A stretch of DNA of 61,025 nt from Flavobacteriales bacterium (GTDB taxonomy: Bacteria; Bacteroidota; Bacteroidia; Flavobacteriales; Schleiferiaceae): the NCBI GenBank assembly GCA_007693635.1, contig REDE01000070.1, positions 1 to 61,025 on the forward strand. The letters are read 5' to 3'. The translations under genes were made by a program, and so were the position numbers. The notes under the pieces were generated by a model, which ran no database searches, was not told the origin of the DNA, and saw only the letters and a list, made by a program, of their open reading frames with translations. Position 1 is the first letter of the stretch. Every line of letters begins with the position of its first letter. Shown in pieces: positions 1-61,025 of this stretch.

Positions 1-95
1 ATTTATAAATGATTAGTGAATATAAATTCATCCGAATAATTGTGGGGGCAAGACACCTCACTACTTGGAAAAGTGTATCGGTTTGTGGTTGATGT

Positions 96-824
96 CTAAA
101 TTTGATAGAAAAATTTAATCCCCAGTGTTTGACTGCGCGCTCCTGTTCCGAAAACCTGCTGAAATAAGGTTGCCGTTCCAGATGGAACATCGATTCGTTG
201 CACGGGCGTAATGGAGTTGTTCCAGCGGAATCCCAGCATAATCTTTTCATTGAGGTGGTAGTTTACCCCAAAAATGGAGTTGATGTGAAAATTATTAAAG
301 TTGGTGGGAGTCCAGTCGGTTTGGCGGTCCTTTTGCGCTTGATAAACGACAAAGCCCGGAGCAATCATCAGGTCTACGCTGATGTGATTGGCCAGACTTT
401 GCACATTGTCCGCCAAAAAGATATGTCTTCGAACTCCGATGGGCACTTCTATGGTATTCATCGCGATTCGGGCGTTGTTTGAGGCCGCCGCCGCCGCTGG
501 GTCGTCCGGGATGGATTCGCGTGCTCCTTTTTGGATAAACATCACTTCCATTTGAAAATCAAAATGATCACTAAGGGGCACATTGTAATAGCCTCCAATT
601 GAGACACCAATGCGATTGAATCCGCGAAATTGCAGCTGTGAGGATTGTGTGCCAACAATTCCACTTCCGTTAAGGCCGGCGTATATTCCGTAGGCAGAGA
701 TTCTTTCTACCTCTATGGATTTTTCTTTCTTGGCTTCATCCTCAAAATATCCACGCTGTGAAGGAAGTTGCGCAAATGAGCACATTGGGATGATAAATGC
801 GAGTAATGACAAGTATTTTTGCAT
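96..824 (-). CDS. Outer-membrane beta-barrel protein (PorT-like family)
   Basis: 242 residues, predicted to be an outer-membrane barrel. Residues 1-18 form a signal peptide ending in SFAQ. The rest alternates polar and aromatic residues in short strands such as RIGVSIGGYYNV and LGIKFFYQI, and the last residues are aromatic or hydrophobic, as in barrels assembled by BamA. The pattern matches the broad PorT / OMP_b-brl_2 group of Bacteroidota; no individual function can be assigned. A run of five alanines near residue 109 comes from a short GCC repeat. Its promoter appears to lie inside the divergent gene that starts at 858. The ATG at 824 directly precedes the signal peptide. Confidence 0.8.
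   Translation of the reverse strand: MQKYLSLLAFIIPMCSFAQLPSQRGYFEDEAKKEKSIEVERISAYGIYAGLNGSGIVGTQSSQLQFRGFNRIGVSIGGYYNVPLSDHFDFQMEVMFIQKGARESIPDDPAAAAASNNARIAMNTIEVPIGVRRHIFLADNVQSLANHISVDLMIAPGFVVYQAQKDRQTDWTPTNFNNFHINSIFGVNYHLNEKIMLGFRWNNSITPVQRIDVPSGTATLFQQVFGTGARSQTLGIKFFYQI
814..821 (+). promoter_or_regulatory. Possible -7 box for the alkyltransferase-like gene
   Basis: TATTTTTG fits the Bacteroidota -7 consensus TAnnTTTG and lies 36 bases before the ATG at 858. No clear TTG sits at the -33 distance. It lies inside the start of the divergent barrel gene. Confidence 0.3.
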
Positions 825-840
825 ATCAAAATTTTTGTGC

Positions 841-871
841 CGAAGATAGGAAAATTTATGGGAGATAGCAA
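841..871 (-). promoter_or_regulatory. Promoter of the barrel protein gene
   Basis: On the minus strand TTG (871-869), a 20-base spacer and TATCTTCG (848-841) resemble the Bacteroidota pattern TTG...TAnnTTTG with one mismatch. It ends 16 bases before the ATG at 824, and its -33 part overlaps the first codons of the divergent gene at 858. Confidence 0.5.
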
Positions 872-1202
872 CGATTTTTTCGAAAAGGTATACGCCGTAG
901 TTCGTCAGATTCCTGAAGGTAGGGTTAGCTCGTACGGGGCAATTGCCAAATCGGTTGGTGCAGCTAAGTCGGCAAGGATGGTTGGCTACGCCCTACACGC
1001 CAGTATTCAAAATGGTGTGGACATACCTGCGCATCGTGTGGTCAACAGAAATGGCTTACTAACGGGTAAGTTTCATTTTTTTAGCGACACATTGATGGAG
1101 CAAATGTTACATGCGGAAGGAGTGCTGGTAGAAAACGACCGCGTGGTGGATTTTAAGCGGCTTTTCTGGAATCCTTCGGAACATATCAACGATCTACTGT
1201 AG
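858..1202 (+). CDS. Alkyltransferase-like protein (MGMT family without the acceptor cysteine)
   Basis: 114-residue protein with the DNA-binding domain of O6-methylguanine-DNA methyltransferase: the helix-turn-helix part RVSSYGAIAKSVG and then PAHRVVNRNGLL. In true methyltransferases this motif is PCHR and the cysteine accepts the alkyl group; here it is alanine. This is the mark of alkyltransferase-like (ATL) proteins, which bind O6-alkylguanine without repairing it and are known to route it to nucleotide excision repair. There is no N-terminal ribonuclease-like domain, as in other ATLs. The ATG at 858 is chosen because an upstream start at 819 would overlap the divergent gene and add a stretch foreign to the family. 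Its stop overlaps the stop of the convergent envC-like gene by 9 bases. Confidence 0.87.
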   Translation: MGDSNDFFEKVYAVVRQIPEGRVSSYGAIAKSVGAAKSARMVGYALHASIQNGVDIPAHRVVNRNGLLTGKFHFFSDTLMEQMLHAEGVLVENDRVVDFKRLFWNPSEHINDLL

Positions 1203-2558
1203 CCAAGATGAAGGGTCAAGGACCGTGGTATTTTGCCAAACTTCAAAGTGAAGAATGGTCTTTCCGTTTTCTTCATCGGTGAATATCAGCCCAAGATTTT
1301 GTCCTCTTTTTACTTGCTCACCTCTTTCCACATAAATATCGGTAAGATTGCTGTACACCGTAAAATAATTTCCGTGACGCACTAATACTGCTTTGTTGGC
1401 GCCAGGTATTCTAAGGATACTAATGACTTCTCCATCAAATACAGCTTTAGCTTTACTGCCTGAGCTGGTGGCGATGTCGATTCCTTTGTTGTCGATTACA
1501 ACCTGTGTGGCTACGGCATGACTGTGTTTGCCAAAGCGACCGACTACGAGTCCACGCTCTACCGGCCAAGGCAGTTTTTTTCGGTTTGCGCTGAAGTTGG
1601 CTGCGAGAAGCTGGTTTTCGGCAGATAGGACGGGGAGTTCTTCTTGCGGTGCACTTGGCGTTGGGGTAACCGGGGCACCTTGCTGCTGTTGTTGCTGTTG
1701 AAGACGTGCGATTTCTTCACGCTTTTTCTTAATCAATTCCTGAAGTTGCTTATTGGTGGTTTTCCCTGTAAAGTCCTTGCCTTTAACTAGCCCCACCTGC
1801 GTCGCTTCTTTCTCGATTTGTTTTCTTTGCGCTTCTTCCTTTGCACGTTGAATTTCGAGTGCAATTAAGCGTTGAATTTCAGCATTGAGTTGATCGCGTT
1901 GCTGTTGTTTTTTCTTGATGTCTGCCAGAATCTCTTGTTCACGGCCTTTGAAGTCGGCCACACGTTTTTCTTGATCAATTTTTTCGGCTTCAAGCGTTCG
2001 TTGTTCTTCCTGTTGCCGAGCCATTAAGCGTGCTTTTTCTTCCTTTTTGCGCTTTAATTCAGCGCGTTCATGCTCCAACTCTTCGCGTGTTTGGCGAATT
2101 CTATCGATTTGTTTTTCTCGAGCTTGCGCGATTTGTCGCAGGTACTGAACGCGTTTTACTGCCTGATAAAAATCGTTAGAAGACAAAATAAACATCAGTA
2201 TGGCCTGCTTATCTCTGGCAGTATAGGCCTTTTGAATCATGCGGGCGTACATTTCTTGTTGCTGACTCAGGAGTTCTTCCAGTTCAATAATTCGTTTATC
2301 TTGCTCGCGTTGTTCAATTTCCAATAGTTCAATTTCGCGTCGCATGGTACGCAATAGCTGTTCACGGATGCGAAGTTTTTGCTGCAAAGCCTCGATACTG
2401 GATATGCTTTCCTTGCGATTTTCACGCATATCGTTGAGGATGACATTAGCCAATTTAATCTCGTCTTCCAGGCGTGTTTTCTTCTGTTGAAGCTGTTCTT
2501 TATTGTCCCCTTTTCGCTGGGCAAAAAGCGGAGCTGAGCAAAGCATGAAGACAATCAT
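1194..2558 (-). CDS. EnvC-like murein hydrolase activator, M23 peptidase fold
   Basis: 454 residues from the chosen start. A signal peptide (MIVFMLCSAPLFAQ) is followed by about 240 residues of coiled coil rich in Glu, Lys, Arg and Gln, a glutamine-rich linker (QQQQQQQ, from a CAG/CAA run near 1680-1700), and a C-terminal LytM/M23 domain (GRFGKHSH...GIDIATSSGSKAKAVF...ILHFEVW). The order is that of EnvC, which activates cell-wall amidases at division. The first metal-ligand motif is poorly conserved, so it may be an activator rather than an active endopeptidase. ATGs at 2627 and 2639 are rejected because they lie inside the upstream gene and give no signal peptide. Last gene of the envelope run. 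Confidence 0.85.
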   Translation of the reverse strand: MIVFMLCSAPLFAQRKGDNKEQLQQKKTRLEDEIKLANVILNDMRENRKESISSIEALQQKLRIREQLLRTMRREIELLEIEQREQDKRIIELEELLSQQQEMYARMIQKAYTARDKQAILMFILSSNDFYQAVKRVQYLRQIAQAREKQIDRIRQTREELEHERAELKRKKEEKARLMARQQEEQRTLEAEKIDQEKRVADFKGREQEILADIKKKQQQRDQLNAEIQRLIALEIQRAKEEAQRKQIEKEATQVGLVKGKDFTGKTTNKQLQELIKKKREEIARLQQQQQQQGAPVTPTPSAPQEELPVLSAENQLLAANFSANRKKLPWPVERGLVVGRFGKHSHAVATQVVIDNKGIDIATSSGSKAKAVFDGEVISILRIPGANKAVLVRHGNYFTVYSNLTDIYVERGEQVKRGQNLGLIFTDEENGKTILHFEVWQNTTVLDPSSWLQ

Positions 2559-2574
2559 GCCAAAGCATTTGAGG

Positions 2575-3351
2575 TTAAAGAGCTTTGTAGCCACGTGGTA
2601 TTTCAAAAGGGAAAGTTGGTTTGGCATTATCGATTGCATCGACGGAAATATTTAACTCAGCAGGCTGTCCTTCATAGCTGCCAAAAAGACTTATTTGCTC
2701 TAAATCTCCTCTGTCATTTTTCTGGTAATGAGCAATTAGCCTTTCGCCTTCAGGGAGTTGAATTTCCTGTCGGATCAAAAAATAACTACTGGCATCAAAG
2801 ACAGCTCTTACTCGCGTATTTTCTAGACTAAACTCCATTTGCCACGTTCCTTCCTGCATTTTCATCATGGTTTTTCTTGGAGGCGTCGTAATGAGTCGTC
2901 CACTAAGTAAGGCTTGGAAATAATGAAAATTCGCTAATCCTGTAAACTTTTGTAGTTCTTCAACACTCGAACGCATGTAGGTTTTGTCGAGTCGATTATA
3001 GAGCAACAAACTATCTGGAGTTGCGAGTAGCCTAGCGACTTTGATTCCCAGCATGTTTGCACTTATATCGATCCAGACAGTCTCGCCCTGAGCTTGTCTG
3101 ATGTCTATTTTAAATCCTTGTGACGTACCCATGCCCTTAAATCTTCCTTTTCCTCGTATTGAGGTATAGTTTGCGGGCGCATTGCTAGCAATAGTTTTTT
3201 CGATTACCATAGCTGTTGCAATATCCTCATATCCTTCTTCTGAAAGGGCTTTCTTTTTCGACTTACAGCCAATTGCTATCACAATCAGGATCACGAAAAT
3301 CGAAACTTTCCTTGCGATGTTTGAGTATTTAGTGGGATTTGACCAGCTCAT
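2575..3351 (-). CDS. DUF4292 lipoprotein
   Basis: 258 residues. The N-terminus has a hydrophobic stretch ending in a lipobox-like IAIGC followed by KSKKK, so the mature protein is probably a lipoprotein attached at that cysteine near residue 29. The remainder resembles DUF4292 of Bacteroidota, with a LolA/LolB-like feel: alternating strands such as GKGRFKGMG and QGETVWIDISANMLGIKVARLLATPDSLLLYNR. Its position between a TPR protein and an EnvC-like protein is a familiar order in this phylum and suggests an envelope job, but the function is not known. Starts 3 bases after the TPR gene ends. Confidence 0.75.
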   Translation of the reverse strand: MSWSNPTKYSNIARKVSIFVILIVIAIGCKSKKKALSEEGYEDIATAMVIEKTIASNAPANYTSIRGKGRFKGMGTSQGFKIDIRQAQGETVWIDISANMLGIKVARLLATPDSLLLYNRLDKTYMRSSVEELQKFTGLANFHYFQALLSGRLITTPPRKTMMKMQEGTWQMEFSLENTRVRAVFDASSYFLIRQEIQLPEGERLIAHYQKNDRGDLEQISLFGSYEGQPAELNISVDAIDNAKPTFPFEIPRGYKAL

Positions 3352-3354
3352 GTG

Positions 3355-5049
3355 TTAGGGCAGGATTTTAGGTTCAATGCTTTCTCTATTGCCGCCGAGT
3401 TTAATGGCTTTATTATAGGCTTGGTTGGCTTCTTTGTTTTTCCCTAGTGCACGCAGTATATCTCCATAGTGTTCCATAATTTCGGGTTCGTTTTTTCCAC
3501 CGAGATCGATGGCTCTTTCGATGATTTCCAGCGCCTTACTGTATTCTTCCTTTTGGAACAACACCCAAGCCCAAGTATCGAGATAAGTGGGATTATTGCG
3601 TTCAATATTGTTGCTTTTCTCGGTCATTTTCAAAGCCTGATCGAGCTTTTCTTTTCGTAGAGCTAGGTAGTATGCAAAATTGTTAAGAGTGACTTCATCG
3701 TTGGGATTGAGTTCCAAATACTTTTCGAAATACGCATCGCTTTCGGAATGATTTTTCAAGCGGTGGTTTACTTCTCCGAGCAAGCGTCTAAATTCATTTT
3801 TCAAATTCAAATCGCCGAATGTGATATTAAAGCCCGCCAGCAATGCTTCATTGGCCAATGTGTCGTCACCATTTTCTAAAAACGCTATTCCCGCAAGCAG
3901 TAGAAGTTGGTTTTGATTAGGGAAAAGCTCCACGATGGTTTTTGCAGTTTTTGCGGCTTCTTCAATTTTTCGCAATTCAAGTTGAATTCCAATAATTTGC
4001 TGAAAAACTTCTGCTTTTCTCCCGTCGGGTAGTGTGGTCGCACGCTGGTAGCGCAGGAGGGCTTTTTCGTATTTGCCAAGGGTAGCGTAAAAATCGCCGC
4101 TAAGCACAAAAACACCTGCCGATTCAGGATGGAAGCTTTCGGCATTTTGCAGCATTTCTTCGATATAGGTTTGAATTTCGGGCAAATTTCCCCCAGCACG
4201 GATCAGGCTAATAAGAACTTCTATTCTGTCCTTTTCGGCTACATTTTCGCTTTTCATGGCTTCTCTAAGGTGGTAGAAGAAGCCTTCGGTGTTTTTTTCG
4301 TTGCGGTAAATGTAGGCAATTGCAAAATGAGCCCTAGGCTCTTGTGGATTTAACTCTAGGAGTCTAAGGAAGGCCTCTTTGGCTTTTCGGTTGTTATTGT
4401 TTGCTCTGTAAAAATTTCCCAGTGCACCCCAATATTCAGGTACATCTGGATAGACTTTTACCAATCGACGCATTTCTTTTTCAGCGCGTTTTGGTTTATT
4501 GGCAATCAACCAGATGTTTTTTTTACGTTCTGCTAGGTCGGGGATGATCTCGTCAAAATCCTTTTGGATGCTATTGAGTTCGCGAATGGCTTTTTTATAA
4601 TTCCCCATTGCGGCCTGCGTTTCTGATATACGCAGTCGATACAACAGCGACTCCCCGGAAATTTCCAGCAATTCTTGTTGAATTACCAGCAGGTCGTCCC
4701 ACATTTCCAGGGAAAGCAGGGTTTTTTCGTAGTGCTTGAGCATCCAGATGTTGTCGGATTCAAGCTCAATGGCTCTATAGCCGTGATATAAGGCCTGTTC
4801 TTTTTCCCCTTCCTCCATATACACTTTGGAAAGTTCGTAGTGTATGGTGGCAATCTCGTCGTTAAATTCTAAGGCTTTTTGCAGTTTTTCTATTTGTTTC
4901 TTGGGGTTTTCCGTAGCTCGAGCTGCCAATGCTTCGAAGAATAATTCTTGCAATAGCAATTCCCTGCGCTCGGTCAAGCCGCTGCTATCGACTTGAGCCC
5001 AGGCTGGGAATAAGCTTATTACAAAACCAAGACAAATGAGTTTACGCAT
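3355..5049 (-). CDS. Periplasmic tetratricopeptide-repeat protein
   Basis: 564 residues with a signal peptide (cleavage after FPAWA) and TPR-type helical repeats along almost the whole length, for example the units around LYHGYRAIELESD, EYWGALGNFYRANNNN, and PTYLDTWAWVLFQKEEY with A and Y/F at the packing positions. TPRs are protein-binding scaffolds, so the partner is not revealed by sequence. It probably acts in the periplasm together with the DUF4292 lipoprotein encoded directly downstream. It follows the nucleotidyltransferase gene by 7 bases. Confidence 0.8.
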   Translation of the reverse strand: MRKLICLGFVISLFPAWAQVDSSGLTERRELLLQELFFEALAARATENPKKQIEKLQKALEFNDEIATIHYELSKVYMEEGEKEQALYHGYRAIELESDNIWMLKHYEKTLLSLEMWDDLLVIQQELLEISGESLLYRLRISETQAAMGNYKKAIRELNSIQKDFDEIIPDLAERKKNIWLIANKPKRAEKEMRRLVKVYPDVPEYWGALGNFYRANNNNRKAKEAFLRLLELNPQEPRAHFAIAYIYRNEKNTEGFFYHLREAMKSENVAEKDRIEVLISLIRAGGNLPEIQTYIEEMLQNAESFHPESAGVFVLSGDFYATLGKYEKALLRYQRATTLPDGRKAEVFQQIIGIQLELRKIEEAAKTAKTIVELFPNQNQLLLLAGIAFLENGDDTLANEALLAGFNITFGDLNLKNEFRRLLGEVNHRLKNHSESDAYFEKYLELNPNDEVTLNNFAYYLALRKEKLDQALKMTEKSNNIERNNPTYLDTWAWVLFQKEEYSKALEIIERAIDLGGKNEPEIMEHYGDILRALGKNKEANQAYNKAIKLGGNRESIEPKILP

Positions 5050-5056
5050 GAAGTAA

Positions 5057-6061
5057 TTAATCCATTATGGTATAATCTCCCACACTGATCGACGTCCATT
5101 TTCCGTTGACGATGGCGTGGTTGCCAATCATTGAGTTTTTGAGGTTAATGGATTTCACCGTCGATGAGTTCATCACGATGGAATCGCTGATTTCAACGTT
5201 TTCGAGGTGACAATTTTCTCCTATAGAAACGTTAGGTCCTACTGTACAATTGTGCAACTTGGTGTTTTTTCCAATGGAGCAAGGGGGGATTATCCGTGAA
5301 TTGTTTAATTCCACGTCTTTGGCGATTAGGTCTTCCTTGCCGTCAACAAAGCCCAAGATTTTTGTATTTGTTTCAATGACAACCTCCTTATTGCCACAAT
5401 CCATCCATTCGTCAACTACTCCAGTTTTGAATCGTAAGCCTTTAAGCTTCATGTTTTCTAAGGCATCGGTGATGCTATATTCTCCTTTGTGCGTGATTTT
5501 GTTGTCGAGTAGGTACTGGATTTCGTTGCGCAGGTTGTTCCCGTCTTTAACGTAATAGATACCGATAATTGCTTCGTCGGACACGAATTCTTGGGGTTTT
5601 TCTACAAAATCGGTAATGATTCCTTGCTCGTCCATTTTGACTACTCCAAAAGCGCTGGGGTCTTCAACTTTTTTGGTCCAGATAACGCCGTCAACGGTAC
5701 TGTCGAGTTCGAAATCAGCTCGAAAAAGCGTATCGGCGAAGGCCAAAACCACAGGTCCGTCGAGTAGATCTTTCGCACATTGAATTGCGTGAGCGGTTCC
5801 CAGTGGCACATCCTGATAAAAAATATGACCGCGGGCGCCCAATTTCTCAGCAATGCTCAAGAGTTCCTTTTCGGTTTGATCCCCAAAGTCGCCAATAATA
5901 AACCCGATATCTTCAATTTGCTGTTGTTGAATTTCGGCGATATCCTCCAGTAACCTCTGAACTACGGGCTTGCCAACAATGGGCGTTAAAGGCTTGGGTA
6001 CTGTAAGGGTGTGTGGACGTAAGCGCGAGCCTCTGCCCGCCATAGGTACAATAATTTTCAT
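5057..6061 (-). CDS. Sugar-phosphate nucleotidyltransferase
   Basis: 334 residues. The N-terminal nucleotidyltransferase fold shows the signature MAGRGSRLRPHT and VPKPLTPIVGKP at residues 7-32, binding NTP and sugar phosphate. From about residue 235 the sequence becomes a left-handed beta-helix with isoleucine/valine-spaced hexapeptide repeats (IGKNTKLHNCTVGPNVSIG). The architecture matches bacterial glucose-1-phosphate thymidylyl- or uridylyl-like enzymes and GlmU-like proteins without a clear acetyltransferase site. The exact sugar cannot be told; activated sugars for surface glycans are likely, given the flippase two genes upstream. Confidence 0.82.
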   Translation of the reverse strand: MKIIVPMAGRGSRLRPHTLTVPKPLTPIVGKPVVQRLLEDIAEIQQQQIEDIGFIIGDFGDQTEKELLSIAEKLGARGHIFYQDVPLGTAHAIQCAKDLLDGPVVLAFADTLFRADFELDSTVDGVIWTKKVEDPSAFGVVKMDEQGIITDFVEKPQEFVSDEAIIGIYYVKDGNNLRNEIQYLLDNKITHKGEYSITDALENMKLKGLRFKTGVVDEWMDCGNKEVVIETNTKILGFVDGKEDLIAKDVELNNSRIIPPCSIGKNTKLHNCTVGPNVSIGENCHLENVEISDSIVMNSSTVKSINLKNSMIGNHAIVNGKWTSISVGDYTIMD

Positions 6062-6124
6062 TCGTTTTGAGTTTTATAAATTTCGAAAATAGTATCGGAT
6101 TTAAGTTTGTTTCGTTGCGCAATA

Positions 6125-6586
6125 TTAGTTTCCAGTGCTTCCAAATCCTCCTTCACCTCGTTGCGTTGATGAAAGGTTTTCAGATAAGCGCCATTGCACT
6201 CGACTGTACTCGGCAACCACCATTTGTGCAATTCGGTCACCGTGTTGAATGAGGAATTTGGATTTCCCATGATTGACAAGAAGCACGCCAACTTCACCGC
6301 GATAATCAGCGTCAATGGTGCCGGGTGAATTTAGTACCGTTACTCCGTTTTTAAAAGCCAGTCCTGATCGAGGTCTTACTTGTGCTTCAGTGCCCTCGGG
6401 GAGAGCGATGTAAAGGCCAGTGGGGATTAGTTTATATTCGCCCGGTGCTAGTTCGATGGTCTCGTTTGGCAAGTAGGCGTGTAGATCCATCCCGGCAGAT
6501 GCCGCTGTTTGGTACTTTGGCAGTATGGCTCCTTCACGCGTACGGACTTCTACTGCAGTCACTTTTCCTTCGTCAGAATACATCAT
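6125..6586 (-). CDS. dut: dUTP diphosphatase
   Basis: 153 residues, the usual length of trimeric dUTPases. The family motifs are in order: AGMDLHA (31-37), RPRSGLA, the uracil-binding [18 protein letters not shown], and the C-terminal flexible [10 protein letters not shown] that closes over the triphosphate. The enzyme hydrolyses dUTP to dUMP and pyrophosphate, preventing uracil incorporation and supplying dUMP to thymidylate synthase. The start MMYSDEG has two ATGs in tandem (6586 and 6583). The 63-base gap to the nucleotidyltransferase gene holds no terminator, so co-transcription is possible. Confidence 0.96.
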
Positions 6587-6596
6587 AAGCAGGTAA

Positions 6597-8045
6597 TTAT
6601 TTTTTCAAGGAATCGGGTAATAGCGACTTTAGAGTGTTTTTTTCTTGGAAAATTAACCAAAGTGCAAAGGTGAGCCAAATGAAGGTTTTTACCAAAAAAT
6701 ATCCTTGAAAATACGCGAATGCAAAGCATAAAATTGTCCCAAGGCTCAAGATACCTAGATTTTTTCCTAGTGCGTAAGGAACCGGGTATTTTTTTTGTCC
6801 CCAGTAAAGGGAAATACTGAAGATAATTATGTGGGAAACTAAGTTGGCAATGGCCGCTCCTTTGATCCCAATAATTGGCAATAGGGCTAAATTTAATCCA
6901 ATGGTGGTGACAGCTCCAATTCCGGAGAGATACATCCCGTAGCGGGTTTGGTCGGATAATTTATACCACAAACTGATGTGCATGATCAGACCTAAAATCA
7001 GTTGTGATACGAGTAAATAGGGCACCAAATGGAGTCCTTCATGAAAATTTACATCGATGAAAAACTTGATATAATCGAGTCCGGCAGCAATACCAGTCAT
7101 GCCAATGCTTAAGAAAACGACGAGAAAATCGAATATTCTGGCGTAGTGTTCACGGGCATTTTTTTCTTTGGCTGTCGAAAAAATATAGGGCTCAATAGCG
7201 TATCGATAGGCTTGGATAATCAGACTCATAAATACCGCAATTTTCACTACAGCGCCGTAAACACCGAGCTCATCGAGGTTTAGTATGGGTTTTATTAGAA
7301 TGCGATCGATGAGTTCGTTCAGTATACCCGCGAGTCCAGCCAGCATAAGTGGAATTCCGTAGATCAATAGTGTTTTAATTTTCGTTTTATCAATGCTCCA
7401 TTTGGTCTGAATGTAGGTGGGGAGAAAGAGTAAAATCATGAGCACAGCCGAGAGTACATTGGCGATGAAAATGTATTCTACTTTGATTTCCCCGGAGAAA
7501 AAGGGCGTGGGATATCCGGAGGCAAATAATTTTGGAGCCAGCCAGAAAAAGTATAGATTACTCAGGATATTGATGGCAATACCACTTAGGCGAATACCGG
7601 CAAATTTGAGTGGTTGCATCCGCAATCGTAGTCGGGCAAATGGGATAACAACGAGTAACTCACCAGCCAAAATGGAAAGCAGAAGTAAAATGATATGCGG
7701 CGTTTCGGAATAGCTAAGTATTCCGCTAATGGGTTTCAGAAAAATCAGTATCACTGCACTGATGAGCAGGGTAGATAGACTAATGAATGTGTGTGTGGTG
7801 CTAAACCAGTTTTCACTGTTCTCTTTGTCTTTGCCGGCAAATCGAAAAAAAGACGTTTCCAATCCGTAGGTGAAAACAACCATGAGAATTCCAATAATCG
7901 CGTAAATATGGGTGTTGACGCCGTATTCGGACTTACTTAACATTGCAGTATGCAGCGGGGTGAGTAAAAAGTAAGAAAACCTGCCAAGAATACTTGAGAG
8001 TCCGTAAATGGCGGTTTGACTTAATAGTTGTTTAGCGCTCTGCAT
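6597..8045 (-). CDS. Oligosaccharide flippase family membrane protein
   Basis: 482 residues with about 14 hydrophobic segments across the whole length and a conserved N-terminus, [19 protein letters not shown], typical of Wzx-like polysaccharide exporters of the MATE/MOP superfamily. Such proteins flip undecaprenyl-linked saccharides across the inner membrane. In Bacteroidota this gene is regularly found beside dut, as here (10 bases apart), without a full polysaccharide locus, so the substrate is open: peptidoglycan lipid II, O-antigen units or glycoprotein glycans are all possible. Confidence 0.82.
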
Positions 8046-8051
8046 GTAGGA

Positions 8052-10727
8052 TTATCGGAAAAGGTGGATGGTGCCCTTTAAGGAAACTTCGTCTTGGGGA
8101 GTAAGTCCGTGAAAAATAACTTGAGCAACGTAGAAATATACACCCTCAGAAACCGGTTGGTTGGTTTCTCGGTCGCGACCATCCCATCCTTCAAACAAAA
8201 ACTCTTCGGTGTTTTTGTTTTCGTAAACCATGTTCCCCCAGCGGTTAAATATTTTTATGTTGATGAATTTAATGTCTCTCGCCTGTGGATTTGTAACGGG
8301 TAAGAAAAAATCGTTTCTTCCGTCGCCGTTGGGACTAAAGACATTAGGTAATTTAAGTTGCGGACAAGCCTCGATACAGAATTCTTCTCCAAACTCACTT
8401 TCCCTTGGAGTCCCACTGGGGTCCTCGGGGTTTCTTTTGGTCACCGTAACCTTGTAGCAGCCTTTAAAAGGCTCATTAAAATCACTAAATCGATTGGTGG
8501 TAATGTTGGTGTACGTGGGTCTATCTGGAAACTCATCCTCAAGTTTTGGACGGTAGTATATGGAGTAAAACAAAAATTCTTGGCGCTGACAGTCATCTAC
8601 TGGTGGATCTTCAAAATGAATTTCCAAGAAATCTAGGTCGCAGCTAAAGTCATTAAACACCAGTGGTGGACATGGCCGCGAGGTGTCTAAAGCCATGCCA
8701 CAGGATATTTGCGAGCGATTCAGTAAGTCCTCTGGTAGATTATCTGCGCGGAAATTTCCTATGGTTAGAATTCGGTAGCAATATATCGAACCATTTACTA
8801 AGCCTGTATCTAAATAGTTGGATGTCAATGAAAATCCGATGCTGTCAAACTGCCCGGGAATGCTATCATTTTCCCGAAATACAAACATGGTATCGTTACG
8901 CCAAGGACCATTGAATTGGTAAGTCAAAGCAATTTGTCCGTTGGAGCCTCGAGTTCTCAGAAAAGGTTGAGTTGCTGGCACGGCTTCACCTATCTTTATA
9001 CTGTCAGGCCAAAGGTAAAAATCAATTTTATAGCGATAAATACTGTCTCGCGTGTTGATTCCTACGTCTGTAAAGGTGGTGTCTGTTAATTGATCCGCAA
9101 AATGAATAGGGACGAAGTTGCTGTCGTTGATTCCCGTGGCACGCATCAAATAGTATCGATATGGAGGCGGAAAAAACAAGGTATCTAAATCGTAAGGTCT
9201 AGTCCAAGCGACATTAATTTCTCCATTGACGCTATCCGTAACCTCGACATCTACATTTGTCATCACAGGAGCGGTAATTGGCAGTTCTGCGCAAGCTTCT
9301 GCGGAGGCGATACTCTCACCGCCATCGGGAAAAACGGCTACTACTCTGTAGCAATAGGTTATTCCAATTCGTTCGGCGGAATTATCATTGTAGAAAAATG
9401 TGTTTGCGTTTACGGTGCCAATTCGCTCAAAGCCCGTATATCCCGGAACTCCCACTTCACAAGAATCGGGGTCCCAGCCGCTGGGTTCCTCCCTGCGATA
9501 TATTTCGTAACGCGCATGTCCGGGGCAGACTTGTGCGTCCCAACTGAGCTCAATACCCGTGATTGAACCAACGGCCTGAAGATTGAGAGGGGGAGGGGAA
9601 ATGACTTTAATACGCACAGTTTGATACGCAGTAAGTGAAGGTCGATTGGATATTGGTGGGTCATCTTCCGCGCGAAAATAGACAAAATGGTCTTGCTGAC
9701 GAACGTGATTGCAATTGGTGACCCAGTTAAATTGCCTGGTAACGCTGCCTATCCCAGTGGTATTTCCTGATAAATTTGCTGTGGGAGCTATCTCAAACGG
9801 ACCCCCTAAAGCGGTTAAGGTTACTGGATGCCCATCAGGATCACTGGCCGTTATGTTAAAATTCACCGTGTCACCCGCTACCACACAGAATGGACCAGCG
9901 GGTGTAATGACTGGAGGTTCGTTGTTACAAGCTTGTATGGTGACTTGTAAATCTCGGGTTACCCTACTCAATAAAGCGTATACACCGAAAGCTGATTTGC
10001 GGTACTCTCTGATTTCTATGGCAAAATTAAACTGACCCTGTACTTGTGGTGTGTTCCAAATTAAATCACCAGTTACGCTGTCTATTGTTACTGGATCTTG
10101 CACAAAAGCAGGATCGTAGGTAGTTCCGAACTCAATGCCATTTACCCCGCGGACATTGATTAGACTGTAAGCTAGACTGTCACCATCGGCATCGAAGGCA
10201 GCGGCGTTGTGAACAAATAGTCTACCCGTACAACCCTCATCTATTGGTGGATTTAAAAGTTCCGGAGATGAATTCGGACCGAGAATAGGATCGATGATCA
10301 GTGTGGTTTGTAAGAAAAAAACAACGTTGACCGAGTTGGGTATATTCGCAATTCCGGAATTTCTGTTGGGGTCTTGGGTTCGAATGGTATAGGTACCTGC
10401 TGAGGGATAGCTGTGCACGCCACGATAAATATTGACTTTTACATCACTGACTAAAGGTTCGCCCATGCCGTTTGGGGCACACATTCCCCCTATAGGTCCG
10501 TTAATTCTCGGTAAAATCGCTGAGGTATTGTCTCCCCAAAATATTTCCAATTCGCAGCGGTCAGCCGGCGCACTCGTCTTGGTATAGGTGGTAATAGTTA
10601 CTTCGTACGTATTTCCCGTGATGTGCCTAAAGGTGATTTCCCCTGCACGATTGTGTGTAGCGTGCAGGAAACTCACTGATAACGTGAATACCGTAAGTAA
10701 GATTTTTAGTATTCTAATTCGAGACAT
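8052..10727 (-). CDS. Type IX secreted protein with gliding-motility type C-terminal domain
   Basis: 892 residues from ATG 10727, which gives a signal peptide ending in SFLHA. The body holds Ig-like and fibronectin type III-like repeats (for example NVDVEVTDSVNGEINVAW and ELSWDAQVCPGHARYEIYRR), many cysteines, and a conserved acidic-aromatic style of Bacteroidota adhesins. The C-terminus is a type B T9SS sorting domain (CHU_C): LPNVFSPNGDGRNDFFLP, IFNRWGNMVYE, FEGWDGRD, VSEGVYFYV. The protein should be exported through the outer membrane by the type IX system and be cell-attached or released; adhesion or matrix function is inferred. An upstream ATG at 10793 would lengthen the n-region implausibly. 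Confidence 0.87.
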   Translation of the reverse strand: MSRIRILKILLTVFTLSVSFLHATHNRAGEITFRHITGNTYEVTITTYTKTSAPADRCELEIFWGDNTSAILPRINGPIGGMCAPNGMGEPLVSDVKVNIYRGVHSYPSAGTYTIRTQDPNRNSGIANIPNSVNVVFFLQTTLIIDPILGPNSSPELLNPPIDEGCTGRLFVHNAAAFDADGDSLAYSLINVRGVNGIEFGTTYDPAFVQDPVTIDSVTGDLIWNTPQVQGQFNFAIEIREYRKSAFGVYALLSRVTRDLQVTIQACNNEPPVITPAGPFCVVAGDTVNFNITASDPDGHPVTLTALGGPFEIAPTANLSGNTTGIGSVTRQFNWVTNCNHVRQQDHFVYFRAEDDPPISNRPSLTAYQTVRIKVISPPPLNLQAVGSITGIELSWDAQVCPGHARYEIYRREEPSGWDPDSCEVGVPGYTGFERIGTVNANTFFYNDNSAERIGITYCYRVVAVFPDGGESIASAEACAELPITAPVMTNVDVEVTDSVNGEINVAWTRPYDLDTLFFPPPYRYYLMRATGINDSNFVPIHFADQLTDTTFTDVGINTRDSIYRYKIDFYLWPDSIKIGEAVPATQPFLRTRGSNGQIALTYQFNGPWRNDTMFVFRENDSIPGQFDSIGFSLTSNYLDTGLVNGSIYCYRILTIGNFRADNLPEDLLNRSQISCGMALDTSRPCPPLVFNDFSCDLDFLEIHFEDPPVDDCQRQEFLFYSIYYRPKLEDEFPDRPTYTNITTNRFSDFNEPFKGCYKVTVTKRNPEDPSGTPRESEFGEEFCIEACPQLKLPNVFSPNGDGRNDFFLPVTNPQARDIKFINIKIFNRWGNMVYENKNTEEFLFEGWDGRDRETNQPVSEGVYFYVAQVIFHGLTPQDEVSLKGTIHLFR

Positions 10728-10844
10728 CAATACATTTTTTCGTGCCTTAAAACTACAACATCCAAACTCGGGCGAAATGTTAAATTTATCCAACGAGGCG
10801 TATTCAATATTTAACGAAGACTTTCTATACCGACATTTAGGATG

Positions 10845-10852
10845 TAGCTTTG
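10845..10852 (+). promoter_or_regulatory. -7 box of the aminopeptidase-pdxA operon
   Basis: TAGCTTTG is an exact match to TAnnTTTG, 24 bases before the ATG at 10877, in the 149-base space between divergent genes. No convincing -33 TTG at the expected distance. Confidence 0.45.
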
Positions 10853-10876
10853 TGCCAATTCACAAATATACATACG

Positions 10877-12304
10877 ATGATACAACAACAACTAGCTTTT
10901 GGAAGTGCGAAACGCACAGGAGCAATTATATACGCTTTTGAAGATATTGAACAACTTGCTGGGCTTTCAACCAATGAAAATCAGTTAGATGATTTGAAAG
11001 TTTTTTTTGAAAAAAACGAATCTAAACATTTTTACCGCTGGGAAAACAATCAACTTTCGGTATTTGTCCATGTGAAAAAAGCCGAAAATCCGCTTCGCCA
11101 GCTGGAAGCTTACCGAATTCAAGGTAGTTCCGTGCTCTCCGTTTTGGAGTCTTTTGCCTCGGAAAATGTTTTTATAAAGTCTATTGCAACAAATCTTTCC
11201 ACAGCCTTTGCTGAAGGTTTGGCTTTGTCGGCTTACCGTTTTGATCATTATAAAAAGAAAAAAACTCAGATTGCCTTAAAATATATCGGTGTAGACGGGA
11301 TTTCTGATGCGGATGCCAACAGACTTTCGTGGATTGTTACGGGTAACTTTGTTGCTCGTGATATGATTAATGAGCCTTTAATTAAGCTCACTGCTCAAAA
11401 TTTTTCCGACCGTGTAGTGTCTTTAGGTAAACAAGTTGGCTTTAACGTGGAGGTTTTGAACAAAGCCAACATCGAAGCTTTGCGAATGGGGGGCTTACTG
11501 GGCGTGAATAAAGGGAGTGTTGATCCCCCGACTTTTTCAATCATGGAGTATAAACCCGAAAAACCTAGGAATGCACAACCTCTAGTTTTAGTCGGTAAAG
11601 GAGTTATGTACGATACCGGTGGACTGAGTCTGAAGCCCACCGCTGGGAGTATGGATAGCATGAAATCCGACATGAGTGGTGCTGCGGCTGTGGCCGGTAC
11701 ACTTACGGCTTTAGCGGGTATGAAGTCGGATATTTGGGTAATTGGCTTGGTGCCGGCTACTGATAACCGACCTGGTGGTAACGCAATTACTCCCGGTGAC
11801 ATTTTACATATGTTTGATGGAACAACGGTGGAAGTTCTCAATACGGATGCCGAGGGACGTTTGATTCTTGGCGATGCGCTCGCATTTGCTAAGAAATACA
11901 ACCCAGCTTTAGTTATTGACCTCGCTACGCTTACCGGTGCCGCGGTTATTGCTGCCGGCAGACAAGCTATTTGTGCAATGGGAAATGTCGATGATACGCT
12001 CTATTCAAAAATGGAAATTGCGAGTCATGAAGTACACGAGCGTTTGGTGCGACTGCCTTTATGGCCCGAGTACGCGGAGATGATAAAATCTACCGTTGCC
12101 GATTTGAAAAATATTGGAGGCCGAGAAGCAGGGACAATTACTGCGGGTAAATTCTTGGAGCATTTCACCTCTTATCCTTGGGTGCATTTGGATATTGCGG
12201 CTTCGGCCTTTTTAGACCGAGCAGATGCTTATCGTCCGGAGGGTGGTACAGGTGCTGGTGTTCGCTTGCTCTGTAACTTTGCTCTCAATCACTTCGAAGC
12301 TTAA
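10877..12304 (+). CDS. Leucyl aminopeptidase family protein (M17)
   Basis: 475 residues from ATG 10877. The C-terminal half carries the M17 catalytic signature NTDAEGRLILGDAL and the metal-ligand region GKGVMYDTGGLSLKP, with SMKSDMSGAAAV between. The N-terminal half is the shorter regulatory domain. These hexameric two-metal enzymes remove N-terminal residues from peptides in the cytoplasm. Some family members also bind DNA, which cannot be judged here. The ATG at 10877 is preferred over a non-ATG start at 10850, which would fall within the predicted -7 box. pdxA follows after 5 bases, indicating an operon. Confidence 0.93.
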   Translation: MIQQQLAFGSAKRTGAIIYAFEDIEQLAGLSTNENQLDDLKVFFEKNESKHFYRWENNQLSVFVHVKKAENPLRQLEAYRIQGSSVLSVLESFASENVFIKSIATNLSTAFAEGLALSAYRFDHYKKKKTQIALKYIGVDGISDADANRLSWIVTGNFVARDMINEPLIKLTAQNFSDRVVSLGKQVGFNVEVLNKANIEALRMGGLLGVNKGSVDPPTFSIMEYKPEKPRNAQPLVLVGKGVMYDTGGLSLKPTAGSMDSMKSDMSGAAAVAGTLTALAGMKSDIWVIGLVPATDNRPGGNAITPGDILHMFDGTTVEVLNTDAEGRLILGDALAFAKKYNPALVIDLATLTGAAVIAAGRQAICAMGNVDDTLYSKMEIASHEVHERLVRLPLWPEYAEMIKSTVADLKNIGGREAGTITAGKFLEHFTSYPWVHLDIAASAFLDRADAYRPEGGTGAGVRLLCNFALNHFEA

Positions 12305-12309
12305 AAGGT

Positions 12310-13380
12310 ATGGGAACAGCAGAAAAAGAACTTCCGCGAATTGGTATCAGTTGCGGCGATTTGAACGGAATAAGTTTGGAGGTTATCCTCCAAACTTTTA
12401 ACGACACCCGGATGCTGGAACTATGTACTCCAGTTCTTTTCGCTTCCGCAAAGGTCGTTTCTTATCACCGGAAAGTCTGCAACTTAATGCAGTTTCATTT
12501 TCAGCAAATCAAAAGTGCAAAAGAGGCTCATAGTGGCAAATTTAATGTGGTCAACCTTTGGGACGACGAGGTAAATATTCAGCTTGGTGAAATTGACCTA
12601 CTGGTAGGAAAACGCGCGGTTGATTCTTTGCAGGCTGCGCTCGAGGCCTGCGACAAGGGCGAAGTTCAAGCTGTAGTTACAGGGCCGATTCATAAAGCTG
12701 CTTGCTACGACGAGAAAACCTTCCCTTTTCACGGGCATACGGGATATCTGGCGAGTCGCTACCAATCTGATGCCATCATGATGTTAATGGATGGCGACTT
12801 TCGGGTTGCGCTTTTTACGGATCATATTCCTATCAGTAAGGTAGCAGATCATATTAAACCGGATGTGTTGGAGGCTTTTTTACGCCGATTAATCGATTCT
12901 ATGATTGCGGATTTTGGTATTCGTAAACCTAGGGTCGCAGTGTTGGGACTCAATCCACATGCCGGTGATGAAGGACTTATTGGAAATGAAGATCAGGAAA
13001 ATATTGCTCCGGTTGTTGCCAAACTCCGAGAAGAAAATCAACTGGTATTTGGACCATTTGCCGCCGATGGTTTTTTTGGAAAACAACAACACCAGCAGTT
13101 TGATGTTGTCGTAGCCATGTATCACGACCAAGGTTTAGCTCCCTTTAAAGCCTTATCCTTTGGTGGTGGGGTGAATATTTCACTGGGGCTGCCCGTAGTG
13201 CGTACATCCCCCGACCACGGAACAGGCTTTGATATTGCTGGAAAAAATGAAGCTAATGAAGAGTCGTTCAGACAAGCGGTATTTGCCGCTCTCGACACCA
13301 TCCAACATCGGTCTTTACACAAAGATTTGCAATCGAACGTGTTAAAATCCCAATACAAACACCGACGAGGCGATAGGTAG
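12310..13380 (+). CDS. pdxA: 4-hydroxythreonine-4-phosphate dehydrogenase
   Basis: 356 residues. PdxA oxidises 4-phosphooxy-threonine in the DXP-dependent route to pyridoxal 5'-phosphate. The sequence shows the family's substrate- and metal-binding segments: GISCGDLNGIS at the N-terminus, VTGPIHKAA, FHGHTGYLA with the metal histidine, GLNPHAGDEG, MYHDQGLAPFKAL, and RTSPDHGTGFDIAG. Length matches Bacteroidota PdxA. It is the second gene of an operon with the aminopeptidase and ends 2 bases from the stop of the convergent mrpG, with no hairpin between. Confidence 0.96.
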   Translation: MGTAEKELPRIGISCGDLNGISLEVILQTFNDTRMLELCTPVLFASAKVVSYHRKVCNLMQFHFQQIKSAKEAHSGKFNVVNLWDDEVNIQLGEIDLLVGKRAVDSLQAALEACDKGEVQAVVTGPIHKAACYDEKTFPFHGHTGYLASRYQSDAIMMLMDGDFRVALFTDHIPISKVADHIKPDVLEAFLRRLIDSMIADFGIRKPRVAVLGLNPHAGDEGLIGNEDQENIAPVVAKLREENQLVFGPFAADGFFGKQQHQQFDVVVAMYHDQGLAPFKALSFGGGVNISLGLPVVRTSPDHGTGFDIAGKNEANEESFRQAVFAALDTIQHRSLHKDLQSNVLKSQYKHRRGDR

Positions 13381-13382
13381 TC

Positions 13383-13730
13383 TTATTTGAGTTTGTGATT
13401 GCGATCGTTGTACTTTCCCTTGAGATCGTCAGTGCCGGTTTTATCCCATAATTTCACTCCAATAAAGTACGCCGCTCGACCGATTATATGCGCCCCAACA
13501 GGACCGGTGAGTAAGATGAAAATGATAATAGCAATCACTCTCGAAGTAACGGCAAATTGCTGGAAGGCAACGGCGGCGGAGGTTAAAATCAAACCTACGC
13601 CTAAGGTAGCTGCTTTGGTGGTTACCGATACCCGCAAGTAAAAATCCGGCATACGGAGAATCCCTATTGCGGCTAGGAGAATGAATAGCGCTCCACTGGA
13701 GCTGAGTACAAGTATCCAAAAATCAGTCAT
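13383..13730 (-). CDS. mrpG: Mrp Na+/H+ antiporter subunit G
   Basis: 115 residues with three hydrophobic segments and the PhaG/MnhG pattern GALFILLAAIGILRMPDFYLRVS and TGPVGAHIIGRAAY. Subunit G is an accessory membrane component of the Mrp hetero-oligomer. The ATG at 13730 is chosen over one 10 codons further up because it overlaps the mrpF stop by 8 bases, the kind of coupling seen along this operon, and gives the family's usual N-terminus. Last gene of the operon. Confidence 0.92.
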   Translation of the reverse strand: MTDFWILVLSSSGALFILLAAIGILRMPDFYLRVSVTTKAATLGVGLILTSAAVAFQQFAVTSRVIAIIIFILLTGPVGAHIIGRAAYFIGVKLWDKTGTDDLKGKYNDRNHKLK

Positions 13731-13998
13731 CGCGCTTACGTTTTTCAAGGTAATATCCAAAGGCTATGGTTCCTAAGAAGGCAATGAGGGCAAATATCAT
13801 CGCAATGTCTAAAAAAGAAGACTTTTCGGATACAATGGCGTAAACCGACATAATCCCTATACCGATGGTAATCAGTAGGTCTAAAGCTACTATTCGATCC
13901 GAGATCCCCGGACCTTTAATAAACCTGATGAACACCAATAACACCGATATGGCGAGTATTGGTAGTATCACTACGTATAAATATTCGTTTACGCTCAT
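13723..13998 (-). CDS. mrpF: Mrp Na+/H+ antiporter subunit F
   Basis: 91 residues, three transmembrane segments, with the MrpF core RFIKGPGISDRIVALDLL followed by IGIGIMSVYAIVS. Small accessory subunit needed for the assembled antiporter. It overlaps mrpE by 4 bases and mrpG by 8, so the three are very likely translated together. Confidence 0.93.
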   Translation of the reverse strand: MSVNEYLYVVILPILAISVLLVFIRFIKGPGISDRIVALDLLITIGIGIMSVYAIVSEKSSFLDIAMIFALIAFLGTIAFGYYLEKRKRDD

Positions 13999-14471
13999 CT
14001 TAATATATCGAGTAATCGACGCTCAAAACCGTCTTTAATGCTTCTTATAAATTCGTCTTTATCCTGCACATACATTGCGTGAATATACAGCGTTTTTCTA
14101 TCACTGGAAACATCCATACTCAGTGTCCCGGGCGTCAAGGTTATGAAATTTGCTAGAAGTGTAATCTCCATATCGGTCTCGGCATCTAGGGGTACGCCAA
14201 TAATTGCAGGTTTCATGTGATCTTTAGGGGTGACGACATCGTAGGCTACCTGAATGTTTGCCTTGATGAGCTCTTTTATGAAATAGGCAATGAAAAACAA
14301 AATTCTCGGAACTTTCCTAAAGTAGCTCTCTCTTTCTGTTCCTCTCGATATGACCCACAATATAGCGTAGCTAAGTACCAAGCCAAAAAGCAGGTTTCCA
14401 TAATCGAACTTGCCGGTCAGTGCCACCCAAACCAAAGCAAGTAAAATATTCATGAGAAATAAACTGCGCAT
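13995..14471 (-). CDS. mrpE: Mrp Na+/H+ antiporter subunit E
   Basis: 158 residues, the MnhE/MrpE length. It has an N-terminal membrane pair (LFLMNILLALVWVAL...LLFGLVLSYAILWVI), another membrane segment near FFIAYFIKELI, and the typical C-terminal part LANFITLTPGTLSMDVS. Subunit E is part of the Mrp complex and influences its stability. It lies 12 bases after mrpD and overlaps mrpF by 4 bases. Confidence 0.94.
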   Translation of the reverse strand: MRSLFLMNILLALVWVALTGKFDYGNLLFGLVLSYAILWVISRGTERESYFRKVPRILFFIAYFIKELIKANIQVAYDVVTPKDHMKPAIIGVPLDAETDMEITLLANFITLTPGTLSMDVSSDRKTLYIHAMYVQDKDEFIRSIKDGFERRLLDILR

Positions 14472-14483
14472 AGTCCCGATGTT

Positions 14484-15995
14484 TTATGGTGTAGGTATTA
14501 CCGCTTCTATGTAAATCCTGGGATCGCTCAATTGCTGGGCAATGAGCGCGGCCAGACTTCCCACTTCCGAGGAGTAGAATGCTAAGAGCAATGAAGCTAA
14601 AGTCAGCATGATTATTGGCGTTAGCAAAATGATTTTATGTTGTTGGTCAAGTGTATGCCATACTGCTCGTTCTTGAATTTCTTTGCGTACTTGAGGCTTT
14701 TTCCAAAAGGCGGCTATCCATATTTTTACTACGGCTAATAGGGTTAGTAAGCTCGCCAGCAGTATACCAAACATCATCCAAGCATTGAGGTCGGCAAACG
14801 CTCCCTGTAGCAAATACAATTTCGGCCAAAATCCAGATAGGGGAGGCGTGCCTACCAATGAAAACAGTGCCAAAGCAAACAATATAGATACGTAGGGAAA
14901 TTGATTGTAAAGCCCCCCAATGTTCTCCAATCTAAAGCTCCCCCGGATTTTGTAAATGATACCACTGATTAAAAATGCATTGGTTTTAGCAATAATATCG
15001 TGGAATAGATAGAAAATGGCTCCTATTATGGCCAGTTCTGTGAACAAGCCTAAACCCGCAAACATAAATCCGATGTGGCTAATTATCAGGTAAGAGAATA
15101 TTTTGCGAATATTCTCTTGTACCATTGCCCCTAATGCCCCAGCAATCATTGAAAGTATGGCTAAAATGATAATGGTTTTGCGAATGAAAGGATCGTCGAT
15201 GAACAAAAGCGAAAATACGCGAAACATGGCGTAAACCCCAACTTTAGTCAATAAACCCCCAAATATTGCCGAAACGGCTGCCGGAGGAGTATGGTAAGAA
15301 GCGGGCAACCAGAAATACATGGGAAAAAGCGCTGATTTTATCCCAAAACCAACGAGCAATAAGACAGCCGCCGTGTTGATAAGTCCAATGTCCGGACTTT
15401 CCGCAATACGCCTGCTTAAGTCGGCGAGATTCAAACTTCCCAATAATCCGTACAACATGGCTATACCGGTGAGGAAAATGATGGAGGCCAGTAGGTTCAT
15501 CGTGACGTATTTCATGGCACCTTCCAATTGCGCTTTTTCACTGCCCAAGGTAATGAGTACGAAGGAGGAAATGATGATGACTTCAAACCAAACGTATAGG
15601 TTGAACAAATCTCCCGCTAGAAATGATCCGTTTAAACCCATCAGTAAAAACTGTAATATCGGAAAAAAACCAAAGCTCGCCCGACCATTACCTATTGATC
15701 CAGCGGAGAAAATACTAACGGCCAGTGCAGAGAACGAAGCTAATGCAACCAGTGCTCCACTAAGTGCATCCCCAACGAATACAATCCCATATGGCGCCTC
15801 CCAATTACCCGCAAAAAGCGTGTAGATATCCCCCTTCATGGTTCGAGTAGCGACGAATATGGCGCTAATAAGTGTGAAGAAATGCCCAACAACACTAATT
15901 ACTCTCTGCTCACGAGGCTTGCTCCAAAAGAACATCATCACAATTGCCGAAAGCAAAGGGAGCAAAATGGGCCATATGAGAAAATGTGAAATCAT
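14484..15995 (-). CDS. mrpD: Mrp Na+/H+ antiporter subunit D
   Basis: 503 residues with about 14 membrane segments; homologous to the proton-pumping NuoM/NuoN subunits of complex I. The family core is visible, including LFNLYVWFEVIIISSFVL with the conserved Glu, and IKSALFPMYFWLPASYHTPPAAVSAIFGGLLTKVG split around the conserved Lys and His region. MrpD is one of the two candidate ion-translocating subunits. Overlaps mrpC by 4 bases. Confidence 0.95.
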   Translation of the reverse strand: MISHFLIWPILLPLLSAIVMMFFWSKPREQRVISVVGHFFTLISAIFVATRTMKGDIYTLFAGNWEAPYGIVFVGDALSGALVALASFSALAVSIFSAGSIGNGRASFGFFPILQFLLMGLNGSFLAGDLFNLYVWFEVIIISSFVLITLGSEKAQLEGAMKYVTMNLLASIIFLTGIAMLYGLLGSLNLADLSRRIAESPDIGLINTAAVLLLVGFGIKSALFPMYFWLPASYHTPPAAVSAIFGGLLTKVGVYAMFRVFSLLFIDDPFIRKTIIILAILSMIAGALGAMVQENIRKIFSYLIISHIGFMFAGLGLFTELAIIGAIFYLFHDIIAKTNAFLISGIIYKIRGSFRLENIGGLYNQFPYVSILFALALFSLVGTPPLSGFWPKLYLLQGAFADLNAWMMFGILLASLLTLLAVVKIWIAAFWKKPQVRKEIQERAVWHTLDQQHKIILLTPIIMLTLASLLLAFYSSEVGSLAALIAQQLSDPRIYIEAVIPTP

Positions 15996-16342
15996 AGCTC
16001 GTCGGTGGTTATCATTTCTTCTAAATCATCGGTTTTGGTAACTCGGTAGGCTCTCTTTACCAAAATAATAGCGTAGGCCTGTAGTCCAAAAGAAATTACA
16101 ATGGCAGTTAATATCAATGCCTGAGGGATGGGATCAGCGTATAAATCCGTAAAGACTTTTGAATCTTCGGGAATGATGGGCGGCTTTCCTTTGCTAATTC
16201 TCCCCAAAAGAAAAATCAGTAAGTTGGCGCCATTTCCCAATAAAATTAACCCGATAATCAAACGCACCATACTGCGCCTCAAGATTAAAAAAATCCCTGC
16301 GGCGTAAAGTAAGCCAATGGTTACAGCCAATAATATCTCCAT
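15992..16342 (-). CDS. mrpC: Mrp Na+/H+ antiporter subunit C
   Basis: 116 residues with three membrane segments, homologous to NuoK. The core GLILLGNGANLLIF and QALILTAIVISFGLQA is characteristic of MrpC/MnhC. In the complex it contributes to the membrane ion path next to MrpD. It lies 3 bases after mrpB and overlaps mrpD by 4 bases. Confidence 0.95.
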   Translation of the reverse strand: MEILLAVTIGLLYAAGIFLILRRSMVRLIIGLILLGNGANLLIFLLGRISKGKPPIIPEDSKVFTDLYADPIPQALILTAIVISFGLQAYAIILVKRAYRVTKTDDLEEMITTDEL

Positions 16343-16345
16343 CGT

Positions 16346-16756
16346 TTATTTGGTTTCAGAAATGGTAAATAAAATGGTTAGCGAGGAACCAATAACAACA
16401 AGGTATACTCCAATGTCGAAGAATAAGGCCGACCCTAAACTTCCTATGACCGGTATCGGGTCTTTTTTCCACATTCCCGTCATAAAGGGTAAATCGAATA
16501 GCATTGGAAATATCCCACTTAGAAAAGCAATGGCCAAGCCCACCGGCATTAAGAAGCCGGGGTGTATGCGCATGAGTCGCTGAGTTTCTGGAAGCCCATT
16601 GGCGAACGCATGCAATACAAAGGCAATGGCGGCAACCAATCCGCCAACAAATCCACCCCCAGGCAAGTAGTGTCCGCGAAGTAAAATGAATACCGAGAAC
16701 AATAATAGCAATGGCAGCAAGTATTTGGAAGCCGTTTTAAGTATGATGGTGTTCAT
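16346..16756 (-). CDS. mrpB: Mrp Na+/H+ antiporter subunit B
   Basis: 136 residues, four membrane segments, with the MnhB signature [18 protein letters not shown] and later [11 protein letters not shown]. MrpB is a separate gene here, while the C-terminal part of mrpA carries the related MbhD/MbhE-like region. Positioned 8 bases after mrpA and 3 before mrpC. Confidence 0.94.
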
Positions 16757-16764
16757 AATTCGTC

Positions 16765-19086
16765 TTATTCCATTTTCTCATTTTTTCGCAACCTTAGCTT
16801 GAGTAAACTATATACGCCAATGGCTGCAATACTCAGTACAACAATTTCTATCAAGGTATCTGCACCACGAAAATCTACCAAAATCACGTTTACCACATTC
16901 TTCCCTTTGGCTAAAAGATACGAGTTCATCGCGTAAAAATCGCTAATTTCTCGAACCGGACTGCGGTGAAGAACTTCCAGACTAATGATGCTCATCAAGG
17001 CTCCAATGCCAATGGCAACAACGCCGTCAAGTATATGACGAGGAGAAAAATCCAGTCGAATAAAGCGGGGTAGCCGGTATAAAACCAAAACAAAAAGTAT
17101 GACGGTAAGCGTATCGATGGTAAACTGCGTCATGGCTAAATCAGGCGCCGAATAAAACACAAATATGATACATAGGGTATATCCGACAACTCCCATAGCC
17201 GCCACCGCCGCAAGTCTAGAGCCGGAAAAAAGTGTCAAGAAAATACTGGTGATTAATATACCTACCGTAATCCCTTCATAAATTGTAATCTCAGAGAGTT
17301 TTTGGGGGTCGATGACAAATGTCGTTTCTCTCAGTACAACATAGCCCAACAATGAACCAAGGACGCTTAATATCACCAAGAGATACAAGCGAAGTTTACC
17401 GTTTTGCATGGTTTTGGTAAACCAGGCAGAAAAGCTAATAAAACTGTTGGCAATTCCGTGTAGCGCCTGACGAGGTCCGTATTTCTCTGCAACCGTGACC
17501 CAATTTGGGGTTTTCTTTTGGAAAAACAGATACAAAATCAAACCGGCGGAAAGGGTTGCAAGACTGATGTATAAAACTGTGTTGAATCCATGCCACAAAA
17601 CAAGGTGTGTTTTGATGGATACTCCCGCAATGGCCGTTGCAACAGGGTTTACTATGCTTCCTTCAACTAATATCGGAAATACCCCAAACACGATTCCCAT
17701 GGTGGCCAACAGAGCAGGGGGAAGCCACAGCATTAAGGATGGTTTGTGTACATCAGGGTGGGAGGGGGCTGAGCTTTTCCTGAAAGGCAGGTAACCTACT
17801 AATAAGCCTGCTGCAAACAACATGCTATTCGTTAGCCAACTAATGGCCGTTAGTATGTACGGTGCATAGCTGAATTTTTGAAAATTGAGCGTACTTTCAT
17901 AAATGAGATCTTTACCGACAAAACCAATGCTGGGCGGAATGCCTCCATTGCTCCAAGCGGCAAGCATTCCAATGCCGAAAAGAATGGGTAAGGACTTGCC
18001 TAAGCCCGATAATTTTCTAATATCTCTGGTTCCCGTCTCGTGATCAATGGTTCCAGCCAACATGAAGAAAGCTGCTTTGTATAGAGCGTGTACCAAAATG
18101 AAAAGTGATACCGCCACAATGGCTTGCTCACCGCCCATGCCTATAAGAAAAACCATTACGCCTAAGGCCGACACCGTAGTGTAAGCGAGTATCGCTTTCA
18201 TATCGGTCTTATAGAGTGATTGAAACGCGGCGTAAAGCATAGTTAAGCCCCCAAAGCTTGTCAACAGAATAAACCATAATTCACTCTGACTAAAAATGGG
18301 GTTAAGTCGAGCCAAAAGGTAAACTCCAGCTTTGACCATCGTTGCCGAATGCAGGTACGCGGAAACCGGTGTAGGTGCTTTCATCGCACCAGGAAGCCAA
18401 AAGTGAAATGGAAACTGAGCTGATTTGGTGAAAGCTCCTAATAGTATTAACAAAAGTGCAGGGACAAACCAAGGATGCTCAAGAATCAAGTCGGTGTGAC
18501 TTAGCATCTGACTGATTGAGTAGGTTTGAGCCATCTCTCCAATAAGAATAAAACCTCCCAACATCGCTAATCCGCCCAATCCCGTGATGCTAAGCGCTTG
18601 TAAAGCCGATTTTTGCGAGGCATCGTCCTCGTTTTTAAATCCAATCAGAAAGAATGAACTGATGCTGGTAAGCTCCCAAAAAAGAAAAAGTACGAGTAGA
18701 TTATCGGATAAAACAACGCCTAACATTGCCCCCATAAAAAGTAGCAGAAAACTCAGCAGGCGCTGTGTATATTTCGTATTTTTCATATACGCCGACGCGT
18801 AGAGGAAAATAAGAGTACCGATACCGGTTATGAGTAAACTAAATAACTTGGCTAAACCATCATATTTAAAACTGATGTTGAATGGTAGCGAGTTGCTTTC
18901 CCATAAGGAGATAACTTGTTCCGTTGAAGGTGTAGCGAAGGCGAAAACGCAGAAAGCACTAAATGGAACCAGAAAACTCAGTGCGCTTCGACGCGAATTA
19001 ACCCTAGCTGAAGGCAGGGCTAAAGCTAGGATAAACAGCGAAATAAATGTGAAAATCAACGTAATGATTAGACCGGATAATTGCAT
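16765..19086 (-). CDS. mrpA: Mrp Na+/H+ antiporter subunit A
   Basis: 773 residues, the expected length of full MrpA. The first about 500 residues are a NuoL-like proton-translocating unit ([37 protein letters not shown], with conserved Glu, Lys and His). The C-terminal part holds the MbhD-like segment ([20 protein letters not shown]) and the MbhE-like end with [19 protein letters not shown]. With B to G downstream this makes a complete seven-gene Mrp system: it exports Na+ in exchange for H+ at the inner membrane and serves sodium and alkaline tolerance. First gene of the operon; a TAnnTTTG-like TAACTTTC (19117-19110) may be its -7 box. Confidence 0.96.
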
Positions 19087-19160
19087 TTTTCCAGATAAAA
19101 TTGAAGTGCGAAAGTTACGGTAAACCGAGGATTAATTTCTTTGTTAAACATTAAAATTTC

Positions 19161-19188
19161 ACGCGATTTTTGATTTTAAAAAGCGCGT
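19161..19188. repeat. Imperfect inverted repeat before the Mrp operon
   Basis: ACGCG and CGCGT arms extended by TTTTT and AAAAA, with one mismatch and a 6-base loop. It lies 16 bases after the GYDIA kinase stop and 74 before mrpA. It could be a weak terminator or an operator; there is no long T tract on the minus strand after it. Confidence 0.35.
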
Positions 19189-19204
19189 TAGGTCTTGTTT
19201 TAAC

Positions 19205-20101
19205 TCAGGCGATAAAATCATTCCACGAATACACTTCGGTGTATTTATGTGATTTTAAATAATCCCGCGCCTGCTGATTGCCTACATATACCAGAAAGAA
19301 ATCTCCTCCCCACGCGCCTAAAGATTTAGCAAAGAAACCTTTGGGAGCATCGGGGAAAATACTCGACATAATGCTTGGCCGCCCTATAAAATTTGCGATG
19401 ATTTGTTCGTGCCGTTCCAAGGCTCTCAACCAATCAACGGATCGTTGACTGTGGAGGAGTTCTTTGTGAATCTCGAGTAGCAGTTTTTTTTCAATTTCCC
19501 CAATTTTTTTGCCGCTGATGCGATCAATCTCCGCATAGGTGGATTGTTTGTTACGTGAATATACGAATCTCCAGTTCTGAGGGTTTGCGGGTTGGATTTC
19601 GATTTTTTGCCAAATGGCTCGCGATTTTTCGAGCAACTGATAGGATATGCTGGATTTTTCAACGGCTACGGCCACGTCATAGCCACTGCCTTTCCAGTAT
19701 TTGAAAAACAAATCCATAGCCGAAACATTCGACCATTCTCCAACTAAAGCAATGAGACTACTGCTACTCCCTAGGCCGAAAGATCGCGGGAAATCTAGTT
19801 TGGTAGTTACGTTCCACTCAAAAATCTTAAATCCAGGATTGAATTCTGAAATTCCGCGAAAAAGTAATGAAAGTCTATTCGCGACCTCGGAATCGGTGGT
19901 TTCTAACAAATTTCCTTTTCGATCCCATTTGCCTTCAAACCACAGCCCATTGGGGTCAAAACTTTGCCATTGCAAGCCATAAACGCTGGGAGTTGCCTGC
20001 AGATGCTGACCCATTTTTGTTGGTAAGGCAATGGCAGGGACTTGCTGCAGAACAGCATATTCCCCGCTAAGCATAATTTTTCCTGGAGCGAAAAGTTGCA
20101 T
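19205..20101 (-). CDS. GYDIA family GHMP kinase (mevalonate-pathway kinase)
   Basis: 298 residues. The N-terminus APGKIMLSGEYAVLQ is the GHMP kinase substrate/ATP entrance, and FGLGSSSSLIALVGEW is the glycine- and serine-rich phosphate loop. GSGYDVAVAVEKSSI corresponds to the GYDIA motif for which this Bacteroidota family is named. Members take the place of classical mevalonate kinase; here the location 5 bases after HMG-CoA reductase supports phosphorylation of mevalonate in isoprenoid synthesis. Which mevalonate-pathway kinase step it performs is inferred. The ATG at 20101 gives the canonical MQLFAPGKI start; the upstream option at 20155 would overlap the reductase gene. Confidence 0.88.
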   Translation of the reverse strand: MQLFAPGKIMLSGEYAVLQQVPAIALPTKMGQHLQATPSVYGLQWQSFDPNGLWFEGKWDRKGNLLETTDSEVANRLSLLFRGISEFNPGFKIFEWNVTTKLDFPRSFGLGSSSSLIALVGEWSNVSAMDLFFKYWKGSGYDVAVAVEKSSISYQLLEKSRAIWQKIEIQPANPQNWRFVYSRNKQSTYAEIDRISGKKIGEIEKKLLLEIHKELLHSQRSVDWLRALERHEQIIANFIGRPSIMSSIFPDAPKGFFAKSLGAWGGDFFLVYVGNQQARDYLKSHKYTEVYSWNDFIA

Positions 20102-20106
20102 TCGTC

Positions 20107-21453
20107 CTATTTTGGTTTTACCATAGACTCGTATGGTATTCCGCGAAGTTCGCAAAAGTGACGTACTACTGCACTGTGCGAAACAACCTTATCCTTGAAG
20201 TAATTCACAAAATACGCCTTTTCCTCTTCTGTGGCTTCAAGTTGGTTCAGGATATTGAGTAAGTGCATTTTCATGTGACCTTTCTGAATGCCCGAGGTGA
20301 CAAGCGCTCGTAACGCCGCGAAATTTTGAGCCAAACCGGAGGCTGCGATAATACCCATAAGCTCCGATGCATTGGGATTTCCAAGTAATTTATGCGCAAA
20401 CTTAACCATTGGGTGTAAAGCAGTAAGTCCACCTACCACACCAACGGATAAAGGAATTTCTATCCAGAATTTGAATATTCCGTTATCGATACTGCAGTGG
20501 GTAAGACTACGATATTGCCCGTCTATGCTCGCATGTCGATGTCCGGCTGCTTCCACAGCTCTGAAGTCATTTCCAGTGGCAATAACTACGGCGTCAATTC
20601 CGTTGAAAATACCTTTATTATGCGTGGTTGCGCGGTAGGGTTCTATCTCAGCAATGCGCACGGCACGGTAGAATTTTTCGGCAAATTCTTGGGGCGAAAC
20701 ACCTTCTTCTTCCGCTAATTCGGAAATAGGACAGCTCACTTCCGCGCGAACTAAGCAGTTTGGGGTGTAGTTAGACAAAATACGCATCACAATCTGCACC
20801 TTTTTCTCGTCTTCAGAGAAACGATTATCGGATTGAATTAGGCTGGTTAGACTTTCGGCAAGACGTTCCAAACAACTATTGATGAAGTTGGCCCCCATGC
20901 TGTCGCAAGTTTGAAAGCGAACATCAAGTTGAAAATATTGGTCCAGCTCTTCGGTTTTATCCACGAGGTAAATTCCGGTAATCCCGCCGCCTCGAGCCTG
21001 CATATTCGCGGTAATATCGTTGGTACTGGCGAGTAAATGGTCTTTGTTATCATTGAAGAATTCGTGTAATTTCAATGAATCCCCGTGGTACATAAAGTGA
21101 ACATGACCAATTTTTTCGGTGCCAATTACTGTGGCTTTAAAGCCTCCGCGTTTGAGCCAGAATTGCGCCGCCTTTGCCGCTGCAGCAACCACCGAACTCT
21201 CCTCGATAGCCATTGGCAGGGTATATAACTTTTCGTTGATTAAGAAGTTTGGCGCCACTCCTAAAGGAAGAAAGTAATTGCTAATTGTGTTCTCAATGAA
21301 CTCATTATGTAGTTTTTGGACTTTCTCATCGCTGTGGAGGTAACTGTCCAAAAGGCCTACAACATTCTTATCGCCGTCAAATATTTCATTGACCATCCAC
21401 TCGATTTTAGCTTCTCTGCTAAGTTTGGAAAATCCTTTGATTGGTGCCTTCAT
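20107..21453 (-). CDS. Hydroxymethylglutaryl-CoA reductase, class II
   Basis: 448 residues, close to class II HMG-CoA reductases such as that of Pseudomonas mevalonii. Catalytic elements are visible: the glutamate in PMAIEESSVVAAAA, the lysine in ATTHNKGIFNGIDAV, the aspartate in the same stretch (NGIDAVVIATGND), and the C-terminal histidine in KGHMKMHL. The reaction interconverts HMG-CoA and mevalonate with NAD(P)H. Class II enzymes are called degradative from the first example, but beside a GHMP kinase the biosynthetic direction is much likelier. First gene of a two-gene operon; divergent from the zinc-ribbon gene across 328 bases. Confidence 0.95.
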   Translation of the reverse strand: MKAPIKGFSKLSREAKIEWMVNEIFDGDKNVVGLLDSYLHSDEKVQKLHNEFIENTISNYFLPLGVAPNFLINEKLYTLPMAIEESSVVAAAAKAAQFWLKRGGFKATVIGTEKIGHVHFMYHGDSLKLHEFFNDNKDHLLASTNDITANMQARGGGITGIYLVDKTEELDQYFQLDVRFQTCDSMGANFINSCLERLAESLTSLIQSDNRFSEDEKKVQIVMRILSNYTPNCLVRAEVSCPISELAEEEGVSPQEFAEKFYRAVRIAEIEPYRATTHNKGIFNGIDAVVIATGNDFRAVEAAGHRHASIDGQYRSLTHCSIDNGIFKFWIEIPLSVGVVGGLTALHPMVKFAHKLLGNPNASELMGIIAASGLAQNFAALRALVTSGIQKGHMKMHLLNILNQLEATEEEKAYFVNYFKDKVVSHSAVVRHFCELRGIPYESMVKPK

Positions 21454-21781
21454 CTGTTCAAGTTTTGTTTTTGTTCAGGTAAAAATTGTTTGTGCTAAAA
21501 ACGTTCTATTAAAGTTTTTGAAGCGGAATTTAGCCTTAGTGGTTTTAGGAGTAAAGTAGTGGTTGGTACTTAACACTATATTGAAAAATTGCGTTTTGGT
21601 GTGGTTATAGTTTTTGTGCAAGCACGTTCAATGATGTATCTTCGCAAGCGCAAATTTTGTTGTAGATAATAGTCATAATAGACGTTTATTTGACAAACGA
21701 CAAACCTACGATTTCAACATTGTTCGACCAACAAAAATTATTCATAAAACACCTTGGTTGGCACTATAGTTCAAATTTTCA
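21454..21781. other. 328-base intergenic region between divergent genes
   Basis: AT-rich spacer holding the promoters of two divergent units. A good Bacteroidota promoter on the plus strand is at 21614-21644, leaving a leader of about 130 bases before the gene at 21782. I see no tRNA, known riboswitch core or strong hairpin. Short reading frames inside it (for example 21690-21917) show no protein-like composition. Confidence 0.6.
21614..21644 (+). promoter_or_regulatory. Promoter of the zinc-ribbon gene
   Basis: TTG (21614-21616), 20-base spacer, TATCTTCG (21637-21644); one mismatch to TAnnTTTG. Transcription would begin near 21650, about 130 bases upstream of the ATG at 21782. Confidence 0.5.
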
Positions 21782-22054
21782 ATGGCTAAAGAAATTAAAT
21801 GTCCTGAATGTGGCGAATGGACTTCCGATAACGAGGCTACTTGTTCACATTGTGGTGCGAATTTACACCCCGATCGTTCGGAAGAAATTAAGCGCATGCT
21901 TAGCTTCAAACCCTTAGATATCCCGTTGATTCCCATCAATGAAGATGACCACTGGTTTCTTAAAGGGGTGAAAATGGTTTTGCGTACCGGACAAGCTATT
22001 TTTATCGCTATCGGTAGCGCCATCGTATACATTGCCTCCGGTGCGGCTCACTAA
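21782..22054 (+). CDS. Small zinc-ribbon membrane protein, function unknown
   Basis: 90 residues. The N-terminus is a four-cysteine zinc ribbon: CPECGEW at 8-14 and CSHCGANL about 16 residues later, two CxxC knuckles as in rubredoxin-like zinc ribbons. A short charged linker follows, then a hydrophobic stretch AIFIAIGSAIVYIASGA near the C-terminus that could span the membrane once. The ribbon would then be cytoplasmic or attached to membrane complexes. I do not recognise a named family. The 3' end overlaps the start of the next gene, suggesting translational coupling and a shared role. Confidence 0.7.
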   Translation: MAKEIKCPECGEWTSDNEATCSHCGANLHPDRSEEIKRMLSFKPLDIPLIPINEDDHWFLKGVKMVLRTGQAIFIAIGSAIVYIASGAAH

Positions 22055-22478
22055 AGTTTTCATCGTGGGCGTGTTTCCTCCTTTCTGGTTTTGGTGCAGT
22101 GCAATTTTTATTCTGAATCAATTTTTGGAGGCGGGGGGTGTTTTTATACCGTACATACACAGTTACCTAGACGATATCCTGGCCATACCAATTGTTTTGG
22201 GCTTTACTTTGGCTTTTCAACAGCAATTTACCTACCGTAATCCCAAATACACTTTTTCTATCTGGCATAGCCTGATATTTTTGTTAGGCTTAAGTTGGTA
22301 CTTTGAATGGTATTTACCTAGTGTTTACAATCATCATTACCGAGATCCTTGGGATATTGTGGCTTACGCTGCAGGAGCTGTTTTTTTTCAAAGAAAAATG
22401 AATGTTGCAGCTCGAGCGATTGTCTATAAAACCAAAACTTTTCCCTACTTACAAATTTCACGTTTGCCCGTTTCGTAA
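22032..22478 (+). CDS. Integral membrane protein, possibly of the group annotated magnesium citrate secondary transporter
   Basis: Up to 148 residues with about four hydrophobic segments (FPPFWFWCSAIFILNQFLEA, ILAIPIVLGFTLAFQ, SLIFLLGLSWYFEWYLP, IVAYAAGAVFFQ) and the sequence YIHSYLDDILAIP followed later by RDPWDIVAYAAG. This resembles small Bacteroidota proteins labelled magnesium citrate secondary transporter in databases, a label I regard as weakly founded for such a short protein. There is no ATG before residue 120: the start must be TTG 22032, GTG 22041 or GTG 22065. The first two overlap the preceding zinc-ribbon gene. Confidence 0.65.
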   Translation: MPPVRLTKVFIVGVFPPFWFWCSAIFILNQFLEAGGVFIPYIHSYLDDILAIPIVLGFTLAFQQQFTYRNPKYTFSIWHSLIFLLGLSWYFEWYLPSVYNHHYRDPWDIVAYAAGAVFFQRKMNVAARAIVYKTKTFPYLQISRLPVS

Positions 22479-22483
22479 CTTTG
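22476..22483 (+). promoter_or_regulatory. -7 box of the deaminase gene
   Basis: TAACTTTG matches TAnnTTTG exactly, 38 bases before the ATG at 22522, overlapping the stop of the preceding gene. The -33 element is unclear. Confidence 0.4.
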
Positions 22484-22521
22484 AAAATATTTTTGGAAAT
22501 TTGTCAAAACATTGAGATCAA

Positions 22522-23001
22522 ATGAATGAATTAGCTGAACATACTCGTTGGATAAACCGTGCGGTTGAGTTGGCCGTAGAAAACGTCAAGGCGGGAGGCG
22601 GTCCTTTCGGATGCGTGATTGTGAAAGACGGCGAATGTATTGCCGAGGGGGTTAATCGCGTTACATCGAATTGCGACCCCACGGCACATGCCGAAATTCA
22701 AGCAATTAGGAATGCTTGCTCGAAACTAGGATCACATCAACTTTCCGATTGTATACTTTATTCCAGTTGTGAGCCCTGTCCAATGTGTTTGGGGGCCATT
22801 TATTGGGCTCGCCCCAATGCTGTATTTTTTGCCGCACGATCATTTCAGGCAGCAAATGTGGGTTTTGATGATTCCTTTATTTACGAAGAATTGCAGCTTG
22901 AGGAGGAGGATCGTCGTGTGCCTTGGACACAAATTGCTGTAGATCAATCAGATTTACCATTTTTGCAATGGCAAAATACGATTGATAAAAAAGAGTACTA
23001 A
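22522..23001 (+). CDS. Nucleoside/guanine deaminase (CDA superfamily)
   Basis: 159 residues of the cytidine deaminase fold. The zinc site is complete: HAEIQAIR (His ligand and catalytic Glu) and PCPMCLGAIYW (two Cys ligands). The flanks GGGPFGCVIVKDGECIAEG, NRVTSNCDPTAHAE and AANVGFDDSFIYEEL agree with GuaD-type guanine deaminases, which convert guanine to xanthine, rather than with tRNA adenosine deaminase TadA. Cytoplasmic purine salvage or catabolism is the likely role. A tRNA-Leu gene follows 49 bases downstream with its own promoter. Confidence 0.88.
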   Translation: MNELAEHTRWINRAVELAVENVKAGGGPFGCVIVKDGECIAEGVNRVTSNCDPTAHAEIQAIRNACSKLGSHQLSDCILYSSCEPCPMCLGAIYWARPNAVFFAARSFQAANVGFDDSFIYEELQLEEEDRRVPWTQIAVDQSDLPFLQWQNTIDKKEY

Positions 23002-23004
23002 GCA

Positions 23005-23037
23005 TTTGGTTCGTATTAATTCTTCAATGTATTTTTG
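23005..23037 (+). promoter_or_regulatory. Promoter of tRNA-Leu
   Basis: TTTG (23005-23008), 21-base spacer, TATTTTTG (23030-23037), an exact fit to the Bacteroidota consensus, ending 12 bases before the tRNA. Confidence 0.65.
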
Positions 23038-23049
23038 CACCTCTCAAAA

Positions 23050-23131
23050 GCGGGCGTGGCGAAATTGGTAGACGCACTAGACTTAGGATCTAGCGCCGTG
23101 AGGTGTGGGAGTTCGAGTCTCCCCGCCCGCA
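23050..23131 (+). tRNA. tRNA-Leu (anticodon UAG)
   Basis: 82 bases fold as a class II tRNA. The acceptor stem pairs GCGGGCG (23050-23056) with CGCCCGC (23124-23130), with A as discriminator. The anticodon stem CTAGA/TCTAG encloses CTTAGGA with TAG at 23084-23086. A variable arm (GCGCCGTGAGGTGT region) precedes the T arm GGGAG-TTCGAGT-CTCCC. CCA is not encoded and must be added by the nucleotidyltransferase. Confidence 0.97.
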
Positions 23132-23133
23132 CA

Positions 23134-23169
23134 AAAAACACCGACTAATTTTAGTTGGTGTTTTTTTTT
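23134..23169 (+). terminator. Terminator of tRNA-Leu
   Basis: AAACACCGACTA and TAGTTGGTGTTT form a stem around a short AT loop and are followed by a run of T. It sits directly behind the tRNA. Confidence 0.85.
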
Positions 23170-23224
23170 GTCTCCATCCTAAGATTCTAATCTCAGAATT
23201 GGTCGATAGCTGTAATGTTGTTCA

Positions 23225-23258
23225 AAAAAAAGCCGACCCTTGAGAGAGTCGGCTTATG
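23225..23258 (-). terminator. Terminator of the SPFH protein gene
   Basis: On the minus strand AAGCCGACTC, a TCTCAA-type loop and GGGTCGGCTT followed by seven T. It begins 6 bases after the SPFH gene stop. Confidence 0.88.
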
Positions 23259-23263
23259 TGGAA

Positions 23264-24079
23264 TTAGTTATTTCCTAGAATGAGCGGGAGTCCGTCTTTG
23301 CCAGACCCAACCACCACGACTTTAGAGTTTGGTGATTCTGCTAATTTTAGAGTAGCAATAATACCTTTTTCGCGTAAAATAGCGTCGGTAAGTGAGCGTC
23401 CAACAATATTGTTAGCTGCCGCCTTTCCTTCAGCTTCAATGCGCTGACGCTCGGCTTCTTTTGTGGCTTGCTCTAAGCGAAACTCATACTCCAAGGAAGC
23501 TTGTTCTTGCTTGAGTTTTTTCTCAATAGCATCTTGTAGCGATTTAGGTAATGACACATCGCGGATAAGTACATCGTCTAAATTGATGTACTTGCCTTCC
23601 ATAGTTCGGCGTGCGCGATTTAACATTTCATCCTCGATAATCTCCCGCTTGCTGGAGTAGAGCTCCTCAGGTAGGTATTTACCGATGATTTCTCTAGTGG
23701 CCGAACGAAGAGCAGGGGTGACAATTTTTTCATGATAATTCAAACCAATTTCATCATGTAAAAAACCAATTCTTGTGTCGTCAGCTCTATACCAATAGGA
23801 TATCTCCAAGCGAATGGTCAAACCATTTTTAGAAAGAACTTCCATAATTGAGGTGGCTTCTTGTACTTTCACATCGTAGCGAAACACATCATTCCAAGGA
23901 GCAATGACATGAAAACCTTGTGCAAGTTGCTTCTCTTTATCCAATCCGCCAGCGAACGGACGGAAGACTACGCCCTTCTCACCGGGCTTGATTACTGTGG
24001 TTACGTTGTTCCATAGAATAACAACAACCAAAAAGCTGACAGCGGAAACGATCAGCAGAAATGAACTTCTTTTAGACAT
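23264..24079 (-). CDS. Prohibitin/SPFH family membrane protein
   Basis: 271 residues. An N-terminal membrane segment (about residues 7-25) is followed by the band-7 domain: TTVIKPGEKGVVFRPF, LAQGFHVIAPW, and the C-terminal helix with LEYEFRLEQATKEAERQRIEAEG, which in this superfamily forms the coiled coil of the oligomeric ring. Family members (prohibitins, HflK/C) build membrane cages that scaffold proteins and often control FtsH-type proteases. Nothing here shows the partner. It lies 24 bases after the VWA protein gene and probably forms a two-gene unit with it. Confidence 0.87.
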   Translation of the reverse strand: MSKRSSFLLIVSAVSFLVVVILWNNVTTVIKPGEKGVVFRPFAGGLDKEKQLAQGFHVIAPWNDVFRYDVKVQEATSIMEVLSKNGLTIRLEISYWYRADDTRIGFLHDEIGLNYHEKIVTPALRSATREIIGKYLPEELYSSKREIIEDEMLNRARRTMEGKYINLDDVLIRDVSLPKSLQDAIEKKLKQEQASLEYEFRLEQATKEAERQRIEAEGKAAANNIVGRSLTDAILREKGIIATLKLAESPNSKVVVVGSGKDGLPLILGNN

Positions 24080-24103
24080 AATTTGAATTTTTACTTTACG
24101 GTG

Positions 24104-26140
24104 TTAATAGGATCCCATTCTTCGTCGAAGGAACCACTCGGAGGCAAATATCAGTACTAATAACAAAATAAACCACCAAATGTCGATGAGTGGACGCATT
24201 TTTAACCGTTCTCTTAGTATTCGGTCGCTAACAAGCTCCTCAAGGGCACTTTCAATCTTCGATATTTCGTTGGGAAATACCATAAAACCACCACTTCTCA
24301 GACTTAAGTCACTCATTCCTTCTGTATTGGCTTCGTTGCGTTGATTTTCCAACTGAAAGGCTTCTACAACAAATTGTCCGCTGGTTTGAATTTTTTCTTC
24401 CCCGAGAATTCCTTCTACTCGGAAACTGAAATTTCCCGTATCCAAATCGCGGATGCTTAATCGGTATGCGTCATTGTTCTCCATGAAGTCGTAACGAAAT
24501 AACTCTTCATTATTGCGAAACAACTGTAAGCTCAGCTTAGCCTCTTGTGTTGACTGATAAGCTGCGTCGTACATACGGGCATCGAAAATTACGCTTCGAC
24601 CTTCGCGTACGCGCTGAGGATAATTGACAAATAAGCGTTGGTTTTTTTGCACACTCCCCAAGTATCTGAATATTTGTCCGATAAAATCATTAAAAACTTG
24701 ATGGCTTCCTGTTTCTTTAAAAGTGTGTAATCGCCATTGCCAAATACCCAAACCATTGATGGCAACCATCGGAATTCCTGAGTTTTCCCAAGCGATTATT
24801 AGAGGGCGCTCCGTAGCTATACCCTCAACAATGCACGTGCTTAAAATGGAGTTTGCCGCAGCATTTAATCTGGGTGAATAGGTTTCAATGGGCGGTAGTT
24901 TACGCGCATTATTTGACCACCAATCATCGATGCTGAATTTACTAAAATTCCTGTTGATCAAAGGCTGAACGAGCTCAGGATTCTGGCGTCGAGGCTCAAG
25001 ATTGAGACCGGAAATAACACTTGATGAGCCAATTAGATACAATGTTGGCACACCTTCAATTTTGAATTGTAATGCATTAGATACTGGCATGTTGTGAAGC
25101 ACAACTAAGTCAGGTTGCTCGGTAGCGTTTGGAATTTCCTCAGAGAAAGCCACAAGGACTTCATTACGACCACCATCCTCAAGTGCATTTCGCAGCGCTC
25201 CTAAGTCTGGGTGGGGATGTTTACCAAGTAACCAAATCTTCTTTTTGGTATCGAGAATTTCCACCACAAAGTCCCGCTGATTGTTCTCGGTAAAATTCTC
25301 GCCTTCCATAGGCTCAATAGCGATTCGCATTCGCTGTAATCCTTTCATTTTTCCTGTTGGGACTTCAAACGAAACTTTTTCTAGGGCTTGTGCATTGTCT
25401 ATTGAAATGGTTTTGGACATTAGCGATGCACCTTCAATGTATAGCGTTATTTTGGCGTTTTTTCCTTTTAATTGCTTGAATGACAATTCGGATTCCACTT
25501 CAAGCTTATTTCCTTGGTAAACAAAGGCGTTGTGCGTTACTCGCTCAATGGCCGCATCGGGCCGTTTGATGGTATCGCCGTAGACAATCGTGTAGACTGG
25601 GTGATTAAGTTGATCAGCCCCTGTCCACGGATCTAAACCGGTATTGTGCCAACCGTCGGTAAATAAAATAAGGGCCTGTCTTCGATCGTCGGTGTAGCGC
25701 TGTTTTGCATACTGAATGGGCGCCGATAGATTGGTTTCTTCCCCGGTGAAATAGTGACTATCGGCTGTGGTTAATGCCGATTCAAAGCCTACCCAATCCA
25801 GTAGAAATTTGTCACCAAACTTTTTGTTCCAACGCTCTCTTACTTCAATCCATTGGTTTTTCAGAACTTTCTCATCTTCATGTATCAACATGGAAGCGGA
25901 ATGGTCGAAACCGATAACGATGGAGGGGCGTATTTCTTCCTGAATCGTCCTTTTTGAGGTGGGTTTCATTAGTAAAAATACGATAATCACTAGTCCGGAA
26001 AACCGCAGTGCTCCGAGTATGATTCGTAGTTTTCTATCGAAATATGGCGAAGGCTTGTAATAGACCATCAGCGAGGCAGCAAGTGCTACAGCCACTCCTA
26101 ATAAAAACCATAACCAGTGGTGCTGAAAGTAAAAGCTCAT
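24104..26140 (-). CDS. VWA-domain membrane protein, function unknown
   Basis: 678 residues. Two N-terminal membrane segments (about 10-28 and 42-62) are followed by a von Willebrand A domain with the metal-site motif DHSAS near residue 80 and ILFTDGWHNTG. A long extracytoplasmic part with Ig-like strands follows (LEVESELSFKQLKGKNAKITLY region), and one last membrane segment near the C-terminus (WWFILLLVLIFASEWFLRRR). The layout resembles BatA/BatB-neighbouring proteins of Bacteroidota but there is no MoxR ATPase or other Bat gene nearby. Beside an SPFH protein it may take part in a membrane assembly; that is inference from position. Confidence 0.78.
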   Translation of the reverse strand: MSFYFQHHWLWFLLGVAVALAASLMVYYKPSPYFDRKLRIILGALRFSGLVIIVFLLMKPTSKRTIQEEIRPSIVIGFDHSASMLIHEDEKVLKNQWIEVRERWNKKFGDKFLLDWVGFESALTTADSHYFTGEETNLSAPIQYAKQRYTDDRRQALILFTDGWHNTGLDPWTGADQLNHPVYTIVYGDTIKRPDAAIERVTHNAFVYQGNKLEVESELSFKQLKGKNAKITLYIEGASLMSKTISIDNAQALEKVSFEVPTGKMKGLQRMRIAIEPMEGENFTENNQRDFVVEILDTKKKIWLLGKHPHPDLGALRNALEDGGRNEVLVAFSEEIPNATEQPDLVVLHNMPVSNALQFKIEGVPTLYLIGSSSVISGLNLEPRRQNPELVQPLINRNFSKFSIDDWWSNNARKLPPIETYSPRLNAAANSILSTCIVEGIATERPLIIAWENSGIPMVAINGLGIWQWRLHTFKETGSHQVFNDFIGQIFRYLGSVQKNQRLFVNYPQRVREGRSVIFDARMYDAAYQSTQEAKLSLQLFRNNEELFRYDFMENNDAYRLSIRDLDTGNFSFRVEGILGEEKIQTSGQFVVEAFQLENQRNEANTEGMSDLSLRSGGFMVFPNEISKIESALEELVSDRILRERLKMRPLIDIWWFILLLVLIFASEWFLRRRMGSY

Positions 26141-26169
26141 AGATATTTAATGATACATCATTTGAAAAT

Positions 26170-26197
26170 GAACAACGCCCCCGAGGGAGCGTTGTTC
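26170..26197 (-). terminator. Terminator of fabG
   Basis: 12-base-pair stem GAACAACGCTCC / GGGGCGTTGTTC (one G-U pair) with a CTCG loop, 9 bases after the fabG stop. Only a short T run follows, so some read-through into the VWA gene is possible. Confidence 0.65.
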
Positions 26198-26205
26198 GGA
26201 AGTCT

Positions 26206-26952
26206 TTAGGTGAGCATTCCGCCGCATACGTTTAGGACTTGTCCGGTAATGTATGCCGACATATCCGAGCCTAGAAATACGCAGGCATTGGCGACATCCA
26301 TTGGGTCACCTCCGCGCTTTAATGGTATGCCATCTCGCCAGCCTTGTACGACTTTTTCGTCGAGGACGGCGGTCATCTCAGTCTCAATAAATCCGGGTGC
26401 TATGGCATTACAACGTACATTTCTCGAGCCCAACTCGAGGGCAACAGACTTAGTTAATCCGATCATACCAGCTTTGGAAGCGGCATAATTTGCTTGTCCT
26501 GCATTTCCTTTTACTCCAACAACCGAGCTGATATTAATAATGGAACCAGCGCGCTGTTTCATCATCGGCTTTACAACGGCCTTAGTTAGGTTAAAGGCTG
26601 AATTTAAGTTGGTTTTGATTACGGCATTGAAGTCATCCACGCTGAGTCGAAGCAGCAGATTGTCGCGCGTAATGCCGGCATTATTAATCAAAACATCGAT
26701 GCGACCAAACTCGGCTACTACATCGTCTACTAATTTTTGCGCTTGCTCGAAGTCGGAAGCGTCGGAGCGAAAACCTCTAACTTTATTGCCATTGGCAGAA
26801 AGTTCTTCTTCTAGTGCTTTGCCTTTTTCTACGTTGGAAAGAAAGGTGAAGGCAACCTCAGCTCCCTGTGCGCAGCAAGCTTCAGCAATGCTTTTTCCAA
26901 TTCCTTTACTGGCTCCTGTTACCAGTACTACTTTTCCCTTGAGTAATTCCAT
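26206..26952 (-). CDS. fabG: 3-oxoacyl-[acyl-carrier-protein] reductase
   Basis: 248 residues, a short-chain dehydrogenase. The cofactor loop is TGASKGIGKSIAEA (residues 12-25), followed by INNAGITRDNLLLR, which is typical of FabG. The catalytic triad residues appear in NISSVVG (Ser) and YAASKAG (Tyr, Lys). The enzyme reduces 3-oxoacyl-ACP with NADPH in fatty-acid elongation. The C-terminus ITGQVLNVCGGM also matches. It stands alone with its own promoter and terminator, apart from other fab genes in this window. Confidence 0.93.
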   Translation of the reverse strand: MELLKGKVVLVTGASKGIGKSIAEACCAQGAEVAFTFLSNVEKGKALEEELSANGNKVRGFRSDASDFEQAQKLVDDVVAEFGRIDVLINNAGITRDNLLLRLSVDDFNAVIKTNLNSAFNLTKAVVKPMMKQRAGSIINISSVVGVKGNAGQANYAASKAGMIGLTKSVALELGSRNVRCNAIAPGFIETEMTAVLDEKVVQGWRDGIPLKRGGDPMDVANACVFLGSDMSAYITGQVLNVCGGMLT

Positions 26953-27006
26953 AATGTGTTTGGGTATGGTTGTACAATTTTATCTTGGCCTTGGCCTTTG
27001 GTTTGC

Positions 27007-27035
27007 CAAAGATAGAGCATACGCAGCAATCGCAA
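27007..27035 (-). promoter_or_regulatory. Promoter of fabG
   Basis: TTG (27035-27033), 18-base spacer and TATCTTTG (27014-27007) on the minus strand. The predicted transcript has a leader of about 50 bases. Confidence 0.6.
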
Positions 27036-27076
27036 GAATTCTGCGAGACGAATATGCACGGCTTTATGCGCGATAA

Positions 27077-28699
27077 TTATGAATTGGCCTTCAGTGTGAT
27101 ATAGACAAAGTCCTCGGGCGGTGCATCAGTATCGGCTATGTTAATGATCATCTCCAAAGGATTTTTGCCAATGGCCGACCACCACTGCCAGAGAGAATCA
27201 TGGCGTTCTTGGGGTATTCCTGTTGGGTAAAGACTTTGCGATAAGACCTCGATTTGATTCATGGATTCTACATGGAATCTTTTTTCGGCGCGCATGAGCT
27301 TCTTTTCAAGTTTATCTAAACCCTTCATCTGTTTGGCTCGCTGAGCGCGAACCGCACCCATCATGCTTCCGTCGGTTTGTCCGGCTAATTGTTCTAAATC
27401 AGAAAAAATACGATCGATTTTTGTTTTTTCCTCATCTAAGTGCAGTCTGACCTGGGCGTGTTTTTTTACCCATGTCTCTTTCCAAATTTTTGGCGATAAA
27501 TCAAGTAGGGTAGTGTTTAGCTTTTCGTAGCGTTGTTTGCTTTTTTCTTCGAGCAAGGCAAATCCGTGACGCAATAGCAATACCGGAAAAGGAGTGGAGA
27601 ATCGACGAAAAATATCAGATAACTGAAACCAATACGCAAGTTCTCCGGGTCCCCCAAAATAGGCTATATTGGGAAGTATCCATTCTTGATATAATGGACG
27701 CATTACCACATTTGGACTAAAATCTTGAGGTCGCTCCTCTAGAATCTGCTGCAATTCTTCCTCTGTTACGGATAGTCCATTGAGATTATAGCCTGAGGTT
27801 GTCCTTTCTACATAGGTTCTAGCGCCATCGCCCATGTAAAAAATGTTGATTTGCGCGGGATGAACCTGGGCTTGAAAACCGTTTTCCTCAAGAATCTTGC
27901 TGCAATGAGTGGTGTCGGACATAGCAAACGACTGCGTACATTCAGCCAGCATTACCGGAGCAAAAAGCTTTTTTAATTCTGCATCATCACCATCAATAAC
28001 AATAAGGCCATGCTGTCCGAAAAGATCATGTGCCCACTGCCTGGTGGCGTCTGCCCAATTGTTGTGTTTGAGGTAGGCATGTTCAAGGTGCTCGATAATT
28101 TCATTGGTGACTTGACCAGGCGGCAGATGTGCAGCAAAGGTCTTTAGCCATTCCTTCATCCCTTCAGTGGAGACACGACCAACGGGTCCATTTACTTCCT
28201 GATCGTAAACCCATTTTTCTTCCTCAAAGAAAAAATGCTTGGCTTCTTCCCAGTCATGATCTTCTGTGGCCATCCAAAATATTGGCACGTATTGGTTTTG
28301 GGGGTCGAGTTGGTTTAGTTTTTTACAGGTGCTAATTGCGCTAATAATCTTGTAAAACGTGTACAAGGGACCACCACCCAAACAAGCTTGGTGACCTGTG
28401 GTGATGGTTAAAGTATTTTCCTTAGATAGCAAATCAATATTCTCCAAAACATTTTGGCCTTCAACCTTATCGAATAAGCAGCGCTGATATTGTTGCTTCA
28501 GGGCCTTATTGAGCTCGGTGCGATAACTGAAATGTTTCTTTTTTATTGCGGCCTGCGCAAGTAAACCTTTAATATTAGGAGACTGACTGTACAAGGGCTT
28601 AGGGATTTCTCCCGACAAATAATTGCGGATTAGTTTAGAAATATGCGGTGCTTGTTTAAAAGCAATACGGTGGTAACAAAAAGCCTCGTCGGTATCCAT
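27077..28699 (-). CDS. bshC: Bacillithiol biosynthesis cysteine-adding enzyme
   Basis: 540 residues. The sequence follows BshC over its length: TTGHQACLGGGPLYTFYKIISA split by the nucleotide-binding core, VPIFWMATEDHDWEEAKHF, the middle VVMRPLYQEWILPNIAYFGGPGELAYW region, and a C-terminal coiled coil. BshC joins cysteine to glucosaminyl-malate to finish bacillithiol, the main low-molecular-weight thiol in many Firmicutes and Bacteroidota. bshA and bshB are not in this window. The ATG at 28699 is preferred over a TTG at 28705. The symporter gene ends 11 bases upstream, so the two are probably co-transcribed. Confidence 0.93.
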   Translation of the reverse strand: MDTDEAFCYHRIAFKQAPHISKLIRNYLSGEIPKPLYSQSPNIKGLLAQAAIKKKHFSYRTELNKALKQQYQRCLFDKVEGQNVLENIDLLSKENTLTITTGHQACLGGGPLYTFYKIISAISTCKKLNQLDPQNQYVPIFWMATEDHDWEEAKHFFFEEEKWVYDQEVNGPVGRVSTEGMKEWLKTFAAHLPPGQVTNEIIEHLEHAYLKHNNWADATRQWAHDLFGQHGLIVIDGDDAELKKLFAPVMLAECTQSFAMSDTTHCSKILEENGFQAQVHPAQINIFYMGDGARTYVERTTSGYNLNGLSVTEEELQQILEERPQDFSPNVVMRPLYQEWILPNIAYFGGPGELAYWFQLSDIFRRFSTPFPVLLLRHGFALLEEKSKQRYEKLNTTLLDLSPKIWKETWVKKHAQVRLHLDEEKTKIDRIFSDLEQLAGQTDGSMMGAVRAQRAKQMKGLDKLEKKLMRAEKRFHVESMNQIEVLSQSLYPTGIPQERHDSLWQWWSAIGKNPLEMIINIADTDAPPEDFVYITLKANS

Positions 28700-28710
28700 T
28701 ATCAATTTTT

Positions 28711-30162
28711 TTATGCGCGTGAAGGCATGATTTTAAAATAACCAGCTATCCAAAGTCCAATAAACATTATCATGCCGTTGATTAGCAGTAATTCAAAACT
28801 AAATACATAATTGAACCAAGTTTCTCCATTGCGATACAGGAGATAGGAAATAACTGGAGCAATAACCGCCATGAACGGAATGAATTTGTCTGGAACTTTT
28901 CTGGAGCTAAACAAACCAAAAGCGAATAGCCCCAACAATGGACCATAGGTAAATGTTGCGACTGTGAAAATCTCTTGAATTACATTATCGCTTACCACGT
29001 AAGCAAACAGTATAACAATTACGGCTAGGGATACACTGATGCCAATATGTGTGGCTTTGCGAATTCGAATACTTCTTTGATCTGCGTGATTTTTTATTTT
29101 TAAAATGTCTACACAAAAACTGGTAGTCATAGCCGTTAAGGCACTGTCTGCACTACTGTATGCCGCAGCAACCAGCCCTAGTAAAAATACAATACCTACC
29201 CAAATAGGAACAACCTCCGAAAATGCAACCGTTGGGAATAAAGCATCTCCCTGCACGTCCAATCCATATACATTCGCAAAATCATAGAGATAGATGCCAA
29301 GTGCTAGAAATAGCAGATTCACAGGGACTAAAAGTATGCTGAACCAAAACATGTTTTTTCGGGCATCAGCAAGTGATTTGCAGGTAAGGTTTTTTTGCAT
29401 CATATCCTGATCCATGCCGGTCATGGTGATAGTGATAAACATACCTCCAATAAATTGTTTGATAAAATGCCTTGGTTCTGTGCCGAAACTATCCCAGAAA
29501 AACACCTGACTCCAATCGTGGTTCATGACGTATTCTAAAGGGCCAACTTCGGGTGATAGAAAATGGTGTAAATAGTAAAAACTGAAGCCAAGGGCTAGAA
29601 GCATAAATAGGGTTTGGAGCGTATCTGTGTATATAATTGTTTGAATTCCACCGCGAAAGGTGTAAAGCCAAATAAGGAAAACGGTACTCAATACGGCCAC
29701 GTAGAATGGTAGTCCTAAAGGATCAAAAACCAGAAGTTGCAAAACCAATGCTACGATGTAGAGTCGGAAGGCCGATCCTAACATGCGCGATAATAAAAAG
29801 AAAATAGCCCCGGTTTTGTATGCCTTTGCGCCGAAACGACTTTCGAAATATCCGTAGATTGAAATCAAGTTGAGTCGATAGTAAAGGGGGAGTAGAATAC
29901 CAGCAATTACGGCATAGCCAGCAAGATAGCCAAATACCATCTGCATATACGAAAATGCTCGATTTTCAACCCATCCCGGAACGCTTATAAAAGTGACGCC
30001 GCTCAGTGATGCACCAATCATTCCAAAGGCAACTAAATACCAAGGGGACTGACGGTTTGCCGTGAAGAATGTTGTGTTATCAGCAGATTTTTTGGTGCTG
30101 ATAAATGAGATCAGCATCAAAACAGCAAAATAGCCAAGTAAGACGGATAGCGCTATCCACAT
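28711..30162 (-). CDS. Sodium:solute symporter (SSS family)
   Basis: 483 residues and about 13 membrane segments. SSS features include the N-terminal YFAVLMLISFISTKKSAD start, SPWYLVAFGMIGASLSGVTFIS with the small-residue sodium site, RMLGSAFRLYIVALVLQ, and AAAYSSADSALTAMTTSF with the second group of serines. It couples substrate uptake to the inward Na+ gradient, which the Mrp antiporter in this window would help maintain. The solute cannot be deduced. It sits 5 bases after the LysM gene and 11 before bshC. Confidence 0.88.
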   Translation of the reverse strand: MWIALSVLLGYFAVLMLISFISTKKSADNTTFFTANRQSPWYLVAFGMIGASLSGVTFISVPGWVENRAFSYMQMVFGYLAGYAVIAGILLPLYYRLNLISIYGYFESRFGAKAYKTGAIFFLLSRMLGSAFRLYIVALVLQLLVFDPLGLPFYVAVLSTVFLIWLYTFRGGIQTIIYTDTLQTLFMLLALGFSFYYLHHFLSPEVGPLEYVMNHDWSQVFFWDSFGTEPRHFIKQFIGGMFITITMTGMDQDMMQKNLTCKSLADARKNMFWFSILLVPVNLLFLALGIYLYDFANVYGLDVQGDALFPTVAFSEVVPIWVGIVFLLGLVAAAYSSADSALTAMTTSFCVDILKIKNHADQRSIRIRKATHIGISVSLAVIVILFAYVVSDNVIQEIFTVATFTYGPLLGLFAFGLFSSRKVPDKFIPFMAVIAPVISYLLYRNGETWFNYVFSFELLLINGMIMFIGLWIAGYFKIMPSRA

Positions 30163-30167
30163 GGTGT

Positions 30168-32117
30168 TTAGGGATGAATGATGCGCTGTTCGAGATCAGC
30201 GTTGAGTTTAATCCAAATAAACGCTTGATTGTTAAAACTTCCATTCTTAGTGGGGGAAAAGTCGAAATACGTGTGTAACGGATGTAAGGGAATGTCTCTG
30301 CCGGAAATTTTTCTAAGGAAATAATAGGTAATATCAAATCCTTGGTAGGCAAACCTGTCGGGAATTCGTTGGTAGTCTTTTTGGTACCGATCCCAGAAAT
30401 TCTTAGCATGCGGATTTTCAGCTCGGAAGAAACTCGCTTCCGGTCGAATGTATCCCAACCGCCCCAAAAGCGCAGCGTCTAAGGTTCGTGAATCAGATAG
30501 TTTTTCGGAGGTAAGTAAGCTGATGTTACGGCGCTTCAGTCCACCAAGTGTGTTTAGCGAGTTGGTTATGAAAACTTTTGATTTTCCCAATAAAACAATA
30601 ACGACTTCACTTTCCTGATTTTGGGGAAGGATTTCTTCAAGTCGACTTCTTGAAGGTACACCTCTAAGTGTTTTTGCCTGGATTTTTTGCGCATTCAAAT
30701 TTTCAGCTAATCGTAGTGCTGGTCTAATGAACGTAGAGTCATTATCGTGAATAATGACAATTGTTGCTCCTCGATGTTTTTGCTCAATTAGTTTGTAAAG
30801 CGATGTGATCTCGTCACTTTCACTGGGAATACATTTGTACACATTAGGGAATTCCAAGACTTCACGCTGGTTACTTACTGGCGACACCACGGGAGCTTCA
30901 TTGCCTCGTTTTCGCATAGGACCAACTACTTGGCGTAATTCCTTGTAAAAGAATGGCCCAATAACTAAGTCCATTGAATCTAAAGTTTGAAAGACTTGAG
31001 AATTGAGGTCGTTGTCGTGAAAAACGTGCAAACTAACCGGCACACCCATTCTTTGCAGACTATCCAAAGCCATTTGAACACCGGAGAAAAAGCCGAGACT
31101 TACCGTGTTTTTCTGTACCCAACGCTTTTTCCAGTCGAATCTATCGTCACTTTCATCCGGGTCGTCTAAAGGCAGAAATAGTGCAACTCGTATGATTTGA
31201 TCACGGGGAATTATGCGGTCTAAGGCATAAATACTCGTATCGTTTCGAGCGGCTTCCATGCTTTTTCCCTGTAAGGGAATCAGGAGCATTCGTCCAGGCT
31301 TTATGCCTTCGTGTATCCTGGGGTTAAAGCGTTCAAGCTCTTGTACACTGATGTTAAACGTCGCTAAAATATCGGTCAGACGATCGCCTTCTCGAACGCG
31401 GTAAAGCGTAAATGGCTGACGATCTGCAGAGTCAGGTTGCGCTAGCTCTACTTTTTCGAGCGGTCGAATTCTCAAACGCATTCCGACTTTGAGTCCATCC
31501 GATAATTGTGGATTGAGATCTACGAGATTATTGGTAGATATATCGTAAGTGCGGGTTAAGCTGTACATTGTTTCGCCTGCCTCAACAACGTGAATGAAGT
31601 AGCCTTCCTCACTTGCTTTTTCTGTAGGCAGTCTTTTTTCAATTCGATCATCCGAGGAGAGTTGTTCTTCAATGGGGGCGCGTTTGGGATTTTTAGGTAT
31701 TCGTAACACCATGCCCACTTGCAGTCCACGCTCGATCAAATCGGGATTATTTGTTTCTAATAGGTCTTGAGAAACTTCATACGTACGAGTAATTCGAAAC
31801 AATGTTTCCCCCGATTGAACTTCGTGAAAAATGAATTTAGTTGAGTCGATATTTGGCAATGTACTGCCGGGTTTATTGGCATATACCAATACCTTTTTTC
31901 CAATGCTTAATACGGTTTTGGCTTCCGGATTAAGTTCGAAAAATTTTTCTTCGGTCATTCCGTATTTTCGGGTAATTCGGAACACAGTTTCCCCTTCTTG
32001 TACGGTATGATACATCAGCTCAGGTTGCGTTTGAGCTTGTATCGTTGCAGTAAAAAGTAGGCTCAGAATACAAAGTGCTTTTGTGCAGTAGAGGACTATA
32101 AAGCGAAATAACTTCAT
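30168..32117 (-). CDS. Exported protein with four LysM domains and a periplasmic-binding fold
   Basis: 649 residues from ATG 32117. A signal peptide ends near TIQA. Four LysM units follow, at about 34-80, 91-139, 170-218 and 236-283, each with the pattern G(E/D)xxxxI/L and a final NP...L(K/Q)xGxxL(R)I, for example VQEGETVFRITRKYGM and VREGDRLTDILATFNI. From about 305 the sequence looks like a type I periplasmic-binding/ABC-substrate fold (IRVALFLPLDD, TIVIIHDNDSTF, GFDITYYFLR). LysM binds peptidoglycan, so the binding domain would be tethered to the wall; its ligand is unknown. In flavobacteria this gene commonly lies beside guaA. Confidence 0.85.
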   Translation of the reverse strand: MKLFRFIVLYCTKALCILSLLFTATIQAQTQPELMYHTVQEGETVFRITRKYGMTEEKFFELNPEAKTVLSIGKKVLVYANKPGSTLPNIDSTKFIFHEVQSGETLFRITRTYEVSQDLLETNNPDLIERGLQVGMVLRIPKNPKRAPIEEQLSSDDRIEKRLPTEKASEEGYFIHVVEAGETMYSLTRTYDISTNNLVDLNPQLSDGLKVGMRLRIRPLEKVELAQPDSADRQPFTLYRVREGDRLTDILATFNISVQELERFNPRIHEGIKPGRMLLIPLQGKSMEAARNDTSIYALDRIIPRDQIIRVALFLPLDDPDESDDRFDWKKRWVQKNTVSLGFFSGVQMALDSLQRMGVPVSLHVFHDNDLNSQVFQTLDSMDLVIGPFFYKELRQVVGPMRKRGNEAPVVSPVSNQREVLEFPNVYKCIPSESDEITSLYKLIEQKHRGATIVIIHDNDSTFIRPALRLAENLNAQKIQAKTLRGVPSRSRLEEILPQNQESEVVIVLLGKSKVFITNSLNTLGGLKRRNISLLTSEKLSDSRTLDAALLGRLGYIRPEASFFRAENPHAKNFWDRYQKDYQRIPDRFAYQGFDITYYFLRKISGRDIPLHPLHTYFDFSPTKNGSFNNQAFIWIKLNADLEQRIIHP

Positions 32118-32120
32118 GAG

Positions 32121-32152
32121 CAAATATATAGGATTATTCGAATGTCATTCAA
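32121..32152 (-). promoter_or_regulatory. Promoter of the LysM gene operon, predicted leaderless
   Basis: TTG (32152-32150), 21-base spacer, TATATTTG (32128-32121), and then only CTC before the ATG at 32117. With the start of transcription about 4 to 5 bases after the box, the mRNA would begin at or next to the A of ATG. Confidence 0.6.
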
Positions 32153-32223
32153 TACCAGCATTTTCCATCTCTTATTATGCGTGTGCCTTAGGCTAAGCGC
32201 AAAGATAGAATGAAAAGCCATTG

Positions 32224-33015
32224 TTAACTAAATCTGCCGGCATAAAAATCCGGGTTATGTAAATCGGGTTTGTTGTACTGAATGTTTTCATCCGTGTGGT
32301 ACTGTTTTAGAGGGATGCCTACGGCCCGACAGATCGCGTCGCCTGCGGCAGTATCCCATTCCATCGTCGGGCCTAGTCGCGCATACAAATCGGCCGATCC
32401 CTCGGCTATTTTGCATATTTTCAGGCTGCTGCCAAGAGGGATAATGCGAATGGATCGGTGATTTTTTTCTAGTCGTGCCTGAAGTTTTTCGGAAATTGGA
32501 GCGTGGGATCTACTGCCTAAAACAATGAATTCAGTGCGGGATTGTTCGATGGGGAGTTCAGTCCAGACTACATTTTCGGGCAAATCTTTTTCCACTTCCG
32601 CTTTAAATGCTCCTAGGTGTGGGCCTCCAACGAACAGACTTTTTAGAATAGGTGCGTAAATCACTCCAAAAATGGGTTCATTTAAATGCATCAAGGCAAT
32701 ATTTACGCTAAACTCGCCATTGCGTTTCACGAATTCACGCGTGCCATCCAGGGGATCTACAAGCCAGTAATACTCCCAAGAACTTCGCTCTTCATAGTCT
32801 AAATGAATTCCTTCCTCACTTAGCACTGGATAGGGAGTGCTACTTAATACTTCGGCGATTATATCATGGGCATTTTTATCGGCTAAGGTAATTGGCGTAT
32901 TGTCGGATTTTGATTCAACATCAAAAGCGCTGTAATACACCATTCGTATAGCCTCTCCCGCGAGTAAAGATGCTCGAATTGCCGTTTTTTCGTATGTAGA
33001 AAAGTTTATTCCCAT
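32224..33015 (-). CDS. cysQ: 3'(2'),5'-bisphosphate nucleotidase
   Basis: 263 residues of the inositol-monophosphatase fold. The metal and phosphate ligands show as [26 protein letters not shown] and, near the C-terminus, [10 protein letters not shown]. CysQ removes the 3'-phosphate from PAP produced in sulfate assimilation and from ACP phosphopantetheinyl transfer. It could also act on related phosphosugars. It overlaps the end of guaA by 10 bases and so is probably translated with it. Confidence 0.9.
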
Positions 33016-34535
33016 TCAATCGTAGCCGGTGGTTTAGAGCTGATGTCGTAAACAACTCGGTTTACCCCTTTCACTCGGTTGATGATTTTATTGGAAATTC
33101 GTGCCAAAAATTCGTAGGGTAAATGAACCCAATCGGCGGTCATTCCGTCGGTAGATTCAACCGCGCGAAGAGCAACCACTCTTTCGTAGGTGCGTTCATC
33201 ACCCATTACACCAACCGATTGCACGGGTAGGAGGATGGCACCTGCCTGCCAAACTTTATCGTAGAGGTTTTCTTCTTTTAGTCCTTGAATGAAGATGTGG
33301 TCGACTTCCTGTAGTATGCGGACTTTCTCCTCAGTAATATCTCCGAGTATACGAATGGCTAATCCAGGACCAGGGAAGGGGTGGCGGCCAAGTAAGTCCG
33401 GACTAATTCCCAGAGAAGCTCCAACGCGCCTAACTTCGTCTTTAAATAGCATTCGCAGTGGCTCTACAACGCTTAATTTCATAAAGTCTGGCAAACCTCC
33501 AACATTGTGGTGTGATTTAATCGTCACCGATGGACCGCCTGAGGAAACGGATTCAATAACATCGGGATAGATGGTTCCTTGTCCTAAAAATTCAACATCG
33601 GGAACAGCGTTCGCTTCATCATCAAAGACTTCGATGAACACTCGACCGATAATTTTTCTTTTGGCTTCGGGTTCACTTTCCCCAGCAAGTGCCGAAAGAA
33701 AGCGGGAAGAAGCATTCACACCTTTTACATTTAACCCCATATGCTCGTACTGCGCCAGAACATCGTCATACTCGTTTTTGCGAAGTAATCCGTTGTTCAC
33801 GAAAATACAGTGTAAGCGATCGCCAATAGCCTTGTGCAATAACACAGCCGCTACCGTACTGTCAACACCTCCGGATAAGCCAAGAACGACTTTTTTATCA
33901 CCTACTTTTTCACGCAATTGCTCAACCGTTTCTTCAACAAATGCAGTGGGTGTCCAATCGCACGTGCACTGGCAAACCTCAACGACAAAGTTTCTTAGAA
34001 TTTGAGCGCCGTGCGTGGAGTGGTAGACCTCAGGATGGAATTGGATTCCAAAAGTAGTTGAATCTCCTACTTGGTAAGCCGCAACGGCAACATCTTCGGT
34101 ACTCGCTACAATGTTAAAACCCTCGGGAAGTTCCTTGATGGTATCTCCGTGTGACATCCAAACTTGACTACCAACAGGCACTGATTTCATCAATACATTT
34201 TGTGGATCAAGGGAAGATAACAAAGCCCTTCCGTACTCACGCACTTCCGATTTTTGGACAATTCCTCCATTGGAATGGGCTAGGTATTGCGCTCCGTAGC
34301 AGACACCCAGAATAGGAACTCCGTAGTCGAATACCCAAGCTGGAGGTTGTGGCGCTTTCTCTTCGAGCACGGAATGTGGACTTCCGCTGAGGATAAAGCC
34401 TTTGATATGTTTGTCTTCAACGCGAACATTGTGGAATGGTTGAATTTCACAAAATACGTTTAATTCTCTCAGTCTGCGCGCAATGAGTTGCGTATACTGT
34501 GAGCCAAAGTCGATGATGATGATGGTTTCTTGCAT
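33006..34535 (-). CDS. guaA: GMP synthase (glutamine-hydrolysing)
   Basis: 509 residues. The N-terminal class I glutaminase shows [12 protein letters not shown] with the nucleophile Cys, and [12 protein letters not shown] with the His and Glu. The ATP pyrophosphatase domain has the P-loop [13 protein letters not shown]. The C-terminal dimerisation part ends with [17 protein letters not shown], the normal GuaA terminus. It aminates XMP to GMP with glutamine and ATP. It heads a unit with cysQ. Its promoter predicts a leaderless mRNA (box 5 bases before ATG). Confidence 0.97.
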
Positions 34536-34540
34536 GGGCG

Positions 34541-34573
34541 CAAATATAGGCGATACGAACGGGTAGAAAACAA
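34541..34573 (-). promoter_or_regulatory. Promoter of guaA, predicted leaderless
   Basis: TATATTTG (34548-34541) stands 5 bases (CGCCC) before the guaA ATG at 34535. A TTG lies 22 bases further up (34573-34571), in the tail of the preceding terminator. The spacing predicts transcription starting at the ATG. Confidence 0.6.
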
Positions 34574-34604
34574 AATCGGGGTCACAAAATATGACCCCGA
34601 TTTA
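34573..34604 (-). terminator. Terminator of the two-component operon
   Basis: AAATCGGGGTCA and TGACCCCGATTT enclose an AT-rich loop, followed by TTG and T-rich sequence, 15 bases after the response regulator stop. Confidence 0.85.
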
Positions 34605-34619
34605 TATAAATTTTTGCCG

Positions 34620-35318
34620 TTAGCTGCGGTGAACGAGACGGAATCCTTCACCGTGAATGTTCACAATTTCTAAGGTTGGATCATCCAGCAAATATTTTCT
34701 CAACTTGGCAAGATAAACATCCATTGACCTCGCGGTGAAATAATTGTCTTCTTTCCAGATTTTGAGCAGCGCATCTTTTCTGGTTACCAAACGATTAAGG
34801 TTAAGCGCCAGAAGGATGAGCAGACTATTTTCTTTGGGGGAAAGTTTGCGCTCCTTGCCGTTATACGTTAAAATTCGCAATTGCGTATCGAGTACAAATC
34901 CTCCGAATTGTAGGTTTTCAGGAATTTCCTCGCGTTGTCCGCTTTGCAGTTGACGATTGAGAATTGCCTGAACCTTTAATTCTAACACCTCAGAATCAAA
35001 AGGCTTGATGATGTAGTCGTCTGCCCCAGCTTCATAGCCTTTGATCATATCCTCTTTTAGCGATTTTGCTGTAAGGAAGATTATGGGCATTTGCTCATCA
35101 ATCTCTTTGATTTGTTTTGCCAGTGTAATACCGTCCTTTCGAGGCATCATTACATCGAGAATGCAAAGCGCATAGTCGTTGCTTTTGAAGTCATTAAGTC
35201 CATGAATACCATCACGTGAGAGGGTCACATTGTATCCTTTAATGGTCAGGTAATCGCGGAGAATTAATCCGAAGTTTGGATCGTCCTCAACCAAGAGTAT
35301 GTTCGTGTCATTGTTCAT
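34620..35318 (-). CDS. OmpR-family response regulator (RprY-like)
   Basis: 232 residues. The receiver domain (about 5-120) has the acidic pair VEDDP, the phosphorylated aspartate in CILDVMMPRKDG at residue 55, the threonine in IIFLTAKS, and lysine in DDYIIKPFD. The C-terminal winged helix (about 135-230) contains LSPKENSLLILLALNLNRLVTRKDALL split around the OmpR recognition helices and RSMDVYLAKLRKYL. It is the partner of the kinase encoded 30 bases upstream. The pair resembles RprX/RprY of Bacteroides; target genes are unknown. Confidence 0.93.
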   Translation of the reverse strand: MNNDTNILLVEDDPNFGLILRDYLTIKGYNVTLSRDGIHGLNDFKSNDYALCILDVMMPRKDGITLAKQIKEIDEQMPIIFLTAKSLKEDMIKGYEAGADDYIIKPFDSEVLELKVQAILNRQLQSGQREEIPENLQFGGFVLDTQLRILTYNGKERKLSPKENSLLILLALNLNRLVTRKDALLKIWKEDNYFTARSMDVYLAKLRKYLLDDPTLEIVNIHGEGFRLVHRS

Positions 35319-35348
35319 AGTCGTAAGGGGTTTTATAGTTGATAAAAG

Positions 35349-36731
35349 TTAGGATTCTTCTTGAATACAGGGGATATAAATGCTAAAGACACTGCCTTTT
35401 CCAGGGTGGCTATCTACGGTAATTTCACCTTTATGAAGTGTGATGATTTCACGTGCGTAGCTCAATCCTAGTCCGTGGCCTTTTATGTCGTGTAGGTCGC
35501 CAGTGGTTTGACGGAAAAAACGTTCGAAGACTTTGTTGATCATGTCTTTGCTCATCCCTAAACCTTTGTCGGCGACTTCAATAATGAGCGAATCGTTTTT
35601 ATTGTAGGTGCTCACGGTGATTTCAGGCTCATTGGGTGAGTACTTATTTGCGTTATCCAGTAAATTCACTAAAACAGTCAGGATTTGCTCGGGATCTACT
35701 TCTATCATTGAGCTTTTTGCTTTTAGATTGAGAATGAAATCACCACCGCGTGTCTCCACCTGAAGTCTCAAGTGATCCACCGCCTTTTGAATAAGCTGGT
35801 GGGCATCAATTGCTTCTTTCTCAAGGGAAATAGCTTTTCGATCCAGTAGTGCCAAGCGCAGAACTTGCTCGACTTGGGCGTTCATTCTTCTGTTTTCCTG
35901 CCGAATCATTCCTGCATAGTACTTTATTCGTTCGGGATCTTTGGCGATGGTATCATTGGTCAGTGCGTCTACCGCTAGTGATATGGTGGCAATGGGTGTT
36001 TTAAACTCATGGGTCATGTTGTTGATGAAATCGGTCTTGATGTTACTGATTTCTTTTTGCTTGATGAGTTGACGAATGGTCGAACCCATTGTGAAGACCA
36101 AGAGTCCCATAAGTAGAAGACTTAAGCTGAGTACGAAGATCAATCGACGCAGTACAAATCTGTTTTTCCCCGGAAAATAGAGGTATAACCAGGTGGATGA
36201 GGCGACGGGGTAATCGTGGCGAAACAACAAGGTGCGAAACATGTCTGGGTAGTCTTCCCACTTAAAATCGATTGTGACATATCGAGTAGGTTGATCTCCT
36301 TCTACCACACCAAACTCATAGTCTGTAGGAAGGGCAAAACGCGCAAATTCAACTTTTAGCAATGAGTCAATTTGACGCATATCTACGCGATTTTCCAAAC
36401 GCTGTTGTTCGCGTAAATAAGCACGATCCGATGAACTTTGTAATGCTGAATCTAATCGACTGAGACGACGCATCACTAGCGCTTGCTCAAAAATATTTTT
36501 CTCAATGATTTTTGCAGAGCGGTCTTCAGTCTCACTATCAAATTTGCTGACCATGCGCTGCGCGTGCTCATACTCAAGCTTGATGGAAACCCGATTTAGT
36601 GCCTCGGATACATCGCCGGTAAAGCGCTCCATATAGGAGTTGTGTGCATACAGAATCAAACGAACCTGCAGCACGGAAACCCCGATGGCAGCGATGGCAA
36701 CTATTAAAAAAAATCGACGATATGACTTCAT
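35349..36731 (-). CDS. Membrane sensor histidine kinase (RprX-like)
   Basis: 460 residues from ATG 36731. Membrane segments at about 6-26 and 195-220 enclose an extracytoplasmic domain of about 170 residues, rich in coiled coil. The cytoplasmic part has the H box NMTHEFKTPIATISLAVDAL with the phosphoacceptor His, N box LVNLLDNANKYSP, G1 ADKGLGMS, F box RFFRQTTGD and G2 GHGLGLSYA. The signal sensed is unknown. The TTG start 27 bases upstream is rejected because it would lie within the -7 box. Confidence 0.92.
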   Translation of the reverse strand: MKSYRRFFLIVAIAAIGVSVLQVRLILYAHNSYMERFTGDVSEALNRVSIKLEYEHAQRMVSKFDSETEDRSAKIIEKNIFEQALVMRRLSRLDSALQSSSDRAYLREQQRLENRVDMRQIDSLLKVEFARFALPTDYEFGVVEGDQPTRYVTIDFKWEDYPDMFRTLLFRHDYPVASSTWLYLYFPGKNRFVLRRLIFVLSLSLLLMGLLVFTMGSTIRQLIKQKEISNIKTDFINNMTHEFKTPIATISLAVDALTNDTIAKDPERIKYYAGMIRQENRRMNAQVEQVLRLALLDRKAISLEKEAIDAHQLIQKAVDHLRLQVETRGGDFILNLKAKSSMIEVDPEQILTVLVNLLDNANKYSPNEPEITVSTYNKNDSLIIEVADKGLGMSKDMINKVFERFFRQTTGDLHDIKGHGLGLSYAREIITLHKGEITVDSHPGKGSVFSIYIPCIQEES

Positions 36732-36755
36732 GTGTATCCCTGAAATTTTCGTTGA

Positions 36756-36763
36756 CAAAACTA
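36756..36763 (-). promoter_or_regulatory. -7 box of the two-component operon
   Basis: TAGTTTTG matches TAnnTTTG exactly, 24 bases before the ATG at 36731. No clear -33 TTG, as for a regulated promoter. Confidence 0.45.
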
Positions 36764-36828
36764 CATTTCAGGTTCGGATTTTAGCTCATCTCGTGTCTCG
36801 TATTAACAATATTTTATCAGTTAAAAAA

Positions 36829-38106
36829 TCAGTCACCTTCTCTGTTCCAATGTTTTAAAATATCATATCGAATAGTCTTTTCGCGCGGGTTTTCGCCGGG
36901 AACATACCAGTTTTTTAAACCGACTTCTGGTGGTAAGTAGCTTTGATTTACAAAATTATTTGGGAAATTGTGCGGATATTGATATTCCTTTCCGTAGCCT
37001 AAATTCTGCATGAGTTTTGTCGGGGCGTTTCTCAGGTGAAGGGGCACAGGAGCTTGGAGTAGTTCTTCGGCTTCTGCCATAACCGCATTGATAGCGGCAT
37101 AGGCACTGTTGCTCTTGGCCGAGGTGGCTAAATATATGGTGCATTGTGCCAGAGGTATTCGGGCTTCTGGCATTCCTAATTTATGCACTGCATCAAAGGT
37201 TGCATTGGCGATTACTAGGGCCGTGGGGTTTGCCAGACCAATATCTTCACTCGCAGAAATCAGTAGCCGACGAGCAATGAATACCGGATCTTCTCCACCT
37301 TTAAGCATTCTTGCCAGCCAGTATAAGGAGGCCTGCGGAGCGCTCCCGCGTATGGACTTTATAAAGGCAGAAATGATGTCGTAATGCATCTCCCCATTCT
37401 TGTCGTAGGCGGCAAATTTTCGTTGACAGACAAGCTCTACCAATTCATCTTTGACAATTAAGGCGTCGTTTCCAGAGTGATGACGTACCAATAATTCCAA
37501 ATTGTTGAGGGTTTTTCTGGCGTCACCAAGTCCGAAGGCAATCAAAGCTTTGGTTTCTTCTAATACGACGGGAATTTTCTTTAACTCGGGGTCATTTTCC
37601 ACGGCGTATTGCAGCATCTGATTCAGATCTTCTTCGGTGAGTGCTTCGAGCACAAATACCTGGCATCTGGAAAGCAGTGCGTTGTTTAATTCAAAAGACG
37701 GATTCTCGGTGGTAGCACCAATGAGTGTCATTTCTCCAGTTTCTACTGCGTGAAGTAGACTGTCTTGTTGCGACTTACTAAAGCGGTGAATTTCGTCGAT
37801 GAAAACAACTGGTGGACCTTGTTGGAATAATCCAGCTCGCTGATTTTGCAAGAGAATATCACGAATATCTTTAACCCCCGCAGTTACCGCTGAAAGATGG
37901 TGCATTTTTCTATTCAGCGTGCGGCAGAGGATAAAGGCTAGGGTGGTTTTTCCAACACCCGGAGGTCCCCATAAGATAAGTGAAGGTAATGTGCCGTATT
38001 CCAGCATTTTACGCAAGGGTTTGTCTGGACCAATAAGGTGTTTTTGACCGACAAATGTGTCGAGGTTTTGCGGGCGGAGACGTTCGGCGAGGGGCTGATG
38101 CATCAT
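36829..38106 (-). CDS. rarA: Replication-associated recombination protein A (AAA ATPase)
   Basis: 425 residues. Begins PLAERLRPQNLDTFVGQKHLI, the RarA/MgsA/WRNIP1 signature. Walker A is GPPGVGKTTLAF, Walker B VFIDEIHRFSK, and sensor 1 IGATTENPSFELN; the C-terminal part has RGSAPQASLYWLARML and LLISASEDIGLANP. The ATPase works at stalled replication forks and on single-strand gaps together with SSB and RecA. Two ATGs in tandem (38106, 38103) are possible starts. Divergent from the rhomboid gene. Confidence 0.95.
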   Translation of the reverse strand: MMHQPLAERLRPQNLDTFVGQKHLIGPDKPLRKMLEYGTLPSLILWGPPGVGKTTLAFILCRTLNRKMHHLSAVTAGVKDIRDILLQNQRAGLFQQGPPVVFIDEIHRFSKSQQDSLLHAVETGEMTLIGATTENPSFELNNALLSRCQVFVLEALTEEDLNQMLQYAVENDPELKKIPVVLEETKALIAFGLGDARKTLNNLELLVRHHSGNDALIVKDELVELVCQRKFAAYDKNGEMHYDIISAFIKSIRGSAPQASLYWLARMLKGGEDPVFIARRLLISASEDIGLANPTALVIANATFDAVHKLGMPEARIPLAQCTIYLATSAKSNSAYAAINAVMAEAEELLQAPVPLHLRNAPTKLMQNLGYGKEYQYPHNFPNNFVNQSYLPPEVGLKNWYVPGENPREKTIRYDILKHWNREGD

Positions 38107-38123
38107 GATCTTAAGCTTTGTGA

Positions 38124-38131
38124 CAAAGGTA
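38124..38131 (-). promoter_or_regulatory. -7 box of rarA
   Basis: TACCTTTG matches TAnnTTTG, 17 bases before the ATG at 38106, in the 61-base gap to the divergent rhomboid gene. -33 element unclear. Confidence 0.45.
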
Positions 38132-38167
38132 CAAATTCAGTAGTGGGTGCTGTCGTAATTTTACCGC

Positions 38168-38965
38168 ATGCAAATAAGGAAAACCAATTCGACTTCTATT
38201 GCCGACTTTCTTACTGCCGTTTTCTGGCGGCCAGCGTTTATCATGGTCATGGTGATGTGGGTGTTCTATTGGTTGGAAATGCGGTTTGATTGGCCCAATT
38301 CTTCAATGGGTTTGTATCCTCGCAGATGGGAGCAATTCTACGGAGTTTTTTTGTCGCCACTTTTACACGGTAGTTTGAAACATTTGCTTTCCAACACATT
38401 TCCAATACTTATTTTGGGTTCGGCAATAGGTTATTTTTATAGTCGAATTGCGGCTAAGGTTTACGTTTTGACCTATATTTTATCGGGCGTATTAACTTGG
38501 TTTTTCGCGCGTGAAGCTTTCCACATAGGGGCTAGTGGGGTAGTCTACGCTTGGGCATTTTTTGTGTTTTTCTCTGGCTTGTTTCGGGGTCATCCATCAC
38601 TAATTGCACTTTCGCTGCTGATCGCTTTTTTGTATGGTTCTTTGGTATGGGGAATCCTTCCTGTTGATCCAGAAGTCTCCTATGAATCTCACGGATTTGG
38701 TGGAGTTGCCGGATTATTGATTGCCTGGTGGTTTCGAAAAGAAAATCCCGAACACATTGGCCGGCATTTCTGGCAACGAAAACGCTACGAATGGGATCCT
38801 CAGGAAGAAGAGCTTTTGGAGCAAATGGATTACTGGAAAACACCGGAACAAATTGCTAATCAGCAGAAAAACAAACAAGATGAATCGCCAAATTCAAGCT
38901 TAGATTCAAGTTCTGATCATCCAGTTAGCATTGTTTATACTTTTCGTGAAAAAAATAACGGATGA
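38168..38965 (+). CDS. Rhomboid family intramembrane serine protease
   Basis: 265 residues with about six membrane helices. Rhomboid features in order: LLHGSLKHLLSNTFPILILG (the HxxxN-type helix 2), the catalytic serine in HIGASGVVYAWAF near residue 120, and the catalytic histidine in ESHGFGGVAGLLIAW. The C-terminal 60 residues are a hydrophilic, glutamine- and acid-rich tail predicted to be cytoplasmic. The enzyme cleaves transmembrane substrates within the bilayer; the substrate is unknown. The ATG at 38168 gives a short polar N-terminus before helix 1. Confidence 0.92.
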   Translation: MQIRKTNSTSIADFLTAVFWRPAFIMVMVMWVFYWLEMRFDWPNSSMGLYPRRWEQFYGVFLSPLLHGSLKHLLSNTFPILILGSAIGYFYSRIAAKVYVLTYILSGVLTWFFAREAFHIGASGVVYAWAFFVFFSGLFRGHPSLIALSLLIAFLYGSLVWGILPVDPEVSYESHGFGGVAGLLIAWWFRKENPEHIGRHFWQRKRYEWDPQEEELLEQMDYWKTPEQIANQQKNKQDESPNSSLDSSSDHPVSIVYTFREKNNG

Positions 38966-38992
38966 ATGGTGTGTGGTTAAATTCATTTTCGT

Positions 38993-39000
38993 TACATTTG
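38993..39000 (+). promoter_or_regulatory. Possible -7 box upstream of the NAD(P)-binding protein gene
   Basis: TACATTTG matches TAnnTTTG but lies 107 bases before the ATG at 39108 and has no good -33 TTG. Confidence 0.3.
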
Positions 39001-39107
39001 CGACTATTCAGTGATTGCTCTGTGTTTTTGCGGAATAATTTAATTGTATTAAATTTGGTTGTCGCGTTTGTGAAAGCAAAACGGCAATTTTAAGAAAGTA
39101 ATTTTTG

Positions 39108-39770
39108 ATGAGTGCAAAAGTCGCTTTGGTTATCGGATCTACAGGTCTGGTTGGTCTTTCGTTGACCGAGCAATTGCTTGCGTGCAATGATTATGCTGAA
39201 GTTCGAATTCTTGGTCGTAGTAAACCAGAAATCGTTCACGAAAAATTGCAGTTTATTCCCGCGCAGCTTACAGCCCCTGGTTTGCCTCGTTCGGCATTTC
39301 TGAATGTCAATGATATTTTTTGTTGCATTGGAACTACGACGAAAAAAACTCCGAATAAAGAGGAGTATGTAAATATCGACCGTGAAGTTCCTGCGAAAAT
39401 TGCCGAAATTGGTAAAATATTTGGCGTTGAACGCTTTTTGGTGGTTAGCTCCATCGGGGCATCGGCTACAAGTAAATTTTTCTATTTGCGCGTAAAGGGC
39501 GAAATGGAAGAGAAGGTGATTGAATCCGGCATTCCCGTGATCGAAATTTTTCGCCCTTCTACCTTATTGGGAAAGCGGAAAGAGTTTCGTCCCGCAGAGT
39601 ATTTGAGCCGACTCTTTGATCCCGTCACTAGATATTTTGTCCCAAAAAAGTACCGCGGTATCAAAGCAACAACCGTAGCTCATGCTATGTTGATTCGCGC
39701 TTTGTCGCCATGTGAAGAAGGAATCAACGTTTGGGAATCCGATCAGATTGAGGATCTTATTCGGTATTAG
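39108..39770 (+). CDS. NAD(P)-binding Rossmann protein (atypical SDR, HTATIP2-like)
   Basis: 220 residues. N-terminal dinucleotide loop VALVIGSTGLVGLSL (GxTGxxG) and later DIFCCIGTTTKKTPNKEEY, RFLVVSSIGASATSKFFYLRVKGEMEEKV split around the SSxGA and YxxxK-like positions, and EIFRPSTLLGKRKE. This corresponds to the HTATIP2/Oxidored group of atypical short-chain dehydrogenases. The substrate is unknown. ATG 39108 is preferred to TTG 39105. It ends 9 bases from the convergent CobT-like gene. Confidence 0.85.
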   Translation: MSAKVALVIGSTGLVGLSLTEQLLACNDYAEVRILGRSKPEIVHEKLQFIPAQLTAPGLPRSAFLNVNDIFCCIGTTTKKTPNKEEYVNIDREVPAKIAEIGKIFGVERFLVVSSIGASATSKFFYLRVKGEMEEKVIESGIPVIEIFRPSTLLGKRKEFRPAEYLSRLFDPVTRYFVPKKYRGIKATTVAHAMLIRALSPCEEGINVWESDQIEDLIRY

Positions 39771-39779
39771 ATATTTTCT

Positions 39780-40733
39780 TTAACGACTCAATATTTTACA
39801 GCCTTGTTCGATAAATGAAAGGGCTAATATATTTCCGAGGGCGGGGTGTCCTTGAAATCCTGCATTGACTAAGCCTTGCATTTCCAATCTTTTCAATACG
39901 GGGTCGTTACTTTGCTGTGCGGGCATGATGTAGTGCTCACACTCGGGGTGCATTTTTTTGGCGATTTCCGAAGCGGCCCACGCTGCAGCGCCGTCTATAA
40001 CAACGAGCATATTTCTCTGTGCTGCTTGCAATATTGCTCCGGTAAGCATTGCGGTTTCGTACCCACCATACATTGCGAGATTCATTATGGGATCGGTACT
40101 ACTCGGGTGTCGATTGATGGCTCGCTGTAAATTTTTCACATGAAGGCTTTTTTTATCCTTATTGCGAACCCAGTAAATAAGCGGTTCACTGCGCAAAACG
40201 GCCAATAAACAACGCGCTCCTAAATCACTTCCCGCTCCCACACCAGCAAGGAGTACGGTATTGCTTCCACTATAAAATGCGTTTTCAATTTGAGCGGCTC
40301 CCATTCCTATGGCGGCGTGAGTTTCTGAGGTGGTCATCGCTGCTTCGTGAATGATGTTTCGTGTCCCTCTGCGGATTTTCCGGTAAAAAAATCTCGATCC
40401 ACGATGCAGCCAATAATCAATTTCTCCTTCAGAAGAATTACGCAGTCCAGCATCGATAAATCTAAGGGTATGACTATGCGCCGCCTGACTTAAAAAGGAG
40501 TGGGGCGACATCTGCTCCGCTAAATCATCGGAGGGGAGGTCTACAGCAAAACCATGATCACTGGCAAATACTAAATTGGTGGGGTCGTTGATTATTGGGG
40601 CAAGCTCTTGAAAAATGAGTCCGCACCGCAATGCTGAACTGTAAAGTGCTCCATAGTCCACAAATGATTCCAAGCGCCTCTCTAAGGAAAGACGAATTTG
40701 TTGGTTGGGGATATGGATATTGAAACGCAGCAT
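39780..40733 (-). CDS. CobT-like phosphoribosyltransferase fold protein with altered active-site motifs
   Basis: 317 residues from ATG 40733. It lines up with nicotinate-nucleotide:dimethylbenzimidazole phosphoribosyltransferase (CobT): LVFASDHGFAVD (the DHG motif), LRFIDAGL, and GGYETAMLTGAILQAAQ then VVIDGAAAWAASEIA correspond to the CobT segments FE(I/L)A..GA and VVDGFI.S.AA. However the stretch for GEMGIGNTT reads GVGAGSDLG, and that for LGLRLGEGTG, which carries the catalytic Glu of the Salmonella enzyme, reads AGFQGHPALG. Both acidic residues are missing in my reading. No cobalamin genes lie nearby. It may be inactive on DMB, use a different base, or have another role. The longer start at 40805 is TTG and overlaps the DUF456 gene. 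Confidence 0.72.
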   Translation of the reverse strand: MLRFNIHIPNQQIRLSLERRLESFVDYGALYSSALRCGLIFQELAPIINDPTNLVFASDHGFAVDLPSDDLAEQMSPHSFLSQAAHSHTLRFIDAGLRNSSEGEIDYWLHRGSRFFYRKIRRGTRNIIHEAAMTTSETHAAIGMGAAQIENAFYSGSNTVLLAGVGAGSDLGARCLLAVLRSEPLIYWVRNKDKKSLHVKNLQRAINRHPSSTDPIMNLAMYGGYETAMLTGAILQAAQRNMLVVIDGAAAWAASEIAKKMHPECEHYIMPAQQSNDPVLKRLEMQGLVNAGFQGHPALGNILALSFIEQGCKILSR

Positions 40734-40773
40734 CAAATTGGCATTAAGCTGCAAAGGTACGGTGTATCTGTAG

Positions 40774-41286
40774 CTATCCGGCGTGCGATAACGCCGCAAC
40801 CACAACGGATTCGTCTACGCGAAATTTTACAATAATTACGATGGCAATAAAGGCGTACATTAATTTGAGCATGGTGCTAAAAATAAACCCTAAAAAGGTT
40901 GCCCACGCACTTTTTATTCCTTGCTCGAATGCTCGTCCAATAATGATCTCACCGATAAGCGCTCCTATGAAAGGACCTATGATTAAACCTAAAGGGGGGA
41001 ATAATAAGCCCACAAGCATTCCTGCAAATGCTAAGAGCGAGGAAAACCAGTGAGCACCATATTTTTTTGAGAAATAGGAGGGAATGATATAGTCTAGTAT
41101 GGTAATCACCAAAGCCGCAATACCGAGTATCCATAACCATTTGGTGGGCACTTCCACCCACGAACTAAAGTGAATTGCCAGCACACCAAAAAATGAAATC
41201 GGTGGCCCGGGGATAATTGGCATTACAGCTCCCACCAATCCGGTAAGGAGCAGTAATCCGCCTAAAATGATGAGGAAATAGTCCAT
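40774..41286 (-). CDS. DUF456 membrane protein
   Basis: 170 residues with about five membrane segments and the DUF456 pattern: GLVGAVMPIIPGPPISFFGVLA, LGIAALVITILDYIIPSYFSKKYGA split between segments, and LFPPLGLIIGPFIGALIGEIIIG. Two halves look alike (PIIPGPP and FPPLGLIIGPFIGA), fitting the family's internal symmetry. Function unknown. It precedes the CobT-like gene by 40 bases and is separated from the eRF1-like gene by a terminator. Confidence 0.85.
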   Translation of the reverse strand: MDYFLIILGGLLLLTGLVGAVMPIIPGPPISFFGVLAIHFSSWVEVPTKWLWILGIAALVITILDYIIPSYFSKKYGAHWFSSLLAFAGMLVGLLFPPLGLIIGPFIGALIGEIIIGRAFEQGIKSAWATFLGFIFSTMLKLMYAFIAIVIIVKFRVDESVVVAALSHAG

Positions 41287-41287
41287 A

Positions 41288-41328
41288 TAAAAAAAAGAAT
41301 CCCGCCAACCAAAAGGTCGACGGGATTG
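41288..41328 (-). terminator. Terminator of the eRF1-like gene
   Basis: 13-pair stem AATCCCGTCGACC / GGTTGGCGGGATT (two G-U pairs) with a TTTT loop and a following run of T, 5 bases after the stop. It ends at the start of the DUF456 gene. Confidence 0.88.
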
Positions 41329-41332
41329 TAAA

Positions 41333-42400
41333 TTAATAGCGCAGAATTGCGGTTAAAGGTTGGTCAAAGTTGGTTTCACCATTTACGATGAAGTCAACCA
41401 TACCTCCATTGAGAAGCGTTTGTTCGGCAATTTCGTCGATCACATCATCGTAATCACCGGGTTGTTCAGGTTTTTCCAGAAGCTGAATGTTCCCTTCGTA
41501 AATTCGTGCTGCCTGACGGTAATCTTTCTGTGCAACCAGGTGGGAAACCCTTCCTTGTCGAGCAAGCTTGTACACATCAGATACAATCGATGAAATTTTT
41601 TCGGGTGAAATTCCACTGCGAAGAGCATTCAAGCGTTCAATTTTTTGCTCTTTCATCGATTTGCCAACTTCGGCCCATATTTCGTTAAGCCAGGTTGAGG
41701 CATTATTAGCGGAGCGCGACCCATCGAGCTGTGCAATAACGTTGTGACTAAAGCGGGTCTTCTTCATGTAATAGTCGCGGATACGACGCACACCGACCAA
41801 TACAATGGGCAAGGGTTCTTGTCGCATGACTTTCTCAAGTGCTTCATCAACTTCACGGAAAAACTCTTCGGTGTAGCGATCCTCCGTATCGGAAAAACTT
41901 TTTTCTAGGGTATTGGCCGCTATTCTTGGGTTTTCCATTGGGAACCCATCTATTTCGGCATTTTCCCCAAAACGATCTTCACTGGCCTCGAATATGTCTA
42001 CCTTTTCCTTGGATAGTGTAAGCACGTAATAGCGAAGACTCTTGCTTATACCTACGATGATGTCTCTGGTGGCAAAGTTTTTATCCAACACAACACGGTT
42101 GGGCAAATCAAATGGAAAGCGCTTGATCATTCCCACGCGCTCACCTAAGAAAATACCTAAGCCGTCGAGATTGTTTTGATGATCGATAAGATGAATGAAA
42201 CTATCGAATCGCTTTAACCATTGCTCTGAGGTTTTTTTATCCATTTCATTTGATAGACGTTCGGCAAGCTCATTGCGTAGGTTTTTTAGTAAAATGGGGT
42301 CTTGCGTAACACCGGGAGCTGTTCGGTGTGTTTTCATGGTTACTGTGATACTTGGATACGAAGCATTGCGAATTAAATCGTCGACGAAATGGATTTTCAT
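41333..42400 (-). CDS. Bacterial eRF1/Pelota-like protein (baeRF; Balon-like ribosome factor)
   Basis: 355 residues. The C-terminal third carries the eRF1/Pelota domain 3 signature: EQTLLNGGMVDFIVNG ending in LTAILRY. The middle region (LPIVLVGVRRIRDYYMKKT...NVIAQLDGS) fits domain 2. The N-terminal about 150 residues are a bacterial version of domain 1 (GIFLGERVGMIKRFPFDLPNRV split, ISKSLRYYVLTLSKEKVDIFEA). No GGQ peptide-release motif is present. This agrees with the bacterial archaeo-eukaryotic release-factor-like family to which Balon, a cold-shock ribosome hibernation factor of Psychrobacter, belongs. Cytoplasmic ribosome binding in stress is inferred; catalysis of release is unlikely. 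Single gene with its own terminator. Confidence 0.78.
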   Translation of the reverse strand: MKIHFVDDLIRNASYPSITVTMKTHRTAPGVTQDPILLKNLRNELAERLSNEMDKKTSEQWLKRFDSFIHLIDHQNNLDGLGIFLGERVGMIKRFPFDLPNRVVLDKNFATRDIIVGISKSLRYYVLTLSKEKVDIFEASEDRFGENAEIDGFPMENPRIAANTLEKSFSDTEDRYTEEFFREVDEALEKVMRQEPLPIVLVGVRRIRDYYMKKTRFSHNVIAQLDGSRSANNASTWLNEIWAEVGKSMKEQKIERLNALRSGISPEKISSIVSDVYKLARQGRVSHLVAQKDYRQAARIYEGNIQLLEKPEQPGDYDDVIDEIAEQTLLNGGMVDFIVNGETNFDQPLTAILRY

Positions 42401-42527
42401 ACGTAGCTAATTTAGTTTATAATTAATCGTTCAGAAGCCTGAATTTTGGCTCCCAATTATCGATGCAAATTAGAGCAAAAGAATGTAATTTGCAAATGAC
42501 TATGATCACTTCCCCAAGAATCGGGTT

Positions 42528-43472
42528 CTATTTTAGCATAAAATGTTGTGAAGCTGCGAGAATTTCGCGAAATTTCCAATGGACTATTTGATTTTCATCA
42601 CTCATACGCATTCCTCCTTGGTGATAAATCTCATTGGTGAGTCGGAAAATTTTAAGACTTCCTTCCCGAATTATGGTTTGTAATTGGGGTATATCATCCA
42701 CGAAATCGCCTTTTAATAATGTGTCCCAAACCTTATCGGCTTCTCGGAAAATTCTAAATTCCCAATCATCAAGATGTGTTTTTAGTTTTTCCGATGCTTC
42801 GTTGACCTGTGCACTCTCGAGCAAAGATCGGCCTAATCCCGCAAAGGCTATTCCCATGCAAAAGCGAGCAAAAGGCATAAACCCGAGTCGGTGAATTTCG
42901 TAGGCGTACGGATTTGCAATTTCTCCGATTTTAAAGGAGCAAATTCCGGGGATATTTTCACCCGCGATGCCGAAGGAGGAGGTGGGGCGGAAGGCGAAAA
43001 CATCCCATTCTTCATGGATTTTTACTTCGGTAGCGGCTACGACGTAACTTGCTAGATCATCATTTTCATCTATGGCGTTGACTGTAAAATGGGTGGCGTG
43101 GGCACTACCTGTACATTTATCCCATTCACCACTTAACTTTATAATGCCATTTTCATTCTTAGAGGTGCCTCCGATTTTACCACTGCCCGCCAATGCCGCT
43201 TGCGGGGTGCTGAAAATTTCTCGAGCTGCCTCCGTAGGAAAAAAGCCGGAAAAATATCCAGCACCAGCTCCTAAATTGACGCACCAACCGGCACTGCCAA
43301 ATTCTTTGCTGTAATCGTGAATGACTTTCAAGCCTTGGGCTAAACTCCATTGTAAGCCCCCAAATTCATTGGGGACAAATCCAAAAAACACTTTTTCATC
43401 GTGCATTTTTTGCAGCAAATGAAAAGGTAGCTGATTTGTCTTGTAATCAGCGGCGGTGTATTCAGAAGTCAT
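42528..43472 (-). CDS. Acyl-CoA dehydrogenase-like flavoprotein
   Basis: 314 residues, short for the family (usually 370-400). It shows an acyl-CoA dehydrogenase/HsaA-like layout: an N-terminal helical part with FFGFVPNEFGGLQ, KEFGSAGWCVNLGAG, a middle beta domain (IIKLSGEWDKCTGSAHATHF), and a C-terminal helical bundle ending GGMRMSDENQIVHWKFREI. The C-terminal part resembles flavin-dependent monooxygenases of the HpaB/DszC type as much as dehydrogenases. The catalytic glutamate cannot be placed. It follows kdsA by 10 bases, so shares its transcript, without an obvious metabolic link. Confidence 0.7.
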   Translation of the reverse strand: MTSEYTAADYKTNQLPFHLLQKMHDEKVFFGFVPNEFGGLQWSLAQGLKVIHDYSKEFGSAGWCVNLGAGAGYFSGFFPTEAAREIFSTPQAALAGSGKIGGTSKNENGIIKLSGEWDKCTGSAHATHFTVNAIDENDDLASYVVAATEVKIHEEWDVFAFRPTSSFGIAGENIPGICSFKIGEIANPYAYEIHRLGFMPFARFCMGIAFAGLGRSLLESAQVNEASEKLKTHLDDWEFRIFREADKVWDTLLKGDFVDDIPQLQTIIREGSLKIFRLTNEIYHQGGMRMSDENQIVHWKFREILAASQHFMLK

Positions 43473-43482
43473 TTTTCTTGAG

Positions 43483-44304
43483 TTATTTCCCTGCTTCGTG
43501 TATGCGTAAAAGTGGCTCCATGAATTTTTCTAAGCGGGCGATATCGAGCTGACTGGCTGCATCGCAAAGTGCTTCGTCAGGACAAGGATGGGTTTCTATA
43601 AAAAGTCCATCGATTCCGGCTCCTACAGCTGCTCGTGCCAAAACATCTAAGTACTGGCGCGCACCTCCTGAAGGGTCGGCACTAGGGATTCCGTATTTGC
43701 GTATGGAATGAGTTACGTCGAAGACAACCGGATAGCCGCTTTCTGCAAGGTGATAGAACGAGCGGGGATCCACAATTAAATCGTTGTACCCGAACGTATA
43801 ACCTCGCTCTGTAAGGATGATGTTTTTGTTGCCGGTGCTTTCAACTTTTTCTACGGGTTTAATCATATTTTCCGGAGCTAAAAACTGACCGTGCTTGAGA
43901 TTAACCACCTTGCCAGTCCTGCCTGCGGCTTCTACCAAGGATGTTTGCATGACCAAGTACGCCGGAATTTGTATGACATCGAGCACCTCTGCTGCGGCTT
44001 CAGCCTCGTGCGGGTGGTGAATGTCGGAGAGAATTGGAAACCCAAAGGATTCTTTGATCTTTTGCAAAATTCTTAAACCTTCCTCCAAGCCAGGACCACG
44101 ATAATAATCTACCGATGAGCGATTGTCTTTAATGAACGACGACTTGAAGATAATAGGTACGCCACTCTTTTCGCTATATTTTCGTAGCTGCTCGGCTACG
44201 TTCATCATAATGCTCTCGGATTCAATTACACAAGGGCCGCTGATTAGAAAAAGAGAATCGGCGCCGCACTGAATATCCCCAACGGGAATGATATTTTTTG
44301 ACAT
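43483..44304 (-). CDS. kdsA: 3-deoxy-8-phosphooctulonate synthase (KDO-8-P synthase)
   Basis: 273 residues, family length. Characteristic segments: LFLISGPCVIESES, IFKSSFIKDNRSS, PILSDIHHPHEA, VIQIPAYLVMQTSL, VNLKHGQFLAPENM and FIETHPCPDEALCD. The enzyme condenses phosphoenolpyruvate with arabinose-5-phosphate to KDO-8-phosphate, the first committed step of the lipopolysaccharide inner-core sugar KDO. The first gene of a two-gene unit; divergent from phoH. Confidence 0.96.
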   Translation of the reverse strand: MSKNIIPVGDIQCGADSLFLISGPCVIESESIMMNVAEQLRKYSEKSGVPIIFKSSFIKDNRSSVDYYRGPGLEEGLRILQKIKESFGFPILSDIHHPHEAEAAAEVLDVIQIPAYLVMQTSLVEAAGRTGKVVNLKHGQFLAPENMIKPVEKVESTGNKNIILTERGYTFGYNDLIVDPRSFYHLAESGYPVVFDVTHSIRKYGIPSADPSGGARQYLDVLARAAVGAGIDGLFIETHPCPDEALCDAASQLDIARLEKFMEPLLRIHEAGK

Positions 44305-44339
44305 AAGAAATGTACTTGGATGGTTTATCTGTTAACTGA

Positions 44340-44370
44340 CAAATATAATGCGTTGAGGTTTTGTGTTCAA
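44340..44370 (-). promoter_or_regulatory. Promoter of kdsA
   Basis: TTG (44370-44368), 20-base spacer, TATATTTG (44347-44340); leader about 30 bases. Confidence 0.62.
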
Positions 44371-44435
44371 CTTTTTTGCTCAATAGTTTTTCCCAAAGGT
44401 TGTTGATTACTTTTTTTGCCGAGTGGCATCTTCAA

Positions 44436-44466
44436 TTTGAGGTGCATGTAATTTGCTCTAGGTTTT
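44436..44466 (+). promoter_or_regulatory. Promoter of phoH
   Basis: TTTG (44436-44439), 19-base spacer, TAGGTTTT (44459-44466), one mismatch to the -7 consensus, 24 bases before the ATG. Confidence 0.45.
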
Positions 44467-44490
44467 GTAACACAATAATCTCTATTGCTC

Positions 44491-45840
44491 ATGCCAAGAA
44501 TTAGTAAAAAGAAAAAGGTCTTTGTTTTGGATACCTCAGTAATCCTTTACGATCATCGCGCCTTCATGGAGTTTGCAGAACACGATGTGGCCATTCCAAT
44601 TTCAGTCTTAGAAGAATTGGATAATTTTAAAAAAGGCAGCGATACTAAAAATTTTGAAGCCCGGCAATTTATTCGCGCGCTCGAAGAAATGGCCTCGCAA
44701 TCTTCGCTACAAGATTGGCAGCCTCTGCGCGGGGAGAAGAAAGGAATGTTTCGTGTTGTGATGAGTAAAATTGCGAAAAGCATCGATGCCAATCAGGTGT
44801 TTATGGGCAATAAAATGGATCATCAAATTATCAATGCGGCATTAACGCTGAAAGAGGAGGAGCCTAAGCGCGAGGTTATTTTGGTGACCAAGGACATTAA
44901 TCTACGACTAAAGGCTCGTGCGCTTAATATGCAGGCTGAGGATTACGAAACGGGAAAAGTAAAGGATGTCGAGCGATTACATAAGGGTAACGCCAAGTAC
45001 GATAATTTTCCCCAAACCTTCATTGATGCTTTGCACAAGAAAGGCTTTGTTGAGTTGGAAAAAATTCTTTCGAAAGTCTCAGATTTTGCACCGATTGCCA
45101 ATCAATATTTTGTCCTCACCGGATCGAAGTCTTCTGCTTTAGCATTTTACAACGCTCGTGAGGAACGTTTGGAATTGGTGGAAAAACGCCAATGCTACGG
45201 CATCAAGCCCCGCAATGCCGAACAAGCTTTTGCTCTTCACGCGGTGATGCATCCCGATATTAAGTTGGTATCTCTTTCAGGAGTTGCGGGAACAGGTAAA
45301 ACGCTGCTGGCCCTTGCGGCGGCTTTGGAACAGCGAAGGGAGTATAGACAAGTTTATCTGAGCCGACCTATTGTTCCTCTTTCAAATCGTGATTTGGGAT
45401 ATTTGCCTGGTGATATGAAGGCTAAAGTGGATCCTTATATGCAGGCTCTTTGGGATAATCTTAAGCACATAAAAAACCAATTTAAAGAATCGGATAAAGA
45501 ATTTCGCGCCATCGACGAAATGGTGCAGTCAGAGAAAATCGTTGTAACGCCTTTGGCCTATATACGTGGTCGAAGTTTGTCTAACGTCATATTTATTGTA
45601 GACGAGGCTCAAAACTTAACCCCACACGAAATTAAAACGGTGATTACTCGAGCTGGTGAAAATGCAAAATTTATATTCACCGGTGATGTTTTTCAAATTG
45701 ACACGCCGTATTTGGATGAACAGTCCAATGGCTTGTCTTATATGATCGATAAACTATCGGGAAACGATTTGTTTTCGAGTGTTTTGCTGGAGAAAGGTGA
45801 GCGTTCCGAATTAGCAAATGTTGCGAATGCACTTCTCTGA
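44491..45840 (+). CDS. PIN-domain PhoH-type ATPase (YlaK-like)
   Basis: 449 residues. The N-terminal PIN domain (about 8-140) carries the acidic nuclease residues in VFVLDTSVILYDH, ISVLEELDNFKK and VILVTKDINLRLKA. The C-terminal PhoH ATPase has Walker A GVAGTGKTLLALAAAL, LSRPIVPL, Walker B VIFIVDEAQNLTPHEIK and the sensor FTGDVFQID. PIN-PhoH proteins are linked to RNA unwinding and cleavage; the physiological RNA is unknown. ATG 44491 is chosen over TTG 44485. The next gene begins within its last 23 bases. Confidence 0.92.
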   Translation: MPRISKKKKVFVLDTSVILYDHRAFMEFAEHDVAIPISVLEELDNFKKGSDTKNFEARQFIRALEEMASQSSLQDWQPLRGEKKGMFRVVMSKIAKSIDANQVFMGNKMDHQIINAALTLKEEEPKREVILVTKDINLRLKARALNMQAEDYETGKVKDVERLHKGNAKYDNFPQTFIDALHKKGFVELEKILSKVSDFAPIANQYFVLTGSKSSALAFYNAREERLELVEKRQCYGIKPRNAEQAFALHAVMHPDIKLVSLSGVAGTGKTLLALAAALEQRREYRQVYLSRPIVPLSNRDLGYLPGDMKAKVDPYMQALWDNLKHIKNQFKESDKEFRAIDEMVQSEKIVVTPLAYIRGRSLSNVIFIVDEAQNLTPHEIKTVITRAGENAKFIFTGDVFQIDTPYLDEQSNGLSYMIDKLSGNDLFSSVLLEKGERSELANVANALL

Positions 45841-47227
45841 TAGGCGTTTGTTGCTGGTTTTAATTCTGGGATTGCTCATTCCTAGAATTTTTGTGTTGCT
45901 CGATCCGCAAATATTGCCTGATCTAGACGAAGCTGCTCTGGGTATACATGTGCAGAAATGGATTCAAGGAACGCATGTTAGCTTCTTTTTTCCGGGTCAA
46001 ACGCATAGTTTTGTCTTCCCAGAAATGCTTCTGCTGGCTCCTTTGCTCGCCATCTTTCCAGGCTCGTTTGTCGTCTTGAAAATTGTTCCGCTATTGTTTT
46101 TTCTCGGGGCAATGGTTTTGTTGTTTTTTGCGATTCCCGAGCACCAACGAAAGCAATCGGTATTCTTGCTGCTACTTGTTAGTTTACTTCCTACATCCAT
46201 AATTTGGAGTATGAAGTTGCGTGGTGGCTACGTTCCGGCGCTTTTCTTTTGTTGCCTGATTCTTTGGATTCGAAACCGATCCCGTCCAAGTGCATTAAAT
46301 GATTTTTTCGTGGGCTGGGCGATGGCATGGATGTTTATGTCCCACACACTTATGGCTGTGTTTTTTGTTTTTCCAATTGCGTACTCGTACGTTGTAAAGG
46401 AGTTTCGACGAACCGAAATTTTCCCGGGAATGATTGGCCTGGTTGTGGGCTTTGTCTTTCAGTTTGTTGGTAAAAAACCTGAGAATTTATTTCCTCCCGA
46501 TACAGCCCGACTCGCCGAGGGCTTTTCTCTATTTCGTTTACCAAGTGATTTAGCGACTTTCATCGACGGCAAATGGATTTTTTGGAGTTATGGCGAAGTT
46601 GGTTGGCAGACTATATGTTACGGTATTTTAGCTTTGTTCGTCATTTGGAGTCTGTTTCGTCGAGAGGGTATACACCGTTTGTTTATTTCTACAATGGGTT
46701 TTGCTATGTTGAGTTTTTACGGAATGTTTCAGCCTTTTCCTCTGCGATATTTTGTTCCGTTCCTATTCGCTTTGTTCATCTTTACGGCCACGGTACCGCT
46801 GCCTGCTTTTTCTCTCCGTTGGATTTTAAGCATTTTGGGATTGAATTTTATTTTGTTTTTTTTGACTCCATTTCATCACACTCATCTAGAGTTTTCAGGA
46901 AATTCAAAGGCTGCTATTGATGCAATTCTCATCGAGAATAAAGGTATGACTTCTGTTTTTGTTGAGGATGAGTCCTTGGCCTACCTGCTGCATTTCCGCG
47001 CTCGAGAACAGCAGCATTTTCGAGCAAAACCCGCCTATCATCGGTTTCAGCGTGACTGGTATGATGGTGAATTGGCTCTTCAACAAAATCTTCCGGTTGG
47101 CTTGGTTACGCAAGAAAAGCATTCCGGCTTGAATCCTTCGGCAATCATCGATCAATGGTATATTTATAATTTTGTTAGTCGAGATGTGCTTTTGCAATCC
47201 GGTTTTGAGCTTAAAGAGGTTCAATAA
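45818..47227 (+). CDS. Multi-pass membrane protein, GT-C glycosyltransferase-like
   Basis: 469 residues with about 10 membrane segments and a soluble C-terminal 90 residues. The first luminal loop has LPDLDEAALGIHVQKW, in which the acidic pair resembles the catalytic D-E/D of GT-C enzymes (PMT/ArnT group) that use polyprenyl-phosphate sugars. Such enzymes add sugars on the outer face of the inner membrane. No family beyond this can be named. Starts (ATG 45818 or 45827) inside phoH, so probably coupled to it. Confidence 0.6.
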   Translation: MLRMHFSDRRLLLVLILGLLIPRIFVLLDPQILPDLDEAALGIHVQKWIQGTHVSFFFPGQTHSFVFPEMLLLAPLLAIFPGSFVVLKIVPLLFFLGAMVLLFFAIPEHQRKQSVFLLLLVSLLPTSIIWSMKLRGGYVPALFFCCLILWIRNRSRPSALNDFFVGWAMAWMFMSHTLMAVFFVFPIAYSYVVKEFRRTEIFPGMIGLVVGFVFQFVGKKPENLFPPDTARLAEGFSLFRLPSDLATFIDGKWIFWSYGEVGWQTICYGILALFVIWSLFRREGIHRLFISTMGFAMLSFYGMFQPFPLRYFVPFLFALFIFTATVPLPAFSLRWILSILGLNFILFFLTPFHHTHLEFSGNSKAAIDAILIENKGMTSVFVEDESLAYLLHFRAREQQHFRAKPAYHRFQRDWYDGELALQQNLPVGLVTQEKHSGLNPSAIIDQWYIYNFVSRDVLLQSGFELKEVQ

Positions 47228-47387
47228 CGAGGATGATTGAGGGAATTTGCCAGAAATTTTATTTAGTCCTCGAGGATATTGCAAATAATTTGCGGACTTG
47301 TAAATTTCATTGTATCATTGAATTTTGAAAAACGCTTTTCGAAGTTAGGAGCATAACTCACGACTTCGATGTTGTTTTTCGTTTTTT

Positions 47388-47395
47388 TAACTTTG
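47388..47395 (+). promoter_or_regulatory. -7 box of the secreted-protein gene
   Basis: TAACTTTG, exact consensus match, 31 bases before ATG 47427. A TTCG 19 bases upstream may serve as -33. Confidence 0.45.
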
Positions 47396-47426
47396 AAAAT
47401 CAAAACCTTATATAAACCTACATCGC

Positions 47427-49031
47427 ATGAGAATACGTACTACTACGCTTTTGTTAGCTATTTTGTTTGGGAGTTTTTCGACGGTTCACGCCCAACGCTT
47501 GAAAGCCGATAAGGACAAAGAGTCTAGAGTAAGGTCGATTGAATTGGATTATCAGACTCGTACCGCTGGGCCAATGATGTTTTTTGATGCCCGTAAACAC
47601 AGTTGGTTTGGTTTGGCTGTTTCTTCCGATATTATGGCCGCAATTTGGAATCCTGCGGTTAGGGATATTTTTGAAGAGTTCAATGCTAGCAAAATTAAAG
47701 AAATCAAAAAGGCGGGGTATACTCCTGTTCGTTTTACCTATTTAGAAGGACGTCCAACTCTGTTTGTTCGAAAGTCTGATGACAAGTCAGCATCACGTTT
47801 ATACATTTGGCCACTAGGGGCTGGAAACCGTCCGATGGGCCGTCGTCCAACTTACATGGGCAGAGCGTCTCAGTGTTCGGATCGTACGCTTAGTGAGAAT
47901 ATTCGCGTCCTAACGGATCCGGAGTCGCAGGCTCGTGGATTTCTGTCACAGCTCAATTGTTCAAGGGGCGAGGCTATTGAGTTTTCGTATATTTCGTTGG
48001 ATACTGCTGGAAAAGTAATCTTTGAAAAGAAAATTCGTGCTACCGAAGAATTTCGTTCACACGATGGACAACTAGTTGTTTTGAACGAAGACCGGGCTTT
48101 TTACGCCATTAAGCATAAAGGTAATCAAGGTCGTTTTGCCCAGTATAATGGTTTCTACGAAATCAATAAAGATGGAGCAACTTTTCATTCTTTGGATATT
48201 GACGGCTACGTACTGCGCGATTATTTCTTGCATGTTGGCAAGGACGGTAATATTTACGCTAGGGGCTTGGTATCTTCCAAGGTAGCCGGCGATATGATCG
48301 GTGCGGCAACCATTCGCTTCAACGTAGGTAGTGGTTCTTTTGATGATATTAAAGTCGAAGCCTTCGATGGTGAAGCCCTTGCCGCTTCGATCATCGAGAA
48401 AAAACGTATTAAGCCCAAAGATGTTGAGCGCGATGCTCCTGCCGTTGAGTTTATTCTCAATCAATCACATATTGATCGCAACGGGAATGTTTACTTATTT
48501 GCTCAGAATCGCGAGGTTAAAACCAAGCGAATCATGCAGGTATCCTCTGGTACGGAAGCCACCATTCGTCACTACATATATCGCGACATTATGGTGGTGA
48601 AGATGGCGCAAGATGGCAGCATACTCTTTACAGAAGTAATTCCTTCTACCAATGTATATTCGAATTTCACTCCAACCGAAGGATATTCTTTTGCCTTTCA
48701 CCAGGATTTGCTCTACATCGTGCATCCCGCGTACAATGGTGATTTAGCGAGTTTTGATTTGGAATCGAGTAAAATTACTTTACCCAATACATTGGCCACA
48801 GCGAATTCGGTTATGACGGTTAGCACCATCGACAGTAAAGGGACTTTTAATTCCCGCGATGTTTTCGATTTTGCTCGTTCGGAGGCTATTTTTGATCCCG
48901 GTCACGTGCTGTATGACGGGTCGAATAATGCTCTCTTTGTTTTGGCTCGCAATGCCAAAAAGCGTAGGGATTTGATTCAGATGAAAATATCCTTCCCTAA
49001 AGAAGGAGCAAGCACCTCGAGTGAAGACTAA
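47427..49031 (+). CDS. Secreted protein of unknown function
   Basis: 534 residues with a clear signal peptide ending in STVHAQ. I do not recognise a family. The mature protein is mostly short strands, with recurring units such as NGNVYLFAQNREVK and DGNIYARGLVSS, a design like a beta-propeller of six or seven blades. There is one pair of cysteines (near residues 152 and 171). No T9SS sorting domain or lipobox is present, so it is expected to be periplasmic. Own promoter and terminator, a single-gene unit. Confidence 0.75.
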   Translation: MRIRTTTLLLAILFGSFSTVHAQRLKADKDKESRVRSIELDYQTRTAGPMMFFDARKHSWFGLAVSSDIMAAIWNPAVRDIFEEFNASKIKEIKKAGYTPVRFTYLEGRPTLFVRKSDDKSASRLYIWPLGAGNRPMGRRPTYMGRASQCSDRTLSENIRVLTDPESQARGFLSQLNCSRGEAIEFSYISLDTAGKVIFEKKIRATEEFRSHDGQLVVLNEDRAFYAIKHKGNQGRFAQYNGFYEINKDGATFHSLDIDGYVLRDYFLHVGKDGNIYARGLVSSKVAGDMIGAATIRFNVGSGSFDDIKVEAFDGEALAASIIEKKRIKPKDVERDAPAVEFILNQSHIDRNGNVYLFAQNREVKTKRIMQVSSGTEATIRHYIYRDIMVVKMAQDGSILFTEVIPSTNVYSNFTPTEGYSFAFHQDLLYIVHPAYNGDLASFDLESSKITLPNTLATANSVMTVSTIDSKGTFNSRDVFDFARSEAIFDPGHVLYDGSNNALFVLARNAKKRRDLIQMKISFPKEGASTSSED

Positions 49032-49058
49032 TTTTTAGCTTTTCAATGCTGCTTACAC

Positions 49059-49089
49059 TACCCCGGATAAATTCCGGGGTATTTTTTTC
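49059..49089 (+). terminator. Terminator of the secreted-protein gene
   Basis: TACCCCGG and CCGGGGTA around an ATAAATT loop, followed by seven T, 28 bases after the stop. Confidence 0.9.
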
Positions 49090-49150
49090 AATATTTCCCC
49101 GTTAGAACGAACTTTGTCGTCTTAAAAATTGTCATCAAAAAAAATAAATT

Positions 49151-49984
49151 ATGGAATGGACTACCGTCAAGGAATATGAAGATATCACCTATAAAAAGTG
49201 TGGGGGAGTTGCGCGTATTGCGTTTAACCGTCCCGATGTGCGCAATGCTTTTCGTCCCAAAACCGTAGCGGAATTATTCGAAGCCTTTCTTGATGCTCGT
49301 GAAGACACGCGTATTGGGGTTGTTTTGTTTTCAGCGGAGGGACCCTCAACTAAAGACGGCATTTGGAGTTTTTGTAGTGGAGGTGATCAGCGAGCGCGCG
49401 GTCACCAAGGATATGTTGACGATGATGGTATGCCTCGTCTAAATATATTGGAGGTGCAAAGACTCATTCGCTTTATGCCTAAAGTTGTTATAGCGGTTGT
49501 TCCTGGCTGGGCTGTTGGTGGTGGACATAGTTTACACGTTGTTTGTGATCTAACACTGGCGAGTAAGGAACACGCAATATTCAAGCAAACCGATGCCGAT
49601 GTAACGAGCTTTGATGGTGGTTACGGTTCGGCATATTTAGCAAAAATGGTTGGACAGAAACGTGCACGCGAGATATTTTTTCTCGGACGTAATTATTCTG
49701 CTCAAGAGGCTTTCGATATGGGAATGGTCAACGCAGTGGTACCTCACGATGAACTCGAGGCAACGGCTTTTGAGTGGGCACAAGAAATTTTGGCAAAATC
49801 ACCTACTTCCATTAAAATGTTGAAATTTGCATTCAATCTCACCGATGATGGAATGGTTGGGCAACAAGTTTTTGCGGGCGAAGCAACACGCTTAGCGTAC
49901 ATGACCGACGAGGCCAAAGAAGGGAGAAATGCGTTTTTAGAAAAACGCAAGCCTGATTTCAGCGATATTAAATGGATTCCTTAA
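49151..49984 (+). CDS. menB: 1,4-dihydroxy-2-naphthoyl-CoA synthase
   Basis: 277 residues of the crotonase fold. MenB-specific features: RPDVRNAFRPKTV, FCSGGDQRARG, VVPGWAVGGGHSLHVVCDL for the oxyanion hole, and DADVTSFDGGYGSAYLAK with the Asp that takes the place of bicarbonate in some MenBs. The enzyme closes the naphthoquinone ring from o-succinylbenzoyl-CoA in menaquinone synthesis, the quinone of this phylum. No other men gene is in the window. Its stop overlaps that of murI in a TTAA palindrome. Confidence 0.95.
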   Translation: MEWTTVKEYEDITYKKCGGVARIAFNRPDVRNAFRPKTVAELFEAFLDAREDTRIGVVLFSAEGPSTKDGIWSFCSGGDQRARGHQGYVDDDGMPRLNILEVQRLIRFMPKVVIAVVPGWAVGGGHSLHVVCDLTLASKEHAIFKQTDADVTSFDGGYGSAYLAKMVGQKRAREIFFLGRNYSAQEAFDMGMVNAVVPHDELEATAFEWAQEILAKSPTSIKMLKFAFNLTDDGMVGQQVFAGEATRLAYMTDEAKEGRNAFLEKRKPDFSDIKWIP

Positions 49985-50796
49985 TCAGGAAGTCGCACTT
50001 CGTTAATATCTAGCTTTTCACCAAAGAAAAGTTCAGCTTGCTTTACAAAGGATTGTGTTAAGTCGGATAGGTAAAATCTTGTTTTGCCTGTCCGACTTTC
50101 GCTTTTTGTGAGTAATTCTTTTTGTTTGAGACTGGCGTGTATCCACTCGGCAACAATTTTAGGTGTGTTTACAATGTGATTGTTGGGATGGAGTAGGGGT
50201 TTTATTTCATCTTCCAAAAGCGGGTAGTGGGTACATCCGAGAATAAACGCCTCGGTTTGACCTACCGGGTCGTTATGCAAGTATGCATTCAGGACAGATT
50301 GAGCTACGGGTCCGTTGATAAATCCTTCTTCGATCATTGAGGCTAGTAGGGGAGTAGCTTTAGCGATTACCTTTGGTTGATTGAGGTTTGTTGATAGAAT
50401 TCTTTGGTAGGTTGCCGAGCCAATTGTTGCTTTTGTGCCGATCACCCCGATGGAACTAAAACCGTTAAGCTCACAGTATTTGGTTACCGGATCAATTACA
50501 TTGATGATTTCGACATTAGGAAAGGTGTCTACCAGGGTTTGATAAGCGTTGGCTGAGGCCGAATTGCACGCAACAACAATGGTCTTCGCATTCTGTTCCA
50601 TCAGAAATTTCGTGATGGCTAAACTGTACCGTTTTATAGCATCACTGGATTTTTCCCCGTAGGGCAGATGAAGAGTGTCGCCGAAATATATAATGTCTTC
50701 CAGCGGCATTTTCGCGTGTATAGCACGCGCTACGGTCAATCCGCCTACACCGGAATCAAAGACTCCTATTGGTCCACTGTGGTGAGTTTGGTACAT
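49981..50796 (-). CDS. murI: Glutamate racemase
   Basis: 271 residues. Both catalytic cysteines are present, in VVACNSASANAY and LGCTHYPLL, and the N-terminal phosphate/carboxylate-binding DSGVGGLTVA. MurI makes D-glutamate for the peptidoglycan stem peptide. It lies downstream of the bamA-ompH cluster, as is usual in flavobacteria, but is separated by a strong hairpin at 50838-50874 and may have its own promoter, which I could not see clearly. Confidence 0.95.
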   Translation of the reverse strand: MYQTHHSGPIGVFDSGVGGLTVARAIHAKMPLEDIIYFGDTLHLPYGEKSSDAIKRYSLAITKFLMEQNAKTIVVACNSASANAYQTLVDTFPNVEIINVIDPVTKYCELNGFSSIGVIGTKATIGSATYQRILSTNLNQPKVIAKATPLLASMIEEGFINGPVAQSVLNAYLHNDPVGQTEAFILGCTHYPLLEDEIKPLLHPNNHIVNTPKIVAEWIHASLKQKELLTKSESRTGKTRFYLSDLTQSFVKQAELFFGEKLDINEVRLPD

Positions 50797-50837
50797 AGAG
50801 CTCCAAAATTTTGATGAATGAGGGTTGGTGCATTAAC

Positions 50838-50874
50838 AAAAAACTGCGACACCAAAGGTATCGCAGTTTTTTAA
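50838..50874 (-). terminator. Terminator of the bamA-ompH cluster
   Basis: AAAAAACTGCGATACC and GGTGTCGCAGTTTTTT pair (with one mismatch region) around TTT; A-rich and T-rich flanks make it work on either strand. It lies 28 bases after the ompH stop. Confidence 0.85.
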
Positions 50875-50901
50875 AAGATATCGAAAGCGTGAATTTAATT
50901 C

Positions 50902-51411
50902 TTACTTTTCGAGTTGTTTTTTCACTAATGGTGCAACGTCTTCACCATTTGCAAAAAGTACGGTTTTACCTCTCGATGAATCGAGGATGTAGATGAATCC
51001 ATGCTCATTAGCAACGGCAGCAATAGCTTTTTCAACTCTATCGTAGATAGGAGTGAGTTCTTTCGCTTCTTCAGTCTGTAGGTTTTGCTGAGCTTCTTCA
51101 ATAAACTCTTGGATTTTACCTTGCATTTCTTGAAGTTCACGCACTTTACGTTGACGAACCAATTCGGTCAAATCAGCGGCATCTCTTTCCAGACGATCTG
51201 CTTTTTCTCTTAGTTCTTTTTGCATTTCCATGATTTCACTCTCCAGACTGGCTTGAAACTTCTCCATATTTTCTTGGGCAGTTTGGAAGTCAGGTAAAGA
51301 ACGAACCAATTCGTTTAGATTTACGTGTCCGATTTTTTGAGCCTGCAATCCAGCACTTAAAGTGATGGCGAGGATTCCGAATAGGGTTGCTAGTTTGTTT
51401 TTGATTGTCAT
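50902..51411 (-). CDS. OmpH/Skp family periplasmic chaperone
   Basis: 169 residues. Signal peptide ending AGLQAQ, then KIGHVNLNELVRSLPDFQTAQ, the OmpH/Skp start, a long charged coiled coil (about 40-130), and a C-terminal strand region with GFIYILDSS. Skp holds unfolded outer-membrane proteins as a trimer on their way to BamA, which is encoded two genes upstream. It is the second of two tandem ompH-like genes, separated by 16 bases. Confidence 0.88.
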   Translation of the reverse strand: MTIKNKLATLFGILAITLSAGLQAQKIGHVNLNELVRSLPDFQTAQENMEKFQASLESEIMEMQKELREKADRLERDAADLTELVRQRKVRELQEMQGKIQEFIEEAQQNLQTEEAKELTPIYDRVEKAIAAVANEHGFIYILDSSRGKTVLFANGEDVAPLVKKQLEK

Positions 51412-51427
51412 AAATTGTGTATTTAAC

Positions 51428-52018
51428 TTAACGATATCCGAGTTTAGCTAGGACTTCATCACTGATGTCCATTTTTTCGCTTACATATAAAATAGTAAGC
51501 GCATTGGCTCTGTCGAGAACCAAATCATATTTACGCTGCAAAGCTACGTCTTGAATGGCATTGTAAACTTGGTCTTGAATAGGTTTTACCATTTCCATAC
51601 GTTTTTGGAACAATTCACCTTTGGGTCCGAAGTACTTTCTTTGCAATTCTCGAGCCTCTTTTTCTTTTTTAGCAATTGCCTCCTCTCTTTCGCGGCGCAT
51701 TTCTTCGGTTAGAAGAACTTTTTCTGCTCGATATGACTTCGCCAATGCTTGAGCTTCCATCATAAGGGCTTCAACTTCTCCTTCCCAATTGCCAGAAAGT
51801 TGATCGAGTTCTTTTTGTGCGGAGTTGTATTCAGGAATTCGACGCAGTATTTTTTCCGTATCAACAATGGCAATACGCTGTTGCTGAGCAAAAATACGAA
51901 CGGGGTGCAAAAGTCCCAAAAGCACTACGATAGCAAGCAGGACTGATGCCCCGCCAGATTTCGTGGTTGGGTATTGAGTTTTGGGTTGGTTACTATGCGT
52001 TTGGACGCTCAGGTACAT
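51428..52018 (-). CDS. OmpH/Skp family periplasmic chaperone
   Basis: 196 residues. The hydrophobic core of the signal peptide (VLLAIVVLLGLLHPVRIFAQ) is preceded by an unusually long polar stretch of about 27 residues; a non-ATG start further in is possible. The mature part QRIAIVDTEKILRRIPEYNSAQ and the coiled coil (EEMRREREEAIAKKEKEARE) are typical of OmpH. It directly follows bamA (12 bases) and should work with it in outer-membrane protein biogenesis. Confidence 0.87.
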   Translation of the reverse strand: MYLSVQTHSNQPKTQYPTTKSGGASVLLAIVVLLGLLHPVRIFAQQQRIAIVDTEKILRRIPEYNSAQKELDQLSGNWEGEVEALMMEAQALAKSYRAEKVLLTEEMRREREEAIAKKEKEARELQRKYFGPKGELFQKRMEMVKPIQDQVYNAIQDVALQRKYDLVLDRANALTILYVSEKMDISDEVLAKLGYR

Positions 52019-52030
52019 GAGAAATGCGAA

Positions 52031-54520
52031 TTAAAATTGTTGACCAATGATGAAGTGTGTATTCCATCCACTTGGGGCAGATCCACCAACGATGGGGTCA
52101 AACCCATATCCAAGGTCTATGCCAAGTAATCCAAACATGGGCATGAATATGCGTAAACCAGTTCCAACGGACCTTCTTAGGTTAAAAGGATTGAAGTCTC
52201 GGATGTCGAGATGGTTATTTCCCGCTTCGGCAAATATGATGGGCCAGATTTGCGCGCTTGGATTTGGTGAAACCAAAAAGCGCAGTTCCGCCGTAAATTT
52301 GTTGTAAACGGTACCCCCTACGTTGAAGTTTTGTGGATTTGGGATGATGGAGTTGTTGGGGTAACCTCGTAAGGCAATGATTTCGCGACCGTCGAGTGCG
52401 AAGTTCATCAATCCATCACCTCCCATGAAGAAGCGCTCAAATGGTGAGATGGCTAAATTCCGGTTATAACGCCCCATGAAGCCAAATTCCATGTGTGTGC
52501 TTAGGACAATGTTTTTATAAATTTCGGTGTAGGACGTCCAGTCGAATTTCCATTTGTGGTATTCCAAAAGTCGGTATGCTTCAGCGCCAACCAACTCTGA
52601 GGGATCGATGTTACGGATGATGCTAAATGGCGGGGTGAGTTTCAAACTGATATTGAACATACTACCACGGGTAGGGAAGATGGGGACATCGGTGTTGTTT
52701 CTCCCCAAGCGAACCATGTAGCTGATATTGTCTGAGGTTCCGTTGCGGAATTCGGGAATTCCTAGTTCAAATTCACGTAGATTATAACGCTTGATGTCGA
52801 CGGCTTGGTAGAGCGTGAAATAGTCATCAGGCCATTTTACTCTTCGTCCTAGCCCAACTGTAGCACCTGTAATTCTCAGTGAGTTTTCATCGATATTTCC
52901 GGAAAAGAAACCTAGATTTTGTACGGAATGGAAAAGGGAAACGGTGAGTGCATTGGGTTTTTTTCCACCCAACCAAGGCTCGGTAAAGGAGATACTGTAG
53001 TTCTGGAAAAATCGTCCGGTACTTTGAGCTCTCATATTGATGGCTTGTCCATCACCGGTTGGAAGTGGTTTCCAAGATCTTTTATTGAAAATGTTACGTG
53101 CAGAGAAGTTATTAAAACTCAAGCCGAGCGTACCCACGACAAAGCCGGCTCCCCAACCTCCTTGGAGTTCAAGTTGACTGGTGCTTTTTTCCACTAACAC
53201 ATATTCGATGTCCACCATTCCCGTTTCGGGATTCGGGACGGGCTTTACATCGAGTTCGGAGGGTTCAAAGTATCCGAGCTGCCCCAATTCACGCATGGTT
53301 CTTTGAATATCTGAGCGGCGGAATAATTCTCCTGGTCGTGTGCGAATCTCACGCATAACCACGTGGTCGTTTGTGCGGTCGTTACCTGATATCGTAACTC
53401 GGTTAATGGTCGCTTGTTGACCTTCTCTGATGCGCATTTCCAAATCGATGGAGTCGTTATCTATCGAGGTTTCAATAGGTGATAGATTGAAAAACAGATA
53501 GCCATTATCGAGGTATAGCGATGTAATGTCACGACCGTTTCTATCCGCAAAAAGTCGTTCTTGTAGTAATTTTGAGTCGTAAGGATCGCCGGGCTTAATT
53601 CCTAGGATATTCGAAAGAGTTTCGTTGGAATATTTGGTATTTCCTAGCCATTCGATATTTCGGAAGAAATACTTACGGCCTTCTTCGATTTTAATGTTGA
53701 GGACAACTCGATTTTCGCTGACAAAAAACAGCGTATCTTTAACTACTCGCGCATCACGAAAACCATTTTCGTTGTATTTGTCAATGATCCTAGTTAAGTC
53801 TTCTTCGTATTCTTCTTGCAAATATTTGGAACTTTTGAAAATATTCCACCAGCGGTGTCTTTTGGTATCTTTCATGGCCTTTCGCAAGGCGGCAGAAGAT
53901 AATGAGGTATTTCCTTGGAATTGGATCTCATCGATTTTGATGCGCTCCCCGGTATTCACAGATATCCCCATTATGACGGCGTTATTTTCGGCCGTATCGC
54001 GAATTACTCTAACCTTTACAGTTGTATTGAGGAAGCCGCGATCGATAAAATATTGACGGGTTTTATTTTCTGCTTGTATGATTAGGTTGTCGGTAACGAC
54101 TTTGCCTCTTGCAAGTTTGAGCAATTCCCGCAAGTCGTCTTTTCGAGCTTTTTTAATTCCGGTGAAGTAATATTTGGACAGTTTGGGAAGTTCCTGAACT
54201 TGAATATTCAGAAATATAATCCGTCCTTTTTTAGCGGTCACAAAAATCTTAACGTCGTCGAAAAGACGTTGTTTCCATAGATTTTTTATAGCTTCGGAAA
54301 GTTTATCTGAAGGAATCGTAATGCGGTCTCCTACGTTCAATCCGGCCAGTAAAATGATAACATTGTGATCGAGGTTATTGGTTCCTGTAACGGTAATACC
54401 GCCAATTTCGTACTCCAAATCGGGTATAAGCTCAATTTCAATTTTTGGTAGCGTATCTTGACTCCAGAGGAGTATAGGCAGCAGGAGTAAGCTCAGTATG
54501 GCGCTGAGAGATTTTGTCAT
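52031..54520 (-). CDS. bamA: Outer-membrane protein assembly factor BamA
   Basis: 829 residues. Signal peptide (SLLLLPILLWSQ), then five POTRA domains from about 35 to 425 (for example LEYEIGGITVTGTNNLDHNV, IDEIQFQGNTSLS, INRVTISGNDRTND), and a 16-strand barrel from about 430 with DIEYVLVEKSTSQLELQGGWG at the junction, and the lid-loop region with RGYPN and the C-terminal WNTHFIIGQQF. It inserts beta-barrel proteins into the outer membrane. Overlaps uppS by 4 bases. Confidence 0.95.
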   Translation of the reverse strand: MTKSLSAILSLLLLPILLWSQDTLPKIEIELIPDLEYEIGGITVTGTNNLDHNVIILLAGLNVGDRITIPSDKLSEAIKNLWKQRLFDDVKIFVTAKKGRIIFLNIQVQELPKLSKYYFTGIKKARKDDLRELLKLARGKVVTDNLIIQAENKTRQYFIDRGFLNTTVKVRVIRDTAENNAVIMGISVNTGERIKIDEIQFQGNTSLSSAALRKAMKDTKRHRWWNIFKSSKYLQEEYEEDLTRIIDKYNENGFRDARVVKDTLFFVSENRVVLNIKIEEGRKYFFRNIEWLGNTKYSNETLSNILGIKPGDPYDSKLLQERLFADRNGRDITSLYLDNGYLFFNLSPIETSIDNDSIDLEMRIREGQQATINRVTISGNDRTNDHVVMREIRTRPGELFRRSDIQRTMRELGQLGYFEPSELDVKPVPNPETGMVDIEYVLVEKSTSQLELQGGWGAGFVVGTLGLSFNNFSARNIFNKRSWKPLPTGDGQAINMRAQSTGRFFQNYSISFTEPWLGGKKPNALTVSLFHSVQNLGFFSGNIDENSLRITGATVGLGRRVKWPDDYFTLYQAVDIKRYNLREFELGIPEFRNGTSDNISYMVRLGRNNTDVPIFPTRGSMFNISLKLTPPFSIIRNIDPSELVGAEAYRLLEYHKWKFDWTSYTEIYKNIVLSTHMEFGFMGRYNRNLAISPFERFFMGGDGLMNFALDGREIIALRGYPNNSIIPNPQNFNVGGTVYNKFTAELRFLVSPNPSAQIWPIIFAEAGNNHLDIRDFNPFNLRRSVGTGLRIFMPMFGLLGIDLGYGFDPIVGGSAPSGWNTHFIIGQQF

Positions 54521-55272
54521 AGAGTATTTTCTTCGGCTATTTGTTCGCTGGTTTTACCAAATCTTCTTTCCCGATTTTGGTAGTCAATGAGTGCATTTTC
54601 AAGATCTTCACGCGTGAACTCCGGCCAGAGTTTATCGCTAAAATAGAGTTCACAGTAGGCAATTTGCCACAAGAGGTAGTTGCTGACCCGCATTTCTCCG
54701 CCAGTGCGAATGAGTAAATCCGGATCGGGCATTCCAAAGGTAAACAGATTATTGGCAATCAAGGATTCGTCGATGTCGCTGATGGTTATTTGACCTTCGA
54801 TTAATTTCTGACCAATTTTTTTCATACAGTGCACCATCTCTATTCTCGAGCTATAGCTAAGTGCAAGCGAGAGTGTCATGCGACCATTTTGTGCTGTTTT
54901 GTCCATTACTTCGAGCAGTTCGCGACGGCATTTCGCCGGTAACAGACTAATATCTCCAATAGCAGATAGTCGTATTTCGTTTTTCATCAATGTTGTAAGT
55001 TCTTTTTTCAAAGAGCTTACAAGCAGTGTCATAAGGGCTTTGACTTCCGATTGTGGCCGACTCCAGTTCTCAGTGGAAAAGGCGTACACGGTGAGATACG
55101 AAACACCTAATTCTGCACAGGCAGTGGTTATTTCGCGCAAAGTATCCACTCCATTTTTATGGCCAATGGATCGAATAAACCCCTTTTTTTTCGCCCATCG
55201 ACCGTTTCCGTCCATAATAATGGCCAGATGTCGTGGTATTCGAAGTAGGGAGTTATTGTTTTTGTCGCTCAT
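54517..55272 (-). CDS. uppS: Isoprenyl transferase (undecaprenyl diphosphate synthase)
   Basis: 251 residues, cis-prenyltransferase. Key motifs: HLAIIMDGNGRWAKKKG with the catalytic Asp, GHKNGVDTLREI, VYAFSTENWSRP and DLLIRTGGEMRVSNYLLWQ with ELYFSDKLWPEF. It makes the C55 carrier lipid for peptidoglycan and surface glycans from farnesyl- and isopentenyl diphosphate. The building blocks come from the mevalonate route represented at 19205-21453. Confidence 0.96.
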   Translation of the reverse strand: MSDKNNNSLLRIPRHLAIIMDGNGRWAKKKGFIRSIGHKNGVDTLREITTACAELGVSYLTVYAFSTENWSRPQSEVKALMTLLVSSLKKELTTLMKNEIRLSAIGDISLLPAKCRRELLEVMDKTAQNGRMTLSLALSYSSRIEMVHCMKKIGQKLIEGQITISDIDESLIANNLFTFGMPDPDLLIRTGGEMRVSNYLLWQIAYCELYFSDKLWPEFTREDLENALIDYQNRERRFGKTSEQIAEENTL

Positions 55273-55290
55273 TAACAGTGTTTTATAAAC

Positions 55291-56106
55291 TTAAAACCTC
55301 GCGCATTTTTCACGTGCCGAATATAGTTTAAAACTTAACGTAATCCCCGAAAAAATATACCAATCATCGCGATTGGGATTTCCTCTTAATTGTCCATTGG
55401 TTGATCTTGGGTCTCCACTGCGGTCAGATAAGGCTGCGGCCACAGGACCATTTTGTTGAGCTAGTAGCGCTGGGTCTGCATAAAAGCCACTAACGTCGTC
55501 GAGGAAGTCGGTCCCGGTACGGCGAAATCCAACCTCTGCTCCAAGGGTAATGGTTTTGTTTACGGAAAGTTTCCAGCCAATACCAAAGGGTAAAATGTAA
55601 TCGGCCAAACTGTAGGGTGCTTCGTTGGTTAAACTCGATCCTTGGCCTTCTGTCCCCAAGGGTTGCAGTCGAACCATCTCGCCTTCAAATTCGGTCATGG
55701 GGTCGAAAAAGAAGAGTCCTAGTCCGCCAAATACGTAAAGCGATTGTGAGCCTTTTTTACGGCCTATAAACTCGAAAAAGTTAAATTCAAACCAGAGCGC
55801 GACTTCTTGGATTTCGCTAACGAAATTAAGATTCCGATTTTGTCGCCATGCCCAATTGGCATTTGCATCATCGGCCATAACCATTCCTTGGTTATAGGAT
55901 ACCCGCATGGACCAGTAGTTATTGAGATTTGTTCGGTAAAATGCTCCGGCGTACCAACCGGTTGGAATATGAAAATTATTGGGTCCTACATCGCCGATGA
56001 AGTTTGATCCGCCGCCCGTTAGCCCAATTTCAAAGCGTTGGGCTACCAAGCTCGAATTGCACATCAATACGCAGAATGTAAGTAATATAAAACCCGTTTT
56101 TCCCAT
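55291..56106 (-). CDS. DUF6089 outer-membrane protein
   Basis: 271 residues from ATG 56106. Signal peptide ends NSSLVAQ. The mature part starts RFEIGLTGGGSNFIGDVG, as in the DUF6089 family, and consists of strands such as WYAGAFYRTNLNNYWSMRVSYN and SLYVFGGLGLFFFDP. It is encoded between nadK and uppS in many flavobacteria. A barrel in the outer membrane is likely; function unknown. A TTG start three codons upstream is less likely. Confidence 0.85.
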   Translation of the reverse strand: MGKTGFILLTFCVLMCNSSLVAQRFEIGLTGGGSNFIGDVGPNNFHIPTGWYAGAFYRTNLNNYWSMRVSYNQGMVMADDANANWAWRQNRNLNFVSEIQEVALWFEFNFFEFIGRKKGSQSLYVFGGLGLFFFDPMTEFEGEMVRLQPLGTEGQGSSLTNEAPYSLADYILPFGIGWKLSVNKTITLGAEVGFRRTGTDFLDDVSGFYADPALLAQQNGPVAAALSDRSGDPRSTNGQLRGNPNRDDWYIFSGITLSFKLYSAREKCARF

Positions 56107-56115
56107 GTAAAACAA

Positions 56116-56991
56116 TCAGTTTCTAAAGTCTTTTCCCCAATACAGTTTTTCGCGTAGGGTTTTGGTGAACTTTTGCTGTTCTGTTTGCACCATTTTTATC
56201 GTAAAATCTGCTTTTTTTACACGCAGTTCAGTGGCTACAGGCATGCTTTCTATCCTCGAATCGAGTGAGGTTAAAAAATTTGCTTCTCTGGACTCTACGC
56301 GAAGCGTGATGCTACGATGATTAGGGATAACGAACGGACGTACATTTAAATTGTGTGGAGACACGGGGGTTATGACAAAAGATGCAGTTCCCGGCATAAT
56401 TATGGGGCCACCGCAACTTAGGTTGTATCCCGTAGAGCCTGTGGGCGTGGCTATAATGAGACCATCTGCCCAGTAACTGCAGAGAAATTCATCGTCTAAC
56501 CAGGTGTGTACGGTAATCATCGAGGTAGTGTCTTTTCGAGCAACAGTAATTTCATTCAAGGCATAAGGCCATTCAAGTTGCCCCGAACCCACTACTTCTA
56601 TGTCGAGCAATGAACGCTCGTTGATGTGGTAATTGGCATTGACCAAGTCGTTGATTGCGGCTTTTATTTCGTGACGAGCGATGTTGGCGAGAAAGCCTAA
56701 ACGTCCGGTATTGATTCCTAAAATCGGAATCCCGGAATCGCGCACGTAGGTTGCGGCATTTAGTAAGGTGCCATCACCTCCTAAGGTAATGAGGTAATCT
56801 GGCTTGATGAGCAGTAGGTCTTCTCGTGATTTCCATACCTTGGCTTGCGCCGGTAGTTCAAACTGGTGATGAAAAACGATATTATGATGTAAGTAGCATT
56901 CCAAGCCATTACGCACGAGCTCTTCGAAGAAAACTTCGACGTAGTGACGGGCATCTACCGAAATATTTGTGGCAAATACTGCTATGTTCAT
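56116..56991 (-). CDS. nadK: NAD kinase
   Basis: 291 residues from ATG 56991. Catalytic GGDGTLLNAATY, GINTGRLGFLA with NE motif later (YALNEITVAR), and the glycine-rich TPTGSTGYNLSCGGPI are diagnostic. It makes NADP from NAD with ATP. The longer reading from TTG 57012 adds LKNHPL residues foreign to the family. Lies 32 bases after the CBS-protein gene. Confidence 0.96.
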   Translation of the reverse strand: MNIAVFATNISVDARHYVEVFFEELVRNGLECYLHHNIVFHHQFELPAQAKVWKSREDLLLIKPDYLITLGGDGTLLNAATYVRDSGIPILGINTGRLGFLANIARHEIKAAINDLVNANYHINERSLLDIEVVGSGQLEWPYALNEITVARKDTTSMITVHTWLDDEFLCSYWADGLIIATPTGSTGYNLSCGGPIIMPGTASFVITPVSPHNLNVRPFVIPNHRSITLRVESREANFLTSLDSRIESMPVATELRVKKADFTIKMVQTEQQKFTKTLREKLYWGKDFRN

Positions 56992-57023
56992 TAATGGATG
57001 ATTTTTTAGCAAATAAATGGGAA

Positions 57024-57683
57024 CTATGTATTCAGGTACCTCATCAAAGAATCGTAACGCTCTTGAAGGCGAACCTGATCGATGCTACGGTAAAAAGTGC
57101 CAACTACATCGTATTCGTATCGGCGAAACGTTTGGACCACACCGTCTAAATCTTCTTTATCGGTCATGATTGTGATTAACAAAGCGTTGTCTCCACCTGA
57201 TTGTGTATGTAAAGATAGTATTCGTGCATCGCCACTTTCGGTTATTTGCGCTATCTGACTGAGTTGGTAGTTGAGGGGATGCACTCTCAAAACGATGATG
57301 CCTCCGTTTGCCGGCGGGGCGAAGTCTTTACACAAACGAAAGAAGGCTTTGCGCATACTCACGCAGCCTACTAGTGTGAAATCTTGACGTACCACCGGTA
57401 AGAGTTCAATTTGATGTTCCGACATAAGTCTGAAGGCTTCGACTTCTCCAGAGTTTTCAACGAGCGAAACGGGAGCGGGTAGGAATTCCACTAAGGACAA
57501 AATCTTTGCACTCGGGGCATTTTCCAAAAGTTGATCTTCAGATATAATTGCCCGGAGTTTGTCGTTTTCTACAATCACAACGTGTTGCAACAACTGATCC
57601 TGAATGCGATCAAGAGCATCCTGAACAGTTTCGTTGACTTCCAACGGATGAATTGCGATATCAATGAGTTTGTCTACGAGCAT
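57024..57683 (-). CDS. CBS-domain protein with ACT-like C-terminal part
   Basis: 219 residues from ATG 57683. Two CBS motifs (about 5-60 and 68-125): MLVDKLIDIAIHPLEVNE..., VVIENDKLRAIISE, and VRQDFTLVGCVSMRKA. The last 85 residues (GGIIVLRVHPLNYQLSQIAQI, GGDNALLITIMTDKEDL) look like an ACT domain. Both domain types bind small ligands such as adenosine nucleotides or amino acids. Placed next to nadK and conserved there in flavobacteria, it may sense a nucleotide or NAD(H), which is my inference. Confidence 0.8.
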   Translation of the reverse strand: MLVDKLIDIAIHPLEVNETVQDALDRIQDQLLQHVVIVENDKLRAIISEDQLLENAPSAKILSLVEFLPAPVSLVENSGEVEAFRLMSEHQIELLPVVRQDFTLVGCVSMRKAFFRLCKDFAPPANGGIIVLRVHPLNYQLSQIAQITESGDARILSLHTQSGGDNALLITIMTDKEDLDGVVQTFRRYEYDVVGTFYRSIDQVRLQERYDSLMRYLNT

Positions 57684-57737
57684 TTTGGTGTTTTTCTTAG
57701 AACGCCAAATTAACGAAAGAAGCGGCAAAGAAAAAGG

Positions 57738-58790
57738 TTAAACCTGTAAATTCGCTAAATTTTTATTGGCGAGTTGACCACAAGCGGCGTCGATGTCGCT
57801 ACCTCTGCTCTGTCTTACTTTGGCTACTACACCAATTTCCCCTAGGGCGTCTTGATAGGCTTTGATGACTTCTGCTTCTGCCATTCGAAAACGATCGTCT
57901 CCTATGGGGTTATACTCGATGATGTTGACTTTCGAGGGGACTTGCTTGCAGAGTTTAACCAATGCTTTGATGTCTTCTATCTGGTCGTTTATTCCTTTCC
58001 AGATGACGTATTCGAAGGTGACTTTACTACTGGTTTTTGAGTACCAATAATTCATTGCATCGCGCAGCATTTCGATGGGATTCGTCTTGGTAATGGGCAT
58101 GATGCTTTCCCGGACTTCATTGCGCGCCGAGTGTAATGAAAGCGCGAGATTGGTTCTGGGATTGTCGTCGGCCAAACTGCGTATCATTTTGGCTATGCCA
58201 ACGGTAGATACGGTAATTCGTCGAGGAGCCATACCCAATCCGGAGTCTCCGCAGATTTTGTCAATAGAACCTAATACGTTTTGATAGTTGAGCAAGGGCT
58301 CACCCATACCCATATAGACGATATTGGTAAGTGGTCTATTAAAATACTGCTCTGCTTGATTTTTGATGTTAACGACTTGATCGTAGATTTCTTCAGCGTT
58401 GAGATTACGCATGCGCTTCAAACGGGCTGTAGCGCAGAAATGGCAGTCCAAACTACAGCCAACCTGTGAGGATATACAAGCAGTAATTCTTTTGTCTGTA
58501 GGGATCAACACGGATTCAACCACACGACCATCGTGAAGCTTAACGGCATTTTTTATGGTGCCATCAATGCTTCGCTGCATGTCGTCAACTACGATTCCGT
58601 GAATGCTGAACATTTCAGCTAATTGAGTTCTTAGAGCAGCCGGCAGATTGCTCATCTCGTTGAAATCTTTACACGAGCGTTTCCAAACCCACTCTTCAAT
58701 CTGACGAATACGAAAAGATGGCTGTCCTAAATCTGATAATATCGTTTGCAGCTCTGCGGGCTTCAAACTACGAATGTCTTTTTTTGTCAT
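57738..58790 (-). CDS. rlmN: Dual-specificity RNA methyltransferase RlmN
   Basis: 350 residues, radical SAM. The iron-sulfur cluster motif is CSLDCHFCATA; the GMGEPLLNYQNV and TVSTVGIAKMI segments are typical, as is the C-terminal RQSRGSDIDAACGQL with the methyl-carrying Cys. It methylates A2503 of 23S rRNA and A37 of some tRNAs. Its ATG at 58790 has the -7 box 5 bases upstream (predicted leaderless). A tRNA-Arg gene and its terminator lie upstream. Confidence 0.96.
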   Translation of the reverse strand: MTKKDIRSLKPAELQTILSDLGQPSFRIRQIEEWVWKRSCKDFNEMSNLPAALRTQLAEMFSIHGIVVDDMQRSIDGTIKNAVKLHDGRVVESVLIPTDKRITACISSQVGCSLDCHFCATARLKRMRNLNAEEIYDQVVNIKNQAEQYFNRPLTNIVYMGMGEPLLNYQNVLGSIDKICGDSGLGMAPRRITVSTVGIAKMIRSLADDNPRTNLALSLHSARNEVRESIMPITKTNPIEMLRDAMNYWYSKTSSKVTFEYVIWKGINDQIEDIKALVKLCKQVPSKVNIIEYNPIGDDRFRMAEAEVIKAYQDALGEIGVVAKVRQSRGSDIDAACGQLANKNLANLQV

Positions 58791-58795
58791 CAATG

Positions 58796-58803
58796 CAAAG
58801 GTA
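58796..58803 (-). promoter_or_regulatory. -7 box of rlmN, predicted leaderless
   Basis: TACCTTTG (58803-58796) followed by CATTG and the ATG at 58790. The nearest TTG upstream has a 16-base spacer, short for this class. Confidence 0.5.
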
Positions 58804-58827
58804 CATTCTGAAGATTAGCCAAGGGAT

Positions 58828-58864
58828 AAAAAAAAGAGGATAAGCGCTATGTGCTTATCCTCTT
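58828..58864 (-). terminator. Terminator of tRNA-Arg
   Basis: AGAGGATAAGC and GCTTATCCTCT around ACATAGC, followed by seven T on the minus strand. It begins 10 bases after the tRNA. Confidence 0.9.
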
Positions 58865-58874
58865 GATTGTTATG

Positions 58875-58948
58875 TGACACCACAGGGATTCGAACCCCGA
58901 ACCTCCTGATCCGTAGTCAGGTGCTCTATCCAGTTAAGCTATGGTGCC
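58875..58948 (-). tRNA. tRNA-Arg (anticodon ACG)
   Basis: 74 bases. Acceptor GGCACCA pairs with TGGTGTC (one G-U), discriminator A. The anticodon stem CCTGA/TCAGG encloses CTACGGA with ACG at 58914-58912; the A would be deaminated to inosine. T arm GGTTCGAATCC. CCA is not encoded. Own promoter and terminator. Confidence 0.97.
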
Positions 58949-58973
58949 AAATACCTCGTTGTTTTGAGGGCTG

Positions 58974-59003
58974 CAAAGATACAGAGTCTTTCCAATTACG
59001 CAA
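58974..59003 (-). promoter_or_regulatory. Promoter of tRNA-Arg
   Basis: TTG (59003-59001), 19-base spacer, TATCTTTG (58981-58974), 25 bases before the tRNA. The -33 part lies in the last codons of the EamA transporter gene. Confidence 0.65.
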
Positions 59004-59934
59004 TAGTTTCTGAAACTTTTTTTCGCCTTTTTCTTTTTACATAGGCTTCGACAAACAAAGCACCTATGATAATCAGTGTTCCAAGGTAAAATAAAGGTTC
59101 CATTTTTTCGCTTTCTCCGAAGAATAAAAACGCGAGAATGATACCGTAAATGGGTTCCATGTTGATGGTAAGCACCACTGTATATGGTCTGAGAAACCGC
59201 ATGACATCAACAGATTCAATAAATGCCCATGCAGTGGCTAGGATTCCTAGGATGAGCAACATGCTAAGATCGCAATATCCTCCGAGAAAAGACCAGAAGC
59301 CACTTTCCGTGCATGTTCCGAGAGCAAACAATGATTCGTTGATTCTTCCGGTGAGCGCCATAAAGATTGTGATGCCGGTAACGCCTCCGATTAATTCGTA
59401 GGTAGTGATGGAAATAGGGGCGTGTTTTTCAACTAATTTTCCATTTACAACGGAGAAAAGAGCGGATAAAAATGCGCTACTAAGGGCCACCAAAATTCCG
59501 GTTAAATGGGAGGTATCGGCTCGAAAAATCAGATAAAGTCCACCCACGACAAGCACTCCTAAGCCGATTTCAACCACGTCAATTTTTCTTTTGAAGGCTA
59601 TGGGCTCAATAAGCGAAGCAAATAGGGCCCCGGTACTCATGGCCGCCAGCGTTATGGAAACATTGGAGATTTTTATGGCGTGAAAAAAGGTGATCCAATG
59701 TAGCGCAATGATGAGTCCAGCGCCCAATAGGGGCAAGGTCTTCTTTAACGGCATTGGCCTGAATCGTCGTCGGATTATCAGATAGGTGAGAAGGGCCGCG
59801 ACGGCGATGAGCATTCGGTGCCAAACCAAGGCTATGGCATCGAGTGAAATTAGTCGACCAAGAATGGCTGTAAAGCCCCAAACAAATACGACGATATGCA
59901 GTCGAAGTAGGGCGGATTGATTATTTTGGAGCAA
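58996..59934 (-). CDS. EamA/DMT family transporter
   Basis: About 312 residues and ten membrane segments in two EamA repeats: HIVVFVWGFTAILGRLISLDA at the start of the first, and ILVALSSAFLSALFSVVNGK for the second, with INMEPIYGIILAFLFFGE near the end. Exporters and importers of metabolites in the drug/metabolite superfamily; substrate unknown. There is no usable ATG: TTG 59934 or TTG 59964 are the options, both inside the end of the LptF/G gene. A C-terminal tail KRKRRKK is cytoplasmic. Confidence 0.82.
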   Translation of the reverse strand: MLQNNQSALLRLHIVVFVWGFTAILGRLISLDAIALVWHRMLIAVAALLTYLIIRRRFRPMPLKKTLPLLGAGLIIALHWITFFHAIKISNVSITLAAMSTGALFASLIEPIAFKRKIDVVEIGLGVLVVGGLYLIFRADTSHLTGILVALSSAFLSALFSVVNGKLVEKHAPISITTYELIGGVTGITIFMALTGRINESLFALGTCTESGFWSFLGGYCDLSMLLILGILATAWAFIESVDVMRFLRPYTVVLTINMEPIYGIILAFLFFGESEKMEPLFYLGTLIIIGALFVEAYVKRKRRKKVSETIA

Positions 59935-61003
59935 TTCGATAGAGGTATAAAGCCAATATTCCAAATCCTATGTTGGGCAGCCATACGGCCAACCAGGGCG
60001 CTAAATTACCGTTCGTAGCGAAGGTAACCGATATTTGCATGAAGAAAATATACACCACACAAATGATGAGTCCGATAGCAATATTGAGCCCGAGTCCACC
60101 CCTTCGCTTGCGAGAACTTAGCGCCACAGCAATGAGTACCAGAACGTAGGTTGCTGCGGGCCAAGAGGTTCGACTGTAATGATTGATTAAAAAAATGGTG
60201 ATGGTCTCGGCGCCGCGTATGCGCTCAGCCTTTATGAGTTCCCTTAGTTCTGGGGTTGGTATGGTTTCTACATCGTAAATTCCCGGGGTGAGATCTGCGG
60301 GTTTGAAGGGCATAACCGTATCGAGTTTGCGACCACGTTCCAATCGCTCTACCCCGATGTCGTCAATGTACCGAATGGTGTAATTGTCGAGTGTCCAAAA
60401 GCCTTCAATGCTATCGTAACGAATGAAATCTGCGGCGATTTTACAACGCATTTCTTGATTTTCGAACCGCTCATAGGTGAATCGATAGCCGGTGCGACGT
60501 TGAAAATTGAAGTTTTCTATGAAGACCAACTCCCCCGGACGAACTTGTCGATGGATATTTTGAAAGCTTGACCTTGTGGTGGTATTGAAGTGCTTCGCTT
60601 CAAAATCAGATCGGATTTCGTTGGTGGTTGGTATCAGGTAATGGTTCAGTAAATAGCTTCCGGTTGCAACCATTGTTGCACCGATAAAGTAGGGCACTAA
60701 AAATCTATTGAAGCTAACTCCCCCCGTTAAAATGGCTACGATTTCTGTTCGATTAGCCATTTGTGAGGTGAACAAAATCGTAGAGATGAATACGATCATG
60801 CTGCTAAACAAATTGCCGTAGTAGAGCACAAAGTTGAAATAAAATTCAAAAACAATGGCCTTTAGGGGAACTTCATTTTTTATGAAATCCTCTAGGTTTT
60901 CGGCAACGTCAAAGACCACTGCGATCGACATAATAATCATGAGAACCAAGAAAAAGGTTCCTATGAATTTACCCAAAATGTAGCGGTCAATTTTCTTCAG
61001 CAT
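59921..61003 (-). CDS. LptF/LptG family lipopolysaccharide export permease
   Basis: 360 residues. Six membrane segments in the LptF/G order: three N-terminal (from GKFIGTFFLVLMIIMSIAVV and FNFVLYYGNLFSSMIVF), a periplasmic beta-jellyroll (about 130-265), and three C-terminal, including RRGGLGLNIAIGLIICVVYIFF. The conserved N-terminal MLKKIDRYILGKF is typical of Bacteroidota LptG-like proteins. With the LptB ATPase it extracts LPS from the inner membrane. Starts 21 bases from the window edge. Confidence 0.9.
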   Translation of the reverse strand: MLKKIDRYILGKFIGTFFLVLMIIMSIAVVFDVAENLEDFIKNEVPLKAIVFEFYFNFVLYYGNLFSSMIVFISTILFTSQMANRTEIVAILTGGVSFNRFLVPYFIGATMVATGSYLLNHYLIPTTNEIRSDFEAKHFNTTTRSSFQNIHRQVRPGELVFIENFNFQRRTGYRFTYERFENQEMRCKIAADFIRYDSIEGFWTLDNYTIRYIDDIGVERLERGRKLDTVMPFKPADLTPGIYDVETIPTPELRELIKAERIRGAETITIFLINHYSRTSWPAATYVLVLIAVALSSRKRRGGLGLNIAIGLIICVVYIFFMQISVTFATNGNLAPWLAVWLPNIGFGILALYLYRIAPK

Positions 61004-61025
61004 TTACAATCTTGTTTGCAGTATA

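Follow-up and report, generated by a model that had tools for sequence, protein, structure and literature searches.

Balon, a ribosome hibernation factor, was reported in 2024 in Psychrobacter and mycobacteria. In that work (PMC10901736), Balon of Psychrobacter urativorans and its mycobacterial relatives MSMEG_1130 and Rv2629 were all observed in the ribosomal A site. According to the same paper, Balon occupies the A site independently of mRNA, in ribosomes that are vacant or translating, leaves the peptidyl-transferase centre inert and is bound to EF-Tu-GDP. The structural elements described there are a bL27 trap, a lasso loop and an EF-Tu beta-hairpin.

We analysed a 61,025-nucleotide stretch of DNA (the window) from a Flavobacteriales genome of 2.56 Mb in 190 contigs (92% complete). 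The window encodes a Balon-family protein, here called balon at the gene level (Table 1). The ORF is real and correctly placed, and its coding status beyond chance follows from a full-length match to a curated profile, presence throughout the genus and a dN far below dS. Each of the five genomes of the genus keeps it, at 67-72% identity and with an identical length of 355 aa. In the sole congener pair with an unsaturated dS, dN is 0.034 against a dS of 1.28. The gene is thus under purifying selection and conserved genus-wide. The regions upstream of balon in the congeners do not align, so we propose no promoter.

Table 1. Features at the balon locus, with positions in the window.
Feature	Position	Strand	Basis
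Balon-family (baeRF family 3) gene, 355 aa	41333..42400	-	ATG at 42400, stop ending 41333; matches to NF052287, PDB 8rd8 and PF18845
Presumed HP-motif region of the N-domain, codons 25-34 (HRTAPGVTQD), aligned with Balon HREHPANDQD	42299..42328	-	alignment
Domain-2 loop in place of GGQ, codons 153-175 (FPMENPRIAANTLEKSFSDTEDR)	41876..41944	-	alignment with Balon
Intrinsic terminator between balon and DUF456, stem-loop and T8	41298..41327	-	13-bp stem, 4-nt loop
DUF456 (PF04306) small membrane protein, 170 aa	40774..41286	-	PF04306, E 9.8e-31

The closest profile is the NCBIfam model for Balon itself (NF052287, named after AOC03_06830), which matches residues 9-355 over model positions 4-361 with an e-value of 1.9e-87. 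The score of 294.1 bits falls below the equivalog cut-off of 330, and we therefore file the protein in the wider Balon family and not as an NCBIfam equivalog. Three congeners scanned with the same model scored 278-314 bits. A phmmer search of the PDB gave a single convincing match, to the Balon chain 8rd8_B (e-value 9.2e-42, residues 12-355, 30% identity). In Pfam the best match is baeRF_family3 (PF18845; e-value 4.1e-27, 96 bits against a gathering score of 31.5), a middle-domain match above the curated cut-off with no decisive difference from that family. The baeRF families 7, 8, 11 and 6 also match, with e-values from 8.5e-8 to 1.3e-5. A profile built from 29 members of the family finds Balon at 3.6e-96, MSMEG_1130 at 1.3e-14 and Rv2629 at 0.0024. 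The preliminary description of this DNA had named Balon as the described relative and proposed a profile search as the check. Both the NF052287 and the 8rd8 matches bear out the choice of relative, and by NF052287, PF18845, the PDB and the family profile the protein falls inside the Balon/baeRF group. On these matches we regard it as a full-length homologue of the three-domain Balon, and its placement in the family as firm at the sequence level.

The other described relatives stand further off. MSMEG_1130 and Rv2629 belong to a common family with the window protein by profile and likewise lack GGQ, but they are far more distant from it than Balon is, and neither of the mycobacterial models (NF052288 and NF052289) matched it at an e-value of 1 or below. 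To aRF1/eRF1 and Pelota/Dom34 there is a distant superfamily relation. The family profile reaches L7Ae/aRF1 domain-3 chains at sub-significant e-values of 0.07-0.08 over its C-terminal part, as expected of an eRF1 domain 3. Unlike those proteins, the window protein has no GGQ, no NIKS motif within its 355 aa and no eRF1 or Pelota domain among its Pfam matches. An AlphaFold2 model made from two sequences (the window protein and L002) had a pLDDT of 36.6, too low for fold comparison.

The protein shares with Balon a full-length alignment, the domain order, the absence of GGQ, the proline of the HP motif and a substitute domain-2 loop of similar length, and it differs in the sequence of that loop and in the histidine of the HP motif. 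Balon has only one HP dipeptide in the aligned part of its chain, His27-Pro28, and for that reason we take it as the presumed HP motif of the decoding centre. In the window protein the site reads Ala-Pro, the proline being kept and the histidine replaced. Across 41 rows of the family, proline is found at this site in 30 and histidine in 6. Histidine is therefore not family-defining in this sample, and its loss does not exclude the Balon mechanism.

The catalytic GGQ of release factors belongs to domain 2. The decisive site is thus the domain-2 loop and not the GGM at residues 332-334, which belongs to the domain-3 region close to the C-terminus. The loop contains no glutamine in the alignment, either here or in the rest of the five genus members, and is close to invariant across the genus. 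The C-terminal signature reported earlier was located as stated (GGMVDF at residues 332-337, LTAILRY at the protein end), and GGQ is indeed absent from the 355-aa sequence. One congener has a chance GGQ at the position of the domain-3 GGM, so the letters GGQ, present or absent, are not diagnostic alone. With neither GGQ nor any glutamine in its domain-2 loop, the protein is unlikely to carry out peptide release. The GGQ in domain 2 that marks a catalytic class 1 release factor (aRF1/eRF1) was not found.

The protein had been put forward as a good candidate for a hibernation or rescue factor in this phylum. A Balon relative there is common rather than remarkable, with family matches in 56 of 198 sampled genomes of Bacteroidota. 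Within the host family the gene occurs in every one of the five genus members, whereas of 18 other genera sampled only two have it. One of these two matches, L038 (G217:C64), has an in-frame TAG, covers model positions 1-265 only and is possibly a decaying copy. Most of the phylum matches included in our tree fall on a separate branch, in which the domain-2 loop is longer. In this commoner branch (L015, L017, L019 and related loci) the loop often carries an HGHGG- or HGQGG-like stretch, which may merit a look for catalytic potential. The window protein lies on the Balon side of a well-supported split (100/100); its grouping with the Balon rows is weakly supported (81/70), and the branch leading to the genus is long, at 1.19 changes per column. 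A DNA pattern of the genus-type N-domain motif, run against 395 genomes of the phylum, matched this one alone; thus, it is the genus type that is rare and not the family. Phage carriage was considered and dropped, as no relative appeared in a viral-contig scan or in a phage tblastn. Plasmid-borne relatives do occur (Moraxella, Kovacikia, actinobacteria and others), at 22-30% identity, and are uninformative on this locus.

The gene had been described as a single-gene unit that has a strong terminator. That terminator is confirmed (-22.2 kcal/mol, z -6.9), but it sits between balon and a DUF456 gene and is a feature of this genome only, with no counterpart in the four congeners. In evolutionary terms the single-gene unit does not hold, because DUF456 is linked downstream of balon in each of the five genus members, its start overlapping the balon stop in three. 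In the window, DUF456 begins 46 bases past the balon stop on the same strand. In G198, G199 and G201 the stop and start overlap as TAATG, which suggests a co-translated pair, and in G200 the gap is about 185 bases. That gap (L041:5985-6169) folds at -44.8 kcal/mol, better than its shuffles (z -3.8). The remaining neighbours fall into three arrangements (that of the window, that of G200 and that of G198/G199/G201), and by tblastn the balon-DUF456 pair is the only part common to them. Because G198, G199 and G201 group as a clade in the protein tree (100/99), the overlap may be an ancestral state or one that arose inside this clade; in both cases the linkage itself is kept in five of five genomes. 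The two genes are probably co-expressed in some species of the genus. DUF456 does not depend on Balon, since it is common in related genomes without Balon (DUF456 in 26 of 45, Balon in 7 of 60). We found DUF456 beside no other fetched family member outside the genus, where most loci span only 1.5 kb on each side.

The gene very probably encodes a non-catalytic, A-site-binding hibernation factor of the Balon type. Action like that of Balon is expected from the homology. Under starvation or stress, and going by the Balon structures, the protein would enter the ribosomal A site, where its N-domain would contact the decoding centre without reading the mRNA. The middle domain would lie beside the peptidyl-transferase centre and leave the nascent chain unhydrolysed, and the C-domain would touch EF-Tu-GDP. 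Vacant or paused ribosomes would in this way be held idle and protected until growth returns. The protein probably acts alongside a separate HPF protein, as the genome has one HPF/S30AE gene, on a different contig from balon. Against the Balon reading are the sub-cut-off equivalog score, the weak tree grouping, the long genus branch and the replaced histidine. Nor does balon adjoin RaiA/HPF, Hsp20 or another published stress gene here; its neighbour is DUF456, whereas those listed for Balon are RaiA/HPF or other stress genes.

The preliminary description had left the choice between hibernation and rescue open. Its candidate role is supported, and hibernation is favoured because no characterised relative is closer than Balon and because neither GGQ nor glutamine occurs in the domain-2 loop. 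A Pelota/Dom34-like rescue factor would bind the A site of stalled ribosomes and aid their splitting or recycling without peptide hydrolysis. Dom34 shares the superfamily and also lacks a catalytic glutamine, and non-catalytic rescue has been raised as an alternative for baeRF proteins (PMC6514570). However, among close relatives only Balon, MSMEG_1130 and Rv2629 have been characterised structurally, and they are seen to occupy the A site stably while the peptidyl-transferase centre is inert (PMC10901736). With no Hbs1-like or other rescue gene nearby either, we consider a rescue role unlikely. A peptidyl-hydrolysing release factor, with an unusual loop doing the work of GGQ, is scarcely credible: a few baeRF families do retain a catalytic glutamine (PMC6514570), but none of the five genus members has one in this loop, and it is the non-catalytic Balon that the protein matches best.

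The protein might instead be a diverged Balon homologue that now has a membrane-linked stress role with DUF456, ribosome hibernation being no longer its main job. The long genus branch, the sub-cut-off score and the altered HP motif are all in keeping with this, as is the genus-wide linkage to DUF456 with its overlap in three genomes. Yet the alignment to Balon is full-length, and THRxxP...QD, FATRD and the C-terminal GG...F...RY are preserved. Moreover, a single NF052287 copy was found in the source genome (92% complete), which leaves no second Balon for the ancestral role. We judge such a change of role quite improbable, and a Balon-type hibernation factor remains our preferred reading.

A further reading, also rather improbable, is that Balon and DUF456 form a functional pair in the genus that ties hibernation to a membrane event (e.g., metal or envelope stress), the terminator setting their relative expression in the window species. 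Among relatives of DUF456 we found one that has been studied, the membrane protein YqgC of Bacillus subtilis. It has no known function, and its gene is co-transcribed with sodA; cells without both yqgC and sodA are manganese-sensitive (PMC10888875). The neighbours listed in the Balon paper do not include DUF456, and our literature search found no paper joining DUF456 and hibernation. It also found none naming Balon, ribosome hibernation and Bacteroidota together. The window protein is unexceptional within a family that was described only recently, and the gene fits the published picture of Balon as widespread. The Balon-DUF456 linkage is the only detail for which we found no prior report, and being genus-wide it offers a concrete gene pair for probing whether hibernation is connected with a membrane protein.

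Directly before balon, and following a kdsA-like (DAHP synthetase family) gene, positions 42528-43472 encode a 314-aa protein. Its only match, to the acyl-CoA dehydrogenase N-terminal domain, stays below threshold (16.3 bits, with 22.9 required).
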